The notes below the pieces were generated by a model. It was not told the DNA's origin. It ran no database searches and was given only the letters and a program-made list of their open reading frames with translations. 35,953 nucleotides of DNA. Source: Gammaproteobacteria bacterium (GTDB lineage: Bacteria > Pseudomonadota > Gammaproteobacteria > Thiohalospirales > Thiohalospiraceae). Location of the stretch: assembly GCA_024277575.1 (NCBI GenBank), contig JAJRUX010000135.1:1-35953 (forward strand), read 5' to 3'. A program made the position numbers and the translations under genes. Below are positions 1 through 35,953 of this stretch, one piece after another; the first letter of the stretch is position 1, and every line of letters begins with the position of its first letter.

Positions 1-113
1 CCCGCTGCGGCGTTGCAGTGTTTGACAAGGGCGACAGCCATTGCCTGCACACTGCGCCTTGCTGCGAAACACCACAGGAACGCTGTATCCTGATTTATCA
101 CCTTGACGGAGTA
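1..113. other. Left-edge sequence without recognisable gene
   Basis: About 110 bases before the first palindromic repeat. Short open frames exist on both strands, but none has a start, a ribosome binding site or a recognisable motif. It may be the edge of a gene or mobile element that lies outside the window. Confidence 0.3.
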
Positions 114-279
114 CTAGGAGTCTGTCGGATTCGGGAATAATCTACTGCGCTGATGGGAGAGCGGCCAAAATATCCCCGGTTTTTCGTTAAACAGCCCCAT
201 ATTCGCCTCAAAACCGGAAATATTTTGACTCGTTCTCCCACCAGCTCGCTACGATTACCCAAACCCGACAGACTCCTAG
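114..279. repeat. Long palindromic repeat (MITE-like), about 166 bp
   Basis: The first 22 bases (from CTAGGAGTCTGTCGG) pair with the reverse complement of the last 22 with two mismatches. Similarity between the arms continues inward through GGGAGA/TCTCCC and CAAAATAT-type blocks to CCGGTTTT/AAAACCGG near the middle. The whole element could fold into one long hairpin. There is no open reading frame. This is typical of a non-autonomous palindromic element; the mobilising transposase is not identifiable here. Confidence 0.75.
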
Positions 280-340
280 CCGCCCACTCCCTTTTGATGA
301 ATTGACGCGATCAGCATTATTGATTTTTCGGCATTGATTA

Positions 341-487
341 TTAACAGGCTGTTGAAAAACCCTCATGCGGCACGATCCGGCGTTGGAATCCGGCTCAAAG
401 TGCTCATTTACTCCGTGTAAACTGCGCTTTTTCGCCGGATTCCGCCTTGTCTCGCACTCGCCCGAGGCTTTTTCAACAGCCTGTTAA
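341..487. repeat. Long palindromic repeat (MITE-like), about 147 bp
   Basis: The ends are perfect inverted repeats (TTAACAGGCTG and CAGCCTGTTAA), and the similarity continues inward through TTGAAAAA/TTTTTCAA and GGATTCC-type blocks. The apex contains TCATTTACTCCGTGTAAACT followed by CTTTTTCGCC. A very similar apex occurs in the otherwise different elements at 21184-21301 and 35704-35823, suggesting a shared origin. It has no coding capacity and lies just downstream of the DNA ligase gene. Confidence 0.75.
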
Positions 488-531
488 GGATTGTCGGCTT
501 GGGAAAAATTTCCATTGCAGGGTGGTGGATG

Positions 532-1428
532 TCAGGAATCGGGGTATTTTGCGGGAACAGGAGGTTGTTTCCTGGTTCCCGGCAGCTCTCTGATCCGCAG
601 AAAACTGGCAAACCTGGGAAGACCATTAACCGTCTTGCCGTAGTACTTGTAGGTGACAAGCGAACCGGCTGGAGGGGGATTATAGCGTTGCTGGTTGGTA
701 AATCCGCTGCCGAGACGGAAGCGGATGTTATCTTTGGTTTCAACCAGCAGTGCCCCCAGCATCCCGGTGTATTTTCCTTTTCCGGTCAGGTGGGTAATGA
801 CAACGGCTTCCGCATCCTGCCAGGATTTTACTTTTAGCAGGTCATCACTTCGGCCTGCCTGATAAAAAGAATCTCCCTTACGTAACATCAACCCCTCGCC
901 ACCGGTGGCAGCTATTTTATCCAGTTTTTTCATTAACGCCTCATGACTGGAAATCCGGGACTGTCCTACCCGTTGGACATAGGGAGAGGAGTTGTCAGCG
1001 AGCAGCGTCTTGAGTTTTTCCTGGCGTTCAGTGAAGGGGGTATCAGGCCACGGCAGATCAAAAACCATATAACGCACCTTGCTCCAGCCAGCAGTGGGTT
1101 TGGTGTCGCGAATGATGTTCATCAATTGTTCAAACCGGCTGCGTGCTATCCACAGCTCACCGTCAAGCGGTTGTGCCGGGAAACCAGCAATGAACCAGTC
1201 GGGAGCATTGTAGACGTTGCCCTGTCGGGAGACCAGCTTTTTTCCGTCCCAATAGGCGCGTGCGCCATCAAGTTTTTCGCTGAGCCAGTACTCTTTTATA
1301 TCAATGTCTTGCTTGTATGTCTTTGCCAGGGGGAGTCCAGGAGCGTACGAGTCTGCAAGAGCGGGGTGAAGGGCGAAAAAAACTAGTGTGACGTAGAGAG
1401 ATACAGACAGGTTGATATGTTTTGGCAT
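532..1428 (-). CDS. Exported minimal ATP-dependent DNA ligase (LigE-like)
   Basis: A 298-residue protein that seals nicks using ATP. The adenylated lysine lies in the motif EKLDGARA (K52). Further nucleotidyltransferase motifs follow: DGELW near residue 90, GEGLMLR near 178 and LLKVKSW near 198, then a C-terminal OB-fold part with GSGFTNQQR. There are no zinc-finger or BRCT domains. The first 25 residues are a good Sec signal peptide (hydrophobic core, then ALADSYAP), so the enzyme is predicted to be periplasmic. That is a known feature of small bacterial ligases of this type, which have been linked to DNA uptake or extracellular DNA. It stands alone on the minus strand between palindromic repeats and a gene-poor stretch. 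The family call is confident; the biological role is inference. Confidence 0.88.
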   Translation of the reverse strand: MPKHINLSVSLYVTLVFFALHPALADSYAPGLPLAKTYKQDIDIKEYWLSEKLDGARAYWDGKKLVSRQGNVYNAPDWFIAGFPAQPLDGELWIARSRFEQLMNIIRDTKPTAGWSKVRYMVFDLPWPDTPFTERQEKLKTLLADNSSPYVQRVGQSRISSHEALMKKLDKIAATGGEGLMLRKGDSFYQAGRSDDLLKVKSWQDAEAVVITHLTGKGKYTGMLGALLVETKDNIRFRLGSGFTNQQRYNPPPAGSLVTYKYYGKTVNGLPRFASFLRIRELPGTRKQPPVPAKYPDS

Positions 1429-2041
1429 TGGAGGGAGGGCTCTGACTAATTGCTTTATGGTAACAAAGCCGGGGTCGGTTTAAGAACAGGGTTGAGTAAT
1501 TCCTTGCAACTCTGTTACATCGCCTGGAGATTGATTTAACGCAGACGGTTTTCTTTGAGATAACAGGTGGTGAGTCCTGCAGCATAAACCCTCGTGGATG
1601 TTGCGGTGTTTGGAATTTATCGAAGCTATAAAAACCAGATCTTGGGGATGGTCAAAGTTCAACGGCTTTGCCAGCTGAACAGCTTGTCTGGTACATTTCA
1701 GATTTTGTTGGTACGGTACAATTTCATACTGCAATCCCGGCAGTTAGCAAATCTCGGACGTTGGATCAATTATTTTGGCAAGGAGTGCCGGTTCGCAGAC
1801 TTCGTTGGCAAAACTTGCTGTAGAGTAACTACAGCGGCGCTTTGCCACCTTGCTGCGAACCGGCGCGCGATGGCTGAATGCGACATATATTGTTGCCGGG
1901 TTAATAAAATGACAGGTCTGGGTGGGGAGAAGACACGCGCCTATGCGCAGTATCAACAGAGAAAGGTATAAACTGTCCCCTTGCCGGGATTAACCCTCTA
2001 TCAGCCGCTATATTGACACTTGAAAAATTGAGTAATAAACA
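1429..2041. other. Gene-poor intergenic region containing a hairpin repeat
   Basis: About 610 bases between the ligase start and amgK. Open frames here have poor coding character and no recognisable domain. It contains the palindromic repeat at 1787-1864 and one copy of a 16-base motif (ATATTGTTGCCGGGTT, 1887-1902) that recurs upstream of murU. The promoter of the amgK operon is expected in its right-hand part, but I could not assign -35/-10 boxes with confidence. Confidence 0.4.
1787..1864. repeat. Palindromic hairpin repeat, 78 bp
   Basis: Twelve perfectly paired terminal bases (GCCGGTTCGCAG and CTGCGAACCGGC), an inner TGGCAAA/TTTGCCA pair and an apical GCTGTAG/CTACAGC pair around AGTAA give a long interrupted hairpin. 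It lies about 180 bases upstream of amgK. It has no coding potential and is probably another non-autonomous repeat family. Confidence 0.65.
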
Positions 2042-3028
2042 ATGACGAATACAGATTCCCCCGCGGATACTCGGTTTGCACTACTCCAGCGCTGGCTGAG
2101 TGAGGATCTGGCTCTGCCCGTTGTTGATATCACGCCCGCCTCGGCTGATGCAAGTTTCCGGCGTTATTTTCGAATAAAACATAATGGCACTACATGCATT
2201 GTGATGGATGCTCCACCCGAGAAAGAAAATATCCAGCCATTTATCACCAGCTCGGTACTGCTGACCGGGTTGGGACTGCATGTTCCAGAGGTGCTTGAGC
2301 GAGACGAGCGGCACGGATTTCTGCTGCTGACCGATCTGGGTTCGAGGCAGTACCTGGATGAATTGAATGACAGCTCTGTTCAGAACCTTTACGGTGATGC
2401 GCTGCGAGCATTGATTTTGTTACAGAGCTGTCCGGCGACTGAGTTGCAACGGATTCCCCTTTATGACCGAGCGTTGCTACAGGCAGAAATGGCGCTGTTC
2501 CGTGACTGGTATCTGCAACGGCTGCGGAACATCTCCTTGACCGGTGAACAGAGGGAGATGCTTGATCATGCTTTTCTCTTTCTCGTTTCTGGCGCACTGG
2601 AGCAACCACGGGTGCTGGTGCATCGGGACTATCATTCACGCAATCTGATGATTAGTGAACCTAATCCCGGTGTGCTGGATTTTCAGGATGCAGTGGCCGG
2701 ACCGGTCAGCTATGATCTGGTGTCACTGTTGCGTGATTGCTACATCGCCTGGCCCCGTGAGCAGGTGGAAGATTGGGTAAGTCAGTATCACAGGCAGGCA
2801 ACCAGTGCCGGCATACTGCAACAGGCGGATACCGGCCAGTTATTGCGCTGGTTTGATCTGATGGGCGTGCAGCGTCACCTCAAGGCGATCGGGATATTTT
2901 CCCGTCTCAGCATCCGGGATGGAAAACCGGGCTATCTGAAGGATATTCCACGTACCCTGCACTATGTAAAGGATATCTGTTGCCGCTATCCTGAGCTGCA
3001 GGGACTGGAAAAAATTATTTCGATATGA
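2042..3028 (+). CDS. amgK: N-acetylmuramate/N-acetylglucosamine kinase AmgK
   Basis: A 328-residue aminoglycoside-phosphotransferase-fold kinase. AmgK phosphorylates the anomeric C1 of MurNAc (and GlcNAc) recovered from cell-wall turnover; MurU then makes UDP-MurNAc, bypassing de novo synthesis. Visible motifs are the catalytic loop VHRDYHSRNLM near residues 197-207, with Asp as catalytic base and Asn as metal ligand, and the metal-binding LDFQDAVAGP just after it. The length fits the family. The immediate downstream gene on the same strand is murU, the usual partner, which makes the specific assignment strong. The start ATG is followed by a Thr/Asn/Asp-rich N-terminus typical of the family. 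Confidence 0.92.
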   Translation: MTNTDSPADTRFALLQRWLSEDLALPVVDITPASADASFRRYFRIKHNGTTCIVMDAPPEKENIQPFITSSVLLTGLGLHVPEVLERDERHGFLLLTDLGSRQYLDELNDSSVQNLYGDALRALILLQSCPATELQRIPLYDRALLQAEMALFRDWYLQRLRNISLTGEQREMLDHAFLFLVSGALEQPRVLVHRDYHSRNLMISEPNPGVLDFQDAVAGPVSYDLVSLLRDCYIAWPREQVEDWVSQYHRQATSAGILQQADTGQLLRWFDLMGVQRHLKAIGIFSRLSIRDGKPGYLKDIPRTLHYVKDICCRYPELQGLEKIISI

Positions 3029-3112
3029 AATCACTCATCACAGAAAAAATAAAGATACTTGTCTCAGACCAAAGTAAAAAAAATGATGCACCAACTTATG
3101 CCTTCGATGTGA

Positions 3113-4365
<1,253 letters not shown>

Positions 4366-4442
4366 CGCTGGGTATAGGCAGAGTGCCCCCTGTTCTGATG
4401 GGTTGCTCTGCTGTATTCCTGGCATAGGAGTAGCGACCAACA

Positions 4443-5834
4443 GTGAACGGTAACCGGTTTTTTATTTTACTAATGGCGGGCTGTGTCTGTAGCTGCACGG
4501 CCGTTAGTCTCCGTTCCCCGCCACAGCTGACAGATACGATCCAGGTTCAGTTGATCACGCCCCCAGAGCCCGTTTCCAGTCAACCGGGGGGACTCAAGCC
4601 AGATTCGGTTCAGGTGCAACAAGCGCTGCGCGCACTGGATGGGAGAACTACCCATTATCCTCGAGACTATGAAGCTTATTTGCTCAAGGGGTTGATCTAT
4701 TATGAGACCCGCCAGTTTGATCGGGCTTTGACCGAGTTGGACAGGGTGGTGAGTCAGGCTCCGCGGTTTCATCTGGCGCAGATGATTCGTGGTGACATTT
4801 TACTGAGCCGTGTGGCACAGGTAAGCGGTATCGGGCACAATCCGGTGTTGCATGCCTTACCGGATTCCCGTTATGTGCTGGTTGAGGATCTTCGTGAGGA
4901 GGCACGTACGCGTATACGTGCCTACCTGCACGCACAGGACAAACGGAAACTGCCGGGGCAACTGTTGCGTATGGGGGAGTCAGTGGAAACCGCTGTACTG
5001 GTTGACAAACAGACTCATCGGCTTTATTTGTACGGTAATACCGGAGCAGATTCACCTCCAGAATTGCTCTATGATTTCTATGTGAGCACGGGAAGAAAAA
5101 GGGGCAACAAAGCAGTCAGGGGTGATTTGCGTACGCCGGAGGGTGTCTATTTTGTTACCAGTTATACTCCAGGCAGTCAGCTGCCAGAGAAGTACGGAGC
5201 AGCAGCTTTCCCGATTAACTACCCGAATGAGCTGGATCAATATCAACGTAAAACCGGGGGGGGGATCTGGTTGCATGGTATTACGCAACGATTTTACAGC
5301 CGTCCGCCGCTGGATAGTGAAGGTTGTATCGTGCTGTCAAATATTGACCTGGAGCATATTGTTTCCCTGATTTCACCTGGTTCGACACCGTTTATTATTG
5401 CCGAGCATCTTGATTGGTTGGAACAGGATGTCTGGCTTGAGCGTAAAAACGAGCTTATACAGACTCTGCAAACCTGGCAGGAAGATTGGGAAAGCGGTGA
5501 CACAGCGCGTTATCTGGCTAACTATGCACCGGGTTTCTGGGGGGGCGGGTATGATTTTGACGGTTGGTCAAGAATGAAGAAAAAAATGTTGCCGCGTAAC
5601 AATAGTTCACGAATTTCTGTCAATAATCTTTCTTTGCTGGCCTATTCACGCCGCGCTGAACCTGGCCGCGAGATCGTGATAGCTGATTTCCAGCTAACCT
5701 ATTCTGCAGGGGATTCCAATGGTAGCTGGAAAAAGCGTCTTTATCTTGAAAAAAACCAAGATCGCTGGTATGTGTTGCACGAAGCCAATATGAGAAAAAA
5801 GAGAACGACAATGGCTACTGTTAACAGACTATAG
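4443..5834 (+). CDS. L,D-transpeptidase (YkuD) lipoprotein with TPR-like and NTF2-like parts
   Basis: A 463-residue protein starting at GTG. The N-terminus ends in a lipobox (LLMAGC), predicting a lipoprotein. Residues about 55-105 are TPR-like (DYEAYLLKGLIYYETRQFDR). Residues about 185-320 are a YkuD catalytic domain: VLVDKQTHRLYLY, GIWLHGI with the conserved His, and SEGCIVLSN with the catalytic Cys. The C-terminal 130 residues resemble the SnoaL/NTF2-like domain found in this subfamily (WQEDWESGDTARYLANYAPG). Such enzymes make 3-3 peptidoglycan crosslinks or attach lipoproteins to the wall. An AGGAG lies about 12 bases before the start. The stop codon directly abuts the DUF5666 remnant, so the last few residues may have been altered by the rearrangement that brought that remnant here. 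Confidence 0.88.
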   Translation: MNGNRFFILLMAGCVCSCTAVSLRSPPQLTDTIQVQLITPPEPVSSQPGGLKPDSVQVQQALRALDGRTTHYPRDYEAYLLKGLIYYETRQFDRALTELDRVVSQAPRFHLAQMIRGDILLSRVAQVSGIGHNPVLHALPDSRYVLVEDLREEARTRIRAYLHAQDKRKLPGQLLRMGESVETAVLVDKQTHRLYLYGNTGADSPPELLYDFYVSTGRKRGNKAVRGDLRTPEGVYFVTSYTPGSQLPEKYGAAAFPINYPNELDQYQRKTGGGIWLHGITQRFYSRPPLDSEGCIVLSNIDLEHIVSLISPGSTPFIIAEHLDWLEQDVWLERKNELIQTLQTWQEDWESGDTARYLANYAPGFWGGGYDFDGWSRMKKKMLPRNNSSRISVNNLSLLAYSRRAEPGREIVIADFQLTYSAGDSNGSWKKRLYLEKNQDRWYVLHEANMRKKRTTMATVNRL

Positions 5835-6117
5835 TGGATGCCAGCGGCACCACCGGTACAGCATAACCCGTGTGGTTTTTGATGAAGAGGTTGAAGATCC
5901 GGTAGCAGACCTGACCACAGCCACTGACGGCCTGAGCAAAAGCTTTACCGTGCCCGGGAAGGATATCGTCGTAGATAGTGCTTCAACAGTATTCAAGAAT
6001 ACGAACTTTGCCTCGCTGACTGATAACGACATCGTAGAGGTGAGCGGCTACTTCGGTGCTGGCAGCCAGCTCCGGGCCAATGAGGTGGCATCGTTTTTGT
6101 CAGTCAGCCTCAAATGA
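5834..6117 (+). pseudogene. Frameshifted remnant of a DUF5666 protein
   Basis: Two reading frames join into one family signature. Bases 5834-5866 encode VDASGTTGTA then stop; the next frame continues ITRVVFDEEVEDP through a DUF5666-like beta-rich segment (TVFKNTNFASL, VEVSGYFGAG) to the stop at 6117. In DUF5666 proteins these pieces are contiguous (V-DA-G-TTGTA-R-V-FDDDVEGP), so a single-base deletion near 5862 explains the break. Only one repeat unit of what is usually a multi-unit exported protein survives. No start codon or ribosome binding site precedes it; it begins one base into the transpeptidase stop codon. Confidence 0.7.
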
Positions 6118-6125
6118 GACTGACA
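6103..6125 (+). terminator. Possible hairpin after the DUF5666 remnant
   Basis: GTCAGCCTCA and TGAGACTGAC form a nearly perfect stem around AA, with one mismatch, overlapping the stop codon of the remnant. No T-run follows, so it may be a factor-independent terminator without a classical tail or simply a stable hairpin. Confidence 0.3.
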
Positions 6126-6156
6126 CGCACCAGCCACCCATCAGGATCAAGGTATC

Positions 6157-6183
6157 GGGGTTTCTGCTTGCAGAAAACACCCC
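6157..6183. terminator. Strong hairpin, candidate terminator
   Basis: GGGGT-TTCTGC and GCAGAA-ACCCC pair around a TT loop with a small bulge. It lies about 40 bases after the DUF5666 remnant and could end transcription from the murU/transpeptidase operon. No long T-run is present on either strand. Confidence 0.35.
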
Positions 6184-6426
6184 GCGCCCCTGATTCATTC
6201 GAGTCCCAGAAAATCGTCGGTGCCAAGCGCTTGTCCAATTGTCTTTATAGTAACCGGTATTGTGGTTCCCCGCCGTGGTGGGGCAGACCCTCGTGACTCA
6301 AGGATTGGGCGCATCAGTAACCAGGAAATCGTCGTTACCGTATCAATGGCTGAGTGGGTTTCCAATCAGATCTCTTGTGGTTTCTAACCAAACCCCTTTG
6401 ACGGCTCCCCCGCTCAACCGAACCGG

Positions 6427-6786
6427 TTACCCAAATAGCTTACGCGGAACAAACGGCACCTGATCACGCATCACATAGTAACTTGCCCTCGCCAATTTGT
6501 GAGATAACGTCTTTAATGCTACTACACGTTTTGTCTTGGCCATTTTTTGTTGGTAGTAGTGTTTGGCATCTTCACTATGGCGGATTGCAAAATTAGCGGC
6601 TTCAATAAAGGCCCAGGATAGATATTTGTTTCCGTTCTCAGGGTTGCACTTTCTTTTTGCCGTTGCTAATGCGCACACTGTCTACGCAGCGGCAGTAGGA
6701 GGCGAAGTTGCCTCGAGTGATATCGCCTGTTTCAAACATGATGGTGAGCGCAAGGATCTTTCCAACCCTCTTGATGTTCTCTTTCA
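6427..6786 (-). pseudogene. IS110-family transposase, C-terminal fragment (frameshifted)
   Basis: Minus-strand bases 6786 to about 6665 encode a segment like KILALTIMFETGDITRGNFASYC...SNGKKK. The frame then shifts and continues ENGNKYLSWAFIEAANFAIR and KLARASYYVMRDQVPF to the stop at 6427. This is the conserved C-terminal part of IS110/IS116 transposases, with YCRCVDS followed by the SNGKKK region. The N-terminal DEDD catalytic half is missing, a few residues are deleted before NFASYC and one frameshift is present, so it is inactive. No element ends were found. Confidence 0.8.
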
Positions 6787-7010
6787 TGGGTTACTCCTTC
6801 ATCAATGGCTGTTACTGCCAGTTCAGAGAAATGACACAGAATTCTGAACACCACCCTAAATTTCGTGCGTTTGCCCTGTAGTGATTACCTCTTTGTAGTC
6901 ATCACCCTTTGCGGCTCATCAGTCCATCTTCATGGCGCACATATCTGGGAGCACTCCCGGAAACAACTCAGCCAATGAAAACAAACAAGCGCTCCTTCCG
7001 ACAGGCGATA
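6787..7010. other. Intergenic, nothing recognised
   Basis: About 220 bases between the IS110 remnant and the end of the cytochrome gene. I see no conserved coding sequence, RNA motif or strong terminator for the respiratory operon that ends at 7011. Confidence 0.4.
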
Positions 7011-7691
7011 TCAATCCTCTTCTCTCTCTGGCCAGTCCACATCGGCATGAACCAGATTGTAGTGACAGTGGATGCAGGATTTTTCGCCCTTGTCTATCTG
7101 TGGCCTCGCCGCCTTATGTTGTTTTATCCCACTCCACACTTCGGCATCAATCTTGTGGCACACCATGCATTTTTCACTCCGATCGGCAACCATCTTGTCC
7201 CGTACACGGGCCGCCAGCTTGATGCGCAGCTCCTCCCATTCGGGAATATCGCGCAAGCTGTTCGAGATGGCATCAAACGGGGATTTTCCATATCGTCCGT
7301 CATTAATATATAGAAACTTGAAGTGAAGAAACTCCCCAAGACCATGTGGTTCATGACAGCCGACACACCCGGGGCGAACACCCAGATCATTATCGTAGTG
7401 CGGCGAATCCTTGTACTCATAGAATGGATAGGCATGACACTCACCACACCCCACGGACATATCAAACGCCGCCGGCTCAAACAGTTTTGTGGGCTTGAAA
7501 TCATCAATGGACTCACTCAACCCACCCATCGGCAAATCCTCTTCCGGATTTTCGAATACCTCATGGCAGACGGTGCAGGCGCTTGGCCTGGTAAAGCGAG
7601 AACTACTACAACTCACTCCGGAAACAATGAGAATAAAGACAAGCACAGAGGCAATGGTTATAAGCCCTGTTCTGGATTTCAGGAAGTTCAA
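7011..7691 (-). CDS. Membrane-anchored pentaheme cytochrome c
   Basis: A 226-residue protein with five CxxCH heme sites at about residues 39-43, 82-86, 109-113, 175-179 and 206-210. Residues 10-27 form one hydrophobic segment followed by VSCSSS; it could be an NrfH/NapC-like membrane anchor or an imperfect lipobox. The start codon is TTG, chosen because an AGGAGG lies nine bases before it. It is the last gene of the Fe-S/NrfD/molybdopterin operon and is separated from the molybdopterin subunit by about 35 bases. It probably passes electrons between that complex and periplasmic partners. Classical NapC/NirT proteins have four hemes, so this is not a standard member. Partner and direction of electron flow are unknown. 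Confidence 0.82.
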   Translation of the reverse strand: MNFLKSRTGLITIASVLVFILIVSGVSCSSSRFTRPSACTVCHEVFENPEEDLPMGGLSESIDDFKPTKLFEPAAFDMSVGCGECHAYPFYEYKDSPHYDNDLGVRPGCVGCHEPHGLGEFLHFKFLYINDGRYGKSPFDAISNSLRDIPEWEELRIKLAARVRDKMVADRSEKCMVCHKIDAEVWSGIKQHKAARPQIDKGEKSCIHCHYNLVHADVDWPEREED

Positions 7692-7725
7692 TCGACTACC
7701 CCTCCTTTAACCGGTTCCCCGGAGA

Positions 7726-10125
7726 TCATGCCTGCTCCTGCGCTTGTTTATAGACGGCAAGATGCTTGCTGTTGTCCACCTGGATCTGGCCATACTCATC
7801 ACCAGGCACGGCAGGAGTAACCGTTACCAGCGTATCGTTCCACGTCTGCACTCCGCTGGACGGGTCGATGGCAACAGGAATGATATCGTTTGGATTTGTG
7901 CCACTGTCCTGCCACCACAAGTTGTGATCAATATCATGGTCCTCCAGCTCCTCACGGGCAAATGGAACATGTTCCCCGGCATCAGCAACGGCCACGCGCC
8001 CGTAGGCGGTTCTGCCAACAGAGGTGGAGATTCCGACCACCTGCGGGTGGATTCCGTTGGTCAACCACGCCTTGGTAACGAGATATCCCACCTCACTTGT
8101 CACCCGCACCAGAGCACCATCCGCAATCCCCAACTTATAGGCGACATCCTTGTTGATCCAGAGGGGATTGGAGTGCCATAGCTCTGCCAGATATTTAAGA
8201 TTCGAGGTCCGAGAGAGCGTCTGGCAGGCCACCTTGTGCGTACTCAACACGAACTCATCCGGCTTGATGGCAGCCAGACGTGGATTTTCACTCCATGAAG
8301 GCAGTGCAGACAGCCCTTTTTCCTCCAGCGCTTCTGCATTTACCTCAATCTTCCCGGACGGAGTGGGGAAACCGGTTTCCATGTATGTATGGTAGGCTAC
8401 TTTTACCGACTCACCCTTTTTCATAATTTTTCTTCCGGTCGAATCAAGCTTGCCGTAATCGGGAAACACCCCTTTGGATTTCAGTTTCTTGTAACCATCC
8501 TGCAAACCTGGAGTTGCTTCTACCTCTTGTTTTACCCAGTCCACCGCATCCTTAAATCCCCAGTACTGCTTCATCTCCCGGCTACCATCGGAGTCAATGG
8601 TCTCAACAATTTTTTTCAGCGTTACCCGCACATCCTGCGCCTCACCAAGAATCTCGGCACCCGGCACCGTCATGGAGGCCCACGGTAGCAACGCTGTCGG
8701 ACTGCTGGCCAGATCGTCACGCTCCACTGCCACTACATCCGGCAAAACAATGTCAGCCAAGTCGGCAGTCTCGCTCATGAAGGGACTAAAGTCGACGAGA
8801 TAGGGAATCAGCTTTTCATCTTTCAACACCTCTCGCCACAAACTGGCGGCCGGAGATGAATAGGCGGGATTGCTCATATGATTGAACAGCACCCGTACCT
8901 GATGAGCACCGCTCTTCAGCTCAAAAGGGAAAGCATGATTTAGTTGTGCCGTACCATTTGTCGATGACTCAGGCGCGGGCTGAGGTGCAGCAATGTCGAA
9001 CCGCCGCGGCAAACAGTAGCCCCCTTCATTGTCGATATTCCCGGTAATTACCGCAAGCAGCGTACAGGCCATCTCTCCCTGGATGCCATTTTTGTGATAA
9101 CCAACCCCATTCTGACTGAATACGGTTGCCGGTTTGGCCTTGGCGAACTCAACAGCAATTCGTTCAATCGTCTCTACTGAAACACCGCTCGCCTTTTCTG
9201 CTATCTCCGGAGTAAACTGTTTTAAGTGTTCCGCCAAATCCTCGCTGGAGTAGTTGGTCCAGGTATCGATAAACCCGCTATCTGCCAGTCCTTTCCGCAT
9301 GATAATGTTGGCCATCGCCAAGGCAACAATCCCATCGCTACCGGGAAAAACCGGGATCCACTCATCGCTTTTTCCTGCGGTATTGGACATCCGCACATCA
9401 AACGTAACGAGCTTCAGCCGATTATCAACTACGCCATCGGCCAGCCGCTGCGCCAACGGAGGTGCGGTCTCAAGAATATTGGCACCAAAATTCAATACAT
9501 AGGTTGTATGCTCCAGATCAGGGAGGGCAAAATCAACGCCTAACATGGCCCCAAGTGCGGCCTGTTTGGCGGCACTACTGATAGAGGGAACTCGGCTGCG
9601 CAAAACGGAGCTGGAGCCAAGGGTATCCATGAATCGCAAGGTAGCCCCGTTCTTGAACGCCCCTTCATTCAAATAGACACTGTCAGCCCCACCACCATCC
9701 AGTGCTCCTGCCACCTTGCCAGCCACTTCGGCAATCGCCTCATCCCAACTTATCTGTTGCCATTTCCCAGCACCCCGTGCACCGACCCGCTTAAGGGGAC
9801 TGAGAATCCTGTCTGGATCGGTGGCAGCAAAGAACGAGGCCAGACCTTTTGCACAAAACTTTCCTCGTGTTGCGATATGATTGGGATTCCCCTCCGTCTT
9901 CATAATCCGCCCACTTTCTGCATAGGTAAAACCACCATCAAAATAAGGACACAGCGTACACAGATAAGGCTTCCTCTTGCGCGGTTGAAAGGTCCTGATC
10001 TGGTGGAACCCCTCACCGCCAAGCTCAAGCTCCATGGCGCCGCCAAGCGGCGGATATACCGCTGCTGTTGCAGCGGCCGCCGCACTTGCTTTAAGGAATT
10101 CACGTCTGTTGATTTCTATTGCCAC
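7726..10125 (-). CDS. Tat-exported molybdopterin oxidoreductase-family subunit (Psr/Phs/Qrc-like)
   Basis: About 799 residues. The start is set at the GTG giving VAIEINRREFLKASA, because GGAGT lies eight bases upstream and the twin-arginine signal (RREFLK) then sits at the extreme N-terminus. The protein has the full catalytic-subunit architecture of the DMSO reductase family: N-terminal cluster site, bis-MGD binding domains and the C-terminal cap with RVTSEVGYL. Two key positions deviate. The usual C-x2-C-x3-C-x27-C cluster site reads C56-x2-C59-x3-D63-x27-C91. The residue aligning with the Mo-ligand Cys/Sec is Ser (PSISSAAK, about 183). The Fe-S and NrfD subunits are upstream and a multiheme cytochrome downstream. 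Candidates include polysulfide/thiosulfate reductase, tetrathionate reductase (same B-C-A order) or a Mo-free Qrc-type quinone reductase. Substrate cannot be read from the sequence. Confidence 0.85.
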   Translation of the reverse strand: MAIEINRREFLKASAAAAATAAVYPPLGGAMELELGGEGFHQIRTFQPRKRKPYLCTLCPYFDGGFTYAESGRIMKTEGNPNHIATRGKFCAKGLASFFAATDPDRILSPLKRVGARGAGKWQQISWDEAIAEVAGKVAGALDGGGADSVYLNEGAFKNGATLRFMDTLGSSSVLRSRVPSISSAAKQAALGAMLGVDFALPDLEHTTYVLNFGANILETAPPLAQRLADGVVDNRLKLVTFDVRMSNTAGKSDEWIPVFPGSDGIVALAMANIIMRKGLADSGFIDTWTNYSSEDLAEHLKQFTPEIAEKASGVSVETIERIAVEFAKAKPATVFSQNGVGYHKNGIQGEMACTLLAVITGNIDNEGGYCLPRRFDIAAPQPAPESSTNGTAQLNHAFPFELKSGAHQVRVLFNHMSNPAYSSPAASLWREVLKDEKLIPYLVDFSPFMSETADLADIVLPDVVAVERDDLASSPTALLPWASMTVPGAEILGEAQDVRVTLKKIVETIDSDGSREMKQYWGFKDAVDWVKQEVEATPGLQDGYKKLKSKGVFPDYGKLDSTGRKIMKKGESVKVAYHTYMETGFPTPSGKIEVNAEALEEKGLSALPSWSENPRLAAIKPDEFVLSTHKVACQTLSRTSNLKYLAELWHSNPLWINKDVAYKLGIADGALVRVTSEVGYLVTKAWLTNGIHPQVVGISTSVGRTAYGRVAVADAGEHVPFAREELEDHDIDHNLWWQDSGTNPNDIIPVAIDPSSGVQTWNDTLVTVTPAVPGDEYGQIQVDNSKHLAVYKQAQEQA

Positions 10126-10138
10126 TGTCGGTACTCCA

Positions 10139-11047
10139 TCAATAGAATGTCTGCATGTATTGACCACCCATCACCCACCAGATCCGCATCCCATATACGC
10201 CAATGGCAACCAGGAACGAGGCGGTAACCAATCCCAATTTATACCGCTTCAGTGGCGTAACAAGAATGAATAACGGAATAATCAGACCGATAATGACCTC
10301 AAGCCACAGATAGGGGAAACGGAACAGTTCCATCAACACATACTTGTGCGCCATAAACACACCCTCCGAACCATAAAGAGCGTGCATAGCCTCGAGCGCC
10401 AGCAAAAACATATCAAACACGATTCCGATCATCATGTATTTTGCCAGCTCTTCGATCAGCTCCCACTTGATCTGCTTTCTGGGTTCAACAAGCATATTCA
10501 TGACCCAGATAACCAGAATCAGCATCCCGATGCCAGATATAAAAGCACCGGTTAAAAACAGCAGCGGGGCAAGCGCGGTATGGTTGATATAGCGGCCAGG
10601 ATTGAACTCCATCACCACGCCGGTATACCATTCAAGAGACAGAGCCAGTATAACGGCAATAATGCCGAAAAACCTGGCCCATCGCTGGTTGTTTTTTATT
10701 ACAAAACAGGTATAAATAACCATGAAAACCGGATAGGCCAAAATCAGTAACGAACCCCAGGCCATAGGTACGCTGTTATGCCAGTATGCGGGCAGCAGCA
10801 GATAAAAAAATCGCCACGGCTGTCCCTGATCCCAGATCAAAAGAACCGGAACGATCAACATAATCACAATAGCCAGTATGGCCGCAACCAGCGCCAAAGG
10901 CTTGTAACGCTCGATTCCGAACACCCAGCCAAAACTGGAGACCACCAACGAACCTGCGCTGACACCAACCAGCCAGAAATAGATCGTGATAGGCGTTCCC
11001 CATGCAACGTGGTGAAAAGCATTGGAGATGATTACACTCTCTTCCAT
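10139..11047 (-). CDS. NrfD/PsrC-type quinone-interacting membrane subunit
   Basis: A 302-residue integral membrane protein with about eight hydrophobic segments. It starts HHVAWGTPITIYFWLVGVSAG and includes LEWYTGVVMEF and ALEAMHALYG, all typical of NrfD/PsrC subunits. These anchor a periplasmic Fe-S/Mo module and exchange electrons with menaquinol or ubiquinol without heme. It starts 11 bases after the Fe-S gene. Its stop codon lies 13 bases before the molybdopterin subunit's GTG, and the intervening bases hold that gene's ribosome binding site. Confident family call; quinone type not determinable. Confidence 0.9.
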   Translation of the reverse strand: MEESVIISNAFHHVAWGTPITIYFWLVGVSAGSLVVSSFGWVFGIERYKPLALVAAILAIVIMLIVPVLLIWDQGQPWRFFYLLLPAYWHNSVPMAWGSLLILAYPVFMVIYTCFVIKNNQRWARFFGIIAVILALSLEWYTGVVMEFNPGRYINHTALAPLLFLTGAFISGIGMLILVIWVMNMLVEPRKQIKWELIEELAKYMMIGIVFDMFLLALEAMHALYGSEGVFMAHKYVLMELFRFPYLWLEVIIGLIIPLFILVTPLKRYKLGLVTASFLVAIGVYGMRIWWVMGGQYMQTFY

Positions 11048-11058
11048 TACCCCTTCCC

Positions 11059-11940
11059 CTATCCGAAAATCAGTTTTTTGAGATTACCAATTGCACTACT
11101 CGCCTTGTGCGGTATCGAAGCCAGGAAATCAACCATGTTTTTTCCCACCCAGTACATGGTCGATTCACCCTCCACAATGTCGGCGAACGCATCACCGTGG
11201 TGATTCTTTTTAAAGTCGTTGAATTCGGTTTTCATCTGTGCGGTTCTGTTTTTGTAGCTGTGCGGCTCGTCCATGATCTCCCAGTCGGCACCGATATAGA
11301 ACACTGACGGGCTGGTTCCAAGTTCTGGCTTCAACACAGTCACGGGCTCTTTTGCAACCAGCCTGGATACCTCACTGTCAGGGTCATTAAGATCACCAAA
11401 AATTCGCGCGCCACCCACACAGGCCTGCACACAAGACGGAGCAAGTCCCTTTTTCACCCGGTGGATGCAAAAGGTGCATTTATCAACCACCAGGGTGGGC
11501 AGATTCTTATCGGTACGCTTCTCCGGTATCAGATGCCGGGCATTATAAGGACAGGCAACGACACAGGTACGACAACCGATACAGCGGTTATAACGCTGCA
11601 GAACAAATCCATCCTTATGTTTGTAAGTGGCCTGAGTAGGGCAATTTCGCACACAGATGGGGTTGTCACAATGATTGCAGAGGCGCGGCATGAATACCCG
11701 CTTGGTATTTGGATACTTACCCTTGTCCGCCACCTTTACCCAGGTTCTCCAGACACCAAGCGGGACACCAAACTCCGATTTACAAGCTACCACACAGGAC
11801 ATACAGCCAATACACTTCCTGAGATCGATAGCCATTGCATAACGCTTGGTTCCGGGAACCCCCTTGGTTCCGCGTGTCTGAAGCCCGTAAATGCGGCGGT
11901 AGGGGTGAGTAGGGCTCTTGTCGTTGCTCGTTTCGGACAT
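11059..11940 (-). CDS. Four-cluster ferredoxin subunit (DmsB/PsrB/TtrB type)
   Basis: About 293 residues. Sixteen cysteines in four groups bind four cubane clusters: KCIGCMSCVVAC, LCNHCDNPICVRNCP, RCIGCRTCVVACP, and KCTFCIHR with SCVQAC. This is the electron-transfer subunit between the NrfD membrane protein and the molybdopterin subunit. The frame is open to a TTG at 11976, but the ATG at 11940 (MSETSNDK) is preceded by AGGCGAG at suitable distance and is preferred. It has no Tat motif of its own, so it is probably exported together with the molybdopterin subunit, as is usual for this family. It is the first gene of the operon, with an FNR-like site about 100 bases upstream. Confidence 0.88.
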   Translation of the reverse strand: MSETSNDKSPTHPYRRIYGLQTRGTKGVPGTKRYAMAIDLRKCIGCMSCVVACKSEFGVPLGVWRTWVKVADKGKYPNTKRVFMPRLCNHCDNPICVRNCPTQATYKHKDGFVLQRYNRCIGCRTCVVACPYNARHLIPEKRTDKNLPTLVVDKCTFCIHRVKKGLAPSCVQACVGGARIFGDLNDPDSEVSRLVAKEPVTVLKPELGTSPSVFYIGADWEIMDEPHSYKNRTAQMKTEFNDFKKNHHGDAFADIVEGESTMYWVGKNMVDFLASIPHKASSAIGNLKKLIFG

Positions 11941-12007
11941 GGATAAACTCGCCTGTTCTGTGCTAACCGCAAACAATTCATAAGAAAGTGACTAAACTGG
12001 CAGTGTT

Positions 12008-12013
12008 ATTATT
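12008..12013 (-). promoter_or_regulatory. Candidate -10 box of the respiratory operon
   Basis: On the minus strand this reads AATAAT, five of six matches to TATAAT. It lies about 31 bases downstream of the centre of the FNR-like site, the spacing expected for a class II FNR-activated promoter (site near -42). Assigned by position only. Confidence 0.35.
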
Positions 12014-12037
12014 CTCCTGTTGACTGCAGATAGCGCC

Positions 12038-12051
12038 TTGATGCAGGTCAA
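12038..12051 (-). promoter_or_regulatory. FNR/Anr-like binding site
   Basis: The sequence TTGATGCAGGTCAA (minus strand TTGACCTGCATCAA) matches the FNR/Anr/Dnr palindrome TTGAT-N4-ATCAA at nine of ten positions. It is upstream of the Fe-S/NrfD/molybdopterin/cytochrome operon, with a plausible -10 box at the right distance. This suggests oxygen- or NO-responsive control, consistent with an anaerobic respiratory complex. Confidence 0.6.
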
Positions 12052-12190
12052 TTGCCAATACCCTGATTTTTCCCTCAATAATTGAAAATGCACATGGTTC
12101 CATGACATTCGGCAATTAAACTTCGTCACCAGCAATACGAACCGGCTCGGCCAAAATAAAAAGCAAAACAATTTTTCACCAAAAAATATT

Positions 12191-13317
12191 GGGTTCTTCG
12201 TGGATTAGTGCGGAACCTCGGGTTCCATATTCAATCCGCCACAGTAAAAAAGAATGCTGTTTCCAAACCCATCAAAGGATCGATAGCCTCTGGCATTCGC
12301 CTTGATTGTCTGTATCCTTGAATTCAATCCCTCAGCCACTCCATTGCTGATTCGATGCTTGAAGTACGTCAGAATGTTGGACAGGTGGGTCTTGATCATC
12401 CGTGCCTTTTCCTTGATGGGCTCCAGTCGGCTACGGATGGCCCAGGCATACCAACGTTCAAAATGACGGGCCGCCCAACCCGCGTAACGATAATTCCAGA
12501 ATTCCCGGAACAGCTCCTTCAATGCCCAGGCACGTGCAACTTTCAGTTCTGATTTCTTCAACTTCGCGAAGCATTCTTTATCTTCAGCGGCGATGTTCTT
12601 TTCGTTCCTCAGCCAGTGGTATCGGGTTCCTTTCAGACGGCTGTCTCCCTGCTTGTCCAGTTCCTTGTTTTCTGCCCGTCGAACCCTGTCCACCGCCTGG
12701 TTGAGGTGTTGGCTGATATGGAATCTGTCATGAACGATGTCCGCTTGCGGCAGTTTCTCGCCCACGGCGTTGGCATAGGCCTGCCACATCTCCAGGGCGA
12801 CAGCTGTCACCCCGGCCTGCTGTGACGGCGTCAATGCCTGGTCTATCAACCGTTTGGCGTCAGTCTCCGTTCGCCCTTCAATGACATCAAGTACGCGACC
12901 GCCTTCCAGGACTCGAATGGCAAAGGCCTCGAACAGCAATGTGAAGCGGCTGTTCTTGCCTGCCCAGGGAACCGTAACGCTCTTTACTCCGTGTTTCTCG
13001 CAGCGCACTCGCGGCACTTCGCCGTGCAGAAATGTGGCAAACTGCATGGTGTCCAGATGACGCCGGGTGCGTTCCTTGCGAAGGTCATATCTTGAAGACA
13101 TGGCACCACATTCCGGGCAGGGACCCTGGTCATCGGTATATTCGATTCGGATATCAACCCGCTGCTCTTCAAGCTTCAGGTCCACCTGGTAGTTCTCCCA
13201 AGAGCTTTCTATCCCAAGCAGTTGACCGTAGTGCTCTTCCAGTTCCATTATGGCTCCTCCGGCGTCTTGTCAAGATGCTATATCCTGCGAGGATTCCACA
13301 CTCTTTTGGGAAGAGCC
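12191..13317. mobile_element. ISL3-family insertion sequence with internal deletion
   Basis: About 1.13 kb bounded by imperfect inverted repeats. The left end begins GGGTTCTTCGTGG; the right end reads GGCTCTTCCCAAAAGAG on the minus strand, and both continue into AGTG(C/T)GGAA...CCTCG. The contained transposase matches ISL3 but lacks its central part, so the element is shorter than an autonomous copy. No convincing 8-base target duplication was found; the flanks are A/T-rich (AAAATATT and TATTTTAT). Confidence 0.75.
12205..13248 (-). pseudogene. ISL3 transposase with in-frame internal deletion (inactive)
   Basis: A 347-residue open frame with the ISL3 zinc-ribbon N-terminus (CPECG) and the C-terminal half with ISNGVAEGLNSRIQTIKA, holding the catalytic Glu. 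At about residue 115 the frame jumps from FEAFAIRVLE straight to GGRVLDVIEGRTETD. Roughly 60-70 residues are missing, including the helix-turn-helix and the LDEKSF-type segment that holds the first catalytic Asp. The second catalytic Asp, expected in VALDMWQAY, is Glu here (VALEMWQAY). The frame is intact, but the enzyme should be dead. It could still be moved in trans because the ends are present. Confidence 0.82.
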
Positions 13318-13373
13318 TATTTTATAGCCTCTGAGCCAACTGCTTACTTCGTGGAGGTTGAGAAGAATGCCCG

Positions 13374-14756
13374 TCACTCTCCAGCAACTGTCATCCGCTC
13401 CACCAGCCAGGAGCCGGTGCGGATGTTACTGCGCAGATCAACATCGCTGCCCACCATCACCAGCTTCGCAAACATGTCACGCAGGTTACCGGCAACAGTA
13501 ATCTCTTCCACCGGATACTGAATCTCGCCATTCTCTACCCAAAACCCGGCGGCTCCCCGCGAGTAGTCACCGGTGATTAAACGAACCCCCTGCCCCATCA
13601 ACTCAGTAATGAGTAATCCCCGATCCATCTGTTTCAACAGCGCCTGCAAAGAGAGTGTATCGGGAACATTCTGTCCCGCCGCACCGGCAGCAATAGTCAA
13701 ATTATGCACACCACCTGCATTTCCCGTTGTCTTCATCCCCAGTTTGCAGGCAGAGTAGTTGTCCAAAATATAACTCTGCAATATCCCTTCACGCACCAGA
13801 TCTCGCTGCTCTGTAGCGACACCTTCATTGTCAAACGGTGTACTACCCAGCGCCCCTTCAATATGGGGCTGCTCGTAGAGATGAACAAAACCGGGAAATA
13901 TTTGCTTGCCAAGATGATCCACCAAAAAACTGGACTTGCGGTAAAGCGCTCCACCACGGATCGCCGCGACAAAATGAGATAACAGACTGCTGGCAATCTC
14001 CGCACTGAACAGCACCGGTACCTGCCGGGTTGACAAGCGTCGCCCGCCCAAGCGGCGCACGGTGCGTTCCGCCGCCTGACATCCGACTGCCTCGACCGGT
14101 TCCAGCAGCTCCGCATTACGGTCGGTACTGTACCAGTAGTCCCGCTGCATCGCATCCCCCTCGCCCGCGATAACTGCGCAACTTACGCTGTGACGGGTGG
14201 TGGGGTACGCTCCCAGAAAGCCATGGCTGTTGCCGTAAACATAGAATCCGGCATGAGTGTTCACCGCTCCTCCCTCCGAGTTGGTAATACGAGCGTCGAT
14301 GGCAAGAGCCGCCGCCTCGCACTCCCGAGCCAGCACAATCGCTCGCTCGGGAGTCAAATCCCAGGGATGAAACAGTTCCAGATCAGGAATACTGGTCGCC
14401 ATTAGCTCCGCCGGAGCCAGACCATGGCAGGGATCTTCGGTTGTGTAACGGGCAATGTCACATGCAGCCTGCACAGTACTTTTTACTGCGGCGGGGCTGA
14501 ACTCCGTTGTACTGGCCGAACCCTTGCGTTGACCAAAATAAACGGTCACACCCATTCCCTTGTCACGATTGTGCTCAATGGTCTCCACTTCGCCCTTGCG
14601 TACCGTAACCGACAACCCGGATGCAAGATTGCCACCCACCTCGGCGGCAGTAGCACCCTGGCGGCGGGCTTCGTCCAGCAGCTCGTTCACTAACGCATTC
14701 AGACCTTCTATATCAAACTGCTCGGCAGCATTTTTTGGAAGCAGATTTTTGTTCAT
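13374..14756 (-). CDS. pmbA: Metalloprotease subunit PmbA (TldE)
   Basis: A 460-residue protein of the PmbA/TldD family. With TldD, PmbA/TldE forms a zinc protease that degrades unfolded peptides and processes some peptide antibiotics or antitoxins. Family features are the N-terminal domain with AEVGGNLASGLSVTVRKGEVETIEHN, the central SFLVDHLGKQIF and the C-terminal TGDYSRGAAGFWVENGEIQ. The length matches the E. coli protein (450). The catalytic HExxxH belongs to TldD, not PmbA, and is absent as expected. It is divergent from darP/yjgA, the conserved arrangement in gammaproteobacteria. The ISL3 element sits just beyond its 3' end and does not disrupt it. Confidence 0.95.
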   Translation of the reverse strand: MNKNLLPKNAAEQFDIEGLNALVNELLDEARRQGATAAEVGGNLASGLSVTVRKGEVETIEHNRDKGMGVTVYFGQRKGSASTTEFSPAAVKSTVQAACDIARYTTEDPCHGLAPAELMATSIPDLELFHPWDLTPERAIVLARECEAAALAIDARITNSEGGAVNTHAGFYVYGNSHGFLGAYPTTRHSVSCAVIAGEGDAMQRDYWYSTDRNAELLEPVEAVGCQAAERTVRRLGGRRLSTRQVPVLFSAEIASSLLSHFVAAIRGGALYRKSSFLVDHLGKQIFPGFVHLYEQPHIEGALGSTPFDNEGVATEQRDLVREGILQSYILDNYSACKLGMKTTGNAGGVHNLTIAAGAAGQNVPDTLSLQALLKQMDRGLLITELMGQGVRLITGDYSRGAAGFWVENGEIQYPVEEITVAGNLRDMFAKLVMVGSDVDLRSNIRTGSWLVERMTVAGE

Positions 14757-15000
14757 TTAACAGCCCTGTATAGACACATTTTTCGGCTCCAGGTGTTTCC
14801 GGGCCGGACAAAGGGTATGATCCTGGATTCCCCGGCTTGATCGCTCCATTTTGATACCAAATTACTGATATGAAAACTATTGACCTCAATTTGCCACTTC
14901 ACTTGTTGGGCGAATCACGCTACGGGATGAATCGAAAACGCGCACGGCACCCCGCCCAACTAGGGAATCCAGGATAATTCTAACAAAATCAGCAAGCACT
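14757..15000. promoter_or_regulatory. Divergent promoter region pmbA/darP
   Basis: A 244-base spacer between two divergent conserved genes, so promoters for both must lie here. I could not assign -35/-10 boxes with confidence. No known operator motif was recognised. Confidence 0.4.
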
Positions 15001-15489
15001 ATGACCATGGAAGAGACAAAAAGTAAATCACAGATAAAACGGGAGATGAAGGATCTGCACACCTTGGGTGAAGAGCTGGTCAGCCTGAACAGGGAACAAC
15101 TGGCTCACCTCCCGCTAAACAGCTCCCTGCGGGAGGCGGTTGCCCTGGCCCGGAGCATCAAGGCTCATGGAGGACGCAAACGGCAGCTAAAATTCATTGG
15201 CAAACTGTTGCGCAGCTGTGATGCCAATGCTATTGCAAACGCCCTCCATCTCCGCCGGGAAAGGGAGCGCCATGCCGCCGCCCGTTTTCACCAGATAGAA
15301 CGGTGGCGTGATTGTCTGCTGGAACAAGGTGACATGGCGCTGGAAGCGCTGCTTCAAGACTATCCACAGGCTGACAGGCAGCAGATTCGCATCCTGATTC
15401 GTAACGCAAAAAAGGAACACATGGCCGACAAGCCGCCCACGGCGTCACGCAGCCTGTTCCGCTGTCTACGTGAACTGATGGACAAATGA
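15001..15489 (+). CDS. darP: Ribosome biogenesis factor DarP (YjgA, DUF615)
   Basis: A 162-residue, basic, mostly helical protein. It shows the family pattern SKSQIKREMKDLHTLGEEL near the N-terminus, a central RRKRQLKFIGKL-type segment (here GGRKRQLKFIGKLLR), and a C-terminal QIRILIRNAKKE. DarP associates with the 50S subunit and helps its late assembly. It is divergent from pmbA as in E. coli. Two in-frame ATG codons (15001 and 15007) are possible starts; no strong Shine-Dalgarno separates them. Confidence 0.93.
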   Translation: MTMEETKSKSQIKREMKDLHTLGEELVSLNREQLAHLPLNSSLREAVALARSIKAHGGRKRQLKFIGKLLRSCDANAIANALHLRRERERHAAARFHQIERWRDCLLEQGDMALEALLQDYPQADRQQIRILIRNAKKEHMADKPPTASRSLFRCLRELMDK

Positions 15490-15912
15490 TTTCTGCATGG
15501 ATGGCCACAAGCGACCATTACATTCATTGAAACCATAGCAACCCCGCCTTCTGCTTGCGTTGCAAACCAAAGCGAAAATCCACCATTAACGGGGTGAGAT
15601 CGTTCTGCCTTGTAGCTTGAAATCAAGATCCTCCTACGCTCATCACGTCCTCCATGATGAATAACCACCATTCATTTTCGCAACTATTCAGGGAACCATT
15701 TCACCAACGCCATCGTGTTAACAGGGGAAAGGTGATTGGATGAACCATCATTTGGAATGAGATGAACAGTCAGTGACCATTCACCACCTTGCAGACGCAA
15801 AACAAACCTCCAGGAACCTGTTGGTTCCAGGTAATCAGCACCCACTCTTCCACCGGCGCAGTAGATTATCCCGGAATCCAGCAGGCTCTCGGGACGCATA
15901 CAGGAGAAAACA
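15490..15912. other. Intergenic region without clear gene
   Basis: About 420 bases between darP and the cytochrome lipoprotein pseudogene. A minus-strand frame (15684-15989, about 101 residues, including GSWRFVLRLQGGEWSL) has protein-like composition but no family match I recognise, and it overlaps the start of the pseudogene. An inverted repeat CCAGGAACC/GGTTCCAGG lies near 15810. I do not call a gene here. Confidence 0.35.
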
Positions 15913-16834
15913 CTGATTATTATTCCATCGCTGGCCACGCTGTTGATCGCATGTAACCCCGATGATACCACCTTGTCGACGAAATGCATCGGCTTCTTTG
16001 GCGGGTACTGTGCCAGGTACCATCATCGAGGCTTATGGTGACAATGGCTCCTATTACGTGATCCACTCCGATCAAAATGGGACTGCGCGACATCCATTTA
16101 ACCTGGATCTGCCGGCCGGGATTGGCTTCCGCCTGGTTATGATCACCAATGAAGGGACGAAGGAAGAGGTCATCACCCCGCTGGGCTTTCGTGACAGTAG
16201 CAGCAAGGTGCGAACCCGTTTTGTTCTCGGAAAAAACGATAGCATTGATCTTGGGTATGTACCCCTACCGACGAGCAGAAACGAAGCCGCCGACCGTGAT
16301 CATGACGGTGACGGCGTTATGGTTCTGGATGATGTGGGGGCGGGAAATCCACTGGTCTCTGTGATGCCGATGGTGATAAGATTAAGGATCGGGATGATGA
16401 TGATCACGGTGGTTATCACTATCCACACGGCGCAATTGATCCGCAGGATCATGACAATGATGGCGTACCAAATCGCTACGATCGTGACTATCGGTCGGGT
16501 AGTACCGATGGCGACGGGTTGCCAGACAATGTGGATGCTAACGAGAAAAACGAGAAAAACGAGAAAGATCATGGTAATGATGGTCTTCGTTTTGACCATG
16601 ACAAAGATGGTTATCTTGATGACGATGGCAGGGTAGGTGGTGAGGTCCAGCCCCGGCTCCAGGAGAGACACTGTTCAGCAGCAATTGCAGCAGTTGCCAT
16701 TCGCCCTCATCCATGAGAGGACGCTCAGCGGGCGCTATTTCATCCGCCATCAACAATAACGTAGCGGAATGGGCTACCTGTCATCACTGACTGCAACGGA
16801 GGTACAGCAGATTGCCGACTATCTGAACCGGTAG
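15913..16834 (+). pseudogene. Decayed lipoprotein cytochrome c with Asp-rich calcium-type linker
   Basis: Five segments in successive frames form one protein. First comes a lipoprotein signal (PSLATLLIAC, ending near 15960) behind AGGAG but with CTG where a start is expected. An extra A near 15984 shifts to NASASLAGTVPGTIIEAYGD and a folded domain up to about 16340. A shift in a G-run near 16335 gives repeats such as DADGDKIKDRD and DNDGVPNRYDRD, like thrombospondin type 3 calcium-binding repeats. A third shift near 16640 leads to APAPGETLFSSNCSSCHSP with a CxxCH heme site. A fourth near 16766 gives MGYLSSLTATEVQQIADYLN and a stop. It is on the same strand just upstream of the ECF operon, whose members share acidic composition. 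Four frameshifts in 0.9 kb while neighbours are intact suggests decay rather than sequencing error. Confidence 0.7.
16540..16566 (+). repeat. Three tandem copies of AACGAGAAA
   Basis: Three perfect 9-base units inside the Asp-rich part of the cytochrome pseudogene, encoding Asn-Glu-Lys three times. Probably replication slippage. Confidence 0.8.
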
Positions 16835-16851
16835 GCAACACAACAAAACAA

Positions 16852-16880
16852 GCGCTACCTGGTTCAACACCGGGTAGCGC
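16852..16880 (+). terminator. Hairpin terminator after the cytochrome pseudogene
   Basis: GCGCTACCTGG and CCGGGTAGCGC form an 11-pair stem (one T-G pair) around TTCAACA, followed by CTTTGATTT. It is positioned to end transcription of the pseudogene and isolate the ECF sigma operon that follows about 95 bases later. Confidence 0.65.
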
Positions 16881-16975
16881 CTTTGATTTATCATGACTGG
16901 CGTACAAGAAAGATTTTAAGCTGTAATTAAGATTCGGGGGGTTATATTGAAGGCCAACAATCCACAGGGTCATCA

Positions 16976-17530
16976 ATGAAAATCAATATCTTCTCACACC
17001 ACCGGGGGCAGGATCCCACGTTTGAAGAGATGGTGGCACCGCACCTGGAACGACTGCATCAGCTCGCGTACCGGTACAGCGGCAACCAGGCGGACGCCGA
17101 GGATCTGATTCAGGATCTGCTGGTAAAGCTCATTCCCCGCACCGACGAACTGCGCAAGGTGGAGCAGCTGCATCCCTGGCTGGCGAAGGCACTCTACCGG
17201 CTGCATATCGACCGCTTTCGTAAATCAAACCGTAATCCGGTGGATGCTGGATATGATGAGCACATCAACCACTCCGCAGCGGCAAACCCGAATGATATGT
17301 CCCCGTCCCGGGTGAATCTGATCCGTGATCTGCACTCCGCCCTGCAACACCTGAACGAAGAGCAGCGCATACTGGTTATCATGCATGATGTCGAATCCTA
17401 TACGCTGGCAGAGCTGGAAAAGATTCTCGAGACTCCGTTAGGTACGTTAAAATCAAGACTGCACCGCAGCCGGGCCAAACTGAGAAAACTACTCAAAGAG
17501 GGAACTGTTTCACTGCAACGGGCGTGTTAA
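16976..17530 (+). CDS. ECF sigma factor (RpoE-like)
   Basis: A 184-residue sigma-70 family factor with only regions 2 and 4. Region 2 includes LAYRYSGNQADAEDLIQDLL near residues 32-51. Region 4 includes LEKILETPLGTLKSRLHRSR near residues 150-170, the usual DNA-binding helix-turn-helix of extracytoplasmic-function sigmas. AGGG lies about seven bases before the ATG. The next gene, 19 bases on, is a zinc-finger anti-sigma factor, so activity is presumably held in check at the membrane and released by an envelope signal. The downstream acidic protein, outer-membrane barrel and cytochrome b561 are the likely regulon. I could not locate a convincing self-recognised promoter. Confidence 0.9.
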   Translation: MKINIFSHHRGQDPTFEEMVAPHLERLHQLAYRYSGNQADAEDLIQDLLVKLIPRTDELRKVEQLHPWLAKALYRLHIDRFRKSNRNPVDAGYDEHINHSAAANPNDMSPSRVNLIRDLHSALQHLNEEQRILVIMHDVESYTLAELEKILETPLGTLKSRLHRSRAKLRKLLKEGTVSLQRAC

Positions 17531-17549
17531 CAGGAAACAGGTATGAAAA

Positions 17550-18227
17550 ATGAATTGTGAGCAACTTCATGAGCAGCTCGACAGTTACCTTGATGGTGAA
17601 CTGCCATCAGAGCTGCAGACCCGGGTCGAGTCCCATATCAGCGGATGTGAGAACTGCCGTGCGGTGGTTGCCGAGGCCAGGGAGATGCAGGAGGCATTAC
17701 GACAGATGCCTGCACCAACCATTCGCCCCGGCTTCGCCAACCAGGCCATCAAGCATGCCGTCAATCAGCACACTCACCATCGGCGTGGATTTGTCGCTGG
17801 CTTTTCCACCGCCCTGGCTGCAAGCATGGTTCTGGCACTGTTCATCGGCGGCTTGCTACCTGACATGAAGCAATCACCCGATTCAACCGTCACCCCGGTG
17901 GTCGTTATTTCGATACAGCAACCGCAAACGGTCAATCTGGTTTTTGATGTGGCAACCGCGATGGAAAATGCAACCTTGTCAATTGTTCTACCTGACAATG
18001 TTGAAGTTGTCGGTTTCCCCGGACAACATGAAATTACCTGGCAAACCAGCCTGCAAGCGGGTAGAAACATCCTGCCCTTGCCGCTGAAAGGGATCATGCA
18101 CAGCAGCAGCGCACTGGTCGCCAGTATCGAGCAGGATGGCAAAAAGAAATCCATCCGTATCCCCATCGAGGTTAATGACGGTGAGGTCAGCCCCCAGGTG
18201 GATCTGACCGGCAATCAAATCGCCTGA
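17550..18227 (+). CDS. Membrane anti-sigma factor with ZAS zinc finger
   Basis: A 225-residue protein. The N-terminal cytoplasmic zf-HC2 domain has the anti-sigma zinc motif H29-x3-C33-x2-C36 plus Cys3, and binds the ECF sigma. One transmembrane helix lies at about residues 82-104 (AGFSTALAASMVLALFIGGL). A C-terminal periplasmic part of about 120 residues is beta-rich (VNLVFDVATAMENATLSIVL and following) and is likely the signal-sensing domain. It follows the sigma gene directly, with its own GAAACAGG-type ribosome binding site. The presence of the His/Cys set suggests possible redox or zinc sensitivity, a known property of some ZAS proteins; this is inference here. Confidence 0.88.
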   Translation: MNCEQLHEQLDSYLDGELPSELQTRVESHISGCENCRAVVAEAREMQEALRQMPAPTIRPGFANQAIKHAVNQHTHHRRGFVAGFSTALAASMVLALFIGGLLPDMKQSPDSTVTPVVVISIQQPQTVNLVFDVATAMENATLSIVLPDNVEVVGFPGQHEITWQTSLQAGRNILPLPLKGIMHSSSALVASIEQDGKKKSIRIPIEVNDGEVSPQVDLTGNQIA

Positions 18228-18251
18228 AACAGCAGATAGAGAATATTTGAA

Positions 18252-18890
18252 ATGAGAATCTTCAAAGGCAACGTCATCAGTGCGGCAATGATGTTGATCA
18301 CCCTGCCGGTGTACGCGGTTAGTATCGAGGATCTGGATGACGTAACAATCCAGGTTATCGAATCCCTTGATGGTGATGAACTCAAAGAGGGTGTTCACTT
18401 TCTTGAGCTGCCGGGTATGGATGATTTCGAAAAGCCCACCACCTCCCGTGATGATAACCACGACAGGAAGCGGGATGATGACGATGACTCTTACCATAAC
18501 AAGGCAGAAAATGATGACGATGACCGGAAAGATTCCGCTGATGATCGGAAAAAGGAAGATGATGACAGTCGGGAAGAACGAGACGATGACAGGGAAAAAG
18601 ACAGTGGGCATCAGCAGAAGATAGAAGACTCCCGTGACAATCACAACGATCATGAGGAGCATGAGAAGCCCACCCGGAAGGATAGAGAGATTGAAGATAA
18701 ACGCGAAGATGGCAGGGAGGATCACAAACAGGCACAGGAATCAAAAGACGACCGGGATGACCATGACAAGTCTGACGATGATGACCAGAAAGATGTGAAT
18801 GAAGACCGTAATGATGCCAAAGAAGACCAAGAGTCTGTTAAAAATGACAAACAGGATAGCGATAATGAACAGGACAAGGATGATGACTAA
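18252..18890 (+). CDS. Exported extremely acidic, disordered protein
   Basis: A 212-residue protein of unknown family. Residues 1-22 are a Sec signal peptide (cleavage likely after LPVYA). Residues 23-58 form a short ordered-looking segment (LDDVTIQVIESLDGDELKEG). From about residue 60 to the end it is almost entirely Asp, Glu, Lys, Arg, His, Asn, Ser and Gln, with runs such as RKRDDDDDSYH and KSDDDDQKD, and almost no hydrophobic residues. Such a tail would be disordered and could bind calcium or other cations or act as a charged brush. Many GAT/GAC codons make the reverse strand look like a hydrophobic membrane protein, which is an artefact. It lies in the ECF operon between the anti-sigma and the outer-membrane protein. 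Function unknown. Confidence 0.8.
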   Translation: MRIFKGNVISAAMMLITLPVYAVSIEDLDDVTIQVIESLDGDELKEGVHFLELPGMDDFEKPTTSRDDNHDRKRDDDDDSYHNKAENDDDDRKDSADDRKKEDDDSREERDDDREKDSGHQQKIEDSRDNHNDHEEHEKPTRKDREIEDKREDGREDHKQAQESKDDRDDHDKSDDDDQKDVNEDRNDAKEDQESVKNDKQDSDNEQDKDDD

Positions 18891-18946
18891 AACCAGCAAC
18901 AAAAAAACGACTAACCGCTGACATCATTCTCAAGCCGGGCTAAATC

Positions 18947-20269
18947 ATGGATATGACAAAATTATCCGCGCAGGGGGCAGTTATGCTGCTCTTTTTGACG
19001 TTCTGTTTGTCATTGGGAACGGCCCACGCCAGTGGAAAACCCGCTTTTGAACAGGCCGTGCAGCTGTTCAGATCTGGAGACTATGCCGCAGCTGCCAGAC
19101 TGTTTGAACAGGTGCAGGCAGCTGACGGGAACAGCGCGATCATTCACTATAATCTCGGTTCCAGCTATTACAAACTAGGTCGCTACGGAGCAGCGCGCAA
19201 CCAATTTCAAAAAATAGATATCGAACACAAACTTGCTTCCATCACATACTACAATCTGGGACTCATCGCCTTCCGGCTGGAGGGAGCCGACGCTGCGGTG
19301 CGCTGGTTTCAACGCTGCCGCGACAGCAGTAATGACATAAAAATGCAGCAGCTGGCCGACAAACAACTCCGGCTGTTGCAGCAGGATCAAGAAACATCCT
19401 CCTGGCGGAACGAACTCTCCGGCTACTTCAGCGCCGCTGTTGGCTATGACAACAACGTGGCTCGCGTCCCTGATGAAATCCTTCAGGTATCTGATCATGA
19501 TTCCGCTTTTCTGGATCTGTTTCTTGCCTCCAGCTACTGGCTCAGCGGCGACCATCAACACGGTAACGCTCTCAAATTCGGTGGTAGCCTGACCCGTTAT
19601 GATCAACTAAGCGAATACAGCAACAACCTGATCAATATCGGCCTGTACCACTACCGTCCGGTCTATGGCTGGCACAACCGTTATGGCATTCACTATTACC
19701 GCACCGAACTGGGCGGCATTGGTTTCCAGCAACGGTTCAAACTGCAGGCGCGCGCGGGCAAGAAATATGCACCGGACCAACGGCTGCGGCTCCAGTACGA
19801 ATACAGCAAAATTGACGATCTCGGCGCCAGCTACAACTACCTTTCCGGTTCACAACAGCGCTTCAATATTGAAAACCGCACCCACCTCGACAACGGACGC
19901 CTGCAGCTGGGATACCGGCTCGAACTCAATGACAAGCAGGACTACCGGCAAGCCGACACCTTCAGCAGCTACTCACCCGTCCGCCAGACCCTGTACCTGT
20001 GGTACAAGCCAGTCCTGGGAGAAAACTGGACCGGCCGCATCGGGCTGGACTACCGACACAGCGACTATGGCAATCAAAATATCATTATCGGAACCGGTGT
20101 GGGGGTGCGTAAGGACAAACGCCTGCGCGCTACCATCGGCGCAGTTTATAAATATTCAGCAGATATCGAACTGGAACTCACGCTGCGCCATACCGAAAAC
20201 GATTCCAGTATCGTGGACAAAGAGTACATCAGCAATCAGCTGCTGTTGGCGGTCGGCTGGTATTATTAG
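18947..20269 (+). CDS. Outer-membrane protein: periplasmic TPR domain plus beta-barrel
   Basis: A 440-residue protein. The signal peptide covers about residues 1-29 (cleavage near AHASGKPA). TPR repeats cover about 30-150 (AVQLFRSGDYAAAARLFEQV, YNLGSSYYKLGRYGAARNQF). From about residue 155 on there are alternating amphipathic strands (GYFSAAVGYDNNVARV, YGIHYYRTELGG) ending in Trp-Tyr-Tyr, the aromatic C-terminus typical of BAM-inserted barrels. The architecture resembles Slam-type surface lipoprotein translocators and other TPR-porins. In this operon it could export or anchor the acidic protein encoded just upstream; that link is inference from position. Overall domain assignment is fairly safe, substrate unknown. 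Confidence 0.75.
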   Translation: MDMTKLSAQGAVMLLFLTFCLSLGTAHASGKPAFEQAVQLFRSGDYAAAARLFEQVQAADGNSAIIHYNLGSSYYKLGRYGAARNQFQKIDIEHKLASITYYNLGLIAFRLEGADAAVRWFQRCRDSSNDIKMQQLADKQLRLLQQDQETSSWRNELSGYFSAAVGYDNNVARVPDEILQVSDHDSAFLDLFLASSYWLSGDHQHGNALKFGGSLTRYDQLSEYSNNLINIGLYHYRPVYGWHNRYGIHYYRTELGGIGFQQRFKLQARAGKKYAPDQRLRLQYEYSKIDDLGASYNYLSGSQQRFNIENRTHLDNGRLQLGYRLELNDKQDYRQADTFSSYSPVRQTLYLWYKPVLGENWTGRIGLDYRHSDYGNQNIIIGTGVGVRKDKRLRATIGAVYKYSADIELELTLRHTENDSSIVDKEYISNQLLLAVGWYY

Positions 20270-20300
20270 CACTCTTTCAGAGGGACATGGCAAATGTCAC

Positions 20301-20316
20301 TGTGACAATTTTCACA
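20301..20316. promoter_or_regulatory. Perfect CRP/Vfr-type palindrome
   Basis: TGTGACAATTTTCACA matches TGTGA-N6-TCACA exactly. It sits in the 70-base gap between the outer-membrane gene and the cytochrome b561 gene, 22 bases before the b561 start codon. A flanking A/T on either side extends the symmetry to a short hairpin. It may be a CRP-family operator giving b561 separate control, or a small structural hairpin. Confidence 0.45.
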
Positions 20317-20338
20317 GTCATTACTCGTGGAGGTCATC

Positions 20339-20968
20339 ATGAGCAAAGGAAATACGGTAAAGGTTTGGGATATTTCTATCCGTATCTTTCACTGGTCGCT
20401 GGTCATTTCTTTTTTTGTCGCCTACATTACTGCGGAAGAAGCGGACCTTTTGCATATCTATTCCGGCTATGCCGTTCTGACCCTCGTCTCATACCGGTTA
20501 TTATGGGGGTTTGTTGGCACGAAATACGCCCGATTCCGCAGTTTTATCTTCTCGCCCGGGGAAGTGTTGCAGTACATAAAGAGCTTGGCGCAAGGCCACC
20601 CAAGATACTACATCGGTCACAATCCAGCAGGTGGCCTGATGGTTCTGGCATTGCTGACATGTCTGTTGATTGTAACAATCAGCGGACTAAAGCTCTATGC
20701 AGTAGAGGAGGGACTCGGGCCACTGGCTAGTGTAACCACCAACCTCTCCGTTGTCAGCAACGCTTATTCGGATGACGATGAACATGAAAAGAGCCATAGA
20801 AACGAGGACGGGGACCAGGAAGAGTTTTGGGAGGAGATACATGAGCTCTCAACAGACGTTACGCTGTTTCTGATTTTCTTGCATATTGCCGGCGTTTTCA
20901 TGACAAGCAAGCTGCACCATGAAAATCTGCCCAAGGCAATGATAACCGGCAGAAAACAGGCCCCCTAA
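20339..20968 (+). CDS. Cytochrome b561-family membrane protein with acidic loop
   Basis: A 209-residue protein with about four transmembrane helices and candidate heme ligands in RIFHWSL, LHIYSGY, HELSTDVTL and FLHIAGV. These are positions used by the prokaryotic b561/Ni-Fe-hydrogenase b family that binds two b hemes. The ATG at 20339 is chosen over an upstream GTG because GGAGG lies five bases before it. Between helices 3 and 4 is an acidic/His loop (YSDDDEHEKSHRNEDGDQEE), echoing the Asp-rich proteins encoded upstream. It is the last gene of the ECF operon and is predicted to move electrons between quinol and a periplasmic acceptor. The natural acceptor could have been the decayed cytochrome c upstream; this is speculation. 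Confidence 0.82.
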   Translation: MSKGNTVKVWDISIRIFHWSLVISFFVAYITAEEADLLHIYSGYAVLTLVSYRLLWGFVGTKYARFRSFIFSPGEVLQYIKSLAQGHPRYYIGHNPAGGLMVLALLTCLLIVTISGLKLYAVEEGLGPLASVTTNLSVVSNAYSDDDEHEKSHRNEDGDQEEFWEEIHELSTDVTLFLIFLHIAGVFMTSKLHHENLPKAMITGRKQAP

Positions 20969-21474
20969 TCCTAATCCCGGAAGCTACAGCATGTTGCTTG
21001 GCAGAACCCTGTTAGTTACTGCCGTGCAACTCCATCATGATCGAACCCTTGTAGTTAGTCGTCCTTGAAAAAGCATTGCCAGAAACATAAGAATTGACTA
21101 ATACCTCATGGTCGAGGCAGTTTGTTTCTGTAGCCTGCCATGGCCAAAAAAATACTCTGTATCGGCATAAAAACAATCGACGTAGCTATTCAGCTCATCC
21201 CTGAAATTCGCCATTTCTGCGTTAAAAAATGATCATTTACCCGTGTAAACTCATATTTTTCGCCTTGAACTGACAAATTTCAGGGGCAATCTGAATAGTT
21301 ACATACTCATTTTCAACTATGCTGAATGACAAACAATGGCCATGAGCCATTTCTGCCTTTCCTGCAGAACATCCGGGTGATCCAGAACGGATTCCTGAAA
21401 TCATTTGTGGCATGGTCACCCGCTTCTCAGCCGTGTTGAAAAAAGAGGACAGGGAGCATAGATAGATTTCAGGC
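20969..21474. other. Intergenic region with a palindromic element
   Basis: About 500 bases between cytochrome b561 (+) and rluB (-), which converge here. It contains the 118-base palindrome at 21184-21301 and a 30-codon frame (21140-21232) starting MAKKILCIGIKTIDVA that runs into the palindrome. No other gene or classical terminator was recognised. Confidence 0.45.
21184..21301. repeat. Long palindromic repeat, copy 1 of 2, about 118 bp
   Basis: The ends AGCTATTCAG and CTGAATAGTTA are inverted repeats, followed inward by CCCTGAAAT/ATTTCAGGG and by AAAAATGA/TCATATTTTT. The apex is TTTACCCGTGTAAA. A second copy at 35704-35823 is identical over most of its length. The apex resembles that of the repeat at 341-487. 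Non-coding; likely a mobile hairpin element. Confidence 0.85.
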
Positions 21475-22287
21475 TCATCTGCGACGAGCAGTGCGCGGTG
21501 TCCTTGGTGGCCGGCGTTTGTTGGGGCGTGATTTGTTTTTGCTGCTGCGCTGTTGAAGCCCGACCAGATTTAGCAGGTCAGCGACCTGGTTATCGTCCAG
21601 TTCGTCCCAGCGGCCCTGTGGCAAACCGCGACGCAGGGTGGCAGGGCCGTAACGAACCCGGGTCAGGCGGCTGACGGTCAGTCCCCGTGATTCCCACAGC
21701 CGGCGTACTTCACGGTTTCGGCCTTCACGGAGGATGACGTGATACCAGTGGTTGGCGCCGCTGCCGCCAGCATCCCGCAGATGCTCGAACCGGGCGAGTC
21801 CGTCCTCCAGCTCCACTCCGTTGCGCAGCTGTTTCAATATCTCATCGTCAACGTCGCCCAGAATGCGTACCGCATACTCGCGCTCAATTTTGCTGGAGGG
21901 GTGCATCAGGCGGTTGGCCAGTTCGCCATCGTTGGTCAACAGCAGCAGTCCACTGGTGCTGATGTCCAGGCGGCCTATGGTGATCCAGCGGCCGTTACGC
22001 AGGCGGGGCAGGTGTTCGAACAGGCTTGGGCGGCCTTCCGGATCGTTGCGGGAGCAGATCTCTCCGGCAGGTTTATGATAAGCCAACACCCGGATCCGAG
22101 CCGGTGTGGTTTGCTCTGCGCCAAGAACGTGACCATCGACGCGCAGAATATTTTCCTCAGTAACCCGCTCTCCAAGATGTGCTGTTTTGCCATTGACAGT
22201 AACGCGACCGGCCTGGATCCACTGTTCCATCATGCGGCGTGATCCCAAGCCGGCGCGGGCCAGAACTTTCTGCAATTTTTCGCTCAT
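21475..22287 (-). CDS. rluB: 23S rRNA pseudouridine synthase RluB
   Basis: A 270-residue enzyme that isomerises a uridine in helix 89 of 23S rRNA (position 2605 in E. coli). It has an N-terminal S4 RNA-binding domain (LARAGLGSRRMMEQWIQAGR) and the RsuA-family catalytic motif GRLDISTSGLLLLTNDGE with the catalytic Asp. REVRRLWESRGLTVSRL near residue 200 is also typical, and a basic tail ends the protein (RPNKRRPPRTPRTARRR). The start overlaps the scpB stop by four bases (ATGA), so the genes are translationally coupled. Confidence 0.94.
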   Translation of the reverse strand: MSEKLQKVLARAGLGSRRMMEQWIQAGRVTVNGKTAHLGERVTEENILRVDGHVLGAEQTTPARIRVLAYHKPAGEICSRNDPEGRPSLFEHLPRLRNGRWITIGRLDISTSGLLLLTNDGELANRLMHPSSKIEREYAVRILGDVDDEILKQLRNGVELEDGLARFEHLRDAGGSGANHWYHVILREGRNREVRRLWESRGLTVSRLTRVRYGPATLRRGLPQGRWDELDDNQVADLLNLVGLQQRSSKNKSRPNKRRPPRTPRTARRR

Positions 22288-22973
22288 TCAGGTGGTTCTT
22301 TTCGACTATCCGGCTCTGTCTGCCCGGGGTTCTCACCCGCAACGGTCTGTCCGGTTCCTTCCTCGGTGGTGGCGGGTACGGATTGTTCCAGCTCGGCACT
22401 GATCTCATCGAGATCGCGCAGCTCTGCGAGGGTGGGCAGATCGTTCAGGCTTTTCAGATTGAAATGGTCGAGAAAGTGGCGCGTGGTGGCGTAGAGACCG
22501 GGCTTGCCGGGTACGTCACGGTGTCCAACGATACGTATCCACTCCCGCTCCTGCAGGGTTTTCATGATGTTGCTGCTGACGGCCACGCCGCGGACATCCT
22601 CGATTTCACCGCGGGTTATCGGCTGACGGTAGGCGATAATGGCAAGTGTCTCCAGCAGGGCGCGGGAGTAGCGCTGTGGACGCTCGTCCCACAGGCGTCC
22701 TATCCAGGGAGCAAGCGTCTGCCGAACCTGGAGGCGGAATCCGCTGCTGGTCTCGTGCAGTTCGATACCGCGTCCACTGTACTCCTGATCCAGTAGTACC
22801 AGCGCTTCGCAGATCTGTTCACGTCCGGGTGGTACCGGTTCATCGGCGAACAGCGTCAGCAGGCGGTCGATGGTCAGGTTCTGACCCGATGCCAGCAGTG
22901 CGGCTTCGATAATGTTCTTGAGCTGCTCCCGGGGAAGGGAGAACTCTTCTATGGTGCGGGCGGCTTCAGTCAT
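22284..22973 (-). CDS. scpB: Chromosome segregation/condensation protein ScpB
   Basis: About 229 residues, a winged-helix partner of ScpA and SMC in the condensin complex. Family features include REQLKNIIEAALLASGQNLT near the N-terminus, RYSRALLETLAIIAYRQPIT in the middle and GEIEDVRGVAVSSNIMKTL after it. The frame opens earlier, but the ATG at 22973 (MTEAART) has GGGAGTG just upstream and is preferred. It then overlaps the end of scpA by eight bases. The acidic C-terminal tail is variable in the family. Confidence 0.93.
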   Translation of the reverse strand: MTEAARTIEEFSLPREQLKNIIEAALLASGQNLTIDRLLTLFADEPVPPGREQICEALVLLDQEYSGRGIELHETSSGFRLQVRQTLAPWIGRLWDERPQRYSRALLETLAIIAYRQPITRGEIEDVRGVAVSSNIMKTLQEREWIRIVGHRDVPGKPGLYATTRHFLDHFNLKSLNDLPTLAELRDLDEISAELEQSVPATTEEGTGQTVAGENPGQTEPDSRKEPPE

Positions 22974-23793
22974 GGATGCACTCCCTGCTTTTGACGTAGA
23001 GGGGACCATAAGGCTCGGTCTGGATGAACTCCAGCAGGCTGTTTTTCAGCAGTTCCAGGATGGCCAGCAGGGTAACAACGACACCGGCACGACCCTCTTC
23101 ACAAGGGAACAGGCTGGGGAACCCGGTAAAACTGTCGGCATTGATGGCGGCCAGCACCTGAGACATGCGCTCCCGGACTGATAGCTGTTCACGTTCGATG
23201 TAGTGATGGGTGTTCATGTCCGCGCGCTTGAGTACTTCGCGGAAGGCGCACAGTATCTCCTCCAGGCTGACCCCGGGTTCCGGCCGGGTGGTGCTGCGAT
23301 CAGGGAGCTGAATGACCACTTCAAACAGGTCACGGCCGATGCGGGGCAGGGCATCGATATCCTCGGCGGCCTGCTTGTAGCGCTCATACTCCTGCAGGCG
23401 GCGTACCAGTTCGGCGCGGGGGTCATCCTCCTCCTCATTGTTGTCACTGGATCGGGGTAGCAACAATCGTGATTTGATCTCGGCCAGCATGGCGGCCATC
23501 AGCAGGTACTCACCGGCCAGCTCCAGACGTACCTCCTTCATCAGCTCGACATACTCCATGTACTGCCGGGTAATCTTGGCAATGGGGATATCCAGGATAT
23601 CAAGATTCTGGCGCTTGATGAGATACAGCAGCAGATCCAGCGGCCCTTCGAAAGTGTCCAGAAACACTTCCAGTGCGTCTGGCGGAATATAGAGATCCTT
23701 GGGCAGGTTGGTAACCACCTCGCCCTTTACCAGCGCCAGGTGAGGGCGTTCCTGGCTGTTCTCCTGCTGTTCGGGGGCTATCATCTGTCCCAT
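22966..23793 (-). CDS. scpA: Chromosome segregation/condensation protein ScpA
   Basis: A 275-residue kleisin that bridges SMC heads and binds ScpB. The family core FEGPLDLLLYLIKRQNLDIL lies near residues 49-68, followed by IAKITRQYMEYV, LAGEYLLMAAMLAEIKSRLL and the C-terminal winged-helix segment. It is followed by scpB with an overlap and preceded by trpS, a standard gammaproteobacterial order. Confidence 0.94.
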   Translation of the reverse strand: MGQMIAPEQQENSQERPHLALVKGEVVTNLPKDLYIPPDALEVFLDTFEGPLDLLLYLIKRQNLDILDIPIAKITRQYMEYVELMKEVRLELAGEYLLMAAMLAEIKSRLLLPRSSDNNEEEDDPRAELVRRLQEYERYKQAAEDIDALPRIGRDLFEVVIQLPDRSTTRPEPGVSLEEILCAFREVLKRADMNTHHYIEREQLSVRERMSQVLAAINADSFTGFPSLFPCEEGRAGVVVTLLAILELLKNSLLEFIQTEPYGPLYVKSRECIHD

Positions 23794-23795
23794 GA

Positions 23796-25013
23796 TTAGC
23801 GGTAGGTCAGCCCCATGGCCAGACGAACCTCGTCCAGCGTCTTGCGCGCTACTTCCCTTGCTTTTTCGCAGCCTTCACGGACGATGGCATGAACGGCACC
23901 CGGATCGGACTCGTACTCGCTGGCCCGCTCCTGGATGGGTCTGAGTTCGGCAAGTACCGCCTCGATGATGGGTTTTTTGCAGTCGAGACAGCCTATACCC
24001 GCGTTACGGCACCCCTCCTGTACCCACTGCCGCATCTCATCACCGGAATAGACTTGGTGCAACTGCCAGACTGGACATTTTTCCGGATCACCGGGGTCGG
24101 TACGCCGCACCCGGGCCGGATCGGTGGGCATGGTGCGGAGTTTCTTCTCAACCACATCAGGCGGATCGTTGAGGGCGATGGTGTTGCCGTAGGATTTGGA
24201 CATTTTCTGTCCGTCCAGACCGGGCATTTTAGCGGATTTGGTCAGCAGCGGCTGGGGTTCCGGCAGGATCACCTTTCCCTCGCCATCCAGATAGCCAAAC
24301 AGCCGTTCGCGATCGGCGATGGAGATATTCTGTTGGTCTTCCAGCAGGGCGCGGGCGGTATCCAGTGCCTCATGATCGCCCCGCTCCTGATAGCGTCTGC
24401 GCAGCTCAAAATAGAGCCTGGCGTTTTTTTTTCCCATCTTCCTGGCCGCCGCAGCGGTCTTCTCCTCGAAGTTGGGTTCCCGTCCGTAGAGGTGGTTGAA
24501 GCGGCGGGCCACTTCGCGGGTCATCTCCACATGGGAGACCTGGTCTTCGCCCACCGGTACAACGCCGGCCTGATAGATCAGGATATCGGCGCTCTGCAGC
24601 AGAGGATAACCGAGAAAGCCGTAGGTGGCCAGATCCCGCTCGCGCAGCTTTTCCTGCTGATCCTTGTAGGTAGGAACCCGCTCCAGCCAGCCCAGCGGGG
24701 TGATCATGGAGAGCAGCAGATGCAGTTCGGCGTGTTCGGGGATCTGGGACTGGATGAACAGGGTGGCGGAACCGGGGTTGACGCCAACCGCCAGCCAGTC
24801 GATTACCATCTCCCATACATTGCGGGTAATGTCTCCCGGCTGCTCATAATGAGTGGTCAGGGCATGCCAGTCGGCGGCGAAGAAAAAACATTCATACTCA
24901 TGTTGCAAGCGAACCCAGTTCTTCAGTACGCCGTGATAGTGACCAAGGTGCAGCCGTCCGGTGGAACGCATGCCGGACAATACCCGTCGTTGTTGTGCCG
25001 CAAAACCAGTCAA
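23796..25013 (-). CDS. trpS: Tryptophan--tRNA ligase
   Basis: A 405-residue class Ic synthetase. It has the HIGH-type motif HLGHYHG near residue 22, the KMSKS loop GQKMSKSYGNT near residue 270, and AGVVPVGEDQVSHVEMTREV in the Trp-binding region. It is about 70 residues longer than the E. coli enzyme. The extra length lies mainly between about residues 190 and 250 (GKKNARLYFELRRRYQERGD and following), just before KMSKS. This longer form is known from other proteobacteria. It ends three bases before scpA and starts just after the M50 protease gene. Confidence 0.95.
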   Translation of the reverse strand: MTGFAAQQRRVLSGMRSTGRLHLGHYHGVLKNWVRLQHEYECFFFAADWHALTTHYEQPGDITRNVWEMVIDWLAVGVNPGSATLFIQSQIPEHAELHLLLSMITPLGWLERVPTYKDQQEKLRERDLATYGFLGYPLLQSADILIYQAGVVPVGEDQVSHVEMTREVARRFNHLYGREPNFEEKTAAAARKMGKKNARLYFELRRRYQERGDHEALDTARALLEDQQNISIADRERLFGYLDGEGKVILPEPQPLLTKSAKMPGLDGQKMSKSYGNTIALNDPPDVVEKKLRTMPTDPARVRRTDPGDPEKCPVWQLHQVYSGDEMRQWVQEGCRNAGIGCLDCKKPIIEAVLAELRPIQERASEYESDPGAVHAIVREGCEKAREVARKTLDEVRLAMGLTYR

Positions 25014-25022
25014 GGGTAACTC

Positions 25023-25688
25023 CTATATTCCAAACAGCGTGTGTAACAGGGTATAGAACCAGTCGATGATGGGCCCCAGAACACTCCATAATACACCGGT
25101 GGCCAGTAGCAGCAGGATAATGATGAAACCGTAAGGCTCCAGGCGCCCGACCTGCCATGCCAGCGGCCCCGGTAATACGGAGGTAAGTATCCGGCCTCCA
25201 TCCAGGGGAGGGAGAGGAACCAGATTCAATACCATCAGTACCAGATTGAACAAAATCCCGAAGGTGCCCATCAATATCAGCGGCAGGCCGAGTGGTCCCG
25301 CGCCAAACAGGTAGCCAATCTTGGCGACCAGCGCCCAGAGAATCGCCATCAACAGATTGGAGAGCGGCCCGGCCACGGCAACCAGTGCCATGTCCCGTTT
25401 GGGATTGCGCAGGTTTTCCCAGGTTACCGGTACCGGTTTGGCCCAGCCGAATACGAACGGCGGCGTTCCTGCCATCTTGCTGAGTACGATAAGCATAATG
25501 GGCAGCAGCACGGTGCCAAATGGATCGATATGGCGTATCGGATTGAGCGTCAGCCGCCCCATCATCCTGGCAGTCGGATCACCCAGCTGGAGGGCGACCC
25601 AGCCGTGGGCAACCTCATGTACTGTAATAGCGAACAACAGCGGCAGCGCAGCTACCGCCAGAAGCTGGATCAACGTTAAATCTTGCAT
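25023..25688 (-). CDS. M50-family site-2-type membrane protease
   Basis: About 221 residues, multi-pass membrane metalloprotease. The zinc motif HEVAHGW (HExxH) lies in the first helix and NLVPLPPLDGGRI near the C-terminus carries the second metal site. The frame extends upstream to 25727, but the second ATG (MQDLTLIQLL) gives the usual N-terminus of this family. The first 13 residues of the longer form repeat part of the sequence (MQDFGL/MQDLTL), which argues the upstream ATG is not used. Its position before trpS-scpA-scpB is conserved in many proteobacteria. The natural substrate is unknown. Confidence 0.86.
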   Translation of the reverse strand: MQDLTLIQLLAVAALPLLFAITVHEVAHGWVALQLGDPTARMMGRLTLNPIRHIDPFGTVLLPIMLIVLSKMAGTPPFVFGWAKPVPVTWENLRNPKRDMALVAVAGPLSNLLMAILWALVAKIGYLFGAGPLGLPLILMGTFGILFNLVLMVLNLVPLPPLDGGRILTSVLPGPLAWQVGRLEPYGFIIILLLLATGVLWSVLGPIIDWFYTLLHTLFGI

Positions 25689-25733
25689 TGCGGGAGTATA
25701 TACCTTTCGCAAACCAAAATCTTGCATTCATAG

Positions 25734-25750
25734 CGTGCGCCTTTGCACGC
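25734..25750. other. Small hairpin upstream of the M50 protease gene
   Basis: GCGTGC and GCACGC pair around a short loop in the leader region of the protease operon. Function not evident; nearby TGCGTTAAAAAAATA resembles part of the palindromic repeats at 21184 and 35704. Confidence 0.25.
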
Positions 25751-25779
25751 TTGGCTGCGTTAAAAAAATATTTGTTTTG

Positions 25780-26238
25780 TCAATATGAACAACGGTGCAT
25801 TTTTGCCTTGTCGCAGTACAGGCCGATGCACTCTGAACAAGGATTGTCGGCAACTTCAGCAGTATTCAGAATCCAAAAGAGGCACTTCACTGTATTTATT
25901 AATTCATTAGTTTGTACAGAAAATTCGCCTCTGTGCAACTCTGCCCTGCTTATCGGTAAGCAGGAGGCGAAAGAAGTGATAGACGCGGCATCATCAAGTG
26001 TCATTTGATGTTGGCACCTCAGAGGGAGATTGCCAGACAAACCGAAATTTACCGCACCACAGTTCGCAAGTACCTGGCCAGCAGTTTGGCTGAAGCGCAG
26101 TACCCACGGAGCAATATCCCAAGCCAGCTTGATGAGCAACCAGGTAGTGGCGATGCCCGCAATGACAAACCCCGTCAGCGAAGCGACGGCATAATGGCGA
26201 TATTGCCTGGTCAGTTTTTTCTGCGACTCGATGGGCAA
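25780..26238 (-). CDS. Open frame of doubtful coding status, possibly two small proteins
   Basis: A 152-residue frame. The first 45 residues include a plausible transmembrane helix (YAVASLTGFVIAGIATTWLL). The last 74, from an internal ATG at 26004 (MTLDDAASIT), include four cysteines near the end (NPCSECIGLYCDKAKMHRCS). Between them, about 26022-26085, the opposite strand encodes a transposase helix-turn-helix, so the continuous frame is probably a chimera. No family recognised. Low confidence that the whole frame is one gene. Confidence 0.25.
   Translation of the reverse strand: MPIESQKKLTRQYRHYAVASLTGFVIAGIATTWLLIKLAWDIAPWVLRFSQTAGQVLANCGAVNFGLSGNLPLRCQHQMTLDDAASITSFASCLPISRAELHRGEFSVQTNELINTVKCLFWILNTAEVADNPCSECIGLYCDKAKMHRCSY
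26005..26100 (+). pseudogene. Transposase helix-turn-helix fragment (IS21 IstA-like)
   Basis: Plus-strand bases encode REIARQTEIYRTTVRKYLAS, a typical N-terminal DNA-binding motif of IstA-type transposases. Similarity stops within about 30 residues and nothing resembling the catalytic core or IstB follows. Best read as a small leftover of an insertion element. Confidence 0.5.
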
Positions 26239-26348
26239 AGGATATTGGCTTGCTGCAACTGCCTTTTATTCGTGAATTCAAATCAGCAACACCAGAAAAC
26301 TTCGCAAAACGCAAACCAACTCTCGTGTCCTTAATGGCAACAACTGGT

Positions 26349-26945
26349 TCAGCGTAAAGGTGCAGCATGGGATACTAACTGCGCCAGACGCGCCTCGCTC
26401 ACGCCATCAACCCGGATACGGGTTATCCCGGCATTGGGTACCTGAATGGAGAACATGCGTTCCTCCGGCATGCCCAGCACCTGACACAAAATCATGCGTA
26501 TCACCCCGGCATGGGCCACGATAAGCAGATGGTGTTTGTCATGGCGATCCAGCAGTTCATCCCAGACGCCGGTAATGCGGGTGCGGAAGTCAGCAAGTTT
26601 TTCGGCACCCGGCGGGCGGTGGCAAACCGGATCACGGTAAAACTTCATCAGCGCTTCCGGATCGTGTTCAGTCACCTGTTCCGCCGTGCGTCCCTCCCAC
26701 GCGCCAAAACGGATCTCCATCAATCGTGGATCCTCCTCCAGCGGCAGGGCGTGACATTGGGCCAGCTCTGCCGCAAACCCAGCGCAGCGTCTCAGGGGCG
26801 AGGTAACGATGACATCCCACGGGACAGGAACCGCCACCGCTTCCCGCATCTGCCGCCACCCCTTTTCACTGAGTGGGTCATCCTGCTGGCCGCGGTAGCG
26901 CCGCCCGCCTACCGGTTCACCGTGACGCATGAGGTCGATCAGCAT
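26349..26945 (-). CDS. Histidine phosphatase (CobC/phosphoglycerate mutase-like)
   Basis: A 198-residue protein of the histidine phosphatase superfamily. Catalytic features are LMRHGEP with the phosphohistidine, TSPLRRC, the acid/base region EIRFGAWEGR and LLIVAHAGVIRM with the second His. Closest well-known relatives are alpha-ribazole phosphatase CobC and small broad-specificity phosphatases; no cobalamin genes are nearby, so the CobC role is not supported by context. It follows the ampE-like gene by one base as the last gene of the ampD operon. Confidence 0.82.
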   Translation of the reverse strand: MLIDLMRHGEPVGGRRYRGQQDDPLSEKGWRQMREAVAVPVPWDVIVTSPLRRCAGFAAELAQCHALPLEEDPRLMEIRFGAWEGRTAEQVTEHDPEALMKFYRDPVCHRPPGAEKLADFRTRITGVWDELLDRHDKHHLLIVAHAGVIRMILCQVLGMPEERMFSIQVPNAGITRIRVDGVSEARLAQLVSHAAPLR

Positions 26946-26946
26946 C

Positions 26947-27777
26947 TCAATGCACCCAGCCAGCCAGAGTCATCAACGCCAGGGCCGTTACCCAGACCAC
27001 GGTGGCACGATACACCAGAGAGAGAGCCTCCTGCACCCGGTTTCCGGTATTGTCCTGCAGCGCACCACGTCCGCAGGCCAGCAGAATCTGCGTATAGTGG
27101 TCCCGGATCATGGCGGTCTTGTTCTGCCAGCAGGTCAGCGCACCGACAAAGCTTCCGCTCAGTGCAAAGGAGAGCGCGCATAAGCGTGCCGGGATCCAGG
27201 CAAGGATGTCGTGCAGCTGCCAGGCAGCGGTGAGAAAATCACTGCCAGGCAGCTCACGCCTGGCCCAGCTCTCGGTCAGGGAGCTCATGCGGTACAGCAA
27301 TGCACCCAATGGTCCCAGCAGCATGAACCAGAACAGCACCGCCAGCAACCGCTCGTTGGCCTGGATCAAAACCCCCTCCACCACTGCCTGCTCGATTCCG
27401 GTCTCGCTCTCCGCCACCTCTCCCTGACGGATCTCGGCGGCAAGCCGGTAACTGCCCTGTATGTCTCCCCGGTTTTTCATATCCTGCCAGGTTTCGATCT
27501 GCCGGTGCAGATTCAGCGGGCCGAAACTGTAGAACAGCACCACCACAGCAGCGGCCAGACCGAATAGCCAGAACAGGTCATCCAGCCACGAATAAATCCC
27601 GGTTGACAGCAGCAGCGGCGGAGCCAGCAGAAGCAGCAAACTCCCAATTCCGCGCAGGGGGAAACAGCGCTGGAACCAGTGGCAGTAACGGCGAAACCAC
27701 GCCCAGCGGCGGCGCTCTTGCAGCGATTCCGCATAGCGGTCGAGGAGCAGACTGAACAGAACGGCTATCAGAATCAT
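26947..27777 (-). CDS. ampE: AmpE-like membrane protein
   Basis: A 276-residue integral membrane protein of the AmpE/CbiB-like family. LFYSFGPLNLHRQIETW near residue 82, LLGPLGALLYRM near 160 and repeated hydrophobic segments at the termini match. In enterobacteria ampE directly follows ampD and has been called a modulator of beta-lactamase signalling; its true function is unclear. Here it is in the same operon as ampD but separated from it by four genes (two DUF1538, PII-like, CBS). Confidence 0.8.
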   Translation of the reverse strand: MILIAVLFSLLLDRYAESLQERRRWAWFRRYCHWFQRCFPLRGIGSLLLLLAPPLLLSTGIYSWLDDLFWLFGLAAAVVVLFYSFGPLNLHRQIETWQDMKNRGDIQGSYRLAAEIRQGEVAESETGIEQAVVEGVLIQANERLLAVLFWFMLLGPLGALLYRMSSLTESWARRELPGSDFLTAAWQLHDILAWIPARLCALSFALSGSFVGALTCWQNKTAMIRDHYTQILLACGRGALQDNTGNRVQEALSLVYRATVVWVTALALMTLAGWVH

Positions 27778-27778
27778 G

Positions 27779-28195
27779 TCACTCGCATTCTAACGCCCTG
27801 TAAAGACCACGCATCACCAACCCGGTATAGCTGATAATGCCGATCACCCGGCCGTTCTCGATCACCGGCGCATGGGAGAGGCCGAAATTGTCGAAGAAGC
27901 GCGCGCAGTAGCGGATATCCATATCGGCATCAATGGAAAGCACCGGCTTGGACATCACCTCATAGACATTGACCCGATCCGGCGAACGGTCTTTGGCCAG
28001 CACTTGCTTGGCAATATCGGAGAGCAGCACAATACCGTATTCGTCATCCTCATGCCGCTTGTCGATGATAATGCAGCGGATCTCCTTGGCGGCCATTTTC
28101 TCCAGCGCCGCAGTCACTGTCATCATGCCGTTGATCACCTCGAAGGTGGTCTTCATCGCATTCCGGACACGAATGATACGCTTTTTCTCCTTCAT
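27779..28195 (-). CDS. CBS-domain protein
   Basis: A 138-residue protein made of two CBS motifs: VINGMMTVTAALEKMAAKEI with YGIVLLSDIAKQVL, then VMSKPVLSIDADMDIRYCAR with GRVIGIISYTGLVM. Such pairs bind adenine nucleotides and regulate enzymes or transporters. The start overlaps the PII-like stop by four bases, implying coupled expression with it and with the DUF1538 membrane pair. Target inferred, not shown. Confidence 0.85.
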   Translation of the reverse strand: MKEKKRIIRVRNAMKTTFEVINGMMTVTAALEKMAAKEIRCIIIDKRHEDDEYGIVLLSDIAKQVLAKDRSPDRVNVYEVMSKPVLSIDADMDIRYCARFFDNFGLSHAPVIENGRVIGIISYTGLVMRGLYRALECE

Positions 28196-28542
28196 ATCTC
28201 CTCCTCAATCACTTCGGTCAGTGACTCGATCTGGTGCGCCACACCGATGGCATCCTCCACATCGATCTGAAAAGCGATGCCGGTTCCGGGCTTGCTGTCA
28301 AACTCACCCTTGTTGCAAATCTCTTCCAGTATCTTGCGGCTCAAATGCTCTTCCACCAGAAACAACACCACATTGCGCTGGGTTTCCAGGGTGAGACCAA
28401 AAAATGTCTTGCTTTTCTCCAGCCCCTCACCCCGGGCCCGATTGATCACCGTCGCACCCGTCGCGCCAGCGTCACGTGCCGCGCTCATAATAGTATCTGT
28501 CTTGTCATCCTCAACCAGGGCGATAATCAGTTTGAAATGCAT
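28192..28542 (-). CDS. PII-like signalling protein
   Basis: A 116-residue GlnB-fold protein: FKLIIALVEDDKTDTIMSAA at the N-terminus, GATGATVINRARGEG leading into the T-loop region and KPGTGIAFQIDVEDAIGV near the C-terminus, where nucleotide binding occurs in PII proteins. The T-loop part (LEKSKTFFGLTLETQ) differs from GlnB/GlnK and lacks the usual uridylylated tyrosine context. The gene starts 10 bases after a DUF1538 membrane gene. By analogy with GlnK-AmtB and SbtB-SbtA it probably gates that membrane protein. Confidence 0.85.
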   Translation of the reverse strand: MHFKLIIALVEDDKTDTIMSAARDAGATGATVINRARGEGLEKSKTFFGLTLETQRNVVLFLVEEHLSRKILEEICNKGEFDSKPGTGIAFQIDVEDAIGVAHQIESLTEVIEEEI

Positions 28543-28552
28543 AATCAGCCTC

Positions 28553-29323
28553 CTATTTTGTGCGCTGGGCGCGCCAGTGACTCAGCTGCGCATACCCCAT
28601 CACGGAAATAATGGGAAACAGGCTGGCAAAAGCAATCAGGCCGAATCCATCCAGCAAGGCGCTACGTCCCGGCACAGTCGAAGCCAGCCCCAGACCCAGC
28701 GCCGTCACCAGCGGCACGGTCACGGTAGATGTAGTCACCCCGCCGGAGTCATAGGCCAGTGCAATGATCATTTTTGGCGCATAGAATGTCTGGATTATCA
28801 CCAGAATATAACCGCCAGTAATGTAATAGTACAAAGGGGTACCGGTGACAATGCGGTAGGTTCCCAACGCAATACCCACCGAGACGCCCAGCGCCACTGC
28901 AATCCGCAACCCCCAGATGCTGATCGCTCCACCGGATACCTCCTGCGCCTTGATGGCAATCGCCAGCAGCGAGGGTTCTGCCACGGTGGTGGAGAAACCG
29001 ATGGCCGCTGCAAACAGATAGACCCACATATAATCCTGCCAATGCATCACACTGATAATCCGCTCCACGTCTCCGTAGATGAAAGCCGGATCGGTAAGCT
29101 GCCTCGCCATCATTTCTCCCAGCGGGAACAGTGCTTCCTCCAGCCCTACCAGAAAAAACGCCAGACCAATCAATACATAGACAAATCCGGTCAGCACCTT
29201 TTTCAGATGAGGAACGGGTTTGCGGATCACCAGCAGTTGAAAACCAAAGATAACCGCTACAATGGGCAGAACATCCCGTACCGCCAGCATCGTGGTATTC
29301 AGCAAATGATGCAACAGCTCCAT
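28553..29323 (-). CDS. DUF1538 membrane protein (second of pair)
   Basis: A 256-residue multi-pass membrane protein. DUF1538 hallmarks are VGLEEALFPLGEMMA near residue 58, TTVAEPSLLAIA near 130 and the glycine/threonine-rich [20 protein letters not shown] near 195, followed by a hydrophobic end. The start shares one base with the stop of the preceding paralogue (TAATG-type overlap). Together with the PII-like and CBS genes it suggests a regulated transporter of unknown substrate. No catalytic motif recognised. Confidence 0.85.
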   Translation of the reverse strand: MELLHHLLNTTMLAVRDVLPIVAVIFGFQLLVIRKPVPHLKKVLTGFVYVLIGLAFFLVGLEEALFPLGEMMARQLTDPAFIYGDVERIISVMHWQDYMWVYLFAAAIGFSTTVAEPSLLAIAIKAQEVSGGAISIWGLRIAVALGVSVGIALGTYRIVTGTPLYYYITGGYILVIIQTFYAPKMIIALAYDSGGVTTSTVTVPLVTALGLGLASTVPGRSALLDGFGLIAFASLFPIISVMGYAQLSHWRAQRTK

Positions 29324-30054
29324 CAGATAATCATCCCATAGACCATGACGAAAATCATCGGCGTCAGCGAAGCGAAGGCGATCAGACCAAACCCGTCCAC
29401 CATCGGATTGCGCCCCTTGATACTGGAGGCCAGACCGACACCCAGCGCCGTTACCAGCGGCACAGTGATGGTGGAGGTAGTCACACCGCCGGAGTCATAG
29501 GCGATGCCGATGATCTCTTTGGGAGCGAACAGGGTCATAACCACCACTCCCAGATAACCACCGACAATCAGATACTGAATCGGCCAGCCACGCAGAATAC
29601 GCAGAACACCAACCATGATGGCCACTCCCACCGACAGAGCGACAGTCAACCGCAATCCCAGCGCATAGGCCGCCCGCTCATCCGGACTGTCACCAATCAC
29701 CGCGCCTTCGGCCGCCACCTTCGCCGCCTCGGCCGCCACCGCAATCAGTGCCGGTTCCGCTATGGTGGTGCCAAACCCCAGCGCAAAAGCGAACAGCAGC
29801 AGCCACATCACGCTGCCCTTGCGGGCAAAGGCGTAGGCCATGCTCTCGCCAATCGGAAACAGACCCATCTCCAACCCGCGCACGAACAGTGCCAGACCAA
29901 CCACAACCAGCAGTGTCCCCGTCAACAGCCGCTCCAGATCAGGCAGTGATTGCTGCAATACTGCCAGCTGGAAAAAGGCGATTACCAGAATAATGGGAAC
30001 CAGATCGCGGAAACTGTCCAGCAGACTCCGGCCGATTGCTCTCAGCCCCTGCAT
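29323..30054 (-). CDS. DUF1538 membrane protein (first of pair)
   Basis: About 243 residues from the ATG at 30054 ([12 protein letters not shown]). The frame is open further upstream to 30189, but those residues lie inside ampD and are not membrane-like. It has the same hallmarks as its neighbour: [27 protein letters not shown] and [21 protein letters not shown] small insertion ([16 protein letters not shown]) distinguishes it. The start overlaps the last codons of ampD by 13 bases. The two paralogues probably form a heterodimer or act as two halves of one carrier. Confidence 0.85.
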
Positions 30055-30608
30055 CGAGCACTCTTCAAGGCATCGAGATAGCGCGCCCAGTCGAACATCG
30101 GGCCGGGGTCGGTCTTGCGTCCGGGGGCGATATCGCTGTGGCCGGTAATACGCTCCGGTACGATGGCGGGATAGCTCTCCAGCAGACAACAGGTCAGTGC
30201 AATCAGGCGCTCGTACTGCACCTCTTCATAGGGCTGCTCATCACACCCCTCCAGCTCAATGCCGATGGAGAAATCGTTGCAACACTCGCGCCCCTGAAAA
30301 CAGGATTGTCCCGCATGCCAGGCGCGCTGGTGGAAAGGAACATACTGCACCACCTCGCCATCGCGGCGGATCAGCAGGTGAGCGGAGACCCGTTGCCCGG
30401 CAATAGTCTGTAAATAGGGATGAGCTGCGGGATCAAGGGTATTGGTGAACAACGCGTCGATCCAGGGGCCGCCATATTGCGCTGGCGGCAGGCTGATATT
30501 GTGAATCACCAGCAGGCTGATGGGCTCATCGCCGCCGCGTTCGTCACAGTTGGGAGAACAGACCTGGCGCGTGCCCTCCAGCAGCCCGGTAATGGTATCT
30601 ATTCTCAT
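30042..30608 (-). CDS. ampD: 1,6-anhydro-N-acetylmuramyl-L-alanine amidase AmpD
   Basis: About 188 residues, cytosolic zinc amidase that removes the stem peptide from anhydromuropeptides during wall recycling. Zinc ligands are visible in [10 protein letters not shown] (His) and in [15 protein letters not shown] (His and Asp). [20 protein letters not shown] in the middle is also typical. The start is set at [10 protein letters not shown]; an upstream extension of 15 residues is unlike the family. First gene of a seven-gene operon. Its product feeds the MurNAc pathway completed by AmgK and MurU, encoded elsewhere in the window. Confidence 0.93.
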
Positions 30609-30645
30609 CCTGCTGTTCCGCCCCTGCCACTTCATGAATCCGGAC

Positions 30646-30716
30646 TTCACCACGAAGGGCGCGAAGAGGGAGCCAAGTCTCTAATCATTCGTGCTCTTTG
30701 TGAGCTTCGTGGTGAA
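30646..30716. repeat. Inverted-repeat element with TTCACCACGAAG ends
   Basis: TTCACCACGAAG (30646-30657) and CTTCGTGGTGAA (30705-30716) are perfect inverted repeats separated by 47 bases. Inner GGCGCGAAGAG and CTCTTTGTGAG blocks partly pair too. Similar CTTCGTGGTGAA hairpins are common in environmental bacterial genomes. Here it occupies the divergent promoter region between ampD and the AGCS symporter. Confidence 0.7.
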
Positions 30717-30771
30717 TAGTTACTCCAATCCTACCATAGCCTTGGCTACAAAAATCTTTCATAATCACGAC

Positions 30772-32127
30772 ATGGAGTTCTTGACCAACCTGACCGGCGG
30801 CATTGCCGGATTTCTGTGGGGCAACGCACTGACCCTGATAGTACTGCTGGGCACCGGTCTCTATCTCACCCTGCGTATGGGTTTCGTACAACTGCGCGGT
30901 TTTCGTCATGGTCTCGAACTGGTGGGTGGCAAGTACAGCAGTCACAAGGATGTAGGCGAAGTATCCCATTTCCAGGCACTCTCCACCGCTCTGTCCGCCA
31001 CCGTTGGCACCGGCAACATCGCTGGTGTTGCCACCGCCATTTCGCTGGGTGGTCCCGGTGCCCTGTTCTGGATGTGGATCACCGCTTTCTTCGGCATGGC
31101 CACCAAATTCACCGAAAGCACCCTTTCCATCCGCTACCGGGAGGTGGCCGAAGACGGCACCATCTCTGGCGGCCCCATGTACGCGCTGCTGCATGGTTTG
31201 AAAATGCCGCGCACCGCCGCCACCTTCGCACTGTTCGCCCTGATCGCCTCCTTCGGCATCGGCAACATGGTGCAAGCCAACTCGGTGGTGGACGGCCTGG
31301 CCTTCATCTGGCCGGAGATCAGGGAGCACGCATGGCTGCTGGGCATCCTCATGGGGATAATGGTGGGAATGGTGATTCTCGGCGGCGTTAAACGCATCGC
31401 CAAAGTAGCCGCTACTCTGGTTCCGTTCATGGCCACCATCTACATCGCTGGTGCCCTGCTAGTGCTTATCAACCACCTGGAGAGCATCCCCGCCGCCTTC
31501 GCCACCATCCTTAACCACGCGCTGAACCCCTGGGCAGCGGGGGGCGCCGCAGTGGGTGAGGCGATCCGCTGGGGGGTGGCGCGCGGTCTGTTCTCCAACG
31601 AAGCAGGGCTGGGTTCATCCGCCATGGCCCACGCCCCCGCCCGCACCAATGAGCCAGTGCGCGAGGGGCTGGTGGCCATGATGGAACCGTTCATCGATAC
31701 CCTGGTGATCTGCACCCTCACCGGCCTGGTGATTGTGGTCACCGGCAGCCATCTCAGTCATCCGGAACAAGCTGTGGGGGCTGCCCTTACTGCTTACGCT
31801 TTCAGCACCACCCTGGGCGATAGCGGCGCAGTGGTGGTGGGGATCGGGCTTTCACTTTTCGCCTTCTCCACCACGATTGCCTGGTCCTACTACGGTGATC
31901 GTTCGGCAAAATTTCTGTTCGGTGAACAAGCGGTGATGCCTTACCGGGTGCTCTTCACCCTGCTGGTAGTGGTCGGTGCCGCGGTGCCGCTGCAACTGGT
32001 ATGGAATGTTGCCGACATCACCAATCTGCTGATGGCGCTTCCCAATCTGCTGGCACTGATTCTGCTCGCCGGTGCGGTGAAAAAGATGCGTGATGACTAT
32101 TTCTTCCGGCTTAACAAAAAGGACTGA
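30772..32127 (+). CDS. AGCS-family sodium:amino acid symporter (alanine/glycine)
   Basis: About 451 residues from the ATG at 30772 (MEFLTNLTGG). Earlier in-frame GTG codons would add a non-homologous leader that includes part of the inverted repeat. Family motifs are FQALSTALSATVGTGNIAGV, GGPGALFWMWITAFFGMATK, NEAGLGSSAMAHAPARTN and FAFSTTIAWSYYGDR, with about 10 hydrophobic helices. It imports alanine or glycine with sodium. nadC follows after three bases, so the two are probably co-transcribed. No strong Shine-Dalgarno is visible. Confidence 0.92.
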   Translation: MEFLTNLTGGIAGFLWGNALTLIVLLGTGLYLTLRMGFVQLRGFRHGLELVGGKYSSHKDVGEVSHFQALSTALSATVGTGNIAGVATAISLGGPGALFWMWITAFFGMATKFTESTLSIRYREVAEDGTISGGPMYALLHGLKMPRTAATFALFALIASFGIGNMVQANSVVDGLAFIWPEIREHAWLLGILMGIMVGMVILGGVKRIAKVAATLVPFMATIYIAGALLVLINHLESIPAAFATILNHALNPWAAGGAAVGEAIRWGVARGLFSNEAGLGSSAMAHAPARTNEPVREGLVAMMEPFIDTLVICTLTGLVIVVTGSHLSHPEQAVGAALTAYAFSTTLGDSGAVVVGIGLSLFAFSTTIAWSYYGDRSAKFLFGEQAVMPYRVLFTLLVVVGAAVPLQLVWNVADITNLLMALPNLLALILLAGAVKKMRDDYFFRLNKKD

Positions 32128-32130
32128 CCC

Positions 32131-32976
32131 ATGCTCCCCTCTTATCTGACCAAAACCGAGATTCTTCGCCAAGTTCGTTATGCGCTGGAGGAGGATATTG
32201 GTGATGGCGATCTGACTGCTCAACTGATCGCTGCGGAAGAGTTCGCCCAGGCAGAGATTATCTGCCGGGAGCAGGCGGTACTGTGCGGAACGGCATGGGT
32301 GGATGAGGCATTCCGGCAGTTTGATGATACAGTGGAAATCACCTGGTACGCGGCAGACGGCGATCACCTCAACACCAACCAGCACCTTTGCACCATCAAC
32401 GGCCGGGCCCGCAGCCTGCTCACCATAGAGCGCACCGCACTCAACTTTCTGCAGACCCTGTCCGGCACCGCCACCCTGACCAAGGCCTATGCCGATGCTG
32501 TCGTCAGCACGGAAGTAAAAATTCTCGATACCCGCAAGACCCTGCCCGGCCTGCGGCTGGCCCAGAAATATGCCGTGCTGTGTGGCGGTGGGCACAACCA
32601 CCGCATTGGGCTGTTTGACGCCATCCTGATTAAGGAGAACCACATCATGGCCGCCGGATCAATCAGCGAGGCGGTTCATCATGCACGTACGCTTTCCCAC
32701 AATAAAGCACTGGTAGAAGTTGAGGTGGAAACCCTGCAGGAACTCCACGAAGCGCTGGCGGCCGGGGCGGATCGCATCCTGCTGGACAATATGGACAACA
32801 CAACTCTGTGCGAGGCAGTCGCCATCACCAACAACCGCACAGAACTGGAGGCCTCCGGCGGGATCACCCTGGAGACCATTTCCGCCGTTGCTGAAACCGG
32901 GGTGGACTATATCTCGGTGGGACAACTCACCAAAAATCTGCAGGCGGTGGATCTGTCGATGCGCTTTGCCGGCTGA
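32131..32976 (+). CDS. nadC: Nicotinate-nucleotide diphosphorylase (carboxylating)
   Basis: A 281-residue quinolinate phosphoribosyltransferase of NAD synthesis. Motifs are [14 protein letters not shown] near residue 18, [13 protein letters not shown] near 104, [20 protein letters not shown] with the substrate-binding Arg/Lys, [20 protein letters not shown], and [10 protein letters not shown] near 245 in the PRPP-binding barrel. The length is typical. It follows the AGCS symporter closely; the link is likely transcriptional only. Confidence 0.95.
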
Positions 32977-32993
32977 ATGTCATTAACCCGGCA

Positions 32994-33257
32994 TCAAGCA
33001 CTCAACACAAGAACAATGGAAAGCAAGGTGCCATGAGCCAGCATGGCAATGATGGTTATGCAGATAGCGGGTGCCAACACTGGCAGCAGACCCAGCCCGA
33101 ACAAACAAGATAAAAAACAACCAAGCCAGTAACGCAATCAGTGGATAGCTCCAGGCGGCAGTTGGTTGAAATGGGACAACAAGCGTTTGAGTTGCCCTCT
33201 CGCTTCATGGGCAACAAGCAGGCCTCGACCCTGGAAACTGCGGTTGACCACTCTCAT
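32994..33257 (-). pseudogene. Probable decayed small membrane protein
   Basis: Three minus-strand segments in different frames could join into one protein. The first is MRVVNRSFQGRGLLVAHEAR from an ATG at 33257, ending near 33150. The second is AAWSYPLIALLAWLFFILFV, hydrophobic. The third is GLGLLPVLAPAICITIIAML running to a stop at 32994. Alternatively the last frame alone, from a TTG at 33137, encodes a 47-residue hydrophobic peptide. No family recognised. Two frameshifts would be needed, so decay is the more likely reading. Confidence 0.35.
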
Positions 33258-33383
33258 ATCACGTTAACATATTGATATACAATCTGTTGGTTTTGACCTG
33301 CCGGTTTACCCGCGGGATAAATCACGCTACAACGCAAATAGCGCGCTTCACACCGTCCAGCTGCGGTTTTCCAGCTGAGAAGT
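33258..33383. other. Intergenic, nothing recognised
   Basis: Short spacer before the serB stop codon, containing no obvious gene or terminator. Confidence 0.4.
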
Positions 33384-34250
33384 TCACGCTGTTTGTACTA
33401 CTCTCTCAATGCTACCCTGCCCCAGCAGGTGCAGGATGCCATCCAGTCCACTGAAGTTGAGCGCGGTATCGGCCTGCTGCTGCACCGTTGGTTTGGCATG
33501 ATAGGCAACACTCAGTCCGGCCTGCGACATCATTTTCAGATCATTAGCGCCATCACCCACCGCAACAGCCTGTTCGGGAGCAATACCAAACTCTTCGCAC
33601 AGCTGCAGCAGAAAATCCCGTTTCGCATCCGCCCCCACGATGCTGCCAACAACCTTTCCGGTCAGCCGGCCGCTCTCCACCGCCAGCACATTGGCGAGGG
33701 TGAAATCGAGAGCCAGGCGCTGCTTGAGCCGCTCGGTAAAGAAGGTAAATCCACCGGAGACCAGAGCGGTACGAATCCCGCGCGGTTTCAATCCTGCCAG
33801 CAACTGCTCCGCGCCGGGATTGAGTTGCAGCCTTTCAGCATAGACCCGTTGCAGCACCTGTTGGTCCAGCCCGCGCAGCAGATGTACACGCTGCAACAGT
33901 GATTCGGCAAAATCAAGTTCGCCACGCATCGCGGCCTCGGTAACCGCTGCCACCTCTGGTTTCAGATTGGCAAAATCAGCAATCTCGTCCACGCACTCGA
34001 TATTGATCAGGGTGGAATCCATGTCACTTATCAGCAAGCATACTTCATCGGGAGCGAAATCTGCCGGAATGGAGTTGATGTCAAAATCCAGCTGCTGACG
34101 CAGCAAGGAAAGAGTTTCGACAGAAACCGGTTGTTTGTGGTGCAGACGGCAGTAATCTCCACAAGATTCAAGCTCGCCAGGAATACTGGCAGTTACCCGA
34201 TCAATGGCAGTATCCGATAGCGAAGCACTGTGCAGGACGGTAACAGGCAT
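33384..34250 (-). CDS. serB: Phosphoserine phosphatase SerB
   Basis: A 288-residue HAD-superfamily enzyme, last step of serine synthesis. The nucleophile motif is SDMDSTLINIECVDEIAD near residue 93, LVSGGFTFFTERL is motif II, and VGDGANDLKMMSQAGLSVAY carries motifs III/IV. The N-terminal 85 residues correspond to the ACT-like domain of longer SerB proteins. A copy of the ATATTGTTGCCG motif and a TATAAT box lie about 30-55 bases upstream on the minus strand, a plausible promoter region. Confidence 0.94.
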   Translation of the reverse strand: MPVTVLHSASLSDTAIDRVTASIPGELESCGDYCRLHHKQPVSVETLSLLRQQLDFDINSIPADFAPDEVCLLISDMDSTLINIECVDEIADFANLKPEVAAVTEAAMRGELDFAESLLQRVHLLRGLDQQVLQRVYAERLQLNPGAEQLLAGLKPRGIRTALVSGGFTFFTERLKQRLALDFTLANVLAVESGRLTGKVVGSIVGADAKRDFLLQLCEEFGIAPEQAVAVGDGANDLKMMSQAGLSVAYHAKPTVQQQADTALNFSGLDGILHLLGQGSIERVVQTA

Positions 34251-34274
34251 AAATTGTTCAGTATCCGTGGTCTA

Positions 34275-34305
34275 AAACACGCTATTATATTCTCGGCAAC
34301 AATAT
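34275..34305 (-). promoter_or_regulatory. Candidate serB promoter region
   Basis: On the minus strand ATATTGTTGCCGAG is followed by AATATAATAGCG, which contains a perfect TATAAT. The -35 element is not obvious. The first motif also occurs upstream of amgK and murU. Confidence 0.35.
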
Positions 34306-34320
34306 ATATCGAAAAGGGCA

Positions 34321-34632
34321 TCAGTGCTCCATCACCTCCTGCACCAGCACCCAAGGGGCCACCACTACCGCCCACAATAACCGATTTTCCTGCTCCCAGT
34401 AGCGGGCGTCTTCGGCCGATGCACGAACAGTGGTTCCGGCATTCATCCCGGCAGCTATTGTCTCTGCGTCATCCTGAGCCATGGCAGCTGCCACATCCAC
34501 AAGATCATTTCCCACCACCACCTTGATAACCAAGCCGCTGGCAAAATAGCGCTGCAGCTCTGCCCACGGCAGTTTTGCTGTTTCACTATTCAGTTTTTTA
34601 CGCAGCTCCCGGCTGTCGAGCTTCTCAGTCAT
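34321..34632 (-). CDS. DUF2288 protein
   Basis: A 103-residue protein. The arrangement LNSETAKLPWAELQRYFASG, VVVGNDLVDVAAAMAQDDAE and WEQENRLLWAVVVAPWVLVQ matches the DUF2288 family of small soluble proteins of unknown function. It lies about 70 bases upstream of serB in the same direction and may be co-transcribed with it. Confidence 0.82.
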   Translation of the reverse strand: MTEKLDSRELRKKLNSETAKLPWAELQRYFASGLVIKVVVGNDLVDVAAAMAQDDAETIAAGMNAGTTVRASAEDARYWEQENRLLWAVVVAPWVLVQEVMEH

Positions 34633-34683
34633 TTTCCTTCATGGCTCCCGCAACAAAAATCCGGAATATGATACCAGACAGGG

Positions 34684-34711
34684 CAAAAAAAAACGCCGCA
34701 TAAGCGGCGTT
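34684..34711 (-). terminator. Rho-independent terminator of the cheR-like gene
   Basis: On the minus strand AACGCCGC and GCGGCGTT form an eight-pair stem around TTAT, followed by a run of T residues. It lies 30 bases after the stop codon of the methyltransferase gene. Confidence 0.9.
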
Positions 34712-34740
34712 AAACAAGGGGAAATCGGTCGTTCGACGAA

Positions 34741-35577
34741 TTAATCACAGCGCCGATAGATGGCGTCACCCAGCGCTTCGAAACGGTCGCTGTAGGCCTC
34801 CACCCGATCTGACTTCCCTGCAAACAGATAACCTCCGGGGCACAAGCTGTCCGCCAGTCGATCAATCAGATAGGCCCGCTTCGGTATCTCGAGGTAGGTT
34901 AAGGTGTCGCGGCAGAAAACAGCATCCTGCGGCTCAGGAGTTGCCCAATCTGACAATAGATCAAGACGTCTGAATGCAACTGCCTGCTGCAGTGATGGAG
35001 AGATCTGCACGTATTCTTCAGTACCTATTCGCAGCGAGCGAAACCAGCGAAGCAGATGGCGGGCTGGCAGGTGGCGCACCTGCACCAGCGGGTAGACTCC
35101 CTTCATCGCATGGGAAAGCATATCGGAATCATAATCTGTCGCCATCACCGCAACATCCCACTCAGACCTGCCGGCAACAGTCTCAAGAGCCACCATCGCC
35201 AGGGAGTACGCCTCTTCGCCAGTCGAACAGCCAACCGACCAGAAACGCAGTTCCTGCTCAGGCTTTCTTGCCAGCTCAGGCAACAACGTGTTGGTAATAA
35301 AACGGAAGTGCTGCTTGTCGTGGCAAAAAGTAGTATAGCTCAGGGTTGCGGCATTAATCAGCCGGAGCAACTCGGTGCTGTCCTGTTCCAGATATGCCTT
35401 GTATACATCAAAACTGCCGAAATGAAGCTGGTACATGCGCAGCGAAATATAGTCCAGCAGCGACCGGCGACTTGACTCGGCAAGCACAATCCCCGAACTG
35501 TCCAGCACTACTTGCTGCAGCACCTCAAACTCATCATCAGCCAGTGTATTCTGGCGCATTCCATCGTAACTGAACAT
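34741..35577 (-). CDS. CheR-family protein methyltransferase (divergent)
   Basis: About 278 residues. CheR enzymes methylate glutamates of chemoreceptors using S-adenosylmethionine. The SAM site WSVGCSTGEEAYSLAMVAL near residue 115 and the adenine-side AVMATDYDSDML are good. The start MFSYDGMRQN has AGGGG about seven bases upstream; six further residues are possible. Two normally conserved spots differ: the TTNET-F-R-type segment reads AATLSYTTFCHDKQHF, and the FCRN-L-IYF motif reads FCRDTLTYL. No receptor or cheB is nearby, so it may serve another signalling protein. A terminator follows. Confidence 0.83.
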   Translation of the reverse strand: MFSYDGMRQNTLADDEFEVLQQVVLDSSGIVLAESSRRSLLDYISLRMYQLHFGSFDVYKAYLEQDSTELLRLINAATLSYTTFCHDKQHFRFITNTLLPELARKPEQELRFWSVGCSTGEEAYSLAMVALETVAGRSEWDVAVMATDYDSDMLSHAMKGVYPLVQVRHLPARHLLRWFRSLRIGTEEYVQISPSLQQAVAFRRLDLLSDWATPEPQDAVFCRDTLTYLEIPKRAYLIDRLADSLCPGGYLFAGKSDRVEAYSDRFEALGDAIYRRCD

Positions 35578-35703
35578 TTTTTGCCCCTGTTTCAAGAGTC
35601 AAATTTGCAATCTACAGCTATTGTCGGATGCATGAGGCAAAACTTGAGAAAAGATTTTGCGTTTTTTGCTGCGCAGAGCCACCAAGGGTGCTAACAATCA
35701 CCG

Positions 35704-35823
35704 TAACTATTCAGATCACCCCTGAAATCTGCCATTTCTGCGTTAAAAAATGATCATTTACCCGTGCAAACTCACATTTTTCGCCTTGAACTGACGAATT
35801 TCAGGGGCAATTTGAATAGTTAA
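35704..35823. repeat. Long palindromic repeat, copy 2 of 2, about 120 bp
   Basis: Nearly identical to 21184-21301: terminal TAACTATTCAG/CTGAATAGTTA-type inverted repeat, inner CCCCTGAAAT/ATTTCAGGGG, and apex TTTACCCGTGCAAA. Differences are scattered single bases. It lies just upstream of the cheR-like gene. Confidence 0.85.
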
Positions 35824-35881
35824 CCTGAACTCGGGTTAAGGCCTAACATGACAAAATTAAAGAAAGAGAAACTGTGGATAC

Positions 35882-35953
35882 CGTCATCCCGGTATGCTCC
35901 TGGCCGGAATCTATAGTTCAAGCTACTGGATTCCGGCTAAAATCATGCCGGAA
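35882..35953. repeat. Inverted-repeat element cut by the window edge
   Basis: CCGGTATGCTCCTGGCCGGAAT and the reverse complement of GATTCCGGCTAAAATCATGCCGG form an imperfect palindrome, resembling the GTCATTCCCGC-type repeats scattered through many bacterial genomes. The right arm runs to the end of the window. Confidence 0.65.

Follow-up and report, generated by a model that had tools for sequence, protein, structure and literature searches.

A conserved gene set of sigma factor, anti-sigma factor, secreted protein and TPR-barrel, apparently an undescribed variant of ECF envelope signalling

Four adjoining genes, encoding an ECF sigma factor, a zinc-finger anti-sigma factor, a secreted protein (X) and an outer-membrane barrel with TPR repeats (the TPR-barrel), are, judged from sequence comparison, co-inherited as a module in many environmental bacteria. 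The module is widespread, being found in about one-eighth of the gammaproteobacterial genomes sampled, and appears to be a real, conserved and undescribed variant of ECF envelope signalling. Taken singly, the parts are of familiar kinds; what is apparently undescribed is their combination and the family to which X belongs. The DNA analysed (the window) is 35,953 nt long and forms contig 96 of a gammaproteobacterial MAG of 2.4 Mb. Our best explanation, held tentatively, is that the locus is a self-contained four-gene module for envelope signalling and display, in which the barrel handles X and X serves as the ligand of the anti-sigma factor.

The locus and its conservation

Five open reading frames on the forward strand, separated by short gaps, had been noted in a preliminary description of the window, and this layout holds (Table 1). 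Pfam and NCBIfam models support the assignments of the sigma factor, the anti-sigma factor, the TPR/BBP2_2 barrel and a cytochrome b561, and X matches no Pfam family. The sigma factor scores 82.7 bits with TIGR02937 against a cut-off of 42.9 and, with sigma2 and sigma4 domains and no sigma3, is of the ECF type. The b561 gene likely starts with ATG at 20339, the listed reading frame beginning with GTG at 20327.

Table 1. Features of the sigma factor locus in the window
Feature	Position	Strand	Basis or remark
TTAAG-N6-TTAAG direct repeat	16916-16931	+	~60 bases upstream of sigma start
ECF sigma factor, 184 aa	16976-17530	+	Pfam Sigma70_r2 4e-12, r4_2 1e-12
Zinc-finger anti-sigma factor, membrane-bound, 225 aa	17550-18227	+	zf-HC2 4e-10, alignments, AF2 model, fold match
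X, secreted protein (predicted)	18252-18890	+	head conserved in >50 loci, tail not alignable
X signal peptide	~18252-18320	+	
X conserved head, DLDDVTIQVIES...VHFLELP	~18324-18413	+	
X disordered charged tail	~18414 to gene end 18890	+	
TPR-barrel	18947-20269	+	Pfam TPR_16 and BBP2_2 over cut-off; AF2 pLDDT 86.7
Cytochrome b561 (Ni_hydr_CYTB), outside the conserved module	20339-20968	+	Pfam 5e-25

The anti-sigma factor comprises a cytoplasmic Hx3CxxC domain, one hydrophobic helix and an Ig-like periplasmic domain (residues 118-209). Residues H29, C33 and C36 are invariant across the family alignments. With zf-HC2 over its cut-off and an N-terminal Hx3Cx2C, the motif of class I zinc-binding (ASDI) anti-sigma factors (PMC7406223), the protein falls in that class. 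Among 13 of its relatives only zf-HC2 was matched, together with DUF3379 in two members, a domain for which the literature search found no paper. From the adjacency of the genes and the correlated distances of their products, we infer that the anti-sigma factor binds and inhibits its cognate sigma factor.

A search of 76 relatives found the barrel in 12 genomes and the anti-sigma factor in 12, with 11 in common and the genes adjoining. When profile alignments were used on 370 Gammaproteobacteria, 46 genomes had the barrel, 42 the anti-sigma factor and 41 both; the presence of the barrel in 41 of the 42 anti-sigma genomes has a hypergeometric p of ~1e-47, a value that ignores phylogeny. The four-gene neighbourhood far exceeds chance. 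The order sigma-anti-X-barrel is found in about 50 loci, those of Marinobacter, Halospina and Thioalkalivibrio among them, and is constant in the loci retrieved, mostly with short gaps; locus L040 departs from the short gaps, further reading frames separating X from the barrel. Among the named carriers are Marinobacter litoralis, M. shengliensis, Halospina denitrificans, Thioalkalivibrio denitrificans and Steroidobacter gossypii. In two Desulfobacterota loci the order is barrel-sigma-anti-X, so the linkage outlasts rearrangement. Pairwise distances among sigma factors, anti-sigma factors and barrels correlate with r of 0.65-0.72 over 49 loci, which none of 500 Mantel permutations reached, part of this correlation being shared organismal history. 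The preliminary description had drawn a link between the charged protein and the TPR-barrel, and coupled the ECF and anti-sigma genes to the adjoining envelope genes; the first is genuine, the neighbourhood being conserved in relatives, and the second is supported. It had also counted the b561 in one set with the anti-sigma factor, X and the TPR-barrel, and of this set the b561 is not conserved.

Some other genes deserve mention. In L040 (7447-8397, forward strand), one of the copies in genome G051, a PAP2-like and a beta-barrel-like reading frame, assigned to families by eye, lie between X and the TPR-barrel. An operon on the reverse strand of the window (7011-11976), with a NapC/NirT-type multihaem cytochrome, a molybdopterin oxidoreductase with a TAT signal, NrfD and a 4Fe-4S protein, encodes a predicted periplasmic Mo-enzyme respiratory complex. 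An ISL3-family transposase (12205-13248, reverse strand) sits between this operon and pmbA. Two tandem DUF1538-type membrane proteins, the first of which was tested, are encoded at 28553-30189 (reverse strand), with a CBS-like reading frame further downstream.

The secreted protein and its predicted partners

X begins with a signal peptide, directly followed by a head of about 30 residues with the pattern [DE][VI]T[MI]xV[IM], some 18 residues and IxLP. Among 60 sequences counted, the key position is T in 57 and S in three; [VI] precedes it in 54 and [MI] follows it in 59, and an IxLP-like sequence lies downstream in 54. These counts are slightly conservative, as four rows (L035, L039, L077 and L154) were mis-registered by the regular expression. 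Within the genus of the window, identity is 77-93% in the head and 27-65% in the tail. The tails have a median length of 90 residues with 30% D/E (range 9-64%) and 15% K/R; the median for aromatics is 0%, cysteine is absent, and several tails consist of internal repeats. Most tails are charged. Acidity is therefore common and not required, which rules it out as the defining feature of X; the tail in the window, once thought to be almost entirely charged, is about 45% D/E and 22% K/R, thus highly charged. What relatives do share at the protein level is the head, so that the reading frame itself is conserved.

A profile of the head, run over 276 genomes, matched in 35, mainly carriers of the module, and every genome with a strong match (E < 1e-5) carried the barrel or the anti-sigma factor. 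Extra X paralogues, unlinked to the module and differing greatly in their tails, occur in family f2 (G012, G257 and G160) and in G250. One X paralogue (L196:1-624, reverse strand) has more than 20 repeats of the PSKDT/PSNDT type and runs off the end of its contig. The alignments place X in an undescribed family of putatively secreted proteins, with a near-invariant head and a tail that appears free to vary.

Some genomes have incomplete sets. Thiohalomonas denitrificans has X and the barrel, and neither sigma nor anti-sigma factor within the stretch examined. In G376 and the genomes of family f2, the barrel and X are present without the specific anti-sigma factor, zinc-finger matches being generic or absent. 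In G021, sigma factor, anti-sigma factor and X are present and the barrel is absent at E 1e-20. As X persists without the anti-sigma factor in G376 and without the barrel in G021, neither partner alone explains its conservation, and X, found with the barrel alone or with the anti-sigma factor alone, is the constant element. Its retention with either partner fits a head used by both, and equally permits a third partner.

The genes for the anti-sigma factor and X share a reading frame, and the read-through of 17550-18467 was modelled by AF2 as a fusion, with stops read as Gly and an alignment of 12 paired and 27 anti-sigma-only rows. The periplasmic part of the anti-sigma factor is predicted to be all-beta (pLDDT ~95) and resembles the MG/Ig-like domains of complement and thioester proteins, at a modest Z of 7-8. 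In X, the signal peptide and linker have a pLDDT of 35-41; in the head, the six-residue strand VTIQVI (model residues 265-270) reaches ~89 and HFLELP ~92. When the model was aligned structurally with MG-type domains of complement, the match ran on in several cases to model residues 289-291, in the head of X. A strand of six residues needs a partner and the only other strand of X has three, so docking on the anti-sigma factor is the natural reading. This one artificially tethered model, read by its pLDDT, suggests that the X head docks on the Ig-like domain.

The model of the TPR-barrel, from a 14-row alignment (pTM 0.63), has TPRs at about residues 31-149 and 14 barrel strands at residues 157-439. 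The barrel is like OmpG and CymA (Z ~21). The TPR part matches many TPR proteins (Z ~17), with which SycD/PcrH-like matches tie, and these were set aside. Foldseek ranks BcsC first, and of the hits that span TPRs and barrel BcsC is the best; PelB also matches. The BBP2_2 model (PF10082) scores 26.2 bits against a gathering score of 23.7 over part of its profile (307-374 of 378), and is found at E 0.01 or better in 12 of 14 barrel relatives. PF04575 has no match in the window barrel at E up to 1 and is weakly matched in two of the 14 relatives (best E 7e-4); a genome-wide PF04575 scan matched nothing anywhere, its controls being equally matchless. No STN, plug or TonB-receptor model matched the window TPR-barrel or its relatives, and a search of plasmids with a Marinobacter barrel gave no match.

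A possible mechanism and its alternatives

We consider it plausible, if short of probable, that X is the ligand of the anti-sigma factor and is handled by the barrel. Removal of the signal peptide would free the head of X, which would then dock on the periplasmic domain of the anti-sigma factor. The TPR-barrel would recognize the same head, and might export X, display it or anchor it in the outer membrane. Barrel genomes that lack the specific anti-sigma factor keep X, some with several unlinked paralogues, as would suit an exporter with its clients. How X is shared out between barrel and anti-sigma factor would report on the condition of the outer membrane, and this partitioning would set the release of the sigma factor, probably through regulated proteolysis by RseP, a protease of which type is encoded in the window genome. 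The last step is proposed by analogy with FoxA, the signalling domain of which binds FoxR and protects it from proteolysis (PMC11637429). Taken further, the locus would represent a novel ECF signalling class: a secreted, mostly disordered protein is both the client of an outer-membrane TPR-barrel exporter and the ligand of an anti-sigma factor, its conserved mature N-terminus is read by both, and export capacity or outer-membrane integrity directly controls sigma release; so full a version we regard as rather unlikely. Overall, the mechanism is moderately supported.

The operon may itself be switched on by a response regulator of the OmpR/PmrA type acting at the TTAAG repeat. The repeat is exact upstream of the sigma gene in five of five congeners, where a TATATT/TATCTT-like block follows it, and TTAAK-N6-TTAAK occurs, at a spacing of 6 only, in nine of 60 upstream regions from four lineages, against 0.14 per shuffled set. 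It resembles the PmrA/QseB box; a literature search for the PmrA box found nothing. The response regulator of the Cus-like cassette described below is not supported as the specific binder, since G007 has the box and lacks that regulator. Directly upstream of the sigma gene, at 15907-16831, lie pieces in three frames of a relative of L031:2026-3327, which holds the same place in its own genome; the window frame is either decayed or affected by sequencing error. The L031 product (433 aa) has a conserved N-terminal domain, DxDxDG/Asp-rich repeats and a C-terminal c-type cytochrome with one CxxCH.

Doubtful, yet with a real chance of being right, is a simpler arrangement in which the sigma factor merely drives expression of X and the barrel: the latter would export X or tether it to the surface, and the anti-sigma factor would sense a misfolded outer-membrane protein, a metal or an antimicrobial peptide, X being no ligand at all. 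Envelope genes next to an ECF system are commonly under its control, and the persistence of barrel and X without the anti-sigma factor in family f2 and G376 is as this arrangement would have it. It leaves aside, however, the high confidence of the X head in the anti-sigma fusion, and the retention of X with sigma and anti-sigma factors in the barrel-less G021. The barrel might instead be a channel for polysaccharide or small molecules, like PgaA, BcsC or PelB, with X as a periplasmic accessory or plug, the tail of which mimics an anionic polymer. The layout of TPRs and barrel and the matches to BcsC and PelB speak for a channel, but the flanks listed contain no recurrent synthase or glycosyltransferase genes, 14 strands are predicted where the barrel of BcsC has 16, and unlinked X paralogues have widely differing tails. 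We think such a role improbable.

The remaining alternative is the one favoured in the preliminary description, a five-gene redox/cation module, with acidic X as a binder of cations and the b561 coupled to the quinol pool. The b561 gene does adjoin the barrel gene in the window, and its orthologues are members of a Cus-like metal-efflux/PepSY/two-component cassette. However, neither the four module-bearing congeners nor the distant loci examined have the b561 beside the barrel, and the acidity of X is not conserved. The acidic/His loop of the b561 is real and common to congeneric orthologues. In three congeners the orthologues are on other contigs, next to genes for an RND efflux pump, a CutA-like protein, a PepSY-like protein and a response regulator/histidine kinase pair. 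The RND/PepSY cassette of the window genome is on contig 14 and has no b561 match, so the copy in the window appears to have been relocated out of the cassette and is a chance neighbour of the module. Without the b561, coupling to quinol or redox state loses its footing. The neighbourhood survey largely refutes the five-gene reading, which is highly improbable. The cassette as such is genus-wide (L208 = G000:C14; L113-L116 and L209-L211), with RND pump, CutA-like protein, b561, PepSY-like protein, OmpR-type regulator and histidine kinase; L208, the copy of the window genome, seems to have lost the b561.

Comparison with known systems

No described system matching this combination was found, in agreement with the preliminary description, and neither was any account of the X family, in a literature search outside which lay most subscription papers and bioRxiv. 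The TPR scaffold and barrel recall the exopolysaccharide secretins BcsC, PelB and PgaA, from which the TPR-barrel differs in its 14 predicted strands and in the lack of synthase genes in the flanks listed. BBP2_2 and EpsL-like proteins are akin in that the window barrel exceeds the Pfam cut-off, but the match spans the last strands only and the EpsL model (TIGR03014) scores well under its cut-off. With Slam and Type XI secretion (DUF560, PF04575) the locus shares an N-terminal TPR region, a 14-strand barrel as predicted by AF2 and an adjoining gene for a putative client. The earlier suggestion of a Slam-type barrel holds for the layout, and homology finds no support in Pfam: the window barrel has no match to PF04575 (DUF560/SlipAM), and membership of the Slam family was rejected on that ground. 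X also differs from known Type XI clients, having its conserved segment at the N-terminus and a low-complexity tail in place of their C-terminal beta-barrel domain. If the predicted docking is true, it would provide a means, itself open to testing, of finding the clients of an orphan TPR-barrel family, and cultured hosts (Marinobacter, Halospina, Thioalkalivibrio and Steroidobacter) make the module directly amenable to experiment.

As signalling systems, the closest parallels are found in RseA/RseB-sigmaE and in cell-surface signalling (FecI/FecR/FecA and FoxI/FoxR/FoxA). Like RseA, the class I anti-sigma factor is proposed to be controlled through a periplasmic partner, with an RseP-type protease in the genome; the partner, however, is X, which is short and secreted, ends in a disordered tail and shows no relationship by sequence, the anti-sigma factor has a zinc finger and an outer-membrane barrel is linked. 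Cell-surface signalling likewise combines an ECF sigma factor, a membrane anti-sigma factor with a periplasmic sensing domain and a clustered gene for an outer-membrane barrel. Here, in contrast, the barrel has 14 predicted strands and TPRs with no match to TonB-dependent receptors or STN, the periplasmic domain of the anti-sigma factor is Ig-like rather than STN-like, the FecR domain is matched in none of the 13 anti-sigma relatives, and there is an extra secreted protein, X, as the predicted ligand. Should the docking be true, an anti-sigma factor would be controllable by an exported substrate, and not by a receptor or a damaged protein.
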